Assembly (NCBI GenBank): GCA_019359505.1
Contig: JAHHHD010000008.1
Span: forward strand, 62,001 to 126,000
Reading direction: 5' to 3'
Source: Drouetiella hepatica Uher 2000/2452
Lineage (GTDB): Bacteria; Cyanobacteriota; Cyanobacteriia; Elainellales; Elainellaceae
DNA: 64,000 bases
The notes below the pieces were generated by a model. That model was not told the DNA's origin. It saw only the letters and a program-made list of their open reading frames with translations, and made no database searches. A program made the translations under genes and the position numbers. Each line of letters starts with the position of its first letter. Position 1 is the first letter of the stretch. Positions 1 to 64,000 of this stretch are shown here, in pieces.

Positions 1-831
1 CTTGATAAACGTCAGCTTAAGCTGAGCCTCGCACTGCTGCAAAACCTGCGCCTTGAGTCGGGTAATGCGCTGATTCCAATTGAGATCAAGCGGTGAGGGT
101 AGACCATATTCCTGCTCACAGTTCACCAGCACATGCTCAGCAATCGTTCTCAGCCGCTGATAAACATCCCCTGCTGGCGGCAGTGCGATCGCTTTTTCCA
201 AGCGGTTCAGGGTTTTTTGAATCACCACCGACATTTTGCCTGTGTAGCGGTATTTGAGGCTAATGGGCACGGCGTACAGGTCAGGCAAATCGGGCGAGCT
301 AGGTGAACCAGATGAACCAGATGAGCCAGGTGAACCAGAACGCTTGTCCAGCCTTGCTAACGCCTGAAGCGCAATCTGCACGGCTCCTGAGCGAAATGGC
401 ATCACCGTATCGTTTTGGAATGAGCAGCCGCCTTCTGGAAAAACCACCAGCTTGCAGCCCGGACGAGTCACTAGAGACAGCGTTTGCCGCACGCTCTCGC
501 GATCGGCAAGCCCCCGCCGCACCGAGTACGCCCCAATCCGCTGATAAAACCAGCCTCGGATGCCCTGAAATCGCTCATGAGCCGCCAAGTAATAGAAAGG
601 CTGTCCTACCCGTGCCGAGAGCAAAAACAGCACCACCTCGTCCTGAAAAGTCGAGTGGTTGCACAGCAAGAGGCAAGGCTGCTGTTGCAGGGTCGCGATC
701 GGCACTTCGGGTTCTGCGCTGACCACAAGTTCGAGGCGATCGATCCAGCGCGCAATCCAGGGAGAAGCTTGCTGGAGCATCCACACCAGGAAGGGGTTGA
801 TCTTGGGGGGATAAAAGGGAAGCCGCGTCAT
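1..831 (-). CDS. PlsC-like acyltransferase (1-acyl-glycerol-3-phosphate acyltransferase family), 3' end outside window
   Basis: The minus strand is open from an ATG at 831 to the window edge (277 codons, no stop). The translation has the acyltransferase H-x4-D motif in NHSTFQDE (about residue 58) and the second block FPEGG (about residue 134), the hallmarks of PlsC/LPLAT enzymes that transfer acyl groups to lysophosphatidate or similar lipids at the membrane. The family assignment is firm; the exact acceptor is unknown. A Gly/Ser/Pro-rich insert (SGSPGSSGSSGSP) encoded by 9-bp tandem repeats at 301-340 interrupts the region after the second motif and is probably a loop. An in-frame TTG lies a few codons upstream of the chosen ATG, so the start is not certain. 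Confidence 0.75.
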   Translation of the reverse strand, partial: MTRLPFYPPKINPFLVWMLQQASPWIARWIDRLELVVSAEPEVPIATLQQQPCLLLCNHSTFQDEVVLFLLSARVGQPFYYLAAHERFQGIRGWFYQRIGAYSVRRGLADRESVRQTLSLVTRPGCKLVVFPEGGCSFQNDTVMPFRSGAVQIALQALARLDKRSGSPGSSGSSGSPSSPDLPDLYAVPISLKYRYTGKMSVVIQKTLNRLEKAIALPPAGDVYQRLRTIAEHVLVNCEQEYGLPSPLDLNWNQRITRLKAQVLQQCEAQLKLTFIK

Positions 832-1508
832 TCGGAGTCCATTGCAGAGCAATTCGGTGAAAGAAGCTAATCCAAATTCTGCTATCAATTTTTTCAAAGT
901 CGTTCGGAAAAATTAACAGCCTAGAACCGATCTACAGATTGACAGCCAAAAATTTCGCACCTCTAGGTTTTCCTTTAGGTCTGGTCTGTAGGACTCGCTG
1001 CCTCTATATTCACTCAATTGCTGCCATATTGAATTGGGCGATCGCAAAAGACTAGCTTTTTGGTTGGCTAACGAACATGCAAATTGCTCATATCCGTAAA
1101 TAATTGGAAGAATCCTCTGCTCCCTAGAACCGCAGCGATATGATTGCAGCGGAGGGCAAACTAGGTTCTAGGCTGTACTTGACTGCAATTAACTTTATCT
1201 CTGGCGACTTCTATCTCTAGCGATGGCTGTCTCTGGCGATCGCTTAGGGTAGATCAGGTCTAAATCGAGTAGTAGGTCATTGGATTGATGCTTTCAAGCA
1301 AGCTTTATCGATACTTTATCGATATAAGTTAAGTAGCAAGGCTTAAAATCTTCAAAATCACTTCCAAGTCCGACATTGAGTACCCAAGCTATTTTTCTCG
1401 ACTTCTGCTGTTTTCTTGACTTCTAAAGGCATTAGAGGGATGTTTCAAGAAATAAAAGGTCTAGAAGCATGACCCAGATACACAACTACTGTTGTAAGGA
1501 TAAAAAGC
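832..1508. other. Gene-free upstream region of the transaldolase gene
   Basis: I see no credible coding sequence here. It contains a 12-bp inverted repeat about 235 bp apart (CAGCCTAGAACC at 917-928 and its complement at 1164-1175), with a third partial copy (CCTAGAACCG) near 1123. It presumably holds the promoters of the divergent acyltransferase and transaldolase genes; I cannot place them with confidence. Confidence 0.5.
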
Positions 1509-2699
1509 ATGGCTAAAAATTTGCTGGAACAACTGCGGGAAATGACGGTTGTGGTTGCCGACACAGGCGATATTCAGGCAATCAAGAAATTTACGCCCCG
1601 CGATGCAACGACGAATCCTTCGTTGATTACCGCAGCCGCCCAAATGCCCGAATATCAGGAAATTGTTGACGAAACGCTGAAGCAGGCTCGGCTTGATGCA
1701 GGAGACAATGCATCTGACCAAGATGTGGCAAAGCTGGCATTCGATCGCCTAGCAGTCTCCTTCGGCAAAAAAATTCTAGAAATTGTGCCCAAGCGCGTTT
1801 CAACTGAAGTCGATGCCCGTCTCTCCTATGACACCGAGGCAACCATTGAGAAAGGTCGCTACCTCATCTCGGAATATGAAAAGGCTGGAATTTCCCGCGA
1901 TCGCATTCTCATCAAGATTGCCTCTACTTGGGAAGGCATCAAAGCTGCCGAAGTGCTCGAAAAAGAGGGCATTCACTGCAACCTGACGTTGCTGTTTGGA
2001 CTTCACCAAGCGATCGCCTGCGCCGAGGCTGGAGCCACCCTGATTTCGCCCTTCGTCGGTCGCATTTTAGACTGGTACAAGAAAGATACTGGACGCACCT
2101 ATACTCCTCAAGAAGATCCGGGCGTTCAGTCTGTCACCACGATCTACAACTATTACAAGAAATTTGGTTACGACACTGAAGTCATGGGAGCTAGCTTCCG
2201 CAGCCTTGGCGAGATCACAGAGTTGGCGGGTTGCGATCTGCTAACGATTTCTCCAGCTCTCCTTGCCGAATTGCAGTCTACCGAAGCCGACTTGCCCCGC
2301 AAGCTCGATCCTAGCCAAGCTGCCGCCACAGATCTTGAAAAAATCTCGATAGACAAGGAAACCTTTGACAAGATGCATGCCGCAGACCGGATGGCATCTG
2401 ACAAGCTGGCTGAAGGCATCGCAGGGTTTACCAAAGCTCTAGAGGCGCTCGAATCTCTGCTGACCGATCGCCTTTCTAAGCTAGAGGGCGAGAAGCAGGA
2501 AAGCCATGCAACCGAAGACATGTTTCACCTCTACGATTTAGATGGCGATGGCTTCATTACCCGCGAAGAATGGATGGGCACAGATGCCGTATTTGATGCG
2601 CTAGACAGCAACAAGGATGGCAAAATTACGCCAGAAGAGATGAGTGCGGGTCTGGGATCGGTTCTACATCTGGCGAAGGCGCTCGTACCGACAGCCTGA
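1509..2699 (+). CDS. tal: Transaldolase with C-terminal EF-hand pair
   Basis: Transaldolase moves a dihydroxyacetone unit between sedoheptulose-7-phosphate and glyceraldehyde-3-phosphate in the cytosolic pentose phosphate pathway. Residues 1 to about 320 are a TalA/TalB-type barrel; the Schiff-base lysine is K136 in [12 protein letters not shown]. Residues 335-385 carry two canonical EF-hand loops, [12 protein letters not shown] (343-354) and [12 protein letters not shown] (366-377), with the expected acidic ligands. At 396 aa it is about 75 residues longer than the E. coli enzyme, the excess being the EF-hand tail seen in cyanobacterial transaldolases. The ATG is preceded by GTAAGGAT, a plausible ribosome site. 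It is transcribed alone and followed by a hairpin terminator. Calcium binding is inferred from sequence; any effect on activity is unknown. Confidence 0.95.
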
Positions 2700-2705
2700 C
2701 CTGTC

Positions 2706-2741
2706 AATTTTAAGGGGGGGCTTGCGCTTCCCCTTAAGATT
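2706..2741 (+). terminator. Hairpin after tal
   Basis: AATTTTAAGGGG (2706-2717) pairs with CCCCTTAAGATT (2730-2741) with one mismatch around a 12-nt loop. It lies just after the tal stop codon and before the next gene, as expected of a transcription terminator, although the U-tract is poor. Confidence 0.55.
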
Positions 2742-2779
2742 AAAAGTATTGTAGAGAAATCGCGACCTTAGCCGCCCCC

Positions 2780-3130
2780 ATGACTCAAAAAGAACGTAAA
2801 GATCCCAGTTTTTTGACGGATCACCAGTCTGTTGCTTCCTTAATCGGGCAACTGCATGAGTACTTTAAAGATGCTTGCTCTCATTATGAAATTGAGCGAA
2901 GCCATACGGCTAGCCAGCTTCATGCCCATCAAGACGAGCAAAAGACACAGGAGCTAATGGCTACTTTGCGTCGAATAGATACAGAGATTTCTCTGTTTGC
3001 AGTCGTGAGTGACGCTTTATCGATCGCCGATCGCGTCCTTCATACCCGCTCCACCATTACCGAACTGGGTTTAGACAACGAAGTCTACAGAATGCATTAC
3101 GATTCTCCGAAGCAGACCCCTGAAAAATAA
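2780..3130 (+). CDS. Conserved hypothetical protein, helical, 116 aa
   Basis: A soluble, charged protein without signal peptide or membrane segment; most of it looks alpha-helical (for example HYEIERSHTASQLHAHQDEQ and the stretch after it). I do not recognise a family with a known function. It lies between tal and a histidine phosphatase gene on the same strand; 35 bp separate it from the latter, so the two may be co-transcribed. The ATG at 2780 is the first in frame. Composition matches the neighbours, so it is probably a real gene. Confidence 0.6.
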   Translation: MTQKERKDPSFLTDHQSVASLIGQLHEYFKDACSHYEIERSHTASQLHAHQDEQKTQELMATLRRIDTEISLFAVVSDALSIADRVLHTRSTITELGLDNEVYRMHYDSPKQTPEK

Positions 3131-3165
3131 GCCCTGAAAAACAAGCTCTTGCAAAATAAAGCCCC

Positions 3166-3804
3166 ATGAGCCTACATATCTACTTCTTACGGCACGGCGA
3201 AACGGCTGCTAGTCGATCGGGCGGCTATTGTGGCGATCTGGATATTGAGCTGACGGCGGTTGGTAAAGAAATGGCAGCCGCCTTTGCAGAAGCCTATCGC
3301 TCTTTTCCCTGGGCTACCGTTTATTGCAGCCCTAAACGACGCGCGTTGGATACTGCCATGCCAATTTGTCAGGCGATCGGCGCGGAGATGCAGATCCGAG
3401 ATGGGCTAAGGGAAATTTCCTATGGCAAGTGGGAAGGCATAACTCCTGAAGAAGCCAGCCGTGACTATCACGATGACTACATTCGCTATATGGCTGATCC
3501 AGGCTGGAATGCCCCCACCGGAGGCGAACGGGCTGTAGATATTGCCCGACGCAGCCATCTTGTGTTAGATGAAATTGAGCAGAAGTATCCCACGGGTAAC
3601 GTCTTGGTGGTTTCTCACAAAGCCACTATCCGGATCATGCTCTGTGGTCTGCTGGGCATCGATGTGGGGCGCTACCGCGATCGCCTTGGCGTACCCGTTG
3701 CCTCCATCAGCGTGATCGAATTTGGGACACATGGGCCGCTGCTGCACAGGTTGGGCGATCGATCGCACTTTCCTGAGCATCTGCGCGATCTGCCGGGCAG
3801 CTAG
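3166..3804 (+). CDS. Histidine phosphatase family protein (phosphoglycerate mutase-like)
   Basis: A 212-aa member of the histidine phosphatase superfamily. The phosphohistidine motif is FLRHGETAAS near residue 8 (L-R-H-G), a conserved arginine lies in CSPKRRALDTA, the acid/base glutamate region is LREISYGKWEGI, and the second catalytic histidine is in SHKATIRIML. Such proteins are cofactor-dependent phosphoglycerate mutases or, more often in this size class, phosphatases acting on small phosphorylated metabolites; the substrate cannot be read from sequence. It starts 35 bp after the preceding small gene on the same strand. Confidence 0.85.
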   Translation: MSLHIYFLRHGETAASRSGGYCGDLDIELTAVGKEMAAAFAEAYRSFPWATVYCSPKRRALDTAMPICQAIGAEMQIRDGLREISYGKWEGITPEEASRDYHDDYIRYMADPGWNAPTGGERAVDIARRSHLVLDEIEQKYPTGNVLVVSHKATIRIMLCGLLGIDVGRYRDRLGVPVASISVIEFGTHGPLLHRLGDRSHFPEHLRDLPGS

Positions 3805-4015
3805 AGCTGGAATTGCTAAAACCTCAGGCTAGGATCTCAAAGTGGAATCTCAAGCTGAAAAACCTGCGTCAAAGGATTACGGGAAGGCGATCGAGGGGTT
3901 ATATTCTTTGATGTTGCCTCTTTGATGTTGCCTAAATAACGGCGTATCATCGTTACGCAGGTTAATCCTACTCGCATCCCCTATTTCAAACTTACTCAAT
4001 ACCTTAGCTGACTCA

Positions 4016-4837
4016 ATGTCTAATCCATCTTTGACGCTTGATACGCCTCGCCCCCGGTGGCACGTGATCTTTTTCACGGTTGTGTTGCACCTGGCTGCTC
4101 TACTTGCCTTCTTCCCTGGCAATTTTAGCTGGGCGGCGGTTGGCGTGGCTCTGTTTCTGCACTGGCTGACAATTGGGCTAGGTATTTCTCTAGGATTCCA
4201 CCGACTGGCAAGCCATCGCAGCTTCAAAGTGCCCAAATGGCTGGAGTATTTCTTGATACTATGTGGCACCTTATCAGGACAGGGCGGTGTACTGGGCTGG
4301 GTAGGATACCATCGGGCGCATCATCTTTATACCGACAAAGCGGCTGATCCCCATAACTCCAATGAGGGTTTGTGGTGGAGCCACATTAGCTGGCTGATGC
4401 ATACTGTGCCCACCAAAGGCGAGCTGCCCCGCTTGACTAAAGACATTGCGAACGATCGCTTCTACCAGTTCTGCCACAACCAGTACATCCCGCTGCAAGG
4501 GGTGCTGGCCGTGATTTTGTACCTGATTGGCGGCATGCCCTTTCTGGTTTGGGGCGTGTTTGTCCGTTTGTTCCTAGGCTTTCACTGCACCTGTTTTGTC
4601 AACAGCGTTTGCCATAAGTTTGGCTATCGCTCCCATGAAACGGGCGATCGCTCAACCAATTGCTGGTGGGTGTCTTTGCTGACCTATGGCGAAGGCTGGC
4701 ACAACAATCACCACGCCGCTCAGTCTTCGGCGCGCTATGGCTACCAGTGGTGGGAAATAGACGTAACTTGGCTGACTATCCGTCTCCTACAAGCCGTTGG
4801 ATTAGCCACCCATGTTAAAGGCGCTAAGGTCGGTTAG
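4016..4837 (+). CDS. desC: Acyl-lipid delta-9-type fatty acid desaturase
   Basis: An integral membrane di-iron desaturase of 273 aa that introduces a double bond into membrane-lipid acyl chains, first in the cyanobacterial series at the delta-9 position. The three histidine boxes are present in order: HRLASH, HRAHH and HNNHH. Hydrophobic segments flank them (for example VVLHLAALLAFFPGNF near the N-terminus). Length and the motif GFHRLASHRSF fit the DesC/stearoyl-CoA desaturase-like family. The regiospecificity is inferred from this resemblance. A very stable hairpin follows the stop codon. Confidence 0.88.
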   Translation: MSNPSLTLDTPRPRWHVIFFTVVLHLAALLAFFPGNFSWAAVGVALFLHWLTIGLGISLGFHRLASHRSFKVPKWLEYFLILCGTLSGQGGVLGWVGYHRAHHLYTDKAADPHNSNEGLWWSHISWLMHTVPTKGELPRLTKDIANDRFYQFCHNQYIPLQGVLAVILYLIGGMPFLVWGVFVRLFLGFHCTCFVNSVCHKFGYRSHETGDRSTNCWWVSLLTYGEGWHNNHHAAQSSARYGYQWWEIDVTWLTIRLLQAVGLATHVKGAKVG

Positions 4838-4842
4838 GACGG

Positions 4843-4885
4843 GGACATTCAGGGTGGGGCGCAAAGCGCCCCACCCTGAATGTCC
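4843..4885. terminator. 20-bp perfect inverted repeat between convergent desC and mutY
   Basis: The arms 4843-4862 and 4866-4885 are perfectly complementary (GGACATTCAGGGTGGGGCGC and its complement) with an AAA loop. The position between convergent genes suggests a bidirectional terminator, though no U-tract follows on either side. Confidence 0.65.
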
Positions 4886-4911
4886 TCAGCAAACTGGCGA
4901 CAGTTACACCT

Positions 4912-6000
4912 TTAGGGCTGCCCGGTTTTTAGCGCCTCAATGATCTGAACATTGGCGGCAGGAAAGGGAAACTGATCCAATTCTGCCAATGTTACCCAGC
5001 GCACTTCGTCACATTCGATCGCCTGGGGTTCGCCGCTGAGATACTGGCAGTGGTGAACGTTGAGCGTCACCCGAAAATGCGTGTAGGCATGATCGAGGGT
5101 CATCAGGCGATCGCCCACCGCAATTTCGATGCCTAGCTCCTCTCGAATTTCTCGCTTGATGCAGTCCTCTACCGTTTCACCGGGTTCAATTTTACCTCCC
5201 GGAAACTCCCACAGGCCGCCCAATAGACCTTCCTGACGACGGCGATCGATCAGAATTTGTCTCTCCTGATTCCAGATCACAGCAACGCCAATTTGCTTGT
5301 GAGCCAGGGGCGATCGGTTTTCACTCATAGGGATTTGGGTTTGTTGGTTTAGATGAAAGGCTTGACAGTGAGATTGCCACGGGCAAATAGGGCAACTCGG
5401 ATTTTTGGGCGTACAGACCGTTGCCCCTAGATCCATCAGCGCCTGGTTGAAATCATGGGGATTCTGGGAGTCTAGTAACTCTGTCGAAAGCTGCCAGAGT
5501 GCATTGAGCGCCTTGCTAGGGGGCAGGGTTAGAGCCGTTAGCCGTGCCAAAACCCGCTTGACGTTGCCATCTAAAATCGGCAAGGGTTGATTGAACGCCG
5601 CACTCAGGATGCCTCCCGCCGTGGTGCGCCCAATTCCTGGCAGAGACAGAACATCCGATAGGTTGACCGGGAACTCTCCTTTAAATTCTTGCACGATCGC
5701 CTGTGCCGCTCGATGCAAATTCCGGGCACGGGCATAGTATCCCAGCCCTTGCCAGACCTTGAGCACCTGCTGCTGATCGGCGGCAGCAAGATCGGCGATC
5801 GTTGGAAACGCTTGCAGCCATCGCTCATAGTAGGGCATCACTGTCTTCACCTGAGTCTGCTGAAGCATAATTTCAGACACCCAGATGGCGTAGGGATCTT
5901 GGGTTTGCCGCCAGGGTAGGGTTCGCCCTGATGCCCTATACCAGCTCAGCAGATCTCGACGTAGGGCTTTCAGATTTAGAGATGAAGGGAGTGGATTCAA
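4912..6000 (-). CDS. mutY: A/G-specific adenine glycosylase
   Basis: MutY removes adenine mispaired with 8-oxoguanine. The glycosylase domain has the catalytic-glutamate helix (EIMLQQTQV), the helix-hairpin-helix LPGIGRTTAGG, the catalytic Asp in ILDGNVKRV, and the iron-sulphur cluster spacing C-x6-C-x2-C-x5-C in CTPKNPSCPICPWQSHC. The C-terminal third is a NUDIX-fold domain (PGGKIEPGETVEDCIKREI, REEL) that recognises 8-oxoG. At 362 aa it is normal length. No ATG precedes this point in frame before a stop, so translation probably starts at the TTG at 6000. It lies 24 bp downstream of the SDR gene on the same strand and is probably co-transcribed. Confidence 0.93.
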   Translation of the reverse strand: MNPLPSSLNLKALRRDLLSWYRASGRTLPWRQTQDPYAIWVSEIMLQQTQVKTVMPYYERWLQAFPTIADLAAADQQQVLKVWQGLGYYARARNLHRAAQAIVQEFKGEFPVNLSDVLSLPGIGRTTAGGILSAAFNQPLPILDGNVKRVLARLTALTLPPSKALNALWQLSTELLDSQNPHDFNQALMDLGATVCTPKNPSCPICPWQSHCQAFHLNQQTQIPMSENRSPLAHKQIGVAVIWNQERQILIDRRRQEGLLGGLWEFPGGKIEPGETVEDCIKREIREELGIEIAVGDRLMTLDHAYTHFRVTLNVHHCQYLSGEPQAIECDEVRWVTLAELDQFPFPAANVQIIEALKTGQP

Positions 6001-6024
6001 GATGCGATCGCCCTTTGAGCTAGA

Positions 6025-6702
6025 TCACGAACTCAAGTCTAAAATCTCAAACTCTTTTTGGACGTACACCATCTGGCGATCGACTGCTGACAGCGTTTGG
6101 TTATTGGCTTTGTCAGAGAGCAGACATTGACAGACCAGCGTAGCAACATCTGCCCGGTTAATAGAACCCGCGATCGTCGGGTCAGAGGTCAGCACCGCAT
6201 TTCCGGTCGCAGGTTCAGATTTTAGCCCGCCTGGACGAACGATCGTATAGGTCAAGCCGCTGGCAATCAGGTGCTGTTCAGCTTGCTCCTTAGCAACCAG
6301 AGCATCATGCAAGGCTTCTAGTACCTGGGGCTGGAGTGCTGCCGCCGTGTTACCGCTGCCAATTGAAGACACCAGCACAAACTTCTGCGCCTTTGCCTGA
6401 ACGGCTGCATCGATCAAGGCTTTATTGCCCAAAAAATCGACTCGCTGTCCGTCAGCTCTCAAACCGCCGATCGTGCTGATAACCGCAGAGATCGGATCGG
6501 CTAACATCGCCTGTTCTACTGCCTCTGTGTCTAGCGCGTCACCCAAGGCAACTTTAATTCCCATTGCCTCTAGCTCAGCCTGAACCGCAGTCGATCGCAC
6601 TAGCGCCTTGACGTTCAACGACTGGGCAATCAGGCAATGCGCAATTTCTCGCCCCACGCCTCGGCTGGCTCCCGCCAAAAAAATGTAGGCTGTACTTGGC
6701 AT
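6025..6702 (-). CDS. NAD(P)-binding SDR-type oxidoreductase (atypical, NmrA/NAD(P)H-binding family)
   Basis: A 225-aa Rossmann protein with the N-terminal dinucleotide motif GASRGVG (residues 11-17) after the first beta strand. Later segments AVISTIGG, FVLVSSIGSG and the YTIVRPGGL strand are typical of atypical short-chain dehydrogenases of the NAD(P)H-binding class. A classical Tyr-x3-Lys catalytic pair is not evident, so it may be a sensor or an isomerase/reductase of unknown substrate. It precedes mutY by 24 bp. Confidence 0.8.
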   Translation of the reverse strand: MPSTAYIFLAGASRGVGREIAHCLIAQSLNVKALVRSTAVQAELEAMGIKVALGDALDTEAVEQAMLADPISAVISTIGGLRADGQRVDFLGNKALIDAAVQAKAQKFVLVSSIGSGNTAAALQPQVLEALHDALVAKEQAEQHLIASGLTYTIVRPGGLKSEPATGNAVLTSDPTIAGSINRADVATLVCQCLLSDKANNQTLSAVDRQMVYVQKEFEILDLSS

Positions 6703-7349
6703 GATGATCTCCAGTGTTCTGATCTCTATCTTGATCTAACCATGCCTGAAGCTTTCAGCGCGAAAAATAAGTTTGAAAACCTTGAATGTCCAGTTGATTT
6801 TGAGTAAGCGATGCCAAAACTTTTACAGAATCTAAAATGCTTCTGAGATAGAGAATTAGTAATACTCAGTAGATTGCGAAGCTTACACTTGATCCCCCCA
6901 ACCCCCTTAAAAAGGGGGCTTCAAACCTCAAAGTCCCCCTTTTTTCTAGCGCAGCGGCGCGATAGCGCGGGGATTTAGGGGGAGCAGACACGAGTATTTC
7001 TAGCGTGAGCATTGGTTTGCGATCTACTGATACTCATCAAGCGTCCAAAAAAGCGAAGGTTTAGGACGAATTTTATAGCAAAGTTAGATAGAACTTACAC
7101 CTAAAACTATTCAGAGCTGAATTAACCTATTTTCTTCAAAAGTCATGAATTGAAATCACAGAGTGGATTTTCTGGAGAACGAAGGCGATCGCTCAAAAAA
7201 CACAGAGTTGGCTGACTTAAACCTCGAAACTGATAATCCATTTTCATGAAATCTTTATGTTTACTGTGTTCTACTCACTGGCTAGAGGCGATCGATCTCG
7301 TTAGGATGACCAAAGAGATTGAAATGAATGCAAGCTCCAGAATACCAGC
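6703..7349. other. Intergenic region with a MITE-like repeat, no gene
   Basis: 647 bp between divergent genes. Apart from the inverted-repeat element at 6867-7030 I see no structure or coding potential. The right part presumably holds the lipase promoter. Confidence 0.5.
6867..7030. repeat. MITE-like element with terminal inverted repeats and internal G-tract hairpins
   Basis: Left end TCAGTAGATTGCGAAGC (6867-6883) and right end TTTGCGATCTACTGA (7016-7030) are imperfect inverted repeats. Between them lie the C-rich segment GATCCCCCCAACCCCC, the hairpin CCCCCTTAAAAAGGGGG (6902-6918), a second segment GTCCCCCTTTTTT, and GGGGATTTAGGGGGA (6970-6983), which pairs with the left C-rich end. GC-rich palindromic filler GCGCAGCGGCGCGATAGCGC sits near 6949. 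This arrangement resembles dispersed non-coding repeats of cyanobacterial genomes; mobility is inferred. Confidence 0.6.
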
Positions 7350-8285
7350 ATGAAGTTAAACCGTCGGCGACTCCTGAAGGCAAGTTTGGCAGTCGGAGCT
7401 TTGGCTGCCACTCAATCGAGTTGGGCAAAAGGAGATGTTGCTGAGCGCCATCCACATTCTCGATCGCATGAGGTAGGCTTTCCTAACCCCAAAACTTCTA
7501 ACCTGCTGATGCAATGCTGTCTGTTGGCAGCCTCACAAGTCGTTTCTCTACCCCCCAAATTTATTCTTACGGATCATCAAAATTCTGTTCAGCCCTCCGG
7601 AATAAATCCTGAACTCTTCGATCGCCACACCCAAATTGCCTCGTTTCAAGCGCAGGTTCCTCATTTTTATGAACCTCAATTTCACGGCGTGGCCCTCAAG
7701 CTTTCAGACCAGGCCGCCATCTATGGAAAGCTGCAAAACTTTGGACTAGCGTTGCGGTCGCCCCACCACAACATCATTGCCCTACAGATCAGCCCATCTG
7801 ATGCCGAATGGCTGCAATACGCTTCTGCTCGCCCAACTGATTTTGATCCCCATCAGCCAGAACAAGGACAGGTTCACAGCCGCGTCAAGCAGCTATACGC
7901 TGCGTTGAAACCTCAAATCCAGGCAGTCACCCAACACATTGATCCGGTTCTACCCTGCTACGTAACGGGCTACAGCTTGGGAGGCGCGATCGCCCACTTA
8001 GCCGCCGCCGAAATTGCCCTAAACCTTCCCCAGTTGCGAGAAAAGATCCAGGTTTATAGCTTTGGCGCTCCCCGATTGGGCGATCGCGCCTTTGCCACGT
8101 TCTATGATGCACTGCTGCCCCGCACCTACCGCATGGTCAATCTCGCCGATCGCATTCCCCTGCTGCCCCCCTCTAGGCTCGCCTATCAGCATATAGGACA
8201 GCAACAAACTTACGTAGCGCAGGAAGATACGCTTGAGCTAAATCACGCGATCGAAACCTACAGAGATGCAGCTAGATTCAGCTAG
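7350..8285 (+). CDS. Exported lipase, class 3 (alpha/beta hydrolase)
   Basis: A 311-aa lipase-family protein. The N-terminus has a twin-arginine-like signal, NRRRLLKASLAVGALAA, ending near SSWA, which points to export beyond the cytoplasmic membrane. The nucleophile elbow is GYSLGGA (catalytic Ser around residue 211); the remaining triad members are probably the Asp in NLADRIPLLP and the His in ELNHAIETY. This is the fungal-lipase-like (class 3) arrangement, active on acylglycerols or phospholipids. The substrate is inferred. It converges with the S1-domain gene; the stops are about 10 bp apart and I see no terminator between them. Confidence 0.85.
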   Translation: MKLNRRRLLKASLAVGALAATQSSWAKGDVAERHPHSRSHEVGFPNPKTSNLLMQCCLLAASQVVSLPPKFILTDHQNSVQPSGINPELFDRHTQIASFQAQVPHFYEPQFHGVALKLSDQAAIYGKLQNFGLALRSPHHNIIALQISPSDAEWLQYASARPTDFDPHQPEQGQVHSRVKQLYAALKPQIQAVTQHIDPVLPCYVTGYSLGGAIAHLAAAEIALNLPQLREKIQVYSFGAPRLGDRAFATFYDALLPRTYRMVNLADRIPLLPPSRLAYQHIGQQQTYVAQEDTLELNHAIETYRDAARFS

Positions 8286-8294
8286 CCGTGAAAT

Positions 8295-9173
8295 CTATTC
8301 AACGCCCCGCTGCTCTATATTCTTTCGAGCTTTCTCAGCACGAACATCGGCTTCCGCCATCACATCTGACATTTTTTCCAGCATCTCGCCGGGATAGCTC
8401 TCCAGAACTTTAGTTGAAAGCGAAACACGGCGTTTGGCTTCGTCTAAGTCAATGATCAGTGCCTTAATTGGCTGACCCATATCAAAGACTGCATTCAGAG
8501 AAGCTACATAGTTCTTGCTGACCTGGTTAATGTGCAGCAGACCCGTTGTGCCCTCAAAGTCTACAAAGACTCCAAACGGCTTGAGGCTGACAACTTTGCC
8601 CTCAATCAGTTGACCGATCGCCAGCTGGCTCAAGCTAGCCGCCTGAGAAGCCATCCGATGCGATAGCACCAATCTCCGGCGAGTCGGATCAACCTCAATC
8701 AAGCTCACCGTCAGCGCTTTGCCGATCAGCGACTCCAGATCATTGCGCTCAACCAGATGCGATCGCGGAATAAACCCCCGAATGCCCTGAACATCTGCCG
8801 TCACGCCGCCCTTGTTTAAGCCGCTGACCCTTGCCTGAATCGTTTGGTTGCTTTCCTGCATATCTGCCAAACGTTCCCAGGCTTGACGAATTTCTAGTTG
8901 ACGAAGAGATAGCGTCACCTGACCATCTGCATCCTGCTCACGGATGATCATGAATTCTCGCTCTTCATCGGTAGGCAAGAATTCTTCTAAATTCGTAACG
9001 CGCTTTAGCGAAGCCTCCTCAAGCGGCAAAAAAGCCGCAGCCTTGCCGCCAACGTCGATGTAGGCACCATCAGAGTCGTAGCTTGCCACTTTCCCCCGGA
9101 CTACCTGACCTTTTTGAAATTGGTAGTCATGTTGCTCAAGGGCTTTGGCAAAATCGTCGGTGGAAAAGGACAA
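8295..9173 (-). CDS. rps1: S1-domain RNA-binding protein (30S ribosomal protein S1 homologue)
   Basis: Three S1 (OB-fold) RNA-binding domains make up the protein: GQVVRGKVASYDSDGAYIDV, then IQARVSGLNKGGVTADV, then GQLIEGKVVSLKPFGVFVDF, with a charged C-terminal tail. Cyanobacterial ribosomal S1 has this three-domain form, shorter than the six-domain E. coli protein. The frame is open to a TTG at 9197, but AGGAGG lies five bases before a TTG at 9173, so I place the start there (292 aa, beginning M-SFSTDDFAKAL). Cyanobacteria often carry two S1-like genes; this could be either Rps1a or Rps1b type. Confidence 0.88.
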   Translation of the reverse strand: MSFSTDDFAKALEQHDYQFQKGQVVRGKVASYDSDGAYIDVGGKAAAFLPLEEASLKRVTNLEEFLPTDEEREFMIIREQDADGQVTLSLRQLEIRQAWERLADMQESNQTIQARVSGLNKGGVTADVQGIRGFIPRSHLVERNDLESLIGKALTVSLIEVDPTRRRLVLSHRMASQAASLSQLAIGQLIEGKVVSLKPFGVFVDFEGTTGLLHINQVSKNYVASLNAVFDMGQPIKALIIDLDEAKRRVSLSTKVLESYPGEMLEKMSDVMAEADVRAEKARKNIEQRGVE

Positions 9174-9411
9174 GGTAGCCTCCTGGAACTGGATCAAATA
9201 ATCGCTAGAACATATCCGCTAGAACATATCTAGAATATGTATCTTCTAGGGTTAAGTCTTCCCAATATAATCAATTCCTCTAGCATCTGGCATGGACGCG
9301 AGAGAAAATTGTCAATGATTGTCAACGGGAAATTTATGGAAAGAGCCATTCTAACTCATGCCGCTAACTCATGCCGTTTGAGATTGCCCTACAGCAGCAA
9401 TTCTTGTTTTG

Positions 9412-9464
9412 CCACAAAGCCCGAAGAAAGCTCGCCACAGGCGAGCTTTCTTCGGGCTTTGTGG
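9412..9464. terminator. 25-bp perfect hairpin between the aldo/keto reductase and S1 genes
   Basis: The arms 9412-9436 and 9440-9464 are exactly complementary around an ACA loop (core AGCCCGAAGAAAGCTCGCC). It lies downstream of the aldo/keto reductase gene on the minus strand and so probably ends that transcript. Confidence 0.65.
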
Positions 9465-9466
9465 GG

Positions 9467-9497
9467 GGAAGTTCGCGCCCTGCGGGCGCGAACTTCC
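9467..9497. terminator. Second hairpin, 14-bp arms
   Basis: GGAAGTTCGCGCCC (9467-9480) pairs perfectly with 9484-9497 around TGC. It directly adjoins the 25-bp hairpin, forming a double stem-loop. The surrounding 326 bp (9198-9523) hold no convincing gene. Confidence 0.55.
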
Positions 9498-9523
9498 TAG
9501 TATGAAATCTATAACTGCTGGCT

Positions 9524-10495
9524 CTACAGCCAAGAGCGAGTCGCTAAATCAATTTGAGTTCGCTCTACCTCCGTCATAGACCAGCCCAACGCGCCTGCAT
9601 TTTGCCGAACCTGACTTGCCGTTTTTGCGCCCGGAATTGGAATCACATTGCCTTGAGCAATTAACCAATTGAGCGCAACCTGAGCAGGAGTGCGATCGTA
9701 CGTTGCCCCCACAGCTTTCAACACTTCAATCACAGGAGCCAGCTTTTGCAGACCGCTCTGGCTAAACTTGGGATCAAGCCGACGTGCGCCTGTCGGCTGT
9801 GTGTAGTTCTCCGGCGTATATTTGCCCGTCAGCAACCCTTGTGCCAGAGGACTGTAAGCCAAAATCACCACACCCAGCTCACGAGCCGCCGTCATCACGC
9901 CATTCTGCTCAATTTGACGAGCTAGCAGGGAATACTGCATCTGATTCACCGCTAAAGGGACTCCCCGTTCGGCAAGGAATTGATGCGCCTGACGCATTTG
10001 CTCGGCAGAGTAATTGCTTACCCCAATCGCCTTAATTCTGCCCTGCTGCACCTCATCAGCAAGAGCATTCATCAGCGCCTTCTGTCCCATGAAAAAATCG
10101 AACGGCCAATGAACCTGGTACAGCGCCACTGACGGCACTTGCAGCCGCTTCAAGCTTGCCGTCAAAGCATCCGCAACAGCAGTGGTACTGAACCGCCAAG
10201 GCAACGGAAAATATTTCGTGGCAATTTGTACAGGCGCGGCAATTTGCACAGGTGCAGCCTGCTGCTGCATGAACCGACCCAAAAGCCGCTCAGACTCGCC
10301 TAGCCCATAAATTTCGGCAGTATCAAAAAAGCTGACTCCAGCCTCTAGAGAGGCATTGAAAGCCTCTTGCAGATCAGCAGCCGCATAATCTTTGCCATAG
10401 CTCCAAAAGAGACTGTCACCCCAAGCCCAAGTGCCAATGCCCAAAGGAGCGATCGCATCATTAGCGCCAATTCTAATGGTATTTGCCATGATCAT
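9524..10495 (-). CDS. Aldo/keto reductase
   Basis: A 323-aa NADPH-dependent oxidoreductase of the aldo/keto reductase barrel family. The catalytic tetrad is visible: Asp and Tyr in FDTAEIYGLGESE, Lys in ATKYFPLP and His in YQVHWPFDF; the cofactor loop IPIPGAKTASQV is near the C-terminus. The substrate is unknown; cyanobacterial members reduce small aldehydes and ketones. There are two possible starts, ATG at 10495 and ATG at 10489, and no strong ribosome site favours either. A six-residue duplication, APVQIA-APVQIA, comes from an 18-bp tandem repeat at 10221-10256 just before the catalytic lysine. Confidence 0.9.
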   Translation of the reverse strand: MIMANTIRIGANDAIAPLGIGTWAWGDSLFWSYGKDYAAADLQEAFNASLEAGVSFFDTAEIYGLGESERLLGRFMQQQAAPVQIAAPVQIATKYFPLPWRFSTTAVADALTASLKRLQVPSVALYQVHWPFDFFMGQKALMNALADEVQQGRIKAIGVSNYSAEQMRQAHQFLAERGVPLAVNQMQYSLLARQIEQNGVMTAARELGVVILAYSPLAQGLLTGKYTPENYTQPTGARRLDPKFSQSGLQKLAPVIEVLKAVGATYDRTPAQVALNWLIAQGNVIPIPGAKTASQVRQNAGALGWSMTEVERTQIDLATRSWL

Positions 10496-10573
10496 TTACA
10501 CTACTTAATATCTTCAGTTTACCGTTCTTAAAGCAGCGCCAAGCAGCTTTGAACAGGGATAACAGAGTTTCAC

Positions 10574-10608
10574 AATCCAAAATCTAAAATCTAAAATCTA
10601 AAATCCAA
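10574..10608. repeat. Five tandem heptamers (STRR-like)
   Basis: AATCCAA, AATCTAA three times, AATCCAA run head to tail directly before the bvdR ribosome site. Heptanucleotide tandem repeats of this kind (STRR) are known from filamentous cyanobacteria. Confidence 0.75.
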
Positions 10609-10614
10609 GAAGGT

Positions 10615-11676
10615 ATGGGTCTTATAGCAGTCGGTATAGTGGGAACAGGCTACGCAGCCAAAGCAAGAGCCGATGCCCTGCAAGCTGATGGACGATCGCG
10701 CCTCATTGCCGTTGCAGGGCGTAATCTCGAAAAAGCTCAGGCTCTAAGTCAACCCCATGAGGCTGAAGCGCTAGCGTCCTGGCAAGATCTAATCGCGCGA
10801 TCGGATATAGATTTAGTTGTCATTGCCAACGTCAATCGGGATCATGGGACGATCGTCCGCGCAGCACTGCAAGCTGGAAAACATGTGGTAGTGGAATATC
10901 CGCTGGCGCTAGATATCGCTGAGGCTGAATCCATGATTCAGCTTGCTGCCGCCCAAAACCTGCTTCTGCATGTCGAACATATTGAGCTGCTCAGCGGCAT
11001 TCATCTGGCAATTCGGGAGGCATTGGGGGCGATCGGCTCTCCCTTCTATGTGCGCTATGCCAGCCTCGCCACTCAGCGACCCGCCCCAAAAAAATGGACT
11101 TATTACCCCGATCTGTTTGGCTTTCCGCTGGTGGGTGCAGTCTCTCGAATTCATCGCCTGACTCATCTCTTTGGGCAAGTCAGTCAGGTGAGTTGTCAAG
11201 CCCGTTTTTGGTATCGGTTTCCAGATAGCGAATCTCTAGACAGCGAATCTCTAGACAGCGAATCTCCAGACGGCGAACCTCTAGCTATCAGCACTCCAAA
11301 TTTCTACACCTCCTGCCTTTGCTCAGCACAGTTGCAGTTTAAGAGCGGACTGATCGCGGACCTGACCTATGGCAAAGGTGAAGCCATCTGGCAGAATGAG
11401 CGATCGCTCCATATTCAAGGCGAGACAGGCGCAGTCTTGGTAGAAGGGCAGAAGGGGAAGCTAGTGCTTGCCGATCAAACCCATGAACTCGAAATGGGTA
11501 GCCGCCAGGGACTTTTTGCCCAAGACACAGGCAGGATACTGGATTATCTGACGGAGGGTACGCCCCTCTATGTCACTTTAGAATCAAGCCTTCATGCTCT
11601 GAAAGTTGCTGATGCAGCGCGGCGATCGGCTGAATTGGGTCATACAGTCACCGTAGAGTTGCCGCAATCAGTCTAA
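10615..11676 (+). CDS. bvdR: Biliverdin reductase-like Gfo/Idh/MocA oxidoreductase
   Basis: A 353-aa protein with an N-terminal NAD(P)-binding Rossmann domain (GIVGTGYAAKARADAL, residues 8-23) and a C-terminal Gfo/Idh/MocA domain. Signature stretches recalled from cyanobacterial BvdR are present: GKHVVVEYPLAL, LLHVEHIELLSG, WTYYPDLFGFPLVGAVSRI, YGKGEAIWQNER and GSRQGLFAQDT. BvdR reduces biliverdin IX-alpha to bilirubin using NADPH. The assignment rests on this resemblance, not on a search. The ribosome site AAGAAGG lies four bases before the ATG. Four 15-bp repeats at 11227-11286 encode an acidic insert (SESLDSESLDSES) absent from the homologue I recall. Confidence 0.8.
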   Translation: MGLIAVGIVGTGYAAKARADALQADGRSRLIAVAGRNLEKAQALSQPHEAEALASWQDLIARSDIDLVVIANVNRDHGTIVRAALQAGKHVVVEYPLALDIAEAESMIQLAAAQNLLLHVEHIELLSGIHLAIREALGAIGSPFYVRYASLATQRPAPKKWTYYPDLFGFPLVGAVSRIHRLTHLFGQVSQVSCQARFWYRFPDSESLDSESLDSESPDGEPLAISTPNFYTSCLCSAQLQFKSGLIADLTYGKGEAIWQNERSLHIQGETGAVLVEGQKGKLVLADQTHELEMGSRQGLFAQDTGRILDYLTEGTPLYVTLESSLHALKVADAARRSAELGHTVTVELPQSV

Positions 11677-11800
11677 AGGGGTACCACAAATAGCTTCAGC
11701 GGAGTATGGACAAATATTGAGTTTAATTTTAGTCTTGGAACTTAAGCGGGCACAGTTTTAGGTGCGATCGCACAGATCACAGCAAGGGAGTTAGCCTAAA

Positions 11801-13123
11801 ATGACGACTCGTTCCGTTCGCGCTTTGCTAATGACTCCGTCAGGAGCGCTGCAAATTCCTGATCTTCAAACAGATCAGCTAGATCAGACGCAAGTTCTAG
11901 ACCAGACGCAAGCTCTAGATCAGACGCAAGCTCAAACAAGTGACGTTCGCCACACTCCCGCTCCACCCACTCAAAGACCCGTCCGATTTTCTCTGATCAT
12001 CCCTACCTATAACGAGGGAAAAAATATTGCCCTGATTATCGATCGCCTCTCTCAATTGCTCGATCCAGTACTGGCAGATGACTATGAGCTGATTGTGGTG
12101 GATGACGACAGCCCCGATTGCACCTGGGAAAAAGCGCAGGCATTGATGAAAGACTACCCTGCTCTTCAGGTGATGCGCCGTCAGCAGGAGCGTGGTCTAT
12201 CTACCGCCGTCATTCGGGGATGGCAGGCAGCTCAGGGCGAAGTTTTGGGCGTGATAGATGGCGACTTACAGCACCCGCCGGAAGTGCTGCTGAATTTGTT
12301 GGGAGCGATCGAAAAGGGAGCCGACCTTGCCGTTGCCAGCCGCAACAGCGACGGGGGCGGAGTCAGCGATTGGAGTCCGACGCGGCGATTCTTGTCGCGA
12401 GGGGCGCAGATGCTGGGACTGATTGTACTGCCGAACGTAGTAGGTCGCGTTTCTGATCCCATGAGCGGCTATTTTTTGGTGCGACGAGAGGCGATCGCCG
12501 GATGCACGCTCCATCCGCTAGGCTACAAAATTCTGCTGGAGGTTTTGGGTCGCGGCAACATTGAGCAAGTTGCCGAAGTTGGGTATGTGTTTCAGGAGCG
12601 TCAAGAGGGCGAAAGTAAAGTCACCTGGAAGCAATATGTAGAGTATCTGCTGCACTTGGTCAGGCTGAGATTCAGCGCGACGAAATCTGCGGCTCACCCA
12701 GAGCAACTGCCCTTCCGGCGATTTATCCGCTTTGGTCTAGTGGGCTTGAGCGGCGTATTTGTGGACATGGTTATGCTGTACCTGCTCAGCGATCCCTCTA
12801 CTCTGGCGTGGGGATTGACCCGGAGCAAAATCATGGCTTCTGAAGTGGCGATCCTTAACAACTTTTTATGGAACGATCGCTGGACTTTTGGGGATATTTC
12901 TCGCCGTCAGCGCGGCAACCGCAAACGTCTCCGGCGATTCTTGAAATTTAACTTGATCTGTCTTGCCGGATTGATTCTCAACGTACTGCTGCTCAATTTC
13001 TTATTCAACACCTTTCATATCAATCGCTATGCCGCAAACTTAATTGCGATCGCAATTGTTACTGTCTGGAATTTTTGGCTCAACCTGAAGCTGAGCTGGC
13101 GTGTCACCGACACGCAGGAATAG
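11801..13123 (+). CDS. Glycosyltransferase family 2 with C-terminal GtrA domain (polyprenyl-phosphate mannosyltransferase-like)
   Basis: 440 aa. After a variable head, residues 60-290 form a GT2 domain (SLIIPTYNEGKN, the nucleotide-sugar motif VVDDDSPD, GVIDGDLQHPPE, PMSGYFLVRREAI, GYKILLEVLGRG). Residues 305-435 form a GtrA-like domain with four membrane helices (FRRFIRFGLVGLSGVFVDM, then NFLWNDRWTFGD). Such proteins transfer a sugar from a nucleotide to polyprenyl phosphate, and the GtrA part may help flip the product. Three 18-bp repeats at 11879-11932 encode an LDQTQ-rich linker. A decayed relative lies at 30436-30954. It converges with the response regulator gene 18 bp away. Confidence 0.88.
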   Translation: MTTRSVRALLMTPSGALQIPDLQTDQLDQTQVLDQTQALDQTQAQTSDVRHTPAPPTQRPVRFSLIIPTYNEGKNIALIIDRLSQLLDPVLADDYELIVVDDDSPDCTWEKAQALMKDYPALQVMRRQQERGLSTAVIRGWQAAQGEVLGVIDGDLQHPPEVLLNLLGAIEKGADLAVASRNSDGGGVSDWSPTRRFLSRGAQMLGLIVLPNVVGRVSDPMSGYFLVRREAIAGCTLHPLGYKILLEVLGRGNIEQVAEVGYVFQERQEGESKVTWKQYVEYLLHLVRLRFSATKSAAHPEQLPFRRFIRFGLVGLSGVFVDMVMLYLLSDPSTLAWGLTRSKIMASEVAILNNFLWNDRWTFGDISRRQRGNRKRLRRFLKFNLICLAGLILNVLLLNFLFNTFHINRYAANLIAIAIVTVWNFWLNLKLSWRVTDTQE

Positions 13124-13141
13124 GCGCTGAAGCAATAGGCG

Positions 13142-14860
13142 CTAAAGTAACAGACGTTTATCTTCTGTCAACAGCTTCTCAAACTCGTCGGCAGAAATAG
13201 CGGGACTAAACAGGAATCCCTGCAAAGCATTGCAGCCTTGTCGGCGTAGGAAGGCAAGTTGTTCTGGAGTTTCAACCCCTTCTGCAACTACGCGAAGATT
13301 AAGGCTTTGCGCCAAAGCCGTAATTGCGGAGGCGATCGCCGCACCATACTGATCTGTCGTAATATCTTTGACAAAAGCCTGATCTATCTTGAGCGTATCC
13401 ATCGGCAGGCGCGTCAAGTAGTTAAGCGATGAATAGCCTGTGCCGAAGTCATCAATACTGATGTGAACGCCCAACTCTTTGATCTGCTGTAGAGTAGACA
13501 AGCTGGCTTCCACATCTGCCATGACGGTCGTTTCGGAAATTTCGATCGCCAACAACTCTGCATCTAGCTCAGTATCCTTCAAAATTTGGGCGATCGATCG
13601 CACCAGTCCGGGCTGCTTAAATTGGTATGCCGAAAGATTCACCGACATCCTGAGAGGCAGCAAATGTTTCGTTTGCCAGGTTTTGGCCTGTAGACAGGCA
13701 ATTTGAATCATCCACTCGCCGATCGGCACAATTAGTCCCGTTTCTTCAGCTACCGCGATGAAATTAAAAGGCGAAATCGAGCCTAGCTCAGCGCTATTCC
13801 AGCGGAGAAAAGCCTCCGCGCCAATGATTCGCCCGGTGATCAAATTCACCTGAGGCTGGTAGTGAACCTGTAGCTCTGCCTTGTCTAACGCTCGTCGAAG
13901 TCCCGCTTCTAGCAAGCTGCGAGTGGCAGTAGTCTCAGCGATTTCATCGCTATAAAATTGACAGTGGGGGTTGCCTTGCTCTCTGCCCCAATTCATCGCG
14001 ATCGCAGCATGATTGAGCAGCTTATCCCCACTCTCGTCATTTGGATAAATGCTGCCTCCCATGCTGATCTGCGTATGCAAAGAATGTTCCTGAATCAGAT
14101 AGGGTGCGGACAGCGCCTTAAGAATTTCTTCAGCCGATCGCTCGATTGCTTCCGGGCTACGGTGGGTCAACAAAATGCAAAACTCATCGCCGCTGAGGCG
14201 GGCGATCGTGTCTTCGGCAGTTACGCAGGTTTTCAGCCGCTCGGCAACAGATTGCAAAAGAGCATCCCCCGCAGATTGACCAAATCGCACATTGAAGGCT
14301 CGAAACCGCTCTAAACTCACGCACAAAACCGCGATCGCCTGCTGATTTCGATTTGCCTGAATCAGCGCCTCCTGAAGCCGATGCTGAAACTGAATTCGAT
14401 TGGGCAATCCGGTCAGGCTATCTCGAAACGCCATTTGTCCCAACTGCTCTGCCGCCCGCTTCATTTCTAAAACGTAGGGCGCAGTGATAGCCGCCTGTTT
14501 GCAAAGCCGAGCCGTGATCGCCTCACCCAAATCACTGCTGGTGAAAGGCTTGGTTAGGTAATCATCAGCTCCCAGGTTCATGCCCCGCCGAATATCAGCG
14601 CGATCGGCTCTAGCGGTGAGGAAGATAAACGGAATTCGAGCCGTTTCAGGATTGCGCCGCAGGGTTTGCAAGACATCGTAGCCATCCATTTCGGGCATCA
14701 TGATGTCGCAGAGAATGATATCTGGAAGATGCTGCTGGGCAAGCTGCACTCCCGCCACGCCATTGTCTGCGGCAAGCCCCCGGAAGTTCATTAAATCCAG
14801 CATTTGCAGGATTTCTTCCTGCAAAGAAGCCGTATCTTCAATGATGAGAATAGTGGTCAT
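13142..14860 (-). CDS. Response regulator with receiver, GGDEF and EAL domains
   Basis: 572 aa. Residues 1-120 are a receiver domain (phospho-acceptor Asp in ILCDIMMPEMDGYD, conserved Lys in YLTKPF). A GGDEF domain follows (DSLTGLPNRIQF), whose signature reads SGDEF in place of GGDEF. The last 250 residues are an EAL domain with its signature reading EAFLRW, but with the metal and catalytic residues of SVNLSAYQF, ISIDDFGTGYSS, LKIDQAFV and VVAEGVET. The most likely activity is cyclic-di-GMP hydrolysis, with the GGDEF half degenerate; this is inference. The gene overlaps the upstream histidine kinase gene by four bases, so the two form a two-component pair. Confidence 0.92.
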   Translation of the reverse strand: MTTILIIEDTASLQEEILQMLDLMNFRGLAADNGVAGVQLAQQHLPDIILCDIMMPEMDGYDVLQTLRRNPETARIPFIFLTARADRADIRRGMNLGADDYLTKPFTSSDLGEAITARLCKQAAITAPYVLEMKRAAEQLGQMAFRDSLTGLPNRIQFQHRLQEALIQANRNQQAIAVLCVSLERFRAFNVRFGQSAGDALLQSVAERLKTCVTAEDTIARLSGDEFCILLTHRSPEAIERSAEEILKALSAPYLIQEHSLHTQISMGGSIYPNDESGDKLLNHAAIAMNWGREQGNPHCQFYSDEIAETTATRSLLEAGLRRALDKAELQVHYQPQVNLITGRIIGAEAFLRWNSAELGSISPFNFIAVAEETGLIVPIGEWMIQIACLQAKTWQTKHLLPLRMSVNLSAYQFKQPGLVRSIAQILKDTELDAELLAIEISETTVMADVEASLSTLQQIKELGVHISIDDFGTGYSSLNYLTRLPMDTLKIDQAFVKDITTDQYGAAIASAITALAQSLNLRVVAEGVETPEQLAFLRRQGCNALQGFLFSPAISADEFEKLLTEDKRLLL

Positions 14861-16620
14861 TTCCCCTCTGATGGCTGAGCTAGTAATTGACCAGGCGGTT
14901 GATCCGATGAAGGTTCAGATAATAAATCTGGTGCAGCTCTGGGAATGGAAACTGTGAAAGTGCTGCCTACCCCAACCGTGCTGACGAATTGAATACTGCC
15001 ACCATGCAAATTTGCTGCAAATTTAATAATGGCTAAACCTAAGCCTGTCCCTGCAATACTGCCCGCATTGCTACCGCGATGAAACGGCTCAAATAAATGC
15101 CCTTGGTCAGCTAGCGGAATGCCAATCCCTTGATCTTGAATTTGAAAGGTAATGGAGGCTAGGTCATACTGTAGTAGCAAACTTACCTTGCCACCATGCG
15201 GAGAATACTTAACTGCATTAGAGAGCAGATTGGTTAGAATGTGGCGTAAAAGCTTTTCATCCACTAACGCTGGAGAAATCTCAGTAATTTCACGGCTAGT
15301 GACTTCAAATGTGAAAAAATGGCGATCGCTCGTCAGCTCAACTTCGTCCAAAATATCCCGACAGAGCGTTGGCACATCTAGCAGCGTTGGATTGAACTCT
15401 ACATACCCAGACTCAGCTTTGCCGATTAGTAAAACATCCTCCAAAAGCTGAGTCATGCTGTTGACCTCTTTCTGGATTTTATTCAGGCGCTCTATCTTCT
15501 TTTCTTCGCTAAGCTTGTGCCCAAAGGATTTCAGCAGATCGCTGGATGCCATGATGGTTGCCAACGGCGTACGAAACTCATGGGATGCCATTGAGATAAA
15601 TCGAGACTTTAGCTCTCGCAACTCTCGCTCTTGCTCCAGCGCATTGCGAATTTCAGCTTCTGCCTGCTTGCGATCGGTAATATTGCGCTGGATGGCAACC
15701 CAATGGGTAAACCAACCCGTCTCATCGGCAACGGGTGCAATGCTCAACTCTGCCCAAAATTCTGAGCCATCTTTGTGATAGTTGATCAGCTCTATCACAA
15801 TTGGCTGCCATGCCTCCAGCGCCGTTCGGATTTTGTCGAGGATCGCGCGATCGGTTTTTTTACCCTGTAAGATCCGAGGTGTTTTGCCGATCGCCTCTTC
15901 AGGGCTGTAGCCCGTAACCTGAGTGAAGGCTTCGTTAACGTAGATAATCCGAGGCCCCGGCAATTCCAGCGATGCAGCTTCGGTAATAATGATCGGATCT
16001 TTAGCCTGAATCATCGCCGATTGCAGCAACCGCAGCTGCTCTTCTTGCTGTTTGCGCAGAGTAATGTCAGTGCAGGTGAGAACAAGACTTAACGCTTGCG
16101 GTTCAAATGCAAGCTCATCAGATGAGAGGCAAACGACTTCTAAAATACGCCATGCCCCCTGCCCGTCTTGCACCTGAAATTCTGTCGTGATATTTGTTCT
16201 GGGCGATCGCGCCGCGTTCTGCAACAGCGCTTGACTCTGAGAGAGATCTTGGGGATGCACCCGATCGAAAAGATTAGAGCCTAGCCAGGTTTCAGGTGCA
16301 TGACCTAGCCGCCGATGCAGAGAAGGACTGACGTAGCTAATCAAGCCTATCTCTGTGACCACCATGATAATATCCGAGCTATTTTGCACCAGCGATCGAA
16401 ACTGCTGTTCGCTCCGGCGCAGCATTTCCAATCGAGAACGCCCTGCTTGAATACGGCGATCGTACAGCGAAACCACCAGAGCCGCAGCCAGAATAATAGA
16501 TATTGCTAGACTCATTGCCAGCAGCACTCGCTCCATCTGGAGGAAAAGCTCCTGAGCGGTTGATTTCTGAGCAGCGGATAGGGTCAGAACCGTCGGGAGA
16601 AACGCGGTCAGAAGAAACAC
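14857..16620 (-). CDS. Membrane PAS-PAS sensor histidine kinase
   Basis: 587 aa from the GTG at 16620. A hydrophobic N-terminal segment is followed by a membrane helix (LLAMSLAISIILAAALVVSL), two PAS domains (about residues 75-190 and 195-320), an H-box with the phosphorylated His in MASHEFRTPLATIM, and an HATPase domain (LTNLLSNAVKYSPHGGKV, DQGIGIP, GTGLGLAI). It overlaps the downstream receiver-GGDEF-EAL gene by four bases (ATGA), so its likely partner is that protein. The true start may be a CTG at 16650 preceded by GGAGGG, which adds MKKPSLPRYT and gives a normal positively charged membrane anchor. Confidence 0.92.
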   Translation of the reverse strand: MFLLTAFLPTVLTLSAAQKSTAQELFLQMERVLLAMSLAISIILAAALVVSLYDRRIQAGRSRLEMLRRSEQQFRSLVQNSSDIIMVVTEIGLISYVSPSLHRRLGHAPETWLGSNLFDRVHPQDLSQSQALLQNAARSPRTNITTEFQVQDGQGAWRILEVVCLSSDELAFEPQALSLVLTCTDITLRKQQEEQLRLLQSAMIQAKDPIIITEAASLELPGPRIIYVNEAFTQVTGYSPEEAIGKTPRILQGKKTDRAILDKIRTALEAWQPIVIELINYHKDGSEFWAELSIAPVADETGWFTHWVAIQRNITDRKQAEAEIRNALEQERELRELKSRFISMASHEFRTPLATIMASSDLLKSFGHKLSEEKKIERLNKIQKEVNSMTQLLEDVLLIGKAESGYVEFNPTLLDVPTLCRDILDEVELTSDRHFFTFEVTSREITEISPALVDEKLLRHILTNLLSNAVKYSPHGGKVSLLLQYDLASITFQIQDQGIGIPLADQGHLFEPFHRGSNAGSIAGTGLGLAIIKFAANLHGGSIQFVSTVGVGSTFTVSIPRAAPDLLSEPSSDQPPGQLLAQPSEGK

Positions 16621-16903
16621 GGTATAGCGTGGAAGAGACGGCTTCTTCAGAGTACCCTCCAGACTAAGCTAGGTAGCAGGCTCTGCCCATGAAACCCTGC
16701 TCACGTTAAGACAACAAAGTTTTGATTGCGATCGAGTGACAGCGGGGTAAACGGGTCTGCTTTCGCTAGCTCATAAGCGAGCCGAGCAGTTCTTGCAAGA
16801 CTTATTTATGATCAAGTTTGGCTTACAGTGGAAGGCTGACAGGTTATCCTGGGTTCGATTGTTTGAGCTGTTGCAATTATCATCATGCTGGAGTTCCGTG
16901 AAC

Positions 16904-17935
16904 ATGTCAGATTTATTTACTCATGGCTACGCTCTGCTGATTGGTGTAGGTACAACGGCGAACTCTCGTTGGTCACTGCCCGTGACGACCAAAGATGCCC
17001 AAGCGCTCAAAGCTGTTCTTACCGATCCCAATCTTTGTGCTTATCCCAACAATCTTGACCATGTCCAGTTATTGCAAGATCAAGGGGCAACTCGTAGCGC
17101 TATCTTAAACGGCTTAGATTGGTTAAAGCAGAAAGTTACTACAGATCAAGATGCCACCGTTGTACTTTATTACTCTGGGCACGGCATGGTTGATCTCGCC
17201 AGCCATGCCTATTACCTGCTCCAGCATGATTTTGATCGCCAGTCTATTCCCGAAACCGCTCTCGCTGCTGAAACCCTAACCCAAAAGTTGCGTGAGATAA
17301 ATGCCAAACGTCTATGGGTGATTATTGATAGTTGCCATGCGGAGGGAATGGCAAGCGCCAAGGATGATTTGCCTGCTGACTTTATGCCCACTGCATTACC
17401 TAAAGGCGTGGTGGATGCACTGAAGCAGGGAGGAGGGCGCGCAGTTTTTACCTCGTCGCGAGGAGATCAAAGTTCATGGGTGCGTCCAGACGGCACGCTC
17501 AGCCTTTACACCTATCACCTGATCGAAGCATTGAAGGGCGCAGCAAATCAACCAGGCGATCGCCAAGTGACACTGTCCAATATCATGACCCATCTGGGCA
17601 AAACCGTAGCGGAGAGTGCTCGTACTCTCCGCCAAGCAGAACAAACTCCATTTTTTGATACGGCAACGGAGGATTTTCCGATCGCATTGTTGCGTGGCGG
17701 CAAGGGACTACCTAATCTAGGGCAAAGCCTAAAATCGCCCAAGGTAATGACGAATCAGGAAGTAGTGACCCCAGCGTTAGCGATGGCACGGCGATCGTTA
17801 GCTATCCTAGAAGAACAAGCTGCTGGCTATGGTCGGTTACAAATGCCTGCCCATCTACAGATTGATCTGGAAGAAAAGCGCCAACAGGTTGCAGAATTGG
17901 AATCGCGCTTGAGAAATGGGGAATCTGATGGATGA
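16904..17935 (+). CDS. Caspase-like protease (peptidase C14) with C-terminal effector-associated domain
   Basis: 343 aa from the ATG at 16904 (MSDLFTHGYALLIGVG, the usual start of bacterial caspase folds); an in-frame TTG at 16793 would add an unlikely leader. The catalytic His93 is in YYSGHGMVD and Cys144 in VIIDSCHAEG, so the protease looks active; members cleave after basic or acidic residues in target proteins. Residues about 293-343 form a small helical module (ILEEQAAGYGRL, HLQIDLEEKRQQVAELESRL) that recurs at the N-terminus of the next protein. Such effector-associated domains are known to link caspase effectors to NTPase sensors. The gene overlaps the next by eight bases, implying coupled translation. 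Confidence 0.9.
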   Translation: MSDLFTHGYALLIGVGTTANSRWSLPVTTKDAQALKAVLTDPNLCAYPNNLDHVQLLQDQGATRSAILNGLDWLKQKVTTDQDATVVLYYSGHGMVDLASHAYYLLQHDFDRQSIPETALAAETLTQKLREINAKRLWVIIDSCHAEGMASAKDDLPADFMPTALPKGVVDALKQGGGRAVFTSSRGDQSSWVRPDGTLSLYTYHLIEALKGAANQPGDRQVTLSNIMTHLGKTVAESARTLRQAEQTPFFDTATEDFPIALLRGGKGLPNLGQSLKSPKVMTNQEVVTPALAMARRSLAILEEQAAGYGRLQMPAHLQIDLEEKRQQVAELESRLRNGESDG

Positions 17936-20900
17936 TTGCGTTGGTCTGCAACAGACACTGGTCATTGCCCAAGCAGTACTTATGGACTTAGAAAAAAAGG
18001 CGGCAGGCTACACCAGCCTCACAACGCCCTCACACCTAACCATAGACTTAAATGCAAAGCGCCAAGAAGTTGAAAGCTTACAGGAAAGGCTGAAGAGAGC
18101 GCAATTGGCAAAGAAAGAGTCTAAGCAGGTGGCTCAGGCTGGGATAAATCAGCCGTCTCGAATGCGATCGCGAGTGCCAACCGATCATTACATCGAACGA
18201 GATCAAGCCAAAAGGCTCTTAGAACGCTTTGCGGTTGCGCTGAAGCCGACACAGGGACAACCCTTACTGTTCAATATTTATGGAATTGGCGGAGTTGGCA
18301 AAACAACGCTACTGGGGCGATTGCAGGAAGCCCATGCTGGCGAAGTTGATTTTCTGGATGTCTGTTTTGCTAAAACTGCTGATATTGAGATGCCGCTGAA
18401 GCTGATGCGGAGGTTGCATCAGCAAGCAATGGGGCTTGGGGGGTTGGAAGCCGCTGATGCATTTACTCAGCGGGAGCAGCAGTTTGGGGCGGCTCTGTTT
18501 GAGTTGAGCCATAAATCAGTAGACGGTGAAACAATCAGCAGCGAAGAATCCAGGAAAATTACAAGCTGGTTTGAACAATTGATCTGGTTAGGCTCAACGA
18601 GTTTGATCTCTACTCCAAGTAAGCCAAAATCCTTTGAGGTTGCAGGCGGGTTTTCGATTTCAGCGGCGGGGGAAGATGCAGAGGGCTTGAAAGACTGGAT
18701 ACAGCAGCGAGTGCGGAATCATCCTGCAACCAAAAATGAGCCTGAGCTACAAGCGCTGATGTTGGAGCCAGTTTCTAGGCTAACGCAAGCTTTTGCTGAG
18801 AGTCTGATGCAAATTGCCCAGAGCCGAGGACGATCGCTCGTGCTGGTATTGGATACCTATGAAAAAGCTCAGCCTTACCTGAATCAATGGCTGTGGCAGT
18901 ATTTGGTAGAAGATACTCCTTTAGAGTCTGCGCCTGTGAAGCTTGTGGTTGTGGGGCGACGATCGCTGCAAACCGATGAGGGGTGGCGCAAGCTCAATCA
19001 GGATCGGAAGTTGCTTTATGAGACGCCGCTGACGAAGTTTAGTAAGCAAGATACAGAGGTCTATCTCCAAAAAATTGGCATTGAGAAGGGTCGAACACGC
19101 GCCAACATTTTCAAAGCAACACAGGGATTGCCCTATTATCTGGATTGGGTGCGGAAGCAACGAGAGCAAGGCGAAGACCCTGATTTTTCTAAAGGAAATC
19201 AGGCGATCGCTGAACTACTTTTGCAGGGACGAAGTTCTCAGGAGCGGAAGATTTTACAGGTGGTGGCTTGCTGCCGATGGTTTGATCTGGCTATCATTCG
19301 ACATTTGCTGAACAGCGATGGATTAGGCCTGCAGAATGCTGGTGACGACGCAGAAAGCTATTTTGAATGGCTCAAGGGTTCAGATTTCGTTGAGTTTGCT
19401 AAAGGATATTACCGCTTGGATGATGTGGCGCGGGATGTCTTTCGGCAATCCTATTTTCAGGATGACCAAACTCAGTTTCGGAAAACTAATAGTCTACTAG
19501 CCGACTACTTTAAGGGACAGGCAGATGAAGTGGTTGATCCGCAGAGTCCTTTACCCGATCCGTATAAGGATGAGGAATGGCGAGGGCTGATAGCTGAGTT
19601 TCTCTACTACAGTCTTTTTGGCAAGGGAAGAGAAGGACTGCAACGATATGTTGAGCAGGTCTTTGCCGCAGTTTATCTCCGAGAGCCAGATATATTCATG
19701 ACTCCCTTCGCTTTTGTCAGCGCAGAAATGAGTGAAGAGAACCAAAATCTGCTTCCCAAATCGACAGGTGCGTTTTTTAAGGATTCAGGAATAGCCCTTG
19801 GCTTAGGTTGGTTTTTTCTAGATAAGCTTCCAGGAAGCTATGAGCATAAGTTTGAAAGTGATGGAAATCTTTCAACGGAAGTGATTGAAAAGCATCTCAA
19901 AAAGCTCGAAGATTCCTTGCGAATTTTGTTAGAGCAGGTGGACAGCTTGCCGGATGGCTTAAGCAAGTCTGTAGGGTTGATGTATCAGTCTTTACGTTGC
20001 CATAGATCTAGAGATAGAAGTAATTTGCTCTTGCAAGCGAAAACCCAGACCGAACAACTCATGATTCACTGCCGTCCAAAATTGATTCATGGTCTTTTTT
20101 CAAATCTTGGCAGACTTTTGATTGGTGCAGAACGTTACCAAGATTCGCTGGATTGCTATGAGAAAGCATTTGAATTAGCTCAAGGTAATGCAGTATCTTT
20201 TTTTGGTCAAGGCTTTGCACTTAAAAATTTGGAGCGATATAAGGAAGCGATTGAAAGCTATCAAAAAGCGATCGAACTTGACCCAAAATTGGTTCAGGCT
20301 TGGTCAAGTAAAGGGGCTACACTTAACAATTTAGAGCGATATGAGGAAGCGATTGAAAGCTGCCAAAAAGCGATCGAACTTGACCCAAAATCGGTTCAGG
20401 CTTGGGGAAATAAAGGAGTCGCACTTGGCAATTTGGAACGATATGAGGAAGCGATTGAAAGCTATCAAAAAGCGATCGAACTTGACCCAAAATCGGTTAA
20501 TGCTTGGGTAAATAAGGGAGTCGCACTTAAAAATTTGGAGCGATATAAGGAAGCGATTGAAAGCTATCAAAAAGCGATCGAACTTGACCCAAAATCGGTT
20601 AATGCTTGGGTAAATAAAGGAGTCGCACTTGGCAATTTGGAACGATATGAGGAAGCGATTGAAAGCTATCAAAAAGCGATCGAACTTGACCCAAAATCGG
20701 TTAATGCTTGGGTAAATAAAGGAGTCGCACTTGGCAATTTAGAGCGACATGAGGAAGCGATTGAAAGCTATCAAAAAGCGATCGAACTTGACCCGAAAGA
20801 TGTTAATGCTTGGGCAAATAAAGGGGCTGCACTTAGCAATTTAGAGCGATATGAGGAAGCGATTGAAAGCTGCCAAAAAGCGATCGAACTTGACCCAAAA

Positions 20901-21491
20901 TCGGTTAATGCTTGGGCAAATAAAGGGGCTGCGCTTGACAGCCTAGAGCGATATGAGGAAGCGATTGAAAGCTGTCAAAAAGCGATCGAACTTGACCCGA
21001 ATGATGTTGATGCTTGGAAGAACAAAGGAGATGTATTACGTAATGTAAAACGATATGAAGAAGCCCTTGCTGCTTTCAATCAAGCCCTTGAAATTGTCCC
21101 CCAAAATGCTAACGCTCTAAATTCTAAAGCATTAACCTTGAGTTTTGTCAAAGATTTTGAGAAAGCCCTCTCGGCTATCGATGAAGCAATTAGTTTAGAA
21201 CCTGAAGAAGCAGTGTTCAAAGCAAATCGAGGAATCATTTTGGCAAGGGCAGAGCGTTACACTGAAGCCCTTGCTGACTGTGAACAAACGATTCAGCAAG
21301 ATCCCAAGGATGAGAGTAGCTATTACGCCAAAGCCTGCTGCCATGCCTTACAAAATGAGATTGAACAGGCGATTGATTATCTGCAAAAAGCGATCGATAT
21401 TGCCCCTCGTCGTAGCCGAAGCGAAGCAAAACGCAACCCAGATTTTGACGGTATTCGGACTCATGAACGATTTCGAGCTTTGGTTTATTAA
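17928..21491 (+). CDS. STAND NTPase with N-terminal effector-associated domain and TPR array
   Basis: 1187 aa from the ATG at 17928 (ribosome site GGGGA five bases upstream; overlaps the caspase stop). Residues 8-57 repeat the caspase C-terminal module (DLEKKAAGYTSL, HLTIDLNAKRQEVESLQERL). The NTPase has Walker A GIGGVGKTT (119-127) and Walker B LVLVLDTYEKAQ (about 303-314), followed by winged-helix-like segments. From about residue 735 to the end are at least 12 tetratricopeptide repeats, eight of them almost identical. This is the architecture of an NTP-dependent sensor: TPRs bind a trigger, the NTPase oligomerises, and the N-terminal domain recruits the caspase. The trigger is unknown and the defence role is inference. 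Confidence 0.92.
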   Translation: MDDCVGLQQTLVIAQAVLMDLEKKAAGYTSLTTPSHLTIDLNAKRQEVESLQERLKRAQLAKKESKQVAQAGINQPSRMRSRVPTDHYIERDQAKRLLERFAVALKPTQGQPLLFNIYGIGGVGKTTLLGRLQEAHAGEVDFLDVCFAKTADIEMPLKLMRRLHQQAMGLGGLEAADAFTQREQQFGAALFELSHKSVDGETISSEESRKITSWFEQLIWLGSTSLISTPSKPKSFEVAGGFSISAAGEDAEGLKDWIQQRVRNHPATKNEPELQALMLEPVSRLTQAFAESLMQIAQSRGRSLVLVLDTYEKAQPYLNQWLWQYLVEDTPLESAPVKLVVVGRRSLQTDEGWRKLNQDRKLLYETPLTKFSKQDTEVYLQKIGIEKGRTRANIFKATQGLPYYLDWVRKQREQGEDPDFSKGNQAIAELLLQGRSSQERKILQVVACCRWFDLAIIRHLLNSDGLGLQNAGDDAESYFEWLKGSDFVEFAKGYYRLDDVARDVFRQSYFQDDQTQFRKTNSLLADYFKGQADEVVDPQSPLPDPYKDEEWRGLIAEFLYYSLFGKGREGLQRYVEQVFAAVYLREPDIFMTPFAFVSAEMSEENQNLLPKSTGAFFKDSGIALGLGWFFLDKLPGSYEHKFESDGNLSTEVIEKHLKKLEDSLRILLEQVDSLPDGLSKSVGLMYQSLRCHRSRDRSNLLLQAKTQTEQLMIHCRPKLIHGLFSNLGRLLIGAERYQDSLDCYEKAFELAQGNAVSFFGQGFALKNLERYKEAIESYQKAIELDPKLVQAWSSKGATLNNLERYEEAIESCQKAIELDPKSVQAWGNKGVALGNLERYEEAIESYQKAIELDPKSVNAWVNKGVALKNLERYKEAIESYQKAIELDPKSVNAWVNKGVALGNLERYEEAIESYQKAIELDPKSVNAWVNKGVALGNLERHEEAIESYQKAIELDPKDVNAWANKGAALSNLERYEEAIESCQKAIELDPKSVNAWANKGAALDSLERYEEAIESCQKAIELDPNDVDAWKNKGDVLRNVKRYEEALAAFNQALEIVPQNANALNSKALTLSFVKDFEKALSAIDEAISLEPEEAVFKANRGIILARAERYTEALADCEQTIQQDPKDESSYYAKACCHALQNEIEQAIDYLQKAIDIAPRRSRSEAKRNPDFDGIRTHERFRALVY
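20196..21011 (+). repeat. Eight near-identical 102-bp tandem repeats encoding TPR units
   Basis: The marker GAAGCGATTGAAAGCT recurs at exact 102-bp steps from 20244 to 20958. Each unit encodes one 34-residue TPR with the core EEAIES(Y/C)QKAIELDP. The units differ at a few bases, mostly in the AW-x-NKG-x-AL-x-NLER helix. Flanking TPRs are much more divergent, so the eight units are recent copies or are kept alike by gene conversion. Confidence 0.9.
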
Positions 21492-21734
21492 GAGTCCTAG
21501 TGTAGGCTGTAGCGCTTTTAGGGTTGATAGGAGTGTGAGACTATTTGGGCTGAAAATGCGATCGTGCTGATTTAAAGAATTACATCAGCGCAGAGTTTGT
21601 CATTGGGTAGGGTCAAATTTTGGCGATCGCCCCAGGAAATAACTCTTTTGGGTCGAGCTATTGATGACGCAGGAAACAGAGCCTAACTGAGGCTACACTG
21701 TACCCTGTCAAGCTAATGTCTATCTGCCGAATTC

Positions 21735-22658
21735 ATGACCGAAGCTCCATCCGATTACGACAATCCCTGGAAGCTAATTTTAGAAACATACCTTCAAGAC
21801 TTCTTCGCCTTCTTCTTCCCAGATATTCTGGTTCAGATCGACTGGAGTAAACCCTATGAATTTCTGGACAAAGAATTTCAACAGGTTGTCCGGGAGGCAG
21901 AACTAGGGAAGCGCTTGGTAGATAAGCTGGTTAAAGTTTGGCGGCACGATGGAGAAGAGGCTTGGGTGTTGGTGCATGTCGAGGTTCAGAGCCAGGAGGA
22001 ATCTGGGTTTGCAGAGCGAATGTATGTCTACAACTACCGGATTTACGATCGCTACAACCGCCAAGTTGCCAGCCTCGCTGTGCTGGGCGATGAGCGATTG
22101 ACTTGGCGCCCTCGCGATTTTGGCTACGAGATTTTCGGATGTCGGGTGCAATTCCAGTTTCCGATCGTGAAGTTGTTAGACTATGCTGACCAATGGCAAT
22201 TCCTGGAGGAGAGCCAAAATCCCTTTGCCACAGTGGTCATGGCGCATCTCAAAACCCAGGCGACGCGGGATAATGGAGAAGAGCGCAAGGACTGGAAGCT
22301 ATTCTTGGTCAAGCGCCTCTATGAAAAAGGGTATCAGCGCTTAGACATCCAAAATCTATTTCGATTCATTGACTGGCTAATGGCGCTTCCTGATGCGATC
22401 GATGAGAAATTCTGGCAGGAACTTACTCGCTATGAGGAGGAACGGCGAATGCCTTACATCACTGGTGTTGAGAGAAGAGCTATTCAGGCTGGGCAACGTC
22501 TGGTCATTGAGAATATCCTCAAGGTGCGTTTTGGCGATCTTGATGATCAGCTCTCTTCAACAATTTCAGCTTTACTGGAATTACCAGCTGAAGAATTCAC
22601 ACCATTGCTGATGCAACTGTCTCGCGAGGAACTACTTGCTAGATTTCAGCCTCTATAG
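21735..22658 (+). CDS. Rpn-family nuclease / DUF4351 protein
   Basis: 307 aa. The N-terminal two thirds belong to the Rpn (YhgA-like, PD-(D/E)xK) family abundant in cyanobacteria: opening NPWKLILETYLQDFFAFFFP, then KLVKVWRHDGEEAWVLVHVE and QSQEESGFAERMYVYNYRI; the Asp, Glu and Gln of the nuclease core are visible in these segments. The C-terminal 55 residues (LVIENILKVRFGDLDDQL, LMQLSREELLARF) match DUF4351. Rpn proteins are DNA nucleases that promote RecA-independent recombination. It lies 243 bp after the STAND gene on the same strand and may belong to the same accessory island. Confidence 0.82.
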   Translation: MTEAPSDYDNPWKLILETYLQDFFAFFFPDILVQIDWSKPYEFLDKEFQQVVREAELGKRLVDKLVKVWRHDGEEAWVLVHVEVQSQEESGFAERMYVYNYRIYDRYNRQVASLAVLGDERLTWRPRDFGYEIFGCRVQFQFPIVKLLDYADQWQFLEESQNPFATVVMAHLKTQATRDNGEERKDWKLFLVKRLYEKGYQRLDIQNLFRFIDWLMALPDAIDEKFWQELTRYEEERRMPYITGVERRAIQAGQRLVIENILKVRFGDLDDQLSSTISALLELPAEEFTPLLMQLSREELLARFQPL

Positions 22659-22984
22659 AGAAAATTCTTTTAACCCTCAATTTGGCAAAAAGGGTGAAAA
22701 AAAGCTGAGACTATGATTGAATCTGGCGGCAGGATTAGTAGCCTATATTTACTTGCCCAAGTTGCCGTCTTTGGACTTGCAGCCCAAAAGCTTGCCTGCC
22801 TTACCTGCTGCTATTTTCTAGTTCATTGAACTCACGTCACAATGAAACTCTACTCACAGCAATGGATTGTTCATTCTTGAGCTGAATTAGGGAACTCTTG
22901 ACCTCGTAAGCCTTGCTGAGAGCAGACCCATTTGGGGCTACTCTTAAGGTGGCGATCCCGGCGTTTAGACCCCCCATATTTCCT

Positions 22985-23239
22985 ATGCCTAGAACTCCTA
23001 ACGAATTTTCGGTACATATCATGATGGAAGGTGGACATCGTGAAGAAGTCCGTTTTCCCACTATCCAGGACTTTCAGAAGTGGTACAGCAGTGAGCTAGT
23101 GCCCAAGTCTGCCTCCAACGATTTCATCAACGTGCCGATTAAGAACATCCAGGGCGAATACATGGTAGTTCGCCCCTCCCGAATTTTGGCGCTGCGAGTT
23201 GAACCCGTCTTTTCTAGCAGTGTCGATCGCGATTTTTAG
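22985..23239 (+). CDS. Small conserved cyanobacterial protein, 84 aa
   Basis: I place the start at the ATG at 22985 (MPRTPNEFSVHIMMEGGHRE); upstream in-frame residues look non-coding. The protein is soluble, with a beta-rich N-terminus and the C-terminal stretch GEYMVVRPSRILALRVEPVF. It resembles a small conserved cyanobacterial family of unknown function that I recognise only by pattern. It stands alone, with a hairpin terminator after it. The 326-bp gap before it (22659-22984) shows nothing recognisable. Confidence 0.65.
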   Translation: MPRTPNEFSVHIMMEGGHREEVRFPTIQDFQKWYSSELVPKSASNDFINVPIKNIQGEYMVVRPSRILALRVEPVFSSSVDRDF

Positions 23240-23245
23240 GTTGCC

Positions 23246-23280
23246 TAGGGTTTAGGGGACACCCTGTTCTCAAACCCTAA
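23246..23280 (+). terminator. Hairpin after the 84-aa gene
   Basis: TAGGGTTT (23246-23253) pairs with AAACCCTA (23272-23279), with a further AGGG/CCCT pairing inside. It follows the stop codon by a few bases. Confidence 0.5.
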
Positions 23281-23455
23281 ACGGCTTTAGCAAGGGATTT
23301 GGAAAAGGCATCCGGGCTGTTAGTCACACAATTGATTTTTGAAGAAACCCTAACTTGTGGTTCAATACAGCAACCCAAAAAGTATGGTTTTGAAAGAAGC
23401 AACTTGCGATCCTTTAGACCATCAGTCCAACCCTTCCCTCTAAAGCACACACGCT

Positions 23456-25420
23456 ATGGCAGAAGTAACAATCGATTCCACCCTTCAAGAGAGCCGCCTC
23501 TTTGAGCCGCCCGCCGAGTTCTCGCAGCAGGCAGAGATTAAAAGCCTTGCCGAGTATGAGCAGCTCTACGCCAAAGCAAAAGCCGATCCCCAAAAATTCT
23601 GGGCAGACCTTGCCGAAACAGAGCTGCACTGGTTTCAAAAATGGGACACTGTACTGGATTGGCAGCCGCCCTTTGCGCAGTGGTTTGTCAACGGCAAAAT
23701 CAATATTTCCTACAACTGCCTCGATCGCCATCTCACCACCTGGAGACGCAATAAAGCCGCGCTGATTTGGGAAGGCGAACCGGGCGATTCTCGCACCTTT
23801 ACCTACGCGCAGCTCCATCGAGAGGTGTGTCAGTTTGCCAATGTCCTGAAGCAATTGGGTGTTCAGAAGGGCGACGTGGTGGGTATCTATATGCCCATGA
23901 TTCCCGAAGCGGCGATCGCCATGTTGGCTTGTGCCCGAATTGGTGCGCCCCACACCGTCGTGTTTGGTGGCTTTAGCGCTGAAGCTCTGCGCGATCGGCT
24001 GAAGGATGGCAAGGCAAAACTGGTGATTACCGCAGATGGCGGCTGGCGGAAAGATGCGATCGTGCCGCTAAAGGAGCAGGTGGACAAAGCCCTGGCAGAT
24101 GCGCCCACGGTCAAAAATGTGCTGGTGGTACAGCGCACAGCTCAGCCAATTGCGATGGAACCGGGACGCGATCACTGGTGGCATGACATCCGTCAGGGCG
24201 TTTCAGCCGACTGTCCGGCAGAACCCATGGACAGCGAGGATATGCTGTTCATTCTCTACACCTCTGGCAGCACGGGTAAGCCCAAGGGAGTCGTACATAC
24301 GACCGCTGGCTACAACCTGTATAGCCACGTCACGACAAAATGGATTTTTGACCTGAAGGATACCGATGTCTACTGGTGTACTGCCGATGTCGGCTGGATC
24401 ACCGGGCATAGCTACATTGTCTATGGACCCTTGTCCAACGGGGCGACGACGCTGATGTACGAGGGCGCACCCCGTGCCTCAAATCCTGGCTGCTTCTGGG
24501 ACGTGATCGAGAAGTATGGGGTAAATATTTTTTACACGGCTCCCACAGCAATTCGAGCTTTCATGCGCATGGGTGACCACGAACCCAACGCCAGAAATCT
24601 GTCCTCGCTGAGGCTATTAGGCACCGTCGGCGAACCGATCAACCCTGAAGCCTGGATGTGGTATCACCGGGTTATTGGTGGCGAACGTTGCCCGATCGTC
24701 GATACCTGGTGGCAAACCGAAACGGGTGGGGTCATGATTACGCCCTTGCCGGGGGCGATCGCCACCAAGCCCGGTTCTGCTACCCGTCCCTTCCCTGGCA
24801 TTCTGGCGGAAATTGTTGATCTGGAGGGCAATCCCGTCCCTGATCATGAGGGAGGCTATCTGGCGATTCAGCATCCTTGGCCGGGCATGATGCGCACGGT
24901 GTATGGCGACCCCGATCGCTTTCGTCGCACCTACTGGGAGCATATTCCCCCCCAAGACGGACATTACACCTACTTTGCGGGAGATGGGGCGCGTAAAGAT
25001 GCCGACGGCTATTTCTGGGTGATGGGTCGGGTCGATGACGTGATCAGCGTGGCTGGGCACCGACTGGGCACGATGGAAATTGAGTCAGCGCTGGTGTCTC
25101 ACCCAGCCGTTGCTGAGGCGGCAGTGGTTGGCAAGCCCGATGAAGTGAAGGGCGAAGAAGTCGTGGCGTTTGTCACTTTAGATCCCAGCTTTGCTCCTAG
25201 CCCTGAACTCAGCGCTGAACTGAAAAAGCATGTGGTGCAGGAAATTGGCGCTCTGGCGCGTCCTGGTGAGATTCGCTTCAGCGAAGCCCTGCCCAAGACG
25301 CGATCGGGCAAAATCATGCGTAGGCTGCTGCGATCGCTGGCGGCTGGCGAAGAGATTACCGGAGACACTTCGACGCTAGAAGATCGATCGGTGTTGGATA
25401 AATTGAGGGAAGGGGCATAA
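23456..25420 (+). CDS. acs: Acetyl-coenzyme A synthetase
   Basis: A 654-aa ANL-superfamily ligase that activates acetate to acetyl-AMP and then acetyl-CoA. The AMP-binding motif [16 protein letters not shown] is near residue 265. The acetate-pocket and hinge regions WWQTETGG and [17 protein letters not shown] follow, and the C-terminal catalytic lysine lies in [15 protein letters not shown], the site that is reversibly acetylated in many bacteria. Length is normal for Acs. It appears monocistronic. Together with phosphoketolase elsewhere in the window it bears on acetate and acetyl-CoA balance. Confidence 0.96.
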
Positions 25421-25422
25421 AG

Positions 25423-25459
25423 TTTTTTGATAGGGGCGTTAAGCGTCCCTATCAAAAAA
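25423..25459. terminator. Bidirectional terminator between acs and the TIGR03792 gene
   Basis: TTTTTTGATAGGGGCG (25423-25438) pairs with 25444-25459 with one G-T type mismatch. The stem base is T6 against A6, so RNA from either strand ends in a U-tract. The flanking genes converge on it. Confidence 0.8.
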
Positions 25460-25468
25460 GGGGTTGGC

Positions 25469-25774
25469 TTATCGTGTGATATTCCGAACCTGATATCCAG
25501 CAGACTGTACTATTTCATAGGTGCTTCCCATTATCTGAGAAAACTCCTTTTCAGTTTTCTCCAGGTCTGCGGCTGGAATCGCATACCATTTCTCAAAGCT
25601 TTCCCAGTGGATGACCATGATCACCTCTGACAGATCTTCTGGGCTAATCCATACCTCTTTGCCCAAGAAACCAGGATACTTTGATAGCGCCTTTGTCCAG
25701 ATTTCTGCATCTTTTTGGATGTATTGCTCTCGTTTGTCTGGCTCGACGCGAACCTTCAGCCATTCGATTACCAC
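25469..25774 (-). CDS. TIGR03792 family protein (antibiotic-biosynthesis-monooxygenase-like fold)
   Basis: A 101-aa protein starting MVIEWLKVRVEPDKREQYI, with EVIMVIHWESFEKWYAIP in the middle. This is the pattern of the cyanobacterial TIGR03792 family, a small alpha/beta ferredoxin-like domain related to the ABM fold. Family members have no defined function. It is convergent with acs across a strong bidirectional terminator. Confidence 0.8.
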   Translation of the reverse strand: MVIEWLKVRVEPDKREQYIQKDAEIWTKALSKYPGFLGKEVWISPEDLSEVIMVIHWESFEKWYAIPAADLEKTEKEFSQIMGSTYEIVQSAGYQVRNITR

Positions 25775-25840
25775 ATTCTGCTCCTTACTCTTTCTTCGAA
25801 CCTTTTTCCTTACAGAGTTTACAGGTTAAACCATTGCGCT

Positions 25841-25892
25841 AATTTTTGCTTTGCTGAGATACGCCGTAGCCCTGCGCCAGTGAGCAAAAATT
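25841..25892. repeat. 10-bp inverted repeat in an intergenic region
   Basis: AATTTTTGCT (25841-25850) and AGCAAAAATT (25883-25892) enclose a GC-rich centre (GATACGCCGTAGCCCTGCGC). It lies in the 316-bp gap between the divergent TIGR03792 and phasin-like genes, which holds nothing else recognisable. It resembles small cyanobacterial stem-loop repeats. Confidence 0.4.
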
Positions 25893-26090
25893 TGAGTGTG
25901 GATAGCCGCACTTCAAAGAGCGATCGCAAGTAAATTAGATTTGCCAGAATAGAATTGCATATTAGAAGTAAGCCTTGCTTCTAGCTTAAAATCACAGACA
26001 ACTTGAATTACAGCAGTTTTGAGGGTCAAGGTCGCTGCCTTAGACTGACAAACCTCCTCGGACGGTAAAAAACCACAAAAATACTGAACT

Positions 26091-26414
26091 ATGGATAGCA
26101 ACAACATTCTGCAACAGCTTTTTCTGCTTGGCATTGGCACCACTTCGTTAGTTGCTGACAAACTCCGAGAGGTAAGCGATCAGTGGGTAAAGGACGGCAC
26201 CCTTGATCCAGAGCAAGCCACCAAGTTTGCCAATGACCTGATGCAAAAGCTGAAGGCTGATCAGGGCAACGTCGAAGAGCAGATGCAGCGACAGTTCCGC
26301 AATATGCTGCAAGACCTAGGCGTGCCGCGCCAAAACGAAATGGACGAGCTGAGAGGTCGGCTCGATCGCCTAGAACGTCAGGTGCGCGATCTAGAAAATA
26401 AGCTGTGGCGCTAG
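26091..26414 (+). CDS. Phasin-like small coiled-coil protein
   Basis: A 107-aa, almost wholly helical protein. It begins with a short hydrophobic stretch (ILQQLFLLGIGTTSLVADKL) and ends in a heptad-rich coiled coil (MDELRGRLDRLERQVRDLEN). Similar cyanobacterial proteins are annotated as phasin family on the basis of this pattern. A role on polyhydroxyalkanoate or other granules is only a guess from the name; no PHA synthesis gene is in the window. It is followed by an FKBP gene on the same strand. Confidence 0.65.
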   Translation: MDSNNILQQLFLLGIGTTSLVADKLREVSDQWVKDGTLDPEQATKFANDLMQKLKADQGNVEEQMQRQFRNMLQDLGVPRQNEMDELRGRLDRLERQVRDLENKLWR

Positions 26415-26537
26415 AAGCAGCTTCCTAAAATCTGCATCTTCTGGATCTAGAGATGGAAACTTTGACCTTTTTTAACCTTTAGTCCTCCATTCTCTTTTAC
26501 ACTGAGGATTGGACTTGAAGAGACAGGAGGATTGATT

Positions 26538-27104
26538 GTGCGGGAAATTCTCATCAGCTTTGCCGTGATGATGGGTTGCCTAGTGGTTTTAGTAGTGGCT
26601 CAGTTCACGAATCGGGGCAGTGAAGCGATCGCTTCTTCTCTGCCGACCACTGAGCTAAGTTCAACAATGATCGCTAGTGTGCCTAGTGCAGTCCAGGTAA
26701 TCGCTCAAGCTTCCAGTTCCTCTACACCCAATGCAGCCGACCTCATGACACAAGATGATCTAGCTACCGTAACCACTCCTTCTGGCTTGAAATACGTCGA
26801 AATCGTAGAAGGAACTGGCGCTACTCCCACGTCAGGGCAAACCGTGACTGTTCACTATACGGGCACGTTGGAAGATGGCACCAAGTTTGATAGCTCTCGC
26901 GATCGCAATCGCCCCTTTGAGTTTCGCATTGGTCAAGGTCAGGTGATCAAAGGCTGGGATGAAGGGCTGAGCACAATGAAGGTTGGCGGTCAGCGCAAGC
27001 TGGTTATCCCGTCAGAGTTGGGCTATGGTGCGCGGGGAGCAGGTGGAGTGATTCCTCCCAATGCTACCCTGATTTTTGATGTAGAGCTGCTAGGCGTGAA
27101 GTAG
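26538..27104 (+). CDS. FKBP-type peptidyl-prolyl cis-trans isomerase, membrane-anchored or exported
   Basis: A 188-aa protein whose first 20 residues form a signal peptide or anchor ([20 protein letters not shown]). After a Ser/Thr-rich linker comes a complete FKBP domain ([72 protein letters not shown]). It catalyses prolyl isomerisation and probably acts in the periplasm or thylakoid lumen. AGGAGG at 26524-26529 lies eight bases before the GTG at 26538, which is preferred over the TTG at 26532. Confidence 0.92.
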
Positions 27105-27129
27105 TCATAATCTACCGTAAAAACCGCTT

Positions 27130-27173
27130 TAGAAATAGAAATGCCGCCCAATTGGGCGGCATTTCTATTTCTA
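27130..27173. terminator. 44-bp perfect palindrome between convergent FKBP and glycosyltransferase genes
   Basis: Each half is 22 bp (TAGAAATAGAAATGCCGCCC and AA, followed by the exact complement) with no spacer. It would fold to a long hairpin in RNA from either strand and probably terminates both genes. Confidence 0.75.
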
Positions 27174-27218
27174 GCGCTGGAATATCACCAGCATTGCTTA
27201 TGGCTACCGCCAGTCTGC

Positions 27219-28679
27219 TTAGCGATCGCACAGCGTATTCGCAGGAGAAAAAGAACGCGTTACTTCGGCATAAACTTGCAGAATATCGTCAATCTTTTTT
27301 TCCCAATCAAAGCGCTCAAGCACCTGCTGCCGTCCTGCCTGCCCCATTTGTTTACGCAGAATTGGAGACTTTGCCAGTTTGATCATCGCATCTGCCAAAT
27401 CTTCAATGAAATCGGCTTGAGAAGTGGGGGCAATTAGCACACCAGACTGCTCGTTAACATAGTCAATTGGCCCTCCCCAACTGGTGGCAATCACAGGCAA
27501 ACCGACCGTCATGGCTTCCAGCACTACCGCTCCACCACATTCAAACAGACTGGGCAGCACTAAGACATCGGCATGTTGGAGTCGCTGGGCGCATTCAGCT
27601 TGCGACAGCCAGCCTATAAACTGCACTGCCGCGCGATCGGAGGTGCGATCGCCTTCAGAATCCTTGAGGTTGTCCTGAGTCGTGTGACCCATCATTCCTA
27701 ACTCTTGGGCTAACTGCTCAAGCGCTGCGCGATCGGGGCCCTCTCCGATAATTTCCAATTTGGCAGGCGTTTGTTCTAGCACTTTTTTAAGCGCCCTTAG
27801 CAATAAATCAACGCCCTTCCAATCTACCAACCGCCCCATAAACACAAATCTCGTCACGGCACTTTCGGGTGTGGGCGATTTCAACATCGATGGATTAAAC
27901 AGCTTAGGCTTCCAGAGCGAGATATCTACCCCATTTTCTACCAACTCAATCACCTGACCTTGAATACCTGTAGGCAGCGCATTTCGCGTTCGTTGGTTGG
28001 CAACCAGCAAAATATCTGCCAGCCTTTTACCTGGGATCAAAGCGTTGAGAACATTGGATAAGAGGCGACCCAGGTAAACGCTCAGTCTGACGGCTCGGCT
28101 TTGCATATGTTGAAATCCGGGCGGATAGGTCATGCCGCCATTCATAGGTCCCATGACCACAGGAACTCCCATGCCATAAATCAGTGAAGGAGTGCGAGGA
28201 GAGACACAGATGGGCTGATGAATGAGGTCAATTCGCTGACTTTTGACGATTTCTCGACTCAAACGACGCTGATAGATCTGAGTCAAAAGCTGCATAGCAA
28301 ACCCGCAGGTCATTGCAAAGATGGCTCTCGGCAGATATTGACTTGTAGAGTACAGGGCGCGGTGAACAGCTGTATCTGGGGTGAAATAGATGCGATCGCT
28401 GTCTTCAGCAAAGCTATCCATTAATTCATCACGCGTTCGTTCATGCACCACCAGCCAAGCCTCAATGCCTCGCTGACGCAAAATTCTAAAATAGTGCAAG
28501 GGTAAGGTGGCTTCGCCGCCAAACCGCATTGAGGCATGTTCAGCAACAATCAAAATTCTTAGATTGCAGGGATCGGCAGGAGCGATCGATGCAGCTTGCT
28601 GCGAATTAGAGCGAGAGCTAAACGGCTCCATGAGTTGAGCGGTTTTTGTCGTCAACGCGTTGAAGAATGTTTGAAGCAT
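27219..28679 (-). CDS. Glycosyltransferase family 4
   Basis: A 486-aa GT-B fold enzyme. The N-terminal half has RILIVAEHASMRFGGEATLP, the acceptor-binding glycine region. The C-terminal half has FVFMGRLVDWKGVDLLLRAL, the nucleotide-sugar site VLPSLFECGGAVVLEAMTVG (the E-x7-E motif) and LPVIATSWGGP. It transfers sugars from nucleotide donors and probably acts on extracellular or cell-wall polysaccharide. It lies directly downstream of a polytopic mannosyltransferase-like gene on the same strand (44-bp gap), so the two are probably one operon. Donor and acceptor are unknown. Confidence 0.88.
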   Translation of the reverse strand: MLQTFFNALTTKTAQLMEPFSSRSNSQQAASIAPADPCNLRILIVAEHASMRFGGEATLPLHYFRILRQRGIEAWLVVHERTRDELMDSFAEDSDRIYFTPDTAVHRALYSTSQYLPRAIFAMTCGFAMQLLTQIYQRRLSREIVKSQRIDLIHQPICVSPRTPSLIYGMGVPVVMGPMNGGMTYPPGFQHMQSRAVRLSVYLGRLLSNVLNALIPGKRLADILLVANQRTRNALPTGIQGQVIELVENGVDISLWKPKLFNPSMLKSPTPESAVTRFVFMGRLVDWKGVDLLLRALKKVLEQTPAKLEIIGEGPDRAALEQLAQELGMMGHTTQDNLKDSEGDRTSDRAAVQFIGWLSQAECAQRLQHADVLVLPSLFECGGAVVLEAMTVGLPVIATSWGGPIDYVNEQSGVLIAPTSQADFIEDLADAMIKLAKSPILRKQMGQAGRQQVLERFDWEKKIDDILQVYAEVTRSFSPANTLCDR

Positions 28680-28723
28680 AATACACCCCTTAAGAACTTA
28701 AAGCCGCCGCACAGCACAACATT

Positions 28724-30217
28724 TTACTTCGATCGAGAAGAGGGCGGAATCTGTCTCGAATGAGAAGGCTGAAGCAATTCATCACTGCTTAAAGTGGTAA
28801 AAGTATTTTCAAGCGCCAGCACAATTTGCTGACGAAAGACAAGGACAGAGAGAGCAGGCACCCACGTAATCAAACTACCCGCAAAGCTCAGCAAGGTGTC
28901 GCCACTACCTGCACCCATGACTGCGCCAGTCGTTAAACAGAAGACAAAGCTGGTCAGAGAGAAAATAGACGCATTGATAGCCAATAGCGCAAAGGGTAGA
29001 AGAACGGAAGGATACCAAGGCATCAGCCAAGGCGTAGCTCCCAGGAGCAATACAAGCGTTACCCATCCCAAGTCAACGATTAGATGAGCCTCAGAGTATC
29101 TTGACTTGAGCCAGGGTTGAAATAATTTCCAGGCATAAAAGCCTGCAAAACCCAAAAAGGTGATCCGAGCCATTTGCTGCATGATGGCTTGATTTTGGTA
29201 CAGTTCTGAACCTGTGGTGAATGAAATAATCAGGTTAACCAAATGGTGGATCGATCGAGCTGTTAATCCAGAGACACCCGGATTAAGCAAGCTTTTCCAA
29301 GCTGCCAGCGTTGGAAAAACGGTGTAGCTTAGCACCAGAACAATGGCTAAACAGATTGCCGTGGCGATCGCCAATTCGCGCCATCGCCGTCGCCGAACCA
29401 AGAAACCTGCAACCAGCGGGAACCAAATAATAGGCAGGGTTTTAGTCAAAAATCCTGCCGTAACCGCTAAAACTGAAGCCACGTAAAGACGGTTGTAAAG
29501 ACAAATAATGAGCAAAATAATTGAAGAACACAGGAATACGTCAACATGAGCATCTGCAATATGAGCCATCAGCAGAAAAGGATTTAGCAGATATATCATC
29601 GTCAGCTTACTTCGATGGGGAGACGGTTTGAGGAACCGCCAGATCAAGTAAGCGTTTAAAACGTAAGCCAGGACACAAAAAATCTTGAATACATAAACTC
29701 CGATGATCGGACTCAATTGAACGAATAGAGCCGATACCATAAAAAACACTTCGGAGATCGGGCCGTAGGTCGAAGTTTGCAGCCAGTATAGCAGTGGATC
29801 AAGTACAGTAGAGACTTTACTAGAAGGGATGATGTAAGGATTTATACCCCGCAACCCCATCAGACCATACTGAAGGTAGAGATAGATATCATTGCTGAGT
29901 GGATATGCGATAAATGCTAGAACTAAGAAGGGAGTTGCAGGTCTAAGTAATTGAGTAAACTTCAGATCATTAGAAACTTCTCGTTTTTGCAACAACCAAG
30001 CAATATAGGCAAAACAAGTACAAAGATAGGCTAACGTTGATACAAATCTAACAGAGCTGACACCGTTGAACGATGCATCGTTAAAACTGGCTTCTTCGCC
30101 CGTGATAATGTCCGAAAAGCTCGTCACTCCACCGATCGTAAAAATAACGCACAAAACCAAGGCAGCAGACAGTGCAAATGCAAACAGAAAGCCCTGACTT
30201 TTAATCGCTCTCACCAT
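28724..30217 (-). CDS. Polytopic membrane glycosyltransferase-like protein (GT-87/DUF2029 type)
   Basis: 497 aa with about 11-12 hydrophobic segments (for example FLFAFALSAALVLCVIFTIG at the N-terminus). The loop after helix 2, with LSNDIYLYLQYGLMGLRG, and the segment AHIADAHVDVFLC are typical of polyprenyl-phosphate-dependent GT-C enzymes such as alpha-mannosyltransferases. It presumably uses a lipid-linked sugar outside the membrane. A GT2 enzyme that makes polyprenyl-phosphate sugars is encoded at 11801 and as a relic at 30436. The family call is moderate. Confidence 0.72.
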   Translation of the reverse strand: MVRAIKSQGFLFAFALSAALVLCVIFTIGGVTSFSDIITGEEASFNDASFNGVSSVRFVSTLAYLCTCFAYIAWLLQKREVSNDLKFTQLLRPATPFLVLAFIAYPLSNDIYLYLQYGLMGLRGINPYIIPSSKVSTVLDPLLYWLQTSTYGPISEVFFMVSALFVQLSPIIGVYVFKIFCVLAYVLNAYLIWRFLKPSPHRSKLTMIYLLNPFLLMAHIADAHVDVFLCSSIILLIICLYNRLYVASVLAVTAGFLTKTLPIIWFPLVAGFLVRRRRWRELAIATAICLAIVLVLSYTVFPTLAAWKSLLNPGVSGLTARSIHHLVNLIISFTTGSELYQNQAIMQQMARITFLGFAGFYAWKLFQPWLKSRYSEAHLIVDLGWVTLVLLLGATPWLMPWYPSVLLPFALLAINASIFSLTSFVFCLTTGAVMGAGSGDTLLSFAGSLITWVPALSVLVFRQQIVLALENTFTTLSSDELLQPSHSRQIPPSSRSK

Positions 30218-30435
30218 GATTTTTCCAAGGAAACTGCAAAGAATTCTAAAGGATTAAAGCGATCGTAACCCCTGATTAAAGATAGTTAAGAAGCCTCTGA
30301 CACAATGCACCCTGCGAAACTTGTACCTTGCGAAACTTGCACCTGCAAAACTCTGAAGAAATCAAACTATTTAGAAGAATGTCCCACAACCTGCTCCCCA
30401 TAACCTGCCTAAGCATCTTACTTAAGCGAGGTAAC

Positions 30436-30954
30436 TTAAGTGACTTGCCAGTTGAGCTTTAGATTAATCCAAAGGTTCCAAATGGCGACAGCAGCAATTG
30501 CTAAAAAGTTAGCAAGATACGGATTGAGATGCAAGGCGTTGAACAGCAGATTCAAAAGCAAGACCTGTAGAATTAGTCCCATCAAACCCATGGGGTTGAA
30601 CTTTGGCAAGCACTTGAGAGTCCGTCTCTGAGAGCCTTGCTGCTGCGCAAGATCTTTGAATGTCCAGCCACCGATATTGCCACGACCCAGCACTTCTAGC
30701 AGAATTTTGTAGCCAGGAGCTAGGGAAATACCTGCGATCGCCTGACGACCCACCAAAAAGTAGCCGCTCATCGGTTCAGTGATGCTACTCAAAACTTTGG
30801 GCAATGCAATCGACCGCCCTCGCTCATCCTGACAATGCAGGGTCAACCTTATCGATTCTCCATCGCCACCTTGTGAGTAGATTTCGGTTAAACCAGGAAC
30901 TTTTAGCAATCCAGTTGGCACCTGAAAACAACTGCTCTGTTGAGTATTCAGCAT
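30436..30954 (-). pseudogene. Internally deleted relic of a GT2-GtrA glycosyltransferase gene
   Basis: The 172-codon open frame aligns in three pieces with the intact protein at 11801-13123. The head (VPTGLLKVPGL) resembles its N-terminus (TPSGALQIPDL). The middle (EPMSGYFLVGRQAIAG, GYKILLEVLGRGNI) matches its substrate loop. The tail (GLILQVLLLNLLFNALHLNP, AIWNLWINLKLNWQVT) matches its last GtrA helices. The GT2 catalytic core with the DDD motif and about 110 residues between GRGNI and WTF are missing. The reading frame stays open across both deletions. It can hardly be an active transferase; a residual membrane function cannot be excluded. It sits upstream of two glycosyltransferase genes on the same strand. 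Confidence 0.75.
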
Positions 30955-31110
30955 TTAATGATTGACAGAGTGAATAGGTCGCTAACTCAGGAGAACTGTT
31001 GAACTTGCCTCTATGCAACATCTTCTTCCACCAGCAAGTTCTGTCAAAACTGCCTCAAATCAAAACCGCCTCATAATAGCCGCTAATCTACTTAAATTGC
31101 GCTGGTTAAG

Positions 31111-31134
31111 GTATGGGCTTAGCTAAGCCCATAC
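31111..31134. repeat. 24-bp perfect palindrome
   Basis: GTATGGGCTTAG followed by its exact complement, without spacer, in the 480-bp gap 30955-31434. It may be a terminator or a protein-binding site; nothing else is recognisable in the gap. Confidence 0.5.
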
Positions 31135-31434
31135 GGCAGAGCGGTTGTACAAGTTATTTAATCCACGACTCTAAGTTAAAGTCAAAACAAATTGGCTGTA
31201 AATACTCCTTTAGTTAGGCGCACTGATATTCTGATGGATTGGCAGAAGAAAATGACTCCATTCTTACCAGTCGGGTAATGCTTTGGGGGGATATCTCAAT
31301 CGTTTGGTGGCAGGAAGCCTGGAACGGTGATTGACGAGAGACTGATATCAGAATCTAAACCTCGATCGCAGAGTTAATTCAAAGCGAGGAAGAAAATACC
31401 TTTAGATCTGTGCTTCTAGTCTTCAGAGGTCAAG

Positions 31435-31728
31435 ATGCATTCTTCACTAGACAGAGTTGTAATTAACAGTTTCTTAGAAAATTGCTGGAAGATTAGCCCA
31501 CCTCATAGGCTTGAGCAGAAGATCTTTGGAGGGCTATTGCAATATTTGAAAACCTTGCTGGTTGAATCTCAAGAACTGCAAATAGAGCAAATTATTGACC
31601 CCAGAACCAGCAGAATTTATTGGCATGTTTTTGATCCTTTTCACTGCATCCACCATCGATTTGAGTATCAAGAGGAAGTTTTAGCTTGGTTAGCTAGACT
31701 GGCTTGGTTAACTGAACCGCTTCAGTAA
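31435..31728 (+). CDS. Hypothetical protein, 97 aa
   Basis: A small soluble protein with the stretches SFLENCWKISPPHRLEQK and DPRTSRIYWHVFDPFH, the pattern of short conserved cyanobacterial proteins of unknown function. No signal peptide or membrane helix. The Trp/His-rich C-terminal half looks like a small alpha/beta domain. It stands alone between two long gene-poor stretches. The start is the ATG at 31435. Confidence 0.6.
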   Translation: MHSSLDRVVINSFLENCWKISPPHRLEQKIFGGLLQYLKTLLVESQELQIEQIIDPRTSRIYWHVFDPFHCIHHRFEYQEEVLAWLARLAWLTEPLQ

Positions 31729-32821
31729 CGGTAGATTTCAAGCCAAGCGACTGATTCGAGATTCCTCCCATTTGTGCAAATCATTTGATGCAGTTAAGTT
31801 TATGTTTGAGTTTGCCACTCATCGTCAGGTCTTTGATTTTCCAAAGCTATTCACCTATGGCTCCTTCTCGCAAGTGATTTAGAATTGCTATATTTGACAA
31901 AAGTTATTAGTAGGATGTATCGACAGTTACTTTAATCAATAAGACGACGAGCTACTTAAACCTTTATTTTGAGAAGTGACACCTTTATAAGTAGTTCAAC
32001 CTTGTTATGCCGTCATACATATTACATCCTCATACATAGTCACCTGTTTTTGATGGAGCTATCTCATCAGGCGAAAGTTCAGTTTGACTCAGCTAGAACT
32101 ATCTAAGACATGGAACAGCAGCTTTTCATTATTTTTGTCATAGCTTGACTCTAAGGTGCTTAAAACACGTTGCTTCACAGCACTTTACCTCTAGATTATT
32201 TTTACTTAAACCGGGTTTAATCCAGGTGCGCTGGGACACTTTATAGGGAGCTACCCTAGCCAAAACTGATATCTTAATGTATACCTTTACATAGATGTCG
32301 TTGGTTTAAACCTATTATTTCATCTCCCGCTAAGCTAAAAATAAAACTCCAGCTATTAAACGCACTTAATTCTGATCAATAGTTAGAACGACCTGATTAA
32401 AGCAAAAATAGTTCGCTCTGAAAGGCTGACTGTATCTGAATAGCGCTATGAATTCATTTAGGTTTGTCTATCTATTTAGATGTTTCGGTCAGCTTGAGTC
32501 TATGGGCTTTATACAAGGTTGTTATTTTCATCTCTTACGTTGATGCCTAGCAAAACCGTTGAGTGATAGTACTTCTGTAGGGCATATCTTGACTTCTATG
32601 AAAATCATCATTGTTACTGGTATAGGCATCAATTAGGTAAGCTCATTTTCCACAGGAAGGTAATTGTTACTTCCTTCTGTGGTGTTTCGATCGCGATAAG
32701 ACGAAGGGGTGTGGTTTTAGTGATTGAGATGTGTTGATCGTTGGAAGGGCAGCATTCTGGTTCGACCATTCCATGCAATCTTTAGAGTGAAAACTGTAAT
32801 TTTATAGAGAGTATCGCGACT
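31729..32821. other. 1.1-kb AT-rich gene-free region upstream of phosphoketolase
   Basis: No open frame of convincing composition on either strand. The region is AT-rich compared with neighbours and contains an imperfect hairpin 140-170 bp before the phosphoketolase start (32650-32682). It may hold a distant promoter, a long leader or an RNA gene; I cannot identify any of these. Confidence 0.5.
32650..32682 (+). promoter_or_regulatory. Imperfect hairpin upstream of phosphoketolase gene
   Basis: CCACAGGAAGGTAA (32650-32663) pairs with TTACTTCCTTCTGTGG (32667-32682), with a bulge, around a TTG loop. Its position in the leader region makes a regulatory role possible, but this is inference. Confidence 0.4.
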
Positions 32822-35257
32822 ATGGTAGCAACGCCCCCAAAAGCAAATATAGAGACTTCGATTAGTGCGTTTGGTACCGCACGTTCCACCGTTGAAGGAG
32901 CACCCCTGAGTGCGGACGAGCTTGGCAAGATGCATGCGTTTTGGCGAGCTGCAAACTATTTGGCAGTTGGGATGATCTACCTGCGGGAAAACCCCTTGCT
33001 GAGAGAACCCCTCAAGTCTGAACAGATTAAGCTACGATTGCTGGGGCATTGGGGTTCCAGTCCAGGCATCAGCTTTCTTTACACTCACCTAAACCGAGTG
33101 ATTAAGAAGTTTGATCAAGATATGCTGTTCATGGTCGGTGCAGGGCATGGTGCGCCCGGTTTCCTGGGTCCTTGCTACCTTGAAGGAACCTATTCGCGGT
33201 TTTATTCTGAATGCTGCGAGAACGAAGCTGGCATGAGGCAGTTCTTCAAGCAATTCTCATTCCCAGGCGGTGTTGGCAGCCATTGCACCCCCGAAACTCC
33301 AGGTTCCATTCATGAAGGGGGCGAACTGGGCTATAGCCTTTCTCATGCCTACGGCGCTGCCTTTGATAACCCTAATTTGATTGTGGTGTCTATGCCGGGC
33401 GACGGCGAGTCTGAGACGGGTCCTCTCGCTACCTCCTGGCACTCCAACAAGTTTATCAACCCCATCCGAGATGGTGCAGTCCTGCCTGTGTTGCACCTGA
33501 ACGGCTACAAGATCAATAACCCCACAATTCTGTCGCGTATCAGCCATCGAGAGCTAAAAGCATTGTTTGAAGGCTACGGTTATGAACCTTACTTTGTTGA
33601 AGGCTCTGATCCTGAGTCAATGCACCAGGCAATGGCAGCTACCCTAGATCACTGTGTTTCTATGATTCACAGCATTCAACAGGAAGCTCGCAGCAGCGGG
33701 GTTGCCACTCGCCCTATTTGGCCGATGATTGTCATGCGAACCCCCAAGGGTTGGACAGGTCCCACAGAAGTAGATGGTCATAAAGTCGAAGGGTTTTGGC
33801 GCTCTCACCAGGTGCCGATGGGTGGAATGCACAGCAATCCTGAGCATGTGCGTCAGTTAGAAGCTTGGATGCGAAGCTACAAGCCAGAAGAGCTGTTTGA
33901 CGCCAACGGCGCTTTGCTGCCTGAGATTAAAGAAATGGCGCCGATCGGCGATAAGCGACTGGGTTCCACGCCCTACGGAAACGGGGGTTTGTTGCTGCAT
34001 GAGCTAAATATGCCCGATTTCCGGCAGTATGGTGTGCAGGTGGACAAGCCCGGTTTAACGGAGGCTGAGAACACCAAGCCTCTGGGCGTGTTTCTACGGG
34101 ATGTCATGAAAAACAACATGACGAATTTTCGAGTTTTTGGTCCTGACGAAAACACTTCTAATAAACTGGGCGCGGTTTACGAGGTCAGCAAGAAGTTCTG
34201 GATCGCAGATTACTTGCCTGAAGATGCAGACGGTGGCGAACTGTCTCCCGATGGTCGGGTCATGGAGATGTTAAGTGAGCATACGCTGGAAGGCTGGCTA
34301 GAAGGTTACTTGCTGAGCGGACGGCATGGTTTCTTCTCTACCTATGAGTCGTTTGCTCACGTGATCGATTCCATGTTCAACCAGCACGCGAAGTGGTTGT
34401 CCATCTGCAATCACATTCACTGGCGAGAAGAGGTTGCCTCTCTTAACCTGCTGATTACCTCGACCGTTTGGCGGCAGGATCATAATGGTTTTACCCACCA
34501 AGATCCAGGCTTCATTGATATTGTGCTGAATAAGAGTCCAGATGTGGTTCGCATTTATATGCCGCCTGATGTTAACACGTTGCTATCGGTGGCAGACCAC
34601 TGCTTACGCAGCAAGAATTACATCAATGTCATCGTGTGTGATAAGCAGTTGCACTTGCAGTATCACAGCATGAATGATGCGATTAAGAACTGCACGAAAG
34701 GCATTGATATCTGGCATTGGGCAAGCAATGACCAAGGAGGAGAGCCGGATGTTGTGCTGGTAACTGCGGGTGATATCCCTACACAGGAGTCATTGGCAGC
34801 CACGTGGCTGCTGCGGGAGAATTTCCCGGATTTGAAGATTCGTTTTATTAACGTGATCGACCTGTTCAAGTTGCAGCCTGAATCAGAGCATCCTCATGGA
34901 TTAAGCGATCGCGATTTTGACAGTCTCTTTACTCCCGATAAGCCCGTCATTTTCAACTTCCACGGCTATCCCTGGTTGATTCATCGTCTCACCTACCGTC
35001 GTACCAATCATGCAAACATCCATGTGCGGGGTTACAAGGAGGCGGGCAACATCAACACCCCGTTAGACCTGGCGATCCAAAACCAAATTGACCGCTTTAG
35101 TATTGCGATCGATGTGATTGACCGAGTTCCTCATCTTAGGGTAGCGGGTGCTCATGTTAAAGAAATGCTCAAAGACGAGCAGATTTCTTGCACTAACTAC
35201 GCCTATGAGTATGGTATCGATCGCCCTGATGTGGTGGATTGGAAGTGGCCTTACTAA
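32822..35257 (+). CDS. xfp: Phosphoketolase (xylulose-5-phosphate/fructose-6-phosphate)
   Basis: An 811-aa thiamine-diphosphate enzyme that splits xylulose-5-phosphate (or fructose-6-phosphate) with phosphate into acetyl phosphate and an aldose phosphate. Signatures are [17 protein letters not shown] (about residue 76), GAGHGAPG, the metal/ThDP motif [20 protein letters not shown] (about 196-215) and [13 protein letters not shown]. The C-terminal domain is complete. Length is typical. A hairpin terminator follows. Together with the downstream lactate dehydrogenase-type gene it suggests a fermentative or carbon-overflow setting. Confidence 0.96.
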
Positions 35258-35279
35258 CTAGCTTCATTACCTAATTGCG

Positions 35280-35306
35280 AAGGGCATACCAACAATGGAT
35301 GCCCTT
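35280..35306 (+). terminator. Intrinsic terminator after phosphoketolase
   Basis: AAGGGCAT (35280-35287) pairs with ATGCCCTT (35299-35306) and is followed by TGTTGTTCT, a U-rich tail. Confidence 0.75.
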
Positions 35307-35405
35307 TGTTGTTCTGACCAAGTTAGGTAAAACTTGATGTTGCGCTAAGCCCTCTAGCCTGCTGATTTCTGCTCAGTAACATCCTGCCCCTTGGGAGCTT
35401 GCATC

Positions 35406-36431
35406 ATGAAGGTTGCCTTTTTTAGTAGTAAATCCTACGATCGCCAATCATTTGAAGCTGCAGACGCTAACCATCATCATGCGCTGACGTTCTTTGACAC
35501 CCAACTCAACGGACATTCGGCTCTGTTGGCAGAAGATTTTCCAGCCGTATGTATGTTTGTCAACGACATTGCCGATGCGACAACGCTGGACGTTCTTGCC
35601 TCCCGTGGAACTCGGCTGCTGGCACTGCGTTCGGCTGGGTTCAACACAGTCGATCTGAAGCGAGCAGCAGAGCTGGGTATCAAGGTAGTGCGAGTTCCGG
35701 CTTACTCTCCCTACGCAGTTGCCGAACATGCAGTTGCATTGGTTCTGACTCTGAACCGCAAACTCCACAAGGCCTATAACCGGGTGCGGGAGGACAACTT
35801 TTCCCTAGAAGGATTGCTGGGATTTGACCTGCATGGCTGTACGGTTGGCGTGGTGGGCACCGGAAAAATTGGTCTTGTGTTCGCCCAAATTATGCAGGGC
35901 TTTGGTTGTTCACTGTTGGGCTATGATGCCTATCCCAATGCTCAATTTGAAGCGATCGGCAATGCCCGATATGTTCCCCTAGCAGAACTTTTGGCTCAAT
36001 CTGACATCATTTCCCTCCACTGTCCGCTGCTCCCTGAGACGCATCATCTGATTGGTACCGAGACGATCGCCCAGATGAAATCGGGAGTTATGTTAATTAA
36101 CACCAGTCGCGGTGGCTTGATTGACACACTTGCTGTGATTCAGGGGATTAAGTCCGGCAAAATTGGTTACTTGGGCATTGATGTGTATGAACAGGAGAAT
36201 GAGCTTTTCTTCCAAGACCTGTCCAATACCATCATCCAGGACGACACGTTCCAATTGCTCTTATCGTTTTCTAATGTAGTCGTTACAGCACACCAGGCAT
36301 TTTTCACCCGAAATGCCCTAGAAACCATTGCCACCACGACCCTGTCTAACATCACTGATTTTGAGCAGGGGAATCCCTTAAAGAATGAAGTGATTTATCA
36401 GCCTCCTACTCTCGAAAAAACGGCTATTTGA
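35406..36431 (+). CDS. ldhA: D-2-hydroxyacid dehydrogenase (D-lactate dehydrogenase type)
   Basis: 341 aa from the ATG at 35406 (ribosome site GGGAG eight bases upstream; an in-frame TTG at 35391 is less likely). The opening MKVAFFSSKSYDRQSF is characteristic of bacterial fermentative D-lactate dehydrogenases. The NAD-binding motif is VGVVGTGKIGLVFAQIM. The catalytic Arg lies in NTSRGGLIDT, the Glu in DVYEQENELFF and the His in VVVTAHQAFFT. The enzyme reduces pyruvate to D-lactate with NADH. It lies 149 bp after phosphoketolase but beyond a terminator, so it may have its own promoter. Confidence 0.9.
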   Translation: MKVAFFSSKSYDRQSFEAADANHHHALTFFDTQLNGHSALLAEDFPAVCMFVNDIADATTLDVLASRGTRLLALRSAGFNTVDLKRAAELGIKVVRVPAYSPYAVAEHAVALVLTLNRKLHKAYNRVREDNFSLEGLLGFDLHGCTVGVVGTGKIGLVFAQIMQGFGCSLLGYDAYPNAQFEAIGNARYVPLAELLAQSDIISLHCPLLPETHHLIGTETIAQMKSGVMLINTSRGGLIDTLAVIQGIKSGKIGYLGIDVYEQENELFFQDLSNTIIQDDTFQLLLSFSNVVVTAHQAFFTRNALETIATTTLSNITDFEQGNPLKNEVIYQPPTLEKTAI

Positions 36432-36543
36432 AGTCTACTGTGAAACCCTTGATTCATCGCACCAAGATTGTAGCTACCAATAGTAGAACACAGGTGAATG
36501 CTGGCTACCATCTTTTATCTTTCAACAGCTAAATGCAATCGCA

Positions 36544-39500
36544 TCAAGATTTACGATGAGAGGTGATTTTGGGGTTTTCTTTCAAAGGTAGCGTTTCCAT
36601 AGCAGGTGCAGGATCTGATCCCCGGCTAAACAAATCATGCAGCAGTAAATAAAAACAAGGAATGACAAACAGGGTCAGCAGGGTTGCTAGCGTCAACCCT
36701 GAGAACACCACGATGCCCAAAGGCTGCAAGAACTCTCCTCCTTGCCCTAGCCCCAACGCTAAAGGAAACAGTCCCAGAACAGTTGTTGTAGTTGTCATCA
36801 AAATAGGACGAAGGCGTTCGGGAGCTGCTCTGAGAATAGCTATTCGGCGATCGACTCCCTCTTCCTCTCTAATCTGGTTCGCCGTTTCCACCATGATGAT
36901 GGCATTGTTGACGACAATACCCACCAGCAGCACCGCACCTACAATTACCGTGGCACCAATCGCCGTTTGAGTGAAGAACAGCCCCCAAATACCGCCTGCC
37001 AAAGCTAAAGGCAAGGTAAACATGATCACCAGCGGATCAACTAGAGAGTTGTATTGCACCGCCATCACTACAAACACCAGAAAAGCCGCTAGTCCGCCCA
37101 GCAATGGCAGTGCTGCCTGAATATCCTGGTTGCTTTGAGCAGCAGCACTAGGCAGACGGCTAACACCCTGTGGCAGATCAATGCCCTGCATGACGCGATC
37201 GACCTCCTCCAAAGCTGCTCCCAGACTTGCTCCTTCATTCAGAGTTCCCGCGATTAGAAAAACTTGGCGTTGGTTAATCCGCTGAATTTGCCCAGGAGCT
37301 TGCCCAGCCTGAATCTGTGCCACATTGCCCAGCCGCACAAGCTGTCGGTCTGCGGTAAAGAGAGGCAAAGCCTCTAGCTGAGAAGATTGGCGAATTTCAT
37401 CCTGATTGAGCTGTACGCGCACGTCTACTAGGCGATTGCCGCGCTGGAGCTGCGTGGGAACAGACCCTTCGATCGCCGTCGTTAACACATCACCCACATC
37501 TTGAATATTCAGATTCAGATCGGCTGCCCGTTCGCGATCGAGTCGAATCTGTAGCTCAGGCTGACGGCTATCTGCATCGGGTCGGAAGCTTGATAGCTCT
37601 GCCTCCTCCAGAGCTTGCAGCACCTGCTGTCCTGCCTGTTCCAAAACTTCGGCATCTTCTCCTTGCAAGATCACGTCCACATCCGATCGCACTGGGGAAT
37701 TATTGAGAATTAATCCTCGCACTTCACCCGGACTCATCCGCAATCGAACATCAACAAGATTGAGCTGATTGAACTCCCGTGAAACTTTAGAAACATACTG
37801 CTCAACATCTGCCCCTGGCTTCAGGGTAATGGTGCTAGAAGCCCGGAGCGGGTTTTCGCTGGTGCTGCTGGCAAATAGAGAACCGCCCACTGTAGAGAAG
37901 ACATCTTGCGTTTCCGGCTGAGCCAAGAAAATGTCATCTACGGCAGTCATGATCTTCTGGCTCACCTCTAGCGGCGTTCCGGGTGGAAACTGAGCATTGA
38001 GCCGCGCTTGCCCTGTGTTAATACGCGGCAGAACCTCTTGTGGAATTTGACCGATCATCAGCAAGCTGCTGCCGCCCAAGACTGCAAAAGCGATCGCTAA
38101 AACCACCAGTCGATGATGAACTGCTAACCCCAATACTTTGGCATATCGGCGGGTTGCGCCTTCAAGTCGCTGATTAAATTCTCGCAGCAGCCATAACTGA
38201 TTGATCCGACTCGACCAGCGGATGGTAATCAGCCGAGATGAGAGCATCGGGACTACGGTAACCGCAACTAGCAGCGATGCCAAAACTGCGAAGCAAATCG
38301 TCAGAATCAGCTCATTGAACAGTAGAGCAATAAACCCCCCAATTAGAACGAACGGCAGCACCGACACAATGTTGCCTGCGGTTGCCGCTACAAGCGAAGA
38401 TTCCACCTCTCGGCTACTCTCTTCCACTAAATCAATTGCGGTTTGACGCGATCGCCCATTTTGCTGCCCATTCTTCTGCCCATTTTGCTGCCCATTTTGC
38501 TGCCCATTCTGTTCAAGAGCGCTAGAGCTAAGCTGAGCAGCCGATCGCTTGTTGATGTTTTCTAGCACTACAACTGAAGTATCTACCGCCTGTCCAACGC
38601 TGATAGCCAGTCCAGCCAAGCTGAAAACGTTGAGCGAGAAGCCGCAGAGCCTCATGGCGATCGCAGCTGCCAAAGTACAGAGAGGAATCGTCAAGCTGAT
38701 AATGAGGGTTTGCCGTAGCGATCCGAGAAACACCAGCACGGCCAAAGCAGCAAGAGCAGCTCCAGAGAGCGCTGCATCGGTAACGCTATTCAGCGATTCT
38801 TGAATAAATATGGACTCATCCAGAGTCGGAATCAGTTCCGTCCCTTCTGGAATAATTCCAGCTTGTCGTAGCTCTGCAATGCGGCGCTTTACGCCCTCAA
38901 CTACTTGGATCGTGTTGGCATCAGGCTGCTTCTGAATGCTGACCTTAACGGCAGGCTGCTTGTTGAGCGAGACAAAAATCCGCTGGTTCTCTGTTCCATC
39001 TTCAACCTCTGCAAAGTCGCGCAGATACACTCGACGCGCACTAGACTCAGTCTCTCCAGCCGGAACAGCGACTCTAAAGGAAAGGTTGCGAATCTCATCG
39101 GCATCTTGGAACCGTCCTATAGCTCTCGTGAGAGGTTCTGAACGCTCACCCAGAATTCGCCCTCCCGAAACATCCTGATTCGTTTCCTCAAGCTCAGTCA
39201 GTATTTCGTTCAGCCCGACTCCAAGAGATTGCAGCCGATTCAGATCAACCGTAACTCGAACCTCTTCGGAAACACCGCCCGAAACATCTACAGAAGCAAC
39301 TCCTGAGACTACTCCAAGCTCACGGGCTAGCTCTTCATCCGCGAACACCCGCAAATCTACAGCTTCGAGGGAAGCAGATGCGATCGCTAACTCATACACA
39401 GGCAGCTGAGACGGATCTACTTTGAAAAGGCGCGGGGCTTCTACCACATCCGGCAAATTCGCCTGTGCCCGGTTGAAGGCTGCCGTAGCATCATTGAGCG

Positions 39501-39834
39501 CTTGGTCAATGTCACCCCCAGCCTCAAAGTACAAATCAATGCTGACTTGACCTTCACGGGTTTGGGAGTAAACCTGCACAACACCTTCCGTCGCAGAAAG
39601 CGCCTCTTCGAGGGGTCTTGTCACCTCATCGATCGCTACATCTGGCGAGATACCCGGAATATCAAGGCGTACACCGATCCGGGGATAGGTAATAGAAGGC
39701 AGTAAATCAACCTGGAGATTGAAAATAAAAAAGATACCAATCACCATCACTGCCAGCGTGATCATGAGGGTGCCAATGTGCTGGCGAATAGCAAGACTGC
39801 TAATGCTGAAGCCGGAGGTTTGGGGAGTCTGCAT
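36544..39834 (-). CDS. RND efflux pump inner-membrane subunit (AcrB/HAE1 type)
   Basis: 1096 aa, the usual size of a proton-driven RND exporter. The N-terminal helix and periplasmic loop (QVDLLPSITYPRIGVRLDIP), the central helices with the proton-relay segment GLAISVGQAVDTSVVVLENI (helix 4 Asp), and the second half GIVVNNAIIMVETANQIRE are all present. A Gln/Asn/Gly-rich insert (QNGQQNGQKNGQ) from 12-bp repeats near 38457-38515 sits in the cytoplasmic loop after helix 4. It is co-directional with and 52 bp downstream of the adaptor gene. No outer-membrane channel gene is nearby. Substrates are unknown. Confidence 0.94.
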   Translation of the reverse strand: MQTPQTSGFSISSLAIRQHIGTLMITLAVMVIGIFFIFNLQVDLLPSITYPRIGVRLDIPGISPDVAIDEVTRPLEEALSATEGVVQVYSQTREGQVSIDLYFEAGGDIDQALNDATAAFNRAQANLPDVVEAPRLFKVDPSQLPVYELAIASASLEAVDLRVFADEELARELGVVSGVASVDVSGGVSEEVRVTVDLNRLQSLGVGLNEILTELEETNQDVSGGRILGERSEPLTRAIGRFQDADEIRNLSFRVAVPAGETESSARRVYLRDFAEVEDGTENQRIFVSLNKQPAVKVSIQKQPDANTIQVVEGVKRRIAELRQAGIIPEGTELIPTLDESIFIQESLNSVTDAALSGAALAALAVLVFLGSLRQTLIISLTIPLCTLAAAIAMRLCGFSLNVFSLAGLAISVGQAVDTSVVVLENINKRSAAQLSSSALEQNGQQNGQQNGQKNGQQNGRSRQTAIDLVEESSREVESSLVAATAGNIVSVLPFVLIGGFIALLFNELILTICFAVLASLLVAVTVVPMLSSRLITIRWSSRINQLWLLREFNQRLEGATRRYAKVLGLAVHHRLVVLAIAFAVLGGSSLLMIGQIPQEVLPRINTGQARLNAQFPPGTPLEVSQKIMTAVDDIFLAQPETQDVFSTVGGSLFASSTSENPLRASSTITLKPGADVEQYVSKVSREFNQLNLVDVRLRMSPGEVRGLILNNSPVRSDVDVILQGEDAEVLEQAGQQVLQALEEAELSSFRPDADSRQPELQIRLDRERAADLNLNIQDVGDVLTTAIEGSVPTQLQRGNRLVDVRVQLNQDEIRQSSQLEALPLFTADRQLVRLGNVAQIQAGQAPGQIQRINQRQVFLIAGTLNEGASLGAALEEVDRVMQGIDLPQGVSRLPSAAAQSNQDIQAALPLLGGLAAFLVFVVMAVQYNSLVDPLVIMFTLPLALAGGIWGLFFTQTAIGATVIVGAVLLVGIVVNNAIIMVETANQIREEEGVDRRIAILRAAPERLRPILMTTTTTVLGLFPLALGLGQGGEFLQPLGIVVFSGLTLATLLTLFVIPCFYLLLHDLFSRGSDPAPAMETLPLKENPKITSHRKS

Positions 39835-39886
39835 AGTGAAGGCTCTTGGCTCGGAAGTTTGCTTGGAAATTCGCTTAAAAATTCGT

Positions 39887-41305
39887 TTAGAGGCTTGCTG
39901 AGGGAGTTTCAGAAATCAGGCTAAGGCGTACCGAATTACCGCTCTTCAGCTCTCCGCTGCTGCGAACCACGAATTGTTCACCCGGCTTCAGTCCTGACAA
40001 AATTTCCACCTGATCATCCACCCGATCGCCCAGACGCACCGTTCGAGCTTCTACCGTGGCGCGATCGCCCTCTCCTTTAACCACAAAAAGCGTCGCAGTC
40101 TTGGCTTCAGAGCGCTGAGTGGCTGATCCCGACGGCGCTGAGCCTGATTGCGATCGGGATGCCTGCGATCGGGATGCCTGCGAACCCGATGGCGCTGAGC
40201 CTCTAGAAGCAACCTGCACCGCAGCTTCAGGGATTACGACTTGCCGCGCCGTCTGGGGAGTAAAGCTAACTCGCGCCAGCAGCCCAGTGCCGATCTGCCC
40301 TTCTGAATTAGGAATCGTCACTTCAATGGGCACCAACCGAGCAGTCGGATCGGCAGCAGGAGAAATTTGAGAAACGCGACCTTGGAAAGTGCGAGCGGCA
40401 AAGGCATCCAATTTAACCTGCACAGGCTGACCTAACCGAATGTCAGCCAACTCTAGCTCTGAAATTTGCACTTCCACCTTAATTTGGCTGAGATCTCCCA
40501 ACCGCAAAATTTCGCTACCCGCCTGAGCTAAGTCTCCCGGCTCCATGACCCGCTCTAAAACTGCACCCTCTACCGGGGCGCGTAATACTGTGTAACCCTG
40601 TCGCTGCTGGGCTTGAGCCACCAACGCCTCTTGAGAAGAAATCCGACGCTGAGACGCATCCACGGCTCTCTGACGGTTACGTACCTGTTGCTGCGCCGAT
40701 CGCACTGCCTGTTCTGCCGTTGCGGCTCCTGTGCGTCCCAGCTCAAATTCCTGCTCGGCGATCGCGCCTTCTCTAAAAAGCTGCTCCAGCCTGTCTGCGT
40801 CCGATCGCGCCTGCTGAAGCTCTAGCTCTGCTTGTCTGACCTGGGTTTGAGCATCCGCCACTTCGGCTTGCAGACTGGCGACATCCGCCTCACGCGCCGC
40901 CACTTCTGCATCAGCTTCCACGACTGCTGCTGCCAGCAGACTATCGTCTAGCTGCGCCACAACCTGTCCTTGCTGTACTGGATTACCCACATCTACCGCC
41001 ACGTCCAAAACCTGCCCTTCCACCTGCGATCGCACAGACACTAGGCGATAGGGCAGAGTTGTACCCGTATAGGCTTGGTCTTGCTCTAGCTGCGCCTCAC
41101 GGGCGATCGCTACATCCACGGCAACAGATTGAGGCTGCTGCGATCGAGGTGACTGGTCAGCCGTTTGGGCATCTCCAGGCGGCATCAAGGCACAGCCCGT
41201 AGGTAAAAGAAACAGTCCGGTTAGCCAAAAGCGGCTCAGTATTGCCGCCAGCTGCGATCGATCAGTCAATCTGTTAGAGGATCTATGGGTTGAGGTTGGC
41301 AGCAT
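39887..41305 (-). CDS. RND efflux periplasmic adaptor (membrane fusion lipoprotein)
   Basis: 472 aa with a lipoprotein signal (LPTGC lipobox, about residue 38), a biotinyl-lipoyl-like domain ([20 protein letters not shown]), a long coiled-coil hairpin rich in Gln and Ala (about 130-230), and beta-barrel and membrane-proximal domains ([19 protein letters not shown]). It links the inner-membrane pump to an outer-membrane channel. A Ser/Gly/Arg-rich insert ([15 protein letters not shown]) from 15-bp repeats at about 40140-40195 lies before the last domain. It heads the operon with the RND pump gene. Confidence 0.92.
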
Positions 41306-41410
41306 GAGTCACGCAGTGTTACAAGCATTGAAAGTCATAGATCTGAGCATACATTGAGTTTTGTAAACTTATCTCTTCCTGAAGTTGTAGCCTCAGAGTC
41401 ATGGCTTCAT

Positions 41411-41500
41411 CGAGAGATATTTTTTTGAAGCGATATTGTTTGTGAGCGTGGCACCCCGCGTTCCTCTCTCATAAAAATCTCTCTCTGAAATCAGCAACGC
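41411..41500. repeat. Hairpin repeat ending in GAAATCAGCAACGC, left copy
   Basis: GAGAGATATTTTTTTGA near 41413 and TCATAAAAATCTCTC near 41470 form an imperfect stem, followed by GAAATCAGCAACGC at 41487-41500. A second copy of the last part, with identical spacing after AAAAATCT, lies at 42681-42710 on the other side of the hydrolase gene. The rest of the 457-bp gap 41306-41762 shows nothing recognisable. Confidence 0.55.
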
Positions 41501-41762
41501 TCAGGTGCCGTATTTACCGAGCCACAAGGGGAACATACGACTGCTAGCTATTAAAGGCAGTTCTGATAACAGAGGGGCGATCGTTTAGATTACAGATTTG
41601 TAATGTGTCGGACGGCATTGTGGCGTTACAAAAATATAAGATGTTACAGAATGCTTAAAGAGACAAGGCTCTCTTTCCAGATGTTCTCAGACTATATGTC
41701 CTTAAGTTCAGGCTGGGTTACTTCAGCCATATAGGAATTGTCATTACAGGAATTATCACCCA

Positions 41763-42638
41763 ATGAAGCGAGCAAATCAGGTGAACCAAGAAATTATTGA
41801 TCTATTTGACGAATACACCCATACTGCTTTGGCTCGGCGCGACTTCTTTAAAAAATTGGTTCTGCTGGCGGGAGGCACGGCGGCAGCTACAGCCCTTCTG
41901 CCCATTCTGGAAAGTAACTACGCCAAAGCGGTCATGGTGGCAGAAGATGATCCTCAGCTCAGCACCGAAACCATCACCTATCCTGGTGCGGGTGGAGAAA
42001 TGATGGGGTATCTAGCTCGACCCAAAAATGCTTCAGGGGACTTGCCCAAAGTGATCGTGATCCACGAGAATCGAGGCTTGACTGCCCATATTCAAGATGT
42101 CGTGCGTCGCGTCGCATTGGAGGGTTATGAGGCTCTGGGAGCAGATTTTCTCTCGATCGCAGGTGGCACTCCCAAAGATGAAGATAGGGCGCGTGAGCTA
42201 ATTGGCGCTCTAGATGCTCAGCAAACCTTGGGAAATCTCATGGCAACCCTGGCATTTTTGCAAAGTCGCGGTGCCAGTAAAGTCGGCTGTGTAGGCTTTT
42301 GCTGGGGGGGGGCGATGACTAATCAGTTGGCAGTCAATGCGCCGGACTTGGGGGCAGCGATCGCTTTCTACGGCTTGGTTCCCCCAGTTGAGGATGTGCC
42401 AAAGATTCAGTCGCCGCTGTTGCTTCACTATGCCGGACTTGATGAACGAATCAATCAAGGAATCCCTGGATACGAGGCGGCGCTGCGAGCTGGAGGAAAA
42501 GATTACACCCTCTGCATGTATGGCAAAGTGAATCATGCGTTCCACAATGACACCAGTGAAGCGCGCTACGATGCCAATGCTGCCCAGCTTGCCTGGGAAC
42601 GATCGATCGCATTTTTTGACTATTATTTGAAGGCTTAA
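41763..42638 (+). CDS. Dienelactone hydrolase family protein, probably Tat-exported
   Basis: 291 aa. After an unusually long head comes a twin-arginine-like signal (ARRDFFKKLVLLAGGTAAAT), suggesting folded export. The alpha/beta-hydrolase has the DLH triad: nucleophilic Cys in VGCVGFCWGGA, Asp in YAGLDERINQG and His in VNHAFHND. Such enzymes hydrolyse dienelactones or other esters; the substrate here is unknown. It is convergent with the solute-binding-protein gene, separated by a strong bidirectional terminator. Confidence 0.9.
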   Translation: MKRANQVNQEIIDLFDEYTHTALARRDFFKKLVLLAGGTAAATALLPILESNYAKAVMVAEDDPQLSTETITYPGAGGEMMGYLARPKNASGDLPKVIVIHENRGLTAHIQDVVRRVALEGYEALGADFLSIAGGTPKDEDRARELIGALDAQQTLGNLMATLAFLQSRGASKVGCVGFCWGGAMTNQLAVNAPDLGAAIAFYGLVPPVEDVPKIQSPLLLHYAGLDERINQGIPGYEAALRAGGKDYTLCMYGKVNHAFHNDTSEARYDANAAQLAWERSIAFFDYYLKA

Positions 42639-42649
42639 GCCACGACTTA

Positions 42650-42710
42650 ATTTTTTGAAAGGGGCGATTCTCACCCCTTTCAAAAAATCTATACACGAAA
42701 TCAGCAACGC
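42650..42710. terminator. Bidirectional terminator followed by repeat GAAATCAGCAACGC, right copy
   Basis: ATTTTTTGAAAGGGG (42650-42664) pairs perfectly with CCCCTTTCAAAAAAT (42674-42688). Six bases after ATCT comes GAAATCAGCAACGC (42697-42710), the same tail as at 41487-41500. Confidence 0.75.
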
Positions 42711-42752
42711 CCATTTTTTAGCGGCTGCAAAGCTTCTGAGTGGTATGCTGAG

Positions 42753-43868
42753 CTATCCTCGCTGCCACAGGCGAATGATTTCGTCTAGGGTATTGCGATC
42801 GGGCGTTGGCTGAACTCCGGGCGGGTTGACTTCGGCACCGGGAATATTTTGATTCCAAGGGCTGTTGGGGATTGATCGCAAGTCCACTGAGGGATTCACC
42901 GGACGAAAGCCATATTGCACAAACACAGCCTGCTGTTCGGGCTGCTTCAGAAATTCTAGAAACTGCTGAGCGGCGTTAGCAGCACCTTGACTGACATTAC
43001 GTTTGGCGATCGCTGCTGTTGAAACTGTCTCGATCGTCGGGTCAATGTAGTAAATCTGGTAGGGCTTTCCTTGCGTCGTAGTGGACTGCTTCCAGCGATG
43101 TAGGGCAATGCTTTCGTAAACGACTGCCACATCAGCATCGTTGGGACCGCGCGTGATGAATTCTTGCAGCAAGGTGTCGGTCGATCGCGGCGGATTGTAA
43201 ACCGACTGCTTTGCTAATTTAAATAGAGAGGCGATCGCTGGACTACTCAGCACACTGGAATTGAGAGTGCTAGATCCTGCCCCCCTAGATCCTGCCCATA
43301 GCCCCATCGCCAACTGACCGCTATTCGATCGCGTCGGATCGGTCAAAACCAAATCAATGCTGCCCCAGCTTTTGTCACCGCCGATCGCGCTCCAGTTGCC
43401 TTTCTGTAGAGCAGATTCTAGCTGTTGCCAGTCAAAACGTCCGTTGGGAAATAGAACTTTGCCGCGATCGCTCCAGGCAATGCCCACCAGAATGGATTTG
43501 ACGATCGGCTGGGGTGCCCCATAAAAGGGAGGTTCACTGTTTTGGGCAAGCCAGCGCTCCTCTAGCTCCGTCAGGCTTTCGCCATTTGCTGGGATTAGTA
43601 CTGCTGGAGTGAACTCGTTTTTGTCGTCAATGTAGTTGTTGACAATATCCTGAGAGCCTTGAAACTTTAGCTCGATCTGGATATCAGGATGGGCTTGCTC
43701 AAATTTAGCTTCTAGAGCCTGCAGCGGTTCCTGAAGCTCTGTGCCGCTCACGATCGCGATTGTCTGACTCAAGCCCGGTATCGGTGCGTAGGCAAGACCG
43801 AGTCCTGTCAGGAAGATAAGGCTAGAGAGAAAGGCTCGACGGGTCAGGCGAGATTGAGTTCTTTTCAT
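42753..43868 (-). CDS. Exported extracellular solute-binding protein
   Basis: 371 aa with a Tat- or Sec-type signal (TRRAFLSSLIFLTGLGLAYA). The mature part is a periplasmic binding protein fold: IAIVSGTELQEPLQALEAKF, LKFQGSQDIVNNYIDD, WGSIDLVLTDPTRSNSGQLA, then a C-terminal FVQYGFRPVNPSVDL as in molybdate/phosphate-type binding proteins. No permease or ATPase gene is near, so it is unlikely to serve a normal ABC importer. It overlaps the preceding coiled-coil gene by four bases and ends the three-gene operon that starts with the VWA lipoprotein. The ligand is unknown. Confidence 0.85.
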   Translation of the reverse strand: MKRTQSRLTRRAFLSSLIFLTGLGLAYAPIPGLSQTIAIVSGTELQEPLQALEAKFEQAHPDIQIELKFQGSQDIVNNYIDDKNEFTPAVLIPANGESLTELEERWLAQNSEPPFYGAPQPIVKSILVGIAWSDRGKVLFPNGRFDWQQLESALQKGNWSAIGGDKSWGSIDLVLTDPTRSNSGQLAMGLWAGSRGAGSSTLNSSVLSSPAIASLFKLAKQSVYNPPRSTDTLLQEFITRGPNDADVAVVYESIALHRWKQSTTTQGKPYQIYYIDPTIETVSTAAIAKRNVSQGAANAAQQFLEFLKQPEQQAVFVQYGFRPVNPSVDLRSIPNSPWNQNIPGAEVNPPGVQPTPDRNTLDEIIRLWQRG

Positions 43869-44599
43869 GGGGATGATTGGCTCATCAGCAAATCGACGTT
43901 TTCTTGAAAGAGGCTCAGCTCGTCGCTGAGCGATCGCAGTTCTAGACTTTGCTGCGCATCTGCCAGGTTTGCCGATCGCAGTTTATTTTGCAGGGCTTGC
44001 AACACGCCTGCCGAATCCACAACCAGCGTAGACAGGTTGGCAACCTGTGCCTGCCGAGCATCCTCTCCAGTTTGGACAAGCTGTATATTTTGCTCCAAGC
44101 TTTCCGCCAGATATTCAAGCTGCTCTCTCACTAAACCTGAGCGGGTTGTTTGTAGGCGATTTTGCACTCCGCTCAACTGTTTGCGTAAATCATCTACCGA
44201 CAGCAGCGAATCGCTACCCTGCATTCGTTGGGCAAGTGCATTTATCTTTTGGGGTAGCTCCGTTGACCGATCGCAAGCCAATTGCACCGATGCCAGCAGA
44301 TCCATTTGCAGGGAATCGGTAATTAGCCTTGCCGCCTCGGCGCGAAGTGCGATCGCCTTTTCGGCTAACAGCCTCGCCTGCTGCTGCACTGAGAGGAGTT
44401 CCCGTTCTAATTCCGGATTCTCTAGATTCAGCATTTCCGGCTCCTGCCCTTTGCGGAAGGCGGCTCCTGTAAAGGCGATCGCCCCCGCAGCAGGCAGTGC
44501 CACCCAGCTTGGCAATTTGGCAACCCGGATGCTGAATACTAGGGCGATCGCACCTATCAGCATCGGCAGAGGATAGTAAAGAGGGTTAGCAAATTTCAC
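43865..44599 (-). CDS. Membrane-anchored coiled-coil protein of unknown function
   Basis: 244 aa from the GTG at 44599, five bases after the stop of the VWA gene (VKFANPLYYPLPMLIGAIAL). Two hydrophobic segments at residues 8-50 are followed by a long helical, Gln/Leu-rich region (about 60-240) with heptads such as LRKQLSGVQNRLQTTRSGLV. The topology (two helices then coiled coil) recalls partners of TelA/toxic-anion-resistance clusters, but I cannot assign a family. It is tightly packed between the VWA and solute-binding genes (four-base gap and four-base overlap), so the three products probably act together. Confidence 0.75.
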   Translation of the reverse strand: MKFANPLYYPLPMLIGAIALVFSIRVAKLPSWVALPAAGAIAFTGAAFRKGQEPEMLNLENPELERELLSVQQQARLLAEKAIALRAEAARLITDSLQMDLLASVQLACDRSTELPQKINALAQRMQGSDSLLSVDDLRKQLSGVQNRLQTTRSGLVREQLEYLAESLEQNIQLVQTGEDARQAQVANLSTLVVDSAGVLQALQNKLRSANLADAQQSLELRSLSDELSLFQENVDLLMSQSSP

Positions 44600-44603
44600 A
44601 ATC

Positions 44604-46304
44604 CTAAAACTCCAGTTGTAGGTTTTGCATGACCCGTGAAATCGTCTCAGGATCTCCCTTAGAGTAGTAGCCGCCTGTCGTTTGGGCAATTTTTTCTAGA
44701 GCGCTGGCATCAAATTCGCCCTCGTTGCCATAGCCGACCGTGAAAAAGGAAATACGCTGGTCGCTCTCAATGCCGCTCTTGGCTAAATCGGTCGCCAGCT
44801 GGTCAAGGCCAATACTGGAGTCCGTATCTTGACCGTCCGTTAGCACAAGTACCGCGTTGATGGCATTAGGACGAAGATTTTGCTGGAGCCAGTTGCGACC
44901 GTAGAGCGAGGCATCGTAAAGCGCAGTACCGCCCTCTACCGCTAAACCACTAATGAACTCTAGCCCTTTAGCCTGTCCAGCAGGAGAGCCATCCACCAGA
45001 ATGGGAGGACGGATAGCAGTATCAAAATCGATCAGGGCAATGCGATCGTTGGGAGTCAGAGCTTTAATATAATTTTGCAGCGTGGACTGTACGGCTGGCA
45101 TTTTGTCGCCCGCCATCGAACCGGATGAATCGACTACGATCGCCACCAAGGAGGGCTTTTTAGCGTTTTGTTCCCAGGCGGTCAGCATGGCCTCCACCAC
45201 TTCGGGCTGGGGCGGACGGTAGGAGTCGTATTTTGCCTGGGGATTCACGCCAAACTCTGGGCTAAACTTTGCCCCCAGCGCCACGCCAGGAGTACCAGGT
45301 CGTAATCCGAGGCTGGCAGCAATCTGCTGCGCTTCGGCAGATTGCAGATAGGTGACGACCTGCTCTGCTGCTGCTTTTTCCTGAGCGCTGACCCAGGGAG
45401 CGGTGGGCAAGATCGATCGCATGTTAGATGAAAAGGTCGCTTTGGGATAAATTGCTTCATACTTGGCTTGCCCTGGCGTTTGCCCCGCATTCGCCGCAAT
45501 CACTGAAGACTCATAGACAGAGGCGATCGAAGCCCAAAAGCTGCCGTTCTGCACCATTGCTGTGGCTAGAGAGTGGGTAGAAACGCCGTATCGCGTAATC
45601 TTTTCCTGAATGGCTTTCACATCTGCCGTGTAGCGCTTGACATCTGCGTCCGTCATTTGTTCAGGTCGCTTACCCGAAACCGAGGCATATTGCGCCACTA
45701 GCGTTTGCAGCCCAGAGTTAGATTTGGTGGGTGCAGTCTGGACATAGTGAACGGGCAAAGGCTGACTGGCAGCATCAATATCTCGATGTGTTTTTGCCGT
45801 CACCAGAGCCTTAAACAAATCATTCGTTTGCCGCAATCCGGGAGCCAAGTCTGCCGGAGCCATGAACACCATCGGGCTATTGGCAAGCAGCGGTGAATCG
45901 GTGATTTCAGGGATGTATTTCTGTCCTGGAAACACTTGGTTGATGCGATCGATCAATAAACTCTGATAGATTTCACCATCCACCGAGAGCAGCGTTGGAA
46001 ACTCAGGAGCATCGGCAGGTAAAGTGCCCGCTTTGAACTGCTGCGCCAAGGACACCATTTTTGCCACCCCATCGCCGCTGCCCAAAGCCTCACAGGAAAC
46101 GTAGTATGCCTCGCCGCTTTGAAGCTTCGGCTGCTGCTGGTTAAAGCGATCGGCAGATTGGGTACAAAAATCCTGTAGGGCGCTACCCACGAGCATCTTC
46201 ACTTCAAATCCGGCTGGAGCGCTGCTGCCACAGGCATGAATGAGCAGAACGGCAGAGAAGGTCAGAAACAAGTAAACCGCAAGTCTTTTAATCTTGAAGA
46301 GCAT
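44604..46304 (-). CDS. Lipoprotein with solute-binding and von Willebrand A domains
   Basis: 566 aa. The signal ends at lipobox Cys25 (LLIHACGSS). Residues 30-375 form a periplasmic solute-binding domain (VGSALQDFCTQSADRFNQQQ, LGLRPGTPG near its end). Residues 385-560 form a VWA domain with an intact MIDAS metal site: DSSGS, the Thr in GGTALYDA and the Asp in LTDGQD. Such fusions occur in many bacteria but have no defined function; the VWA part probably binds a protein partner through a metal ion. It is the first gene of the three-gene operon. Confidence 0.88.
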   Translation of the reverse strand: MLFKIKRLAVYLFLTFSAVLLIHACGSSAPAGFEVKMLVGSALQDFCTQSADRFNQQQPKLQSGEAYYVSCEALGSGDGVAKMVSLAQQFKAGTLPADAPEFPTLLSVDGEIYQSLLIDRINQVFPGQKYIPEITDSPLLANSPMVFMAPADLAPGLRQTNDLFKALVTAKTHRDIDAASQPLPVHYVQTAPTKSNSGLQTLVAQYASVSGKRPEQMTDADVKRYTADVKAIQEKITRYGVSTHSLATAMVQNGSFWASIASVYESSVIAANAGQTPGQAKYEAIYPKATFSSNMRSILPTAPWVSAQEKAAAEQVVTYLQSAEAQQIAASLGLRPGTPGVALGAKFSPEFGVNPQAKYDSYRPPQPEVVEAMLTAWEQNAKKPSLVAIVVDSSGSMAGDKMPAVQSTLQNYIKALTPNDRIALIDFDTAIRPPILVDGSPAGQAKGLEFISGLAVEGGTALYDASLYGRNWLQQNLRPNAINAVLVLTDGQDTDSSIGLDQLATDLAKSGIESDQRISFFTVGYGNEGEFDASALEKIAQTTGGYYSKGDPETISRVMQNLQLEF

Positions 46305-46449
46305 AGATTGATCCGTGAAGCGACAGGAGAAACGGTTTGACTCTAGTTACAATATTCCCGGTGCAGATTCCAAAATTCACTCACTTTGAAATCAATCTTT
46401 AATAGCTGTCGTCAGTTTGTTTAAGACATCTATGGTGGGCACTTCAGAT

Positions 46450-49254
46450 TCAAGGATGATGAGTTTGAGAGAGTTGAGCGGCACAAGCAGGTGCTAACTC
46501 AGAGGGATAGGAGCGACCCGTAGCCTGAGTTGTCAAGATAACCACCCCACTTTTATCAATGACCCAGCCCTGGGCTTCGGCGATCGTCCCTGCATGGCTA
46601 GAACGATCAGCCTCAGAAACGCCTTCCCTAAAGGCAACAGGCGGAGGAAGTCTATTTGCTGGCGGGACTGGTTTCGCATCCAAGGTTGCCCAATCTGTCA
46701 GCACTGCCTGAGTTGTGCCCAAATCTGTTGGGCTGGGAGGCAGACCTCCACGACCCGACATCACAAATTCGCTGGCAAGGCGTTGAGCGGGTTCGTTTCC
46801 TGCGGTACACTGGCGATCGATCAATTGAGAGGCATCAACAGGATCGCTCGCTAGTGCCACTAAGCCCCGTGTCGGGTCGATCCTGGGCGTATTGAAACTA
46901 ATAACGCCGCTGTTGCCAAACTCTGAGCTGGCAGTGATATCACTTTCAATCGTCTGCTGCTCCTGTGGCGCAATTCCGATGAGTGCTTTTTCGTTTAGCG
47001 TTATGTTCCCCGCATTTTCCCGGATCGCATTTGCCGTGATATCGCTATTCTCATCAGGATTTGCCAAAATAAAGTTACTTTGGATATCAATATTGCCCCC
47101 TGTCCCGCCTCCGCTTTCAGTTCCTGCCGATGTCGTAATAGCGCTATTGCGTCGCAGGAGTAAGACCTCTGCTTGGCGGATGTCAATGTTTGCTCCCGAT
47201 CCTGATTCGGTTTGAGCATCTACTAATCCTCTGTCTAGCAGAATGTTCTGTGCCCGTATCTGCAAACGTCCTGCGCCAGTAGCCTGCGGATTTATACTGC
47301 TTACCGCCACCACTGCCCCCTCTCGAACTGTGAATTGCCGAGTTGTAATGTTCAAATTGCCTCCTGCTCCAGTCGCCTGACGCACCGCTCGAAAATTTTG
47401 ACCGGGCAGCCCTCCAGAAACAGCCAGTAGACCTGTCGGAGAAAGAGCATTTGGGGCAGTGCCACTAATCTCGATCGCCTCTCTAGCACGTACAGTCAAG
47501 TTACCTGCTGCTCCGCTGCCGTAGGTGTTAGTTTGCAAAACGGCACCCCCGCTGAGGCGTAATCGCTGAGTTTCGACCAAAATCTGTCCGCCATTGCCGA
47601 TCGCCCTCACATCAGGGCCAGAAAATATGCCTCCAGGAAAGGTCAATCCTTCAGGGCTAAGCTGAGGCTGACCGTTCGATAAAAGCAAAATTCCTGCCAT
47701 AGCGATATCCGTTGCTTTGACGGTGATGTCGCCCGCCCGCCCAGATCCAAAAGTTGTTGAGGAAATTGCCCCGCCTTCCTGGCTACGAAGCTGCTGAGTT
47801 TGAAGGGTGATATTTCCGGCGCGACCTGCGACTCCATTGCCCTGCGTTTGGGAATATAAAAGACCGTTACCTAAAATATCTATAGATTGAGCCTGGATAG
47901 ACACATCGCCGCCGCGCCCTGAACTTAGCGTCAGAGAGCCTAAACTCGCATTACGAATCATCAAACGTCCGGTTCTGATGCGGATATCTCCCACATTTCC
48001 TGACGCATCAGAGCCAGTCTGAGTCACTAAACCTGTGCCAAAGTTAGGCTGGGCGCTGTCTAGAATGACGGCATCTGAGGCTCGGATATTCAGACTGCCA
48101 CTCTTGCCGTTTGCATTCGTAATGGAGTTGACTGAAGCTCCGTCTTGGATGATGAGCGATCGCGTAGAAACAAGCACGTCTCCAGCATTGCCAGAACCTA
48201 CTGTCGTCGTCGAAAAACCACTATTAATTCCGCTAACGATGCCTGATAAAGTAATAGAATCGATCGCGTGAATAGAAAGCCTTTGTCCAGATGCGGTTCC
48301 TTCCGTCACTGAAAGTATCTGTGAGCCATCTGTAAGACTGACTTGTCCTGCCTGAATTTGAATTGCGCCACCACCTCCTACGCCAGCATCAACTGCAATC
48401 GATCCGCTAGTATCCACGCTTCCTCCCTGGGACAAGCGAATTCTACCGAACTTTTGTATCCCTTCGTATCCTAAACGCCATCCCTCGTCTATTGTAGACA
48501 GGCTCACCTGACCCGGACTGATGACACTGCCTAGTTCAATTCGTCCGCTAGCTGTAAATAGGTATCCGCCCAGCAGATCGACGTTTCCGCCCACCAAAGC
48601 CACAGTGCGATCGGGACGGACTTGCAATCCGCCAGGATACGATTCGCCATCAAATAGAGCAGGATTGCCCTGCGTGTCTCGAATAACTTGGGTCGATCGA
48701 TTAACGATATTTCCTGGATTTCTGCCAAACTGAAGACCCACTGGAAGACTGATCGTTAGCAGCGCCAATTGTGGTGTAACAGCACTAAACGGTGTGCCGT
48801 CAGCAAAGTTGATCCGGTTAGCGGTAGTTGCTAAAAACGATCCGCCAACGTTGAGTGAAGCATTGCGTCCAAACACAATGCCGTTGGGGTTGAGCAGGAA
48901 AAGATTGGCAGCGCTGAGGGAGCCATCTGATCTCAAGACTTCAATCGTGCCATCAATTCTAGAAATACGCGATCCGGTCACGCGAGAGAAGATATGGGTA
49001 ATTGCTGGATCAACGCCCCGGAACGATGCCGTTCTGCCATTGGGCACCGAAAATTCTCGAAAGCTGTGGAATAGATTTGTACCGGCTTCAGTGCCGTCCG
49101 TGATTACCAGAGCGTTACCTTGATTTCCAACCTGAGACGGACGCGGAAGCGTAGTATCTCCAACGACTTGAGATAGGGCTAAATTGCTTCCCCAGAGCAT
49201 CCAAATTAATAAACCAATTGCCCCTCTGGAAATCACACAAGCAGGCTGTATCAT
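46450..49254 (-). CDS. Two-partner-secretion exoprotein (filamentous haemagglutinin N-terminal domain)
   Basis: 934 aa with a signal peptide (GAIGLLIWMLWGSNLALSQ). Residues 30-190 form the TPS secretion domain, including the marker NLFLLNPNGIVFGRNASLNV. The rest is a right-handed beta-helix of degenerate repeats (GGDVSIQAQSIDI, AGNITLQTQQLRS, RAGDITVKATDIA). The C-terminus ends with WVIDKSGVVILTTQATG. It is probably exported through an outer-membrane TpsB transporter, whose gene is not in this window, and displayed at the surface. The adhesin role is inference. Confidence 0.88.
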   Translation of the reverse strand: MIQPACVISRGAIGLLIWMLWGSNLALSQVVGDTTLPRPSQVGNQGNALVITDGTEAGTNLFHSFREFSVPNGRTASFRGVDPAITHIFSRVTGSRISRIDGTIEVLRSDGSLSAANLFLLNPNGIVFGRNASLNVGGSFLATTANRINFADGTPFSAVTPQLALLTISLPVGLQFGRNPGNIVNRSTQVIRDTQGNPALFDGESYPGGLQVRPDRTVALVGGNVDLLGGYLFTASGRIELGSVISPGQVSLSTIDEGWRLGYEGIQKFGRIRLSQGGSVDTSGSIAVDAGVGGGGAIQIQAGQVSLTDGSQILSVTEGTASGQRLSIHAIDSITLSGIVSGINSGFSTTTVGSGNAGDVLVSTRSLIIQDGASVNSITNANGKSGSLNIRASDAVILDSAQPNFGTGLVTQTGSDASGNVGDIRIRTGRLMIRNASLGSLTLSSGRGGDVSIQAQSIDILGNGLLYSQTQGNGVAGRAGNITLQTQQLRSQEGGAISSTTFGSGRAGDITVKATDIAMAGILLLSNGQPQLSPEGLTFPGGIFSGPDVRAIGNGGQILVETQRLRLSGGAVLQTNTYGSGAAGNLTVRAREAIEISGTAPNALSPTGLLAVSGGLPGQNFRAVRQATGAGGNLNITTRQFTVREGAVVAVSSINPQATGAGRLQIRAQNILLDRGLVDAQTESGSGANIDIRQAEVLLLRRNSAITTSAGTESGGGTGGNIDIQSNFILANPDENSDITANAIRENAGNITLNEKALIGIAPQEQQTIESDITASSEFGNSGVISFNTPRIDPTRGLVALASDPVDASQLIDRQCTAGNEPAQRLASEFVMSGRGGLPPSPTDLGTTQAVLTDWATLDAKPVPPANRLPPPVAFREGVSEADRSSHAGTIAEAQGWVIDKSGVVILTTQATGRSYPSELAPACAAQLSQTHHP

Positions 49255-49335
49255 AATAGAGTAGTCAAATTAAGCTCTCAATCTTGCAAGCCTTTAAATA
49301 GAGCGATCGATTGGCGATTGCCCGTAGATTAAAGC

Positions 49336-50454
49336 TCAGGTTGCCACAATGAAACTGTTGGTAATCGCTCCAATGTTCGTTTTGCCTTCTACGATTGCAA
49401 TCAGCTCGTTGCCAGTTTTCGCAAAGATTTGAGTATTGCCGCCACTTACCTGCAATCTATAATTGATTGCAGCCCCTTTAATCTGAATCTTATCGGTACC
49501 TGCTGAAAAGTCTTTGATGACTGCATAATCTCCATTGCCGCTCAAGGTGTAAAAAATTTGAGAAGTGTCCCCTAACGCAAATGTGTCTTTACCACCTCGA
49601 CCCGTTAGTTTATCAACCTGGTGTCTATACCTATCCTCAGCACGCTGTAGGATGCCAGCATCAGTAATGCCAAAGACAGTTCCATCAGAATAACGCGGCA
49701 GATCCACGAATCCTACCAATAAATTATTACCATCATTGCCAGTAATCTCATTATTAAGGTAGTTTCCTGTCCCCTTGATGTTGCTGCCACCTGTCAAAAC
49801 AAGATTATCAATACCCGTTGGGTCTTGTGAGGCATAAGAGTAGTAAGTTACATTCTGAGTTTTTTTACTTAAAGACCAATCTACGGAAGCCTTAACAGTT
49901 TCCGTTCCAGTCTCAGGAGAATCATCTACAAAGTCACTGGCGTTGTTAACGATGTAGACATCATTACCGCCGCCCCCCTTCATATAGTCTGAGCTTCTTC
50001 GTCCGTCAATGACTTCAGCGCCATCACCACCGTAGAGGAAATCATGTTTATTTCTTCCTGTAAGATTTGGTTCTCCACTGTAGGCAATTTTGGCGATCGA
50101 CCCATTCTCAAAGACGATTGAGGTGCGAAAAAGCGGCTCATTTACAAACGCATCTAGTTCGATGTCCTTGCGAGTGGATCTAGCGCTAGTAGACAGCGTC
50201 ACCTCTAAGCCTCGATTGCCAGAGTTTAATCTTTTGACGGTTACACCTGTGAAACCCCCTGCTTCTAATAGCGAGAAATTCCAATAATTCGCATCTGCAA
50301 GAAAACTAGGCTCAGGCGTGGGATCATTATCGGGAGCGAACCGAGCCGCCATATAGACTTTAGAGCCATCCGTTGTGTAGGAAGGTCTTGTATAGGTAGG
50401 ATCGGCGTTGGTAGGATGTTTCCCACGTGGCTTACATGAGGTTTTTGGCGGCAT
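49336..50454 (-). CDS. RTX-like calcium-binding protein
   Basis: 372 aa from the ATG at 50454, preceded by AAGGAG six bases upstream; an upstream ATG at 50493 is less likely. No signal peptide is evident, as usual for type I secretion. Glycine/Asp-rich nonapeptide-like stretches (DFLYGGDGAEVIDG, YMKGGGGNDVYIVNN, ITGNDGNNLLVG, LTGRGGKDTFALGD) form calcium-binding parallel beta-rolls. The C-terminus (KTNIGAITNSFIVA) resembles the terminal region of cyanobacterial RTX exoproteins. Function unknown; probably secreted. No type I secretion genes are near. Confidence 0.8.
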   Translation of the reverse strand: MPPKTSCKPRGKHPTNADPTYTRPSYTTDGSKVYMAARFAPDNDPTPEPSFLADANYWNFSLLEAGGFTGVTVKRLNSGNRGLEVTLSTSARSTRKDIELDAFVNEPLFRTSIVFENGSIAKIAYSGEPNLTGRNKHDFLYGGDGAEVIDGRRSSDYMKGGGGNDVYIVNNASDFVDDSPETGTETVKASVDWSLSKKTQNVTYYSYASQDPTGIDNLVLTGGSNIKGTGNYLNNEITGNDGNNLLVGFVDLPRYSDGTVFGITDAGILQRAEDRYRHQVDKLTGRGGKDTFALGDTSQIFYTLSGNGDYAVIKDFSAGTDKIQIKGAAINYRLQVSGGNTQIFAKTGNELIAIVEGKTNIGAITNSFIVAT

Positions 50455-50822
50455 GGTAGGCTCCTTCAAGAACTTGCTGTAGCACTGATTCATTTATCTC
50501 ATCTATCATCCAAATCCAGAGGAATTACGCCAAGTCTCGGAATTAATTTGCGTAACTTAATAATTTTGCTCTAAATCTTGAATGACTGGACAGTGAAAAG
50601 TTATTGATGCCATTTGTATAGTTGCATCCAATGACTGAATCAAGCGGAACTGGGGATGTAGGTCACTCGATTTTATCGGCAAGCAATTGAGGCAGAAGTA
50701 GAGTGGGTCTACTTCTAGGAAAAATCATCAGCAGTTGATGCTGCAAGGTAATGCGAACAATCTGTCCGAAGGCAGGGGGGCACTTCATAGCACCCACTAT
50801 CGCCCAACCAACTAGATAACCC

Positions 50823-50878
50823 ATAGGCAACGGATGAAACAGGTGCTCAATTGTTCATCCGCTTCCTTCGTTGCCTAT
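50823..50878. terminator. Bulged long hairpin downstream of the CO2-uptake operon
   Basis: The outer stem ATAGGCAA/TTGCCTAT and inner stem CGGATGAA/TTCATCCG enclose a loop, with a bulge CTTCCTT on one side. It lies 215 bp beyond the last gene of the ndhF-ndhD-cup operon. The gap 50455-50822 shows nothing else. Confidence 0.45.
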
Positions 50879-50905
50879 CTATTGCCCTGTTCTCGCGATC
50901 ACTGT

Positions 50906-51094
50906 CTGTCTAAGCAAACCTTGATTTCGCCCCAGCCAACAGCGATCGCGAGAACCCAAACCTTGATTTTGGGAACCCAAATATTAATTTCACTGAAGCA
51001 AATGCTGGTTTCGCTTAAGCAAATATTGATTTTGGCAACTCAAACATTAGTTTTGCTTGAGCCAATAGCGATCGCGAGAATGCAAACTTGATTT
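50906..51094. repeat. Nine 21-bp degenerate tandem repeats
   Basis: Units such as TTGGGAACCCAAATATTAATT, TCACTGAAGCAAATGCTGGTT and TCGCTTAAGCAAATATTGATT follow each other without spacers. In one plus-strand frame they read as a heptapeptide N-x-D-F-x-x-x (NLDFAPA, NLDFGNP, NINFTEA, NIDFGNS) broken by stops. In another frame a short open stretch (TLILGTQ, ILISLKQ) is present. The array abuts the stop codon of the CO2 hydration gene. It is probably the remnant of a repeat protein or a non-coding minisatellite. Confidence 0.8.
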
Positions 51095-52400
51095 AGCGAT
51101 ACTCCTGAGACTGAATCTCCCGAATCCGTGACTCCGATCGCTTAAATCGATCGAGCTGTGCCTCAAAAAACTTGCGGTTTGCCAGCAAATGTTCTGGGTT
51201 AGGGTCGTCCAAGGGATACAGTAAGGCAGTTCGCAGCGCCTGAATCACCGCAGAGGTAACGCAATACATCGATCGCTGAAAGCTAACCGCCAACTGCACC
51301 AGCATGTCATCTTCACCCCGGCAGTGCTGCTGGTAATATTCCACCAGGTAGGGCGGCAAAAAATGCAGCATATCCTGCGCCAGCAGCGTTGGTGGAATTC
51401 CGGCAGAGCCAACGGGAAACTTGTCAGCATACAGCACGCCATAGTGAAAGTCTTTTTGCTGGGTGGGCACCTGTCCGGCTTGAGCATTGTAAGACTTAGT
51501 GCCCCGGAATGGAGAAGTGCGATAAAACACGGCTTCTACATAGGGTAGCGCTGCCTCGTAAAGCCACATAAAACCCTTCGACTTGGGGATAATCTCGTAA
51601 CATTCGTCGCCAACGTAAAGATGATGATAAATCGGTCGTCCGGCGATCGCAAAGATACCGTTCACCAAGAAATTCATCGCATCGGGGACGCTAGCAATCT
51701 TACCCTCATCGTAGAGATCCGACATCTCAAAAAATACCGGAGCCATTACCTCCCAAAACAGACCTAAATTTGAGTAGTAGGACATTTGCCGTACCTGCTC
51801 TAGGAACATTTCAGGAAACATTTTATATAGCCCCAGCATTGCCAGATTACCCTTGAAGTAGGCTTTGATGGCGCGATCGGCGTTTTGACGATACTCCTCG
51901 CTGTCTAGGTAAGCATCAAACTGTCCCATGCCCATATCGCGCCCATGCCAGAGCATCGATCGCATACATTCTTCAGCAAACTCCATGTTAATGCGATCGT
52001 GCCAGAGATGATGAAACAGTCGGGGCAGCTTTGAATTAGTTTCCCCTTTCGCCATAAATTCCAATAGCTCCGGGTGCGCTGAGGCTCTGCCTCGCCAGAT
52101 CCGCAGATCGGCAGTCTCTCCGGCATAGTGATTGGGGCGATCGAGATAATCCTGCGAGATGAAATACTTAAAAAACGGCAGCGGATTCAGGAACACGCGC
52201 TCGGCAATGTACAGCAGATCGCGCCAGTAGAAATCCATCGGCACAGCATAGGCTTTGTACAACCCAATGATCTGCATCAAGTTCTCCGGCGTATCCGGCA
52301 GCATCGCCCCACCTGCCTCCAAGCGACGGATAACGTCGGAAAATTCATGGGTGGAAGGCGGTAACTTAGCGATCGTCGGGTTTTCGAGGGTAGTGGTCAT
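51093..52400 (-). CDS. CO2 hydration protein (CupA/CupB, also called ChpY/ChpX)
   Basis: 435 aa from the ATG at 52400 (MTTTLENPTIAKLPPSTHEF); the frame is open further upstream. The protein is the cyanobacterial CO2 hydration subunit, with conserved stretches ENLMQIIGLYKAYAVPMDFY, LFHHLWHDRINMEFAEECM, AGRPIYHHLYVGDECYEI and the His/Cys residues proposed to hold zinc. It docks on an NDH-1 complex at the thylakoid and converts CO2 to bicarbonate using electron-transport energy. It is the last gene of ndhF-ndhD-cup on the minus strand. Whether it is the low-CO2-inducible (CupA) or constitutive (CupB) form is not certain; no cupS gene follows. Confidence 0.9.
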   Translation of the reverse strand: MTTTLENPTIAKLPPSTHEFSDVIRRLEAGGAMLPDTPENLMQIIGLYKAYAVPMDFYWRDLLYIAERVFLNPLPFFKYFISQDYLDRPNHYAGETADLRIWRGRASAHPELLEFMAKGETNSKLPRLFHHLWHDRINMEFAEECMRSMLWHGRDMGMGQFDAYLDSEEYRQNADRAIKAYFKGNLAMLGLYKMFPEMFLEQVRQMSYYSNLGLFWEVMAPVFFEMSDLYDEGKIASVPDAMNFLVNGIFAIAGRPIYHHLYVGDECYEIIPKSKGFMWLYEAALPYVEAVFYRTSPFRGTKSYNAQAGQVPTQQKDFHYGVLYADKFPVGSAGIPPTLLAQDMLHFLPPYLVEYYQQHCRGEDDMLVQLAVSFQRSMYCVTSAVIQALRTALLYPLDDPNPEHLLANRKFFEAQLDRFKRSESRIREIQSQEYR

Positions 52401-52476
52401 AGGGATAGTCAATGTAGGGTGAGATATTAAGGTGTAGGGGCAGCATTCGGGCAATCATTTTCGATAGAAAGAAGAC

Positions 52477-53982
52477 TTACAGGGAACTTGTGCTCGCATC
52501 GTCCGCCTGAACTACGATCGCCCGATCGGGTACTGTAGCAACCAAAGCCGTTGTCGTTGATTCTGTCCACCGCACTAACCACACAGGTTGAATTCCCAAG
52601 AACAGAATCAGCGCTCCCAAAATTAGCGCAGGTACTTTGTCAGACCAGTAAACTTTAGGAAAATAGGCGATCGCATTGTCCAACTTGCCAAAACAAGTAC
52701 GATTCAGCAGAATCACAAAATAAACGGCTGTGAGTCCCGTACCGATAACCGCCAATAGCGTCTGCCAAGGAAACACGGCATAGCTGCCCTGAAACACCAG
52801 GAATTCGGCAATGAAACCCGCCAATCCCGGAATTCCGGCGCTTGCCATAGCTCCTAAAATCAGCATTGAAGCTACTGAAGGCAAGCCGCGAATCGGGTTC
52901 AGCAAGCCGTTCAAAACATCCAGTTCCCGACTGCCCACTTTAACTTCAATCACCCCCACCAGATGAAACAGCAGCGCCAGAATTAATCCATGCGCCACCA
53001 TCTGCGACACTGCGCCCACTAATGCCAATGGCGTGAGAGCCGCCACCCCCAGCAACACATAGCCCATATGCCCGATCGAGCTATAGGCAACCATGCGCTT
53101 GATGTCCTTTTGAGCGATCGCCGCCATTGCTCCATACAAAATGCTGATGGCTGCCCAGGTGGCTAAATAGGGAGAGGCGATCGTCCAGGCTTGCGGAAAC
53201 AGACCCAGCCCAAACCGCATAATGCCATAGGTTCCCAACTTCGCCAGTACACCGCCTAGCAAAATTACGACGGGCGTAGAAGCCGCCACATAGGTATCAG
53301 GTAGCCAGGTATGAAAGGGCACCAGGGGAATCTTGATGCCAAATCCTATGATCAGCAAACCCAGCAGGACAAGCTGCAAGCCCATCGGCAGCGTTTGCCC
53401 TAACACCGACTGATAAGAAAAATCAGCCGCCTTCGTCAGCCAAACCAAACCTAAGAATCCGGCAAGAATCAAAATGCCAGAAGTCGCCGTATAAATCAAA
53501 AACTTGGTTGCCGCATAGCTTCTCTTATCGCTGCCCCAGATGGAAATTAGCAGATAGAAAGGAACCAGAACTAGCTCATAAAAGAAGAAAAAGAGCAGCA
53601 GATTTTGGGCTAGAAAAGCTCCAGCAACGCCACCGCTAATGAACAGAATCAGCGAATAAAATAAGCGCGGGCGATCGGTGCTACCACTACACAGCAGCGC
53701 AATCCAAGTGAGAAAGCTATTGAGCGCCAGCATGACGATCGATAAGCCATCTGCCCCCAGCTCGTAGTTCAATCCCAAGGTTTCGAGCCAGGGCAAATAC
53801 TCCCGAAACTGAAGCGCCGAATAGGCAATATCAAACTGAGTCAGTAGCCAAATTGTCCACAGCAGAACGCCACCCGATAGCCAGACAGCACCTGCGCGAA
53901 TCTGCTGTTGGGAATGAGAAGCGGGTAAAAGAGCGACGATCGCCGCACCCAAAATCGGAAGCCAAATGAGAGAACTCAGCAT
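52477..53982 (-). CDS. ndhD: NAD(P)H dehydrogenase-like subunit NdhD (NdhD3/D4 type)
   Basis: 501 aa, about 14 membrane helices. Antiporter-like proton-pumping subunit of NDH-1. The conserved helix Glu is in the region FFFYELVLVPFYLLI, the Lys in GIKIPLVPFHTWLPDTYVAA and the His in MVAYSSIGHMGYVLLG. Its place between ndhF and the CO2 hydration gene assigns it to the CO2-uptake NDH-1MS/MS' complexes rather than the respiratory one. It begins 20 bp after ndhF. Confidence 0.94.
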   Translation of the reverse strand: MLSSLIWLPILGAAIVALLPASHSQQQIRAGAVWLSGGVLLWTIWLLTQFDIAYSALQFREYLPWLETLGLNYELGADGLSIVMLALNSFLTWIALLCSGSTDRPRLFYSLILFISGGVAGAFLAQNLLLFFFFYELVLVPFYLLISIWGSDKRSYAATKFLIYTATSGILILAGFLGLVWLTKAADFSYQSVLGQTLPMGLQLVLLGLLIIGFGIKIPLVPFHTWLPDTYVAASTPVVILLGGVLAKLGTYGIMRFGLGLFPQAWTIASPYLATWAAISILYGAMAAIAQKDIKRMVAYSSIGHMGYVLLGVAALTPLALVGAVSQMVAHGLILALLFHLVGVIEVKVGSRELDVLNGLLNPIRGLPSVASMLILGAMASAGIPGLAGFIAEFLVFQGSYAVFPWQTLLAVIGTGLTAVYFVILLNRTCFGKLDNAIAYFPKVYWSDKVPALILGALILFLGIQPVWLVRWTESTTTALVATVPDRAIVVQADDASTSSL

Positions 53983-54002
53983 AGAGGTAAGGGAATGAAG
54001 GA

Positions 54003-55892
54003 TTAGCTACCTGCAACCAGAGAAACAACTTGAGCAATTTGCAGCTGAGATAAAAATGACCAGCTTACGAGGAATGCAGCAATAAATAACCCAAAAACGA
54101 TCGTCAGCACATAGGATTGACTCTGACCAGAATTGCCGTACTTCAACGCCTCCCCTCCAAACAGCGAAGAGACACCCACGAAGTTGACTAAGCCATCCAC
54201 AATATAGCGATCGATCCAGTCCGTTAGTCGAGACACAATATCCACACTGCCAACCACACTAGAGCGATAGAGGGTAGGCGTATAGAAGTCATAAGCCAGG
54301 AGGTTTTGCAGTGGCTTCCAGGGAAGCTGCACAGGCTTAGCGACATAGCTGCCAACGTAAACTAAACCACCCAGACTCAGACCGAAAATACTTGACCAAG
54401 TGAGCAGCAAAGCCAGATCTTTGTTGAGGGTTGCCCAAGCAGGTAGCAAATTGAGGCTCTGCAAAATCATCGGCACATGCAGCGAGAATCCGGCAAGGAT
54501 CGTCATCGGCAAGGTTACTGACCAAATGTTTTCAGGCGATCGTACCGCCATCGCGTGAGGTTTCCCTGCAAACATCCGTCCGAAGGTGCGGGTCAAGCTA
54601 AAAGCCGCCAAGCTATTGATCACCAGCAGCAATCCCACCAGCCAAGGGTGCGTTTCCCACAGCTCATTCGCTAGCTTTAGCATTGCCCAAAAGGTGCCAA
54701 AGGGCGGTAGCGCGATTAATCCGATCGCTCCCGCAATAAACGACAGCCCGGTGATCGGTCGCCGTGACCACAGCCCGCCTAACTGCGTCAAATCTTGGGT
54801 GACTGTATTCAGCACGATCGATCCGGTGCTAGCCACCAGCGCCGCCATCGCAATCCCGTGGGTCAAGACCAGCAGCAGCGCTGCCTCGGTTTGGTGGCTG
54901 CCCACTGCAATGAACACCACACCCATGTAGGCACTCACCAGATAGGAGAGCGATCGTTTCACATCAATTTGGGCGATGGCGATTAGCGTGCCGCCGACCG
55001 CCGTAACGGCTCCAATGGCGATCGTTGTGTTCATCACCGCAGGCGACAGCGACAGCACAGGCTCCAGCTTCACCAGCACCCAGGCCCCCGTCGCCACCAC
55101 TACTGAATTCCGCAGAATCGTGCTGGGCAAAGGACCTTCCATCGCTTCATCTAGCCACAGATGCAGCGGAAACTGAGCGCACTTGCCCATCGGTCCTGCC
55201 AGCAAACCCAGCCCCACCAACGCCGCAAGCTTGGGATCAATATTTGCCGTTTCTGCCCAAATTGCCATCTGGTTATAATCCCAGGTGCCCGTCAGCGGAT
55301 AGATCGCCAGCACCCCCATTAGCAGAAACAAGTCGCCCACCCGCTTGGTGAGAAAAGCATCACGCGCACCTGTCACCACTAAGGACTGGTTAAACCACAT
55401 GCCAATCAGCATATAGGTTCCCAGCGTCAGGATTTCCAGGATCATATAGCTAATAAACAGCGAATTGGACAGGACAAGGGCACACATCCCCGCTTCAAAT
55501 AGCGCCAACATAGCAAAGAACCGCGCCCAGGCCCAATCCATTTCTAGATAGCCGATCGCATAAATTTGCGCCAAAAAATTCAGCCCGTTGACTAGAACCG
55601 TTGCGCCGATCGTCAGCGCCGAAATTTCTACCGGAATACTCAAATCTAGCCCAGCCACCTGAAGCCAGGATACCGAAAGGTACTGTGGCGGCTGATGCAG
55701 TGCAAGAAACAACGCCAACACCCCATGCAGCAGCGCCAAAAAAGTAGTAATGGCATTGATATAGCCTGCGGGACGGGGGCCTGTGCGCCGCGTGATTGCC
55801 GGAAACCAGGCGATCGACAGCACCATGCCCACCAGCGGATAGCAGGGGATGAACCATGCAGTTTGAACCAAAAACTGGAGCATTGATGACAT
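54003..55892 (-). CDS. ndhF: NAD(P)H dehydrogenase-like subunit NdhF (NdhF3/F4 type)
   Basis: 629 aa with about 16 membrane helices. The N-terminal half has FISYMILEILTLGTYMLIGM, then GPMGKCAQFPLHLWLDEAME (Lys/His-rich proton path) and TLIAIAQIDVKRSLSYLVSA. The C-terminal region forms the long amphipathic helix of NdhF subunits. It is the promoter-proximal gene of the ndhF-ndhD-cup operon. The start is the ATG at 55892; a second ATG three codons later is also possible. Confidence 0.94.
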   Translation of the reverse strand: MSSMLQFLVQTAWFIPCYPLVGMVLSIAWFPAITRRTGPRPAGYINAITTFLALLHGVLALFLALHQPPQYLSVSWLQVAGLDLSIPVEISALTIGATVLVNGLNFLAQIYAIGYLEMDWAWARFFAMLALFEAGMCALVLSNSLFISYMILEILTLGTYMLIGMWFNQSLVVTGARDAFLTKRVGDLFLLMGVLAIYPLTGTWDYNQMAIWAETANIDPKLAALVGLGLLAGPMGKCAQFPLHLWLDEAMEGPLPSTILRNSVVVATGAWVLVKLEPVLSLSPAVMNTTIAIGAVTAVGGTLIAIAQIDVKRSLSYLVSAYMGVVFIAVGSHQTEAALLLVLTHGIAMAALVASTGSIVLNTVTQDLTQLGGLWSRRPITGLSFIAGAIGLIALPPFGTFWAMLKLANELWETHPWLVGLLLVINSLAAFSLTRTFGRMFAGKPHAMAVRSPENIWSVTLPMTILAGFSLHVPMILQSLNLLPAWATLNKDLALLLTWSSIFGLSLGGLVYVGSYVAKPVQLPWKPLQNLLAYDFYTPTLYRSSVVGSVDIVSRLTDWIDRYIVDGLVNFVGVSSLFGGEALKYGNSGQSQSYVLTIVFGLFIAAFLVSWSFLSQLQIAQVVSLVAGS

Positions 55893-56220
55893 CCTTGTGT
55901 CTCTAAAAGTGCAGATAAAACTGTGCTTTGAGAAATAGACTCAGCTATCAAAAAGAATAGACTTTCATCTATGTATTTAACTTTAATCATTGAAATTAGT
56001 CTTTATCGTACATCAACGATCGCCCAAAGGGAATCCAGCTGCCATCAACAGATTTTTCAAGAGATATAAGCAAAACTAATGTTCGCTGATACCGCTTTAA
56101 AATCTAAACGGGGCAGATATTTTTTGTGAGTCACACTCCGCGTGACTCGCAAAAAATATCTGCCTTACAACCAGTTTAAATGGGTATAAGGGTAGCAGCT
56201 TTCAATAAACAATAAATTCT
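55893..56220. other. Upstream region of ndhF, no gene
   Basis: 328 bp between two co-directional genes. It contains the NACHT terminator hairpin (56112-56164) and presumably the promoter of ndhF. I cannot place the CO2-responsive regulator site. Confidence 0.45.
56112..56164 (-). terminator. 23-bp hairpin after the NACHT gene
   Basis: GGCAGATATTTTTTGTGAGT and CAC pair with 56142-56164 with one mismatch around ACTCCGC. The T6/A6 block inside the stem resembles the other symmetric hairpins of the window. Confidence 0.7.
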
Positions 56221-58539
56221 TTAACAGATGTAGCGAACGATCCGAATACCATCCCAAGCAGGAATTTTATCTGTGCGCTGTGGGTCACGTTTCTGGTCGT
56301 ACCATAGGTCACGCGATTTAATACCGTGAGTCACAACGCGATCGCCATCCCAGCACCAGCAGCTAATTGAGACTGCGCCAGAATGCTGCTGAACCTCATC
56401 AAGAGTAGGCAATCGAAAGCGAAATTCTCCCATAAAGACGGCAGCTTCGCCCTCTAGATAAGTCTCGCCCAAAGTGCTGCTATGTTGAGTTAGCCACTCA
56501 CAAAACGCCTTGGCATCGCTGGCTCGGACACCAACGATCGCCTGATTTGCCGTTCCGGGCGGGAAGCGATCGCCTGTCCAATACTGCGGCTGATAGTTCT
56601 CACCAGAGAGCCGCTTTTCGTCTACAAAAAGCTGATACTCCGCACAGCTCACATAGCCCATGTCAATTTCGGTGCGATCGTCAATGCGGAGCAACTTATG
56701 GAGGCGGCGCTGGAGCTTTACCTCTGCGGCTAGTTTAAAAATGGCTGGATCGATCGCCTCCAACCCTTGCTCTAGTCTCTCTTCCAGCTCTTTACGGACT
56801 TTGCCATCCTCAACGCTCAGGCTCTCCTCTAGGCAGTCATAAGCCAGAGTTAGAGTCTCCACTGTGCCCTTTTGCAGCGCTGTCCAGATCAGATAACTAG
56901 CATCGCTTTGGGCAGCATAAAGGCGAGTCGTTTCCTCCCACCAGGGATTGTCAATATGTCGAGCCAGCAGCAGTTCTTGTTGGCTTTCCTTTATCTGAGC
57001 TGAAGCCAGATACTCCTGAAAGCTTTTGTGGGCAAAGGCATATTTGCCTGACTCTTTTTCCAACAGCAGACCGCTGATATTTTCGACCTGCCTCAGAAAC
57101 TCCTCTGGTGAAACGCGGTCTCCCGCCACCGCCACCAGCTTTTTTTGAATCAGTAAACTTCCTTGCAGCAAGGTAAAGTCACTCGACTCTTTCCGCATTC
57201 GATTCAGCGCCAAGACTTGCAGCACCGATCGCTTCTGAAGAGCAGTAAGTTTGTCGGGCAACCCCTTAGCCTCTTGTCGCCGTCCCAGTAACACATCACA
57301 AATTTCGGCATATAGCTCTACTCTGCGTCCAGGCAGCGCTCCCCGATAGCAGTGAACGGTCGCAATCATGGTGAGCAGCAGCGGGTTCAGCGCCATAGCT
57401 GCGATCGCCGGACTGTACTGAATCCGCTTAATCAGATCACGCGACTGCTGCTCGGCGTGATGGCGCACTCCCCGATCATCTCTGCCCAACCCCCGCATGA
57501 TCTCATTTTGCAAATACCAGTTTTGGATAAACTGCTGCATTTGCTTCAAATCAAACGGCAGGATCTCCAGCAACATACCGACCTGCATCAGTGGAGCCGA
57601 TCGATAGCCAAAGGGACGCGACGTGAGAATAAACGGCGTAGTCGGGTAGCGCTGAATCTGGCGATCGCACCACTGGCTCACCTGCTGCCGTCTGTGCGGA
57701 TCGGCAACCTCGTCTAGTCCGTCCAGCATCACCAGACACCTGCCCTGCTTCAGTCGCGTCTCAAACCAGTGGGGCGATCGCCTCAGCTCTTGGAGGCTTT
57801 CCTGTTGATCCATTAAGGCTGCCAGCGTTGGCGGTGAATCGGTAGCGATCGCCTCCTGCACGTCCCGCAAATACAGCAGTATCGGGATCAGTCGAGGGAC
57901 TCGCTGATGTGTAGGCTGGCGAGAATTTTGGGCATAGCTGAGCGCCAAATGTTCTAGCAGCGTGCTTTTGCCCGAACCCGGAGGCCCCAAGATCACCATG
58001 CGTCGAAAGCTAGGTTGCTGTGGCAAGACCGCCAAAAAATCCCAGATGCCCAGCTTGTTATTTTCTCTAGCCTGAATGAGCGTCTGGATGAGGTCAGAAG
58101 GGACGCGATCGGCACTCTCAGGAGCCACCCGCAATGGCACAAACACCTTCTGCAAGTCCAGGGAAAAAGAGCCTTTAGTTTTTAATCCCTGAACGCGGAA
58201 ATCTCGCAGTCGATAGATTAGCGTCTGGTAATACTTGCCCTGAAATTGTCCGGTGACGCTCCACCACAGCAATAGAGCAAACTGCTCAACCTGGCTGACA
58301 CTCCACTCTGCCAAAGCATCCAGACGCGGATCAAGCTTGGTGAAAAACTTGAGCAGAAAGGTGAGAATAGCGGTGCCGAGCAGGGAGACGATCGCCCCAC
58401 CCCAGTTTCCCTGCAAGCCAAAATGCACGGTCAAGCCCACCCCTGCTCCGGGCAACCCCCAACTCAGCAGAGTGTCCTGAACCAGCTTTTTAATTTGTTC
58501 AATAAATGAAGTCTGCGGATTGGGGGAAGGTTGCGTCAT
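56221..58539 (-). CDS. Membrane-anchored NACHT NTPase with formylglycine-enzyme-like C-terminal domain
   Basis: 772 aa. Two hydrophobic segments lie near residues 30-65 and about 85-98 (LPGAGVGLTVHFGLQGNWGG region, then FALLLWWSVTG). The NACHT NTPase has Walker A LGPPGSGKSTLLE (184-196) and Walker B CLVMLDGLDEVAD (268-280), plus the downstream helical segments of STAND proteins. The C-terminal 150 residues (EIDMGYVSCAEYQLFVDEKR, AKAFCEWLTQHSS, FRFRLPTLDE, GIRIVRYI) match the FGE-sulfatase (SUMF1, C-type-lectin-like) fold, probably a ligand-binding head. It resembles conflict-system sensors. The trigger and output are unknown. The ATG at 58539 is chosen as the start. Confidence 0.88.
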   Translation of the reverse strand: MTQPSPNPQTSFIEQIKKLVQDTLLSWGLPGAGVGLTVHFGLQGNWGGAIVSLLGTAILTFLLKFFTKLDPRLDALAEWSVSQVEQFALLLWWSVTGQFQGKYYQTLIYRLRDFRVQGLKTKGSFSLDLQKVFVPLRVAPESADRVPSDLIQTLIQARENNKLGIWDFLAVLPQQPSFRRMVILGPPGSGKSTLLEHLALSYAQNSRQPTHQRVPRLIPILLYLRDVQEAIATDSPPTLAALMDQQESLQELRRSPHWFETRLKQGRCLVMLDGLDEVADPHRRQQVSQWCDRQIQRYPTTPFILTSRPFGYRSAPLMQVGMLLEILPFDLKQMQQFIQNWYLQNEIMRGLGRDDRGVRHHAEQQSRDLIKRIQYSPAIAAMALNPLLLTMIATVHCYRGALPGRRVELYAEICDVLLGRRQEAKGLPDKLTALQKRSVLQVLALNRMRKESSDFTLLQGSLLIQKKLVAVAGDRVSPEEFLRQVENISGLLLEKESGKYAFAHKSFQEYLASAQIKESQQELLLARHIDNPWWEETTRLYAAQSDASYLIWTALQKGTVETLTLAYDCLEESLSVEDGKVRKELEERLEQGLEAIDPAIFKLAAEVKLQRRLHKLLRIDDRTEIDMGYVSCAEYQLFVDEKRLSGENYQPQYWTGDRFPPGTANQAIVGVRASDAKAFCEWLTQHSSTLGETYLEGEAAVFMGEFRFRLPTLDEVQQHSGAVSISCWCWDGDRVVTHGIKSRDLWYDQKRDPQRTDKIPAWDGIRIVRYIC

Positions 58540-58636
58540 TGATTCGGAGCACCCACAAGGGCTTTTTCTTCTTTCACCCGGTAGCCTTTGCCAACAGGAC
58601 GAATTAATCGTATGGCGCTATGCGCATAGCTCCAAT

Positions 58637-58685
58637 GAGTTATTTTTTGAGAGCTGCGCGGAGCACAGCTCTCAAAAAATAACTC
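58637..58685. terminator. 20-bp perfect hairpin with T6/A6 block
   Basis: GAGTTATTTTTTGAGAGCTG (58637-58656) pairs exactly with 58666-58685 around a nine-base loop. It lies in the 322-bp gap 58540-58861 between the divergent NACHT gene and a small membrane-protein gene. In this position it may be a repeat or a regulatory stem rather than a terminator. Confidence 0.55.
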
Positions 58686-58861
58686 GTCCTGACTCAATGA
58701 CGTAATGCTATGGGTGGAGCTTCCCTGATAGGAACACGGAGTTACTGCCTCAAAGACCGGAGCGTATCCCCTCCAATTCCGTGTTTCCAGCAATAGTATT
58801 CTCCTAAAACAGATGGTTTCATAGAAACATCAGGAAACCAACTGAAATAAGGAAAGCAGTT

Positions 58862-59065
58862 ATGACACTCTATTTTGCAGGCGCAACGGTAGTCTTCGGC
58901 ATCTTACTCAACGCTTTCCTGAAAGACGCGACCACTCCTAAGGATCACGTCGCTTCCTGGATAGTTTTGACAGTCGCAACGGTTTTCTGGCCGATCGCTC
59001 TACCTTCTATGATCCGCAAGAGACTTCAACGTACCGAAGTTTTAAATCTGGACTACCTCAATTAA
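58862..59065 (+). CDS. Small two-helix membrane protein, 67 aa
   Basis: Two hydrophobic segments (LYFAGATVVFGILLNAFL and ASWIVLTVATVFWPIALP) are joined by a short polar loop (KDATTPKDHV). The basic tail MIRKRLQRTEVLNLDYLN follows. It resembles small conserved cyanobacterial membrane proteins of unknown function. AAGGAAAG lies close upstream of the ATG. A strong bidirectional terminator separates it from the convergent fruA. Confidence 0.65.
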   Translation: MTLYFAGATVVFGILLNAFLKDATTPKDHVASWIVLTVATVFWPIALPSMIRKRLQRTEVLNLDYLN

Positions 59066-59090
59066 GACTCTAAAAGTTAAGGTTCTAAAA

Positions 59091-59128
59091 ACAGAAAGAG
59101 GGATGCAACGCTGCATCCCTCTTTCTGT
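59091..59128. terminator. 17-bp perfect hairpin between convergent genes
   Basis: ACAGAAAGAGGGATGCA (59091-59107) pairs exactly with 59112-59128 around ACGC, followed by TTGTTT. It serves the small membrane-protein gene and fruA. Confidence 0.8.
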
Positions 59129-59144
59129 TTGTTTCCGAGAGAAA

Positions 59145-60986
59145 TTAAACCTGTGAACTAACCTGAGACTTGGGCTGCCAACGCTTAAATTGAGTGACTG
59201 CCACAGCCGTTACCAGCGTACCAACCGCGATCGCTACCACATACAAACCGCCTTGGCTCACAGCATTGGGAATCGCCAGCACAAAGATGCCACCATGGGG
59301 TGCCCGGAGACTACAGCCAAACAGCATCGACAGTCCACCTGTGATAGCAGAACCCAAGATACAGGCCGGGAGAACTCTCACCGGATCTTTTGCCGCAAAG
59401 GGAATTACACCTTCTGTGATGAAGGAAATGCCCAGCACCGCTGCCACTCGACCTGCCTGAAGCTCATCTTGGTTAAACTGTCGCTTTGCAATTAGGGTCG
59501 CCAATGCCAATCCCAGCGGCGGAGTCATTCCGGCTGCCATCACTGCCGCCATCGGCTGATCCACGTTGCTAGCCAGCAGCCCCACTGCAAAGGTGTATGC
59601 CGCCTTGTTCACCGGGCCTCCCATATCGATCGCCATCATTCCCCCCAGCACCAAGCCCAGCAGCACCGCATTAGTTTGCCCCATGTTCTGCAAGAAAGCC
59701 GTCAGACCATCCATCACGGCTTTGATGGGCGTGCCGAAGACATAAAACAGCAGCAGTCCTACCGCCAGAGTTGAGAGTAGAGGAATAATTAGCACCGGTT
59801 TCAGCCCCTCAAAGTTGGCAGGCAGATTCAGTTTTTCTCGCACAAACAAGGCAATATATCCGGCAAGGTAGCCTGAGAGAATGCCGCCCAAAAATCCCAT
59901 GCCTAGGTTTGCCGCCAGCATCCCGCCAATCAGACCAGGAGCCAAGCCGGGGCGATCGGCAATGGAAAACGCAATAAATCCCGACAGGACGGGCACAATT
60001 AGCGCGAAGGCCGACTTACCCCCAATTTGTAGCAGCGCATCGCCAAGGCTTCCCGGCTCTGGTTTTAAGCCAAAGACAAAAGACAGAGCAATAATTAAGC
60101 CTCCTGCCACGATCACGGGCAGCATGTAGGAAACCCCAGTCAGCAAATGCTTGTAGGGACCCGATCGCCTAGCCGACTGCTCAGCCTTAGCCCGTTGAAC
60201 TGACTGTAAATAGTCACCCTCTGTAGTGCCAGACAGACTAGAAGCTTCAGCAGGGAGAGCCAGAGCCGCTTCAATCACCGATCGTCCGGATTTTAACGCC
60301 TGCTTGGTGGAAGTCTCATAGACTCTTTTTCCGGCAAAGCGAGAGAGATCGACGTGAGTATCTGCCGCAATCACCACAGCATCTGCTTGGGCAATTTCTT
60401 CAGGAGTGAGCGAATTTTTTGCACCGACAGAACCCTGAGTTTCCACCCGAATATCATGCCCCATTTCGACGGCAGCCTTGCGCAGGGCTTCGGCCGCCAT
60501 GAAGGTATGGGCAATACCTGTAGGACAGGCCGTAATGCCCACGAGCCGAGCGCGCTCGACCGCTGGGGGCGTGGCAACAACGGAGGGAACGGTTGCGGGA
60601 ATCGCCCCTCTGTCTCCTTCCACTGCATAGGATTTCACGTTGGATGTAACATAAGTATCCCTACCCCTCTGCTGCCCCTGTTGAACCGCCTCTTCAATCA
60701 CCGTCCGAGTTTCTCGAATTGCGCGACTCGTAGAGGTTGCATAAATGGGTTTGTTGATGAATCGCGAAGCATCCACATGGATATCTGCAGCTGTAATCAC
60801 AATATCGGCAGCAGCGATCGCTGCATCAGTCAGTGGCGAGTTCACACCATTGGCACCTTGTGTTTCCACCTGGATGTCATAGCCCATCATCTCAGCCGTT
60901 TTTTTAAGCGCTTCAGCTGCCATGAAGGTATGGGCAATGCCTGTAGGGCAAGCTGTCACCGCCACAATTTTTTGAATGGATTTCAT
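59145..60986 (-). CDS. fruA: Fructose PTS transporter, IIB'-IIB-IIC
   Basis: 613 aa. Two IIB domains come first, each with the phosphorylated cysteine motif TACPTGIAHTFMAAEAL (Cys13 and Cys154), joined by a linker around residues 105-145. The IIC channel follows (residues about 275-600, about 10 helices; LTGVSYMLPVIVAGGLIIAL, MAIDMGGPVNKAAYTFAVGL, SFITEGVIPFAAKDPVRVLP). It imports fructose while phosphorylating it to fructose-1-phosphate. Order fruB-fruK-fruA matches the E. coli fru operon. The first IIB copy may be degenerate in function; both keep their cysteine here. Confidence 0.95.
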   Translation of the reverse strand: MKSIQKIVAVTACPTGIAHTFMAAEALKKTAEMMGYDIQVETQGANGVNSPLTDAAIAAADIVITAADIHVDASRFINKPIYATSTSRAIRETRTVIEEAVQQGQQRGRDTYVTSNVKSYAVEGDRGAIPATVPSVVATPPAVERARLVGITACPTGIAHTFMAAEALRKAAVEMGHDIRVETQGSVGAKNSLTPEEIAQADAVVIAADTHVDLSRFAGKRVYETSTKQALKSGRSVIEAALALPAEASSLSGTTEGDYLQSVQRAKAEQSARRSGPYKHLLTGVSYMLPVIVAGGLIIALSFVFGLKPEPGSLGDALLQIGGKSAFALIVPVLSGFIAFSIADRPGLAPGLIGGMLAANLGMGFLGGILSGYLAGYIALFVREKLNLPANFEGLKPVLIIPLLSTLAVGLLLFYVFGTPIKAVMDGLTAFLQNMGQTNAVLLGLVLGGMMAIDMGGPVNKAAYTFAVGLLASNVDQPMAAVMAAGMTPPLGLALATLIAKRQFNQDELQAGRVAAVLGISFITEGVIPFAAKDPVRVLPACILGSAITGGLSMLFGCSLRAPHGGIFVLAIPNAVSQGGLYVVAIAVGTLVTAVAVTQFKRWQPKSQVSSQV

Positions 60987-61059
60987 AATATCTAATTGTT
61001 AACTAAAAGCCTTTCGTAAAGTTGTCAAACTAGAACCAAACCTTTTCTACCAAAATTTT

Positions 61060-61998
61060 CTACAGCGTTTCCACCCTCACCTCCTGCATCAAGGACTCGA
61101 TCGCCTCTTGAGGGGGCAGTCTAGGTCCCACCTGGCTGAGTGCGCCCATGGAAAAAGCAGTTGCAAGTCGCGCACAGTCAGAGAGAGAAAATCCTCGCAA
61201 TTTACCCATGATCAAGCCAGACACCATGGCATCTCCCGCTCCCACCGTGCTAACCACCTCAATTTTGGGAGGGCGAGCAACGACGATCGCATTGGCTTCG
61301 GCAAAAATAGCTCCCTGGGCACCCATAGAAACCACGACGCATTCAATCCCTTTGCTCAGAAGGTCTTGAGCCGTTTGGACGATCGCTGCCTCAGTCTCTA
61401 AACGCTGACCGCACAACTCCTGCAATTCTTCCACGTTGGGCTTGATAGCATAGGGCGCAAAGGGAATTGCCTGACGAAAACTCTCGCCGCTGGCATCCAA
61501 AACCACGGTTTTGCCCTGAGCTTTGAGCCGAGCGACTAACTCGCCATAGATGGCAGGGGACAGCCCGTGGGGAAGGCTCCCAGCAAGGACAAACCAGTCG
61601 TGGGCGATCGCCAAATCATCAATTACCCGGTGCAGGGTTGCCAGATCGGCAGCGATCGGCGGCTGACCCGGAAAATTAATATCCGTAACTTGGTTGAGCA
61701 GAGTATCGGTAATTTTGATGTTGACGCGAGTTTTACCAGCCACAGGGACAAACCGATTTTGGATGCCTTGTTGCGCAAAAAAGGTTTGAAATAGCTCGGC
61801 GTTGTCTTTTCCCAAAAAACCAGAGACTGAAACAGAACAGCCAAAGTCCGCCAAAAACGAGGCGACATTAACGCCCTTGCCGCCCGGATCAGACTGTTCC
61901 CACTCGACTCGGTTCACCTCTCCGGCTCGAAAGTTAGGAATAGAAACCGTTTGATCAACGGCTGGGTTTAGGGTAATGGTAGCAATGCTGGGCTTCAT
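61060..61998 (-). CDS. fruK: 1-phosphofructokinase
   Basis: 312 aa, PfkB/ribokinase fold. It begins MKPSIATITLNPAVDQTVSI, the family's usual opening; the substrate motif DPGGKGVNVASFLADFG and the catalytic anion-hole motif VSTVGAGDAMVSGLIMG (Asp base) are intact. It converts fructose-1-phosphate to fructose-1,6-bisphosphate. It lies between the HPr-EI gene and fruA on the same strand. Confidence 0.94.
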   Translation of the reverse strand: MKPSIATITLNPAVDQTVSIPNFRAGEVNRVEWEQSDPGGKGVNVASFLADFGCSVSVSGFLGKDNAELFQTFFAQQGIQNRFVPVAGKTRVNIKITDTLLNQVTDINFPGQPPIAADLATLHRVIDDLAIAHDWFVLAGSLPHGLSPAIYGELVARLKAQGKTVVLDASGESFRQAIPFAPYAIKPNVEELQELCGQRLETEAAIVQTAQDLLSKGIECVVVSMGAQGAIFAEANAIVVARPPKIEVVSTVGAGDAMVSGLIMGKLRGFSLSDCARLATAFSMGALSQVGPRLPPQEAIESLMQEVRVETL

Positions 61999-62119
61999 GG
62001 CGGTTGTGGCAAGGCTTCAGGGTAGGTATGGCAGGCTGGACGATCGCCGAACCGATCGCGGCAATCGACTACTGGCTCAAAAGTTACAGGCTCGTTACAG
62101 GCTCGTTGCAGGTCAAAAA

Positions 62120-64000
62120 TCACAGGGCGCGAACTTCCTGAGCCGTGCGACACTTCAAGGCGCGGGTGGCCAATTCCTGCGTTTGCGACCAAGAGAGCGT
62201 CCGCAGCTTAGCTTTAACTGCCGCAACGCTAGGAATGCTGACGCTGAGTTCTTTGACTCCTAGCCCCGCCAAAATTGCGGCTCCCTTTGGATCTCCGGCA
62301 ATGCCGCCACAGACTCCGACCCACTTCCCTGCGGTATCGGCAGCTTGTACCGTCTGATGAATCATCCGCAGCACAGCCGGATGTAAGCCATCAGCCTGTT
62401 TGGCCAGAGTAGGATGTCCCCGATCCATTGCTAAGACATACTGGGTCAGATCATTGGTGCCGATCGAAAAGAAATCGACTTCCTTGGCAAACTCGTTCGC
62501 CATCACGACCGCAGAAGGCACCTCAACCATCATGCCAATCTGGACAGGTTCAGCGCCTATTTCCAGCCGCACTTCTTCAGCAATTTGGCGAGCCGTCCAC
62601 AGGTCTTCTAGAGTAGAAATCATGGGAAACATGATCGCGATCGTCCCCAATTGGGAGGCGCGAAAGATGGCTCGCAGCTGCGGTCTAAAGAGGTCGGGAC
62701 GCTGTAGACAAAGACGAATGCCCCGCACGCCTAGAAAGGGATTTTCTTCGGCTGGTAGGTTGAGGTAGGGCACTGCCTTGTCACCGCCGATATCAAGCGT
62801 GCGAATAATCAGCGGCAGCCCGTTGAGGGCGCGCGTCATCTGTCGGTATGCCGCAAACTGCTCTTCTTCTGACGGCGGCTCGACTCGGTTAAGGAACAAA
62901 AACTCTGTGCGGAGCAGCCCCACGCCCTCGGCTCCGGCATTTACCGCCTGTTCTGCTTCTGCTGGCGCACCGATATTTGCCACCACCTCCACCCGGTGTC
63001 CATCCGTCATTAAAGCAGGCTGATAGCAAGAGAGCTGTTCGGCAGCCCGGATTTCCTGCAAATTTTGCTGAGCGATCGCTGCCTTATCCAAATCCGCCTG
63101 GTCGGGCTGCGGATATAGCGCACCGCTTTCCCCATCCAGAATGCAGGGAATGCCGTCTGCCAGGTTTAGCACTGTCTCTCCAGCCCCCACGATCGCCGGA
63201 ATGCCTAGCGATCGGGCGATGATGGCGCTATGGGAAGTGGGGCCGCCATAGGCAGTACAGAAGCCAAGGGTAAGACTAGGATTGAGTCCTGCTGTATCAG
63301 AAGGAGTCAGATCTTCAGCAATCAAAATAGCGGGGCGATCGGGCAAGCTCGGCTCATCCTCCACCTTGTCTGCCAACAGCCGCAGCACCCGTCGCCCTAC
63401 ATCCCGCAGATCGGTTGCTCGTCCCGCGATCAAGGCATCGGAGAGCTTTTCTAACGAGTGCGCCCGCTGCTCAAAAGCCTGTTGCCATGCCCAAGCCGCG
63501 CTGCGATTGGGCTGGAGATCGGCGATCGTGGCTGCCATTAAATCCGGATCATCTAGAAATTCTTGATGCGCTAGAAAGATGGCGGCTTTCCCAGCGCTCG
63601 ATCGCTCCTTCACATCGTTATAAAGCTCTTGGAGCTGTGCTTTTGCCATCTCGATCGCCTGATGCAGCTTCAGCTCTTCTGCCACCGGATCTTTTGCCGT
63701 CGCATCGAAGGAGATCTTGCCGCGCTTGAGCTGAAACAGAGTGCCGATCGCCAGTCCGGGAGATGCCGAAATTCCAAAAATGGCGGGAGAATCGAAGCGA
63801 AGGGAATGCTCCGAAGGAATGGATATCTTCTCTTCAGGCTCATCGTCCAGCCCCGCTACAATCGCCTTTTGCAAAGCCTCTAGTGCCGCATCCGCATCAG
63901 CACCCTGAGCCATTAAGAGAACCGATCGGCCCCCTTCTACCCCCAGCTTTAGCAGGGACAGCAGGCTTTTGGCATTGGCTGTCTGGTTGCCGTAGCGCAC
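62120..64000 (-). CDS. fruB: PTS multiphosphoryl transfer protein (HPr-Enzyme I fusion), 5' end outside window
   Basis: The open frame enters from the right edge. The first 55 residues seen are the end of an HPr domain (NQTANAKSLLSLLKLGVEGG). They are followed by Enzyme I: GISASPGLAIGTLFQL, the phosphohistidine loop GGPTSHSAIIARSLGIPAIV, RTEFLFLNR, and the PEP-binding barrel ending VGVCGGIAGDPKGAAILAGL. Enzyme I takes phosphate from PEP and passes it to HPr and then to the fructose IIA/IIB. A IIA domain could lie upstream, outside the window, as in FPr-type fusions. The first gene of the fruB-fruK-fruA operon. Confidence 0.93.
   Translation of the reverse strand: MRYGNQTANAKSLLSLLKLGVEGGRSVLLMAQGADADAALEALQKAIVAGLDDEPEEKISIPSEHSLRFDSPAIFGISASPGLAIGTLFQLKRGKISFDATAKDPVAEELKLHQAIEMAKAQLQELYNDVKERSSAGKAAIFLAHQEFLDDPDLMAATIADLQPNRSAAWAWQQAFEQRAHSLEKLSDALIAGRATDLRDVGRRVLRLLADKVEDEPSLPDRPAILIAEDLTPSDTAGLNPSLTLGFCTAYGGPTSHSAIIARSLGIPAIVGAGETVLNLADGIPCILDGESGALYPQPDQADLDKAAIAQQNLQEIRAAEQLSCYQPALMTDGHRVEVVANIGAPAEAEQAVNAGAEGVGLLRTEFLFLNRVEPPSEEEQFAAYRQMTRALNGLPLIIRTLDIGGDKAVPYLNLPAEENPFLGVRGIRLCLQRPDLFRPQLRAIFRASQLGTIAIMFPMISTLEDLWTARQIAEEVRLEIGAEPVQIGMMVEVPSAVVMANEFAKEVDFFSIGTNDLTQYVLAMDRGHPTLAKQADGLHPAVLRMIHQTVQAADTAGKWVGVCGGIAGDPKGAAILAGLGVKELSVSIPSVAAVKAKLRTLSWSQTQELATRALKCRTAQEVRAL

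What the first reader, a model, noticed from the sequence alone, without database searches (positions are those of the whole stretch)
56221..58539. Membrane NACHT NTPase with a formylglycine-enzyme-like head
The order hydrophobic segments, NACHT, helical region, FGE-sulfatase/C-type-lectin-like domain is unusual. The FGE-like part is short and likely binds a ligand rather than oxidising cysteine. Known: NACHT proteins act in bacterial antiphage defence, and C-type-lectin-like domains of this kind are common ligand-binding ends. Inference: a stand-alone sensor whose membrane segments act as effector (pore or anchor). No reverse transcriptase is in the window, so diversification by a retroelement cannot be claimed.
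Basis: partly seen in the sequence, partly recalled or inferred. Interest (0 to 1): 0.65.

Follow-up and report, generated by a model that had tools for sequence, protein, structure and literature searches.

The report
NLR-like switch with stripped-down lectin tail
This cyanobacterial gene encodes an intact relative of the NACHT immune-switch proteins, with a short hydrophobic start and a cut-down lectin-like end that cannot be an enzyme; it is a variant of a known kind, but its relatives carry fast-changing repeat arrays at the place where such lectin folds normally bind their targets.

Summary
ORF 56221-58539(-), 772 aa, has hydrophobic N-terminal helices (one strong membrane-like segment, one weak), a NACHT module (Pfam E 9e-15; predicted fold matches NLRC4, Z 14.9), a helical region and a C-terminal FGE/C-type-lectin (CLec) fold, confirmed by modelling (CarF Z 11.4, TvpA 10.6, human FGE 8.4). 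The domain is minimal: the profile matches only the FGE N-terminal half and the catalytic-cysteine segment is gone, so it is no oxidase. The genome (99.8% complete) has no reverse transcriptase and no template repeat: no DGR. The gene is under purifying selection. The module occurs in 51 of 388 cyanobacterial genomes, so it is not housekeeping. TM-NACHT-CLec proteins are already published (PMC10907252). New at family level: before the last strand of the mini-CLec, where CLec proteins bind ligand, relatives carry inserts of about 160-250 aa, some of them in-frame 12-bp minisatellites (up to 33 copies) that diverge faster than the rest. The window's lineage has probably lost the insert. Best reading: an NLR-like, oligomerising, membrane-acting switch with a CLec sensor. 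Antiphage function is plausible, untested.

The parts
56221..58539 (-). Whole gene, 772-aa NACHT / mini-CLec protein
   Evidence: ORF list; 17 loci encoding relatives, of which 3 from the same genus at 72-87% identity; dN/dS 0.03-0.22 outside the tail where it can be estimated
58411..58482 (-). Weak hydrophobic helix, residues 20-43
   Evidence: Kyte-Doolittle about 0.8; predicted helices 8-27 and 29-42 at low confidence
58339..58404 (-). Membrane-like helix, residues 46-67
   Evidence: Kyte-Doolittle 1.95; predicted helix 46-69; hydrophobic stretch kept in the genus
57517..58005 (-). NACHT domain, residues 179-341
   Evidence: PF05729 E 8.9e-15
57961..57987 (-). Walker A, GPPGSGKST, residues 185-193
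   Evidence: sequence; most of the motif invariant in 15 orthologs
57706..57738 (-). Walker B, CLVMLDGLDEV, residues 268-278
   Evidence: sequence; DGLDEV invariant in 15 orthologs
56686..57504 (-). Helical and winged-helix region, residues 346-618 (HD1/WHD/HD2-like, then short helical repeats)
   Evidence: model residues 104-589 match NLRC4 8fw2, Z 14.9, 374 aligned, rmsd 11.3
56224..56685 (-). Mini FGE/C-type-lectin domain, residues 619-772
   Evidence: PF03781 N-terminal half; hhalign E 6e-7; fold match CarF Z 11.4, TvpA Z 10.6, human FGE Z 8.4
56239..56325 (-). Short linker before the last strand, residues 739-767; site of the insert in relatives
   Evidence: low-confidence stretch 742-760; alignment A3; higher dN/dS
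58642..58680 (.). 39-bp palindrome upstream of the gene, one of 98 sites in the genome
56119..56157 (.). 39-bp palindrome downstream of the gene, same family

Best explanation
A bacterial NLR-like (NACHT-type STAND) switch. Inferred working: at rest the protein is held in an ADP-bound, monomeric state. A cue is sensed at the C-terminal half (helical repeats plus mini-CLec). ATP binding opens the NACHT module, protomers assemble into a ring or disc, and the clustered hydrophobic N-terminal helices act on the membrane, as a pore or as an anchored platform, to stop growth or kill the infected or stressed cell. Shown: the domain order, intact Walker motifs, the NLR-like predicted fold, the CLec fold without FGE catalysis, purifying selection and patchy distribution. 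Inferred: the cue, the oligomerisation, the membrane action and the defence role.
For: NACHT E 9e-15. Model residues 104-615 match NLRC4, NOD2, NLRP3 and NAIP at Z 11-15. Walker A/B largely invariant in 15 orthologs. C-terminal CLec fold, a general ligand-binding scaffold (PMC6328139). Hydrophobic helix 46-67, with multi-pass versions in orthologs L059 and L063. Patchy distribution, 51/388 genomes. The C-terminal cargo is swapped among relatives (none, repeat insert, GUN4, GUN4 plus full FGE), as expected of a sensor end. bNACHT proteins have an N-terminal effector, a central switch and a C-terminal sensor, and some stop phages (PMC12169576). NACHT-CLec proteins have been proposed as antigen sensors (PMC10907252).
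Against: No defence-island evidence for this gene: in the genus it sits beside ndhF3-ndhD3-cupA. No defence-family profile matches beyond the P-loop. The N-terminal membrane signal is one strong helix and is weak in some orthologs. The canonical CLec ligand site is nearly absent in this copy.
Confidence: 0.5

Rival explanations
1. A physiological-stress switch rather than an antiphage one: the C-terminus reads an internal cue (in relatives tetrapyrrole, through GUN4), and NACHT assembly at the membrane triggers dormancy or programmed death when photosynthesis fails.
For: Several relatives carry a GUN4 domain directly after the mini-CLec (GUN4 Pfam E 7e-37 in L059). GUN4 in cyanobacterial conflict proteins has been read as a sensor of photosynthetic status (PMC7159879).
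Against: The window's copy has no GUN4. GUN4-bearing forms lie on other branches of the tree.
Confidence: 0.25
2. A membrane-anchored regulator tied to the neighbouring inducible CO2-uptake complex (ndhF3-ndhD3-cupA).
For: Immediately upstream of ndhF3 (NdhF3 family E 2e-279; CO2 hydration protein E 3e-232), same strand, and conserved in three same-genus genomes.
Against: The link is not found around orthologs of other genera. A palindromic repeat lies in the gap of about 330 bp. NACHT proteins are not known for this role.
Confidence: 0.08
3. A decaying family member: loss of the insert from the sensor end has left a NACHT protein on the way out.
For: The insert-free state changes at least twice on well-supported branches. 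The tail has the highest dN/dS (0.27-1.34 on 19-33 codons) and low model confidence.
Against: The ORF is intact in the window and its three same-genus orthologs. dN/dS is 0.03-0.22 in every other region where it can be estimated, mini-CLec included.
Confidence: 0.1

Closest known systems
NACHT-CLec DGR targets of Thiohalocapsa PB-PSB1 (DGR 3 locus; PMC10907252)
   Same: NACHT centre, C-terminal CLec domain, localisation predicted partly periplasmic, i.e. membrane segments in some
   Different: Those CLec domains carry DGR variable regions; here there is no RT or template in the genome and the variable-region stretch is missing
bNACHT antiphage proteins (e.g. bNACHT25; PMC12169576)
   Same: N-terminal effector, central NACHT, C-terminal sensor layout; NLR-like module
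   Different: bNACHT25 has a nuclease effector and an NCH1 end; here hydrophobic helices and a mini-CLec; no activity data
Animal NLRs (NLRC4, NOD2, NLRP3)
   Same: NBD-HD1-WHD-HD2 arrangement in the predicted fold (Z up to 14.9)
   Different: No CARD/PYD and no LRR; identity 15-19%
[quoted passage not shown]
   Same: Fold; N-half sequence motifs (DA..FC.WL..., RLPT..E)
   Different: About half the length; no catalytic cysteine pair; central part absent
Cyanobacterial FGS- and GUN4-bearing conflict proteins (PMC7159879)
   Same: Same sensor-type domains joined to NTPases in cyanobacteria
   Different: Those are mostly vWA-MoxR/VMAP ternary systems; no such partner gene was seen next to this gene

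Membership tests
NACHT-type STAND NTPase | NACHT domain with Walker A and B | tested here: met
   PF05729 E 8.9e-15; motifs conserved in 15 orthologs
NACHT-type STAND NTPase | NBD-HD1-WHD-HD2 fold | tested here: met
   Predicted fold, residues 104-589, NLRC4 Z 14.9, 374 aligned, rmsd 11.3
bNACHT antiphage proteins | Protection against phage that depends on NTPase and effector | not testable with these tools
   Needs phage challenge
bNACHT antiphage proteins | Recognisable N-terminal effector | tested here: inconclusive
   Only hydrophobic helices, one strong; no effector domain in Pfam
Avs / other PADLOC defence families | Match to a curated defence model beyond the P-loop | tested here: not met
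   Best match mad8 E 3e-4 over the P-loop only; no Avs model listed
Formylglycine-generating enzyme | FGE/CLec fold | tested here: met
   Human FGE Z 8.4, 128 aligned, rmsd 4.1; TvpA Z 10.6; CarF Z 11.4
Formylglycine-generating enzyme | Catalytic cysteine pair in the segment before the final strand | tested here: not met
   Residues 739-767 hold no cysteine (sequence; alignment)
DGR target protein | Reverse transcriptase in the genome | tested here: not met
   No RVT_1 match in 6.42 Mb, 99.78% complete; the same search rings in 10 of 11 relatives
DGR target protein | Template repeat matching the gene's end apart from adenines | tested here: not met
   Only short chance-level matches to the last 460 bp elsewhere in the genome; templates near the relatives' RTs do not fit this gene
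Proteins with a GUN4 sensor | GUN4 domain | tested here: not met
   Not among the families listed for the window protein; present in relatives L057, L059, L062

The most novel reading that the evidence does not exclude
In this family the ligand-site loop of a CLec sensor on an NLR-like protein is diversified not by a DGR but by slippage and unequal exchange of an in-frame 12-bp (or 6-bp) minisatellite that encodes Arg/Asp/Leu-type repeats: a retroelement-free way to vary an immune sensor. The window's lineage is a derived form that has lost the array.
Probability: 0.2. Interest if true: 0.75.

Novelty: new variant of a known kind. Interest (0 to 1): 0.42.

Why it matters
The gene itself is a clean member of a growing class of bacterial NLR-like proteins with a lectin-type sensor, and shows that the FGE-like end can shrink to a non-catalytic minimum. 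The family matters more: the loop position that DGRs hypermutate in other CLec sensors holds nothing or a repeat array, or the domain is followed by GUN4 and a second, full FGE. This gives a natural series for testing whether that loop is the specificity element of bacterial NLRs, and whether repeat slippage can replace retroelement mutagenesis.

Tried and rejected
DGR diversification: rejected by whole-genome search for RT and template. The genome of relative L054 does hold true DGRs next to full-FGE genes (L084, L092; 10-13 adenine-only differences in 70 bases), but their templates do not fit this gene. The RT in a same-genus genome (L083) looks retron-type and has no TR/VR pair. Housekeeping gene: rejected, 51/388 genomes. 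Recent mobile gain: not supported, same locus in the genus; plasmid relatives are only NACHT-level, none covering 80% of the query. Sequence search against solved structures gave only weak hits (PorK/GldK, ToxD, E about 0.01-0.03). Foldseek alone gave no significant match for the C-terminal domain (CarF E 0.28); the second alignment did. The full-length model did not test the C-terminus, since NACHT filled the list. Profile of the insert's end (A5): found in 21/388 genomes, the strongest places being loci of this same family; whether the weak ones lie in other proteins was not settled. Promoter scan found none and terminator-like sites were at chance level. A first dN/dS script failed on an import and was rerun.

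Full report
WHAT IS THERE. The minus-strand ORF 56221-58539 codes for 772 aa. Pfam finds NACHT at residues 179-341 (E 8.9e-15, above cut-off) and the N-terminal half of FGE-sulfatase at 625-720 (E 1e-3, below cut-off, profile 39-122 of 255). Two orthologs pass the FGE cut-off over the same half (L052 25.5 bits, L056 28.2 bits, cut-off 23.3), so the weak match is genuine. NCBIfam shows only a partial NACHT resemblance to the antiphage protein EruA (32 bits against a cut-off of 1000), and PADLOC only P-loop matches.

FOLD. A model of the whole protein (pLDDT 71) matches NLRC4, NOD2, NLRP3 and NAIP over residues 104-615 (best Z 14.9, 374 residues; rmsd is high, 11.3, as is common for a multi-domain match). 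A separate model of residues 600-772 (pLDDT 81, pTM 0.79) matches CarF (Z 11.4, 139 residues, 3.7 A), the Treponema DGR variable protein TvpA (10.6), ToxD (10.6), SenA/EgtB (8.6-9.9), PorK (7.2-9.7), human FGE (8.4) and then animal C-type lectins (about 5). All 50 rows are FGE-type or lectin-type proteins, so the fold assignment is firm, although Foldseek alone was not significant. Profile-profile comparison with full FGE domains from relatives supports homology over the 'PITGV..DA..FC.WL...RLPT..E' stretch (E 6e-7).

NOT AN ENZYME. In FGE the catalytic cysteines lie in the stretch before the last strand (established knowledge of human FGE). In the window protein that stretch, residues 739-767, is short, contains no cysteine and is the least confident part of the model. 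The FGE-like part is therefore a fold, not an oxidase. In CLec-fold DGR proteins the sequence between beta3 and beta5 forms the ligand site (PMC6328139). By position that is the same stretch; the residue-level equivalence is inferred from strand order in the model, not measured.

MEMBRANE PART. Residues 46-67 score as a membrane helix (1.95) and residues 20-43 do not reach the usual threshold (0.8). Orthologs range from weak single helices to about six segments (L059, L063). A membrane hairpin is plausible; a pore is inference.

NO RETROELEMENT. The genome (6.42 Mb, 99.78% complete) has no RVT_1 match and no second copy of the gene's end. The same RT search rings in 10 of 11 genomes of relatives, so it works. 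In the genome of L054 two RT loci carry template/variable pairs differing only at adenines (10-13 of 70 bases), beside full-FGE proteins; these are real DGRs but do not target this gene. Close relatives show purifying selection (dN/dS 0.03-0.22 outside the tail where dS is not saturated), with the short tail higher (0.27-1.34 on 19-33 codons). The mini-CLec changes two to three times as fast as the winged-helix region at nonsynonymous sites but shows no sign of hypermutation.

DISTRIBUTION AND CONTEXT. Same-genus orthologs (72-87% identity) share the locus: just upstream of ndhF3-ndhD3-cupA on the same strand. Orthologs elsewhere in cyanobacteria (45-62%) have other neighbours. The helical plus mini-CLec module is in 51 of 388 cyanobacterial genomes (39 of 334 good ones), mostly one copy each. 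The window's genome has about a dozen further NACHT-like places with HTH-like, TIR-like or CHAT-like starts and HEAT, WD40 or pentapeptide-type ends as read by eye; none showed an FGE end in the parts read.

THE SERIES OF TAILS. Alignment of relatives shows that between the '..CWC..GD' hairpin and the closing '..PAWEGIRIVR' strand the family carries a short linker (window genus, L028, L058, L106) or an insert of roughly 160-250 aa (L052-L056, L063, L105, L108-L116 and others); other relatives have, after the closing strand, GUN4 alone (L059-L061, L120, L122, L124, L125), GUN4 with a full FGE (L057, L062, L118, L119) or a full FGE alone (L117). In L063 the insert holds 33 copies of a 12-bp unit in frame, in L105 27.6 copies, in L052 a 6/24-bp array. 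Between L052 and L056 the insert is 49% identical with 27 gapped columns, against 88% for the part upstream. In lineages without clean repeats the contrast is smaller (71 against 85%, 85 against 92%). On a tree built without these columns the insert-free state needs 4 changes (at least 2 on well-supported branches), and the window clade sits inside a supported group of mainly insert-bearing proteins. Loss in the window's lineage is the simplest reading; direction is not proven because the root is unknown.

COMPARISON WITH THE LITERATURE. NACHT-CLec fusions, some predicted to span the membrane, with DGR-variable CLec ends are described (PMC10907252); that paper says CLec domains on STAND proteins had not been characterised experimentally. 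FGS and GUN4 domains in cyanobacterial conflict systems are described (PMC7159879). bNACHT proteins defend against phage with N-terminal effectors and C-terminal sensors (PMC12169576). The searches in the held library brought up no description of Arg/Asp/Leu minisatellite inserts in such a domain, but the library is open-access only and no search was aimed at the insert by name, so absence there is weak evidence.

VERDICT. The gene is a well-preserved new variant of a known kind. The unusual part lies in its relatives.

Noticed in passing
L063:8202-8600, L105:2091-2415, L052:6084-6386: In-frame 12-bp or 6/24-bp minisatellites coding for Arg/Asp/Leu-type repeats inside the mini-CLec of orthologs; up to 33 copies, diverging faster than the rest of the protein.
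   Followed up: partly
window 56119-56157 and 58642-58680: Two copies of a 39-bp palindrome (ATTTTTTGNGAG...CTCNCAAAAAAT) flank the gene; 98 sites in the genome, none expected by chance in the window. Function unknown, possibly terminator-like or a miniature mobile repeat.
   Followed up: partly
window 59145-64000: A fructose PTS gene set (EIIBC, 1-phosphofructokinase, PTS enzyme I) in a cyanobacterium; from general knowledge PTS genes are uncommon in cyanobacteria.
   Followed up: no
L084 and L092: True DGRs in the genome of L054, with template/variable pairs differing only at adenines, beside full-FGE proteins.
   Followed up: partly
L083:1336-2469: A 377-aa retron-type reverse transcriptase in a same-genus genome, without a TR/VR pair nearby.
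   Followed up: no
L063:5599-8909: The Microseira wollei ortholog is split by a frame change between the NACHT part and the mini-CLec part; assembly error or real break not resolved.
   Followed up: no
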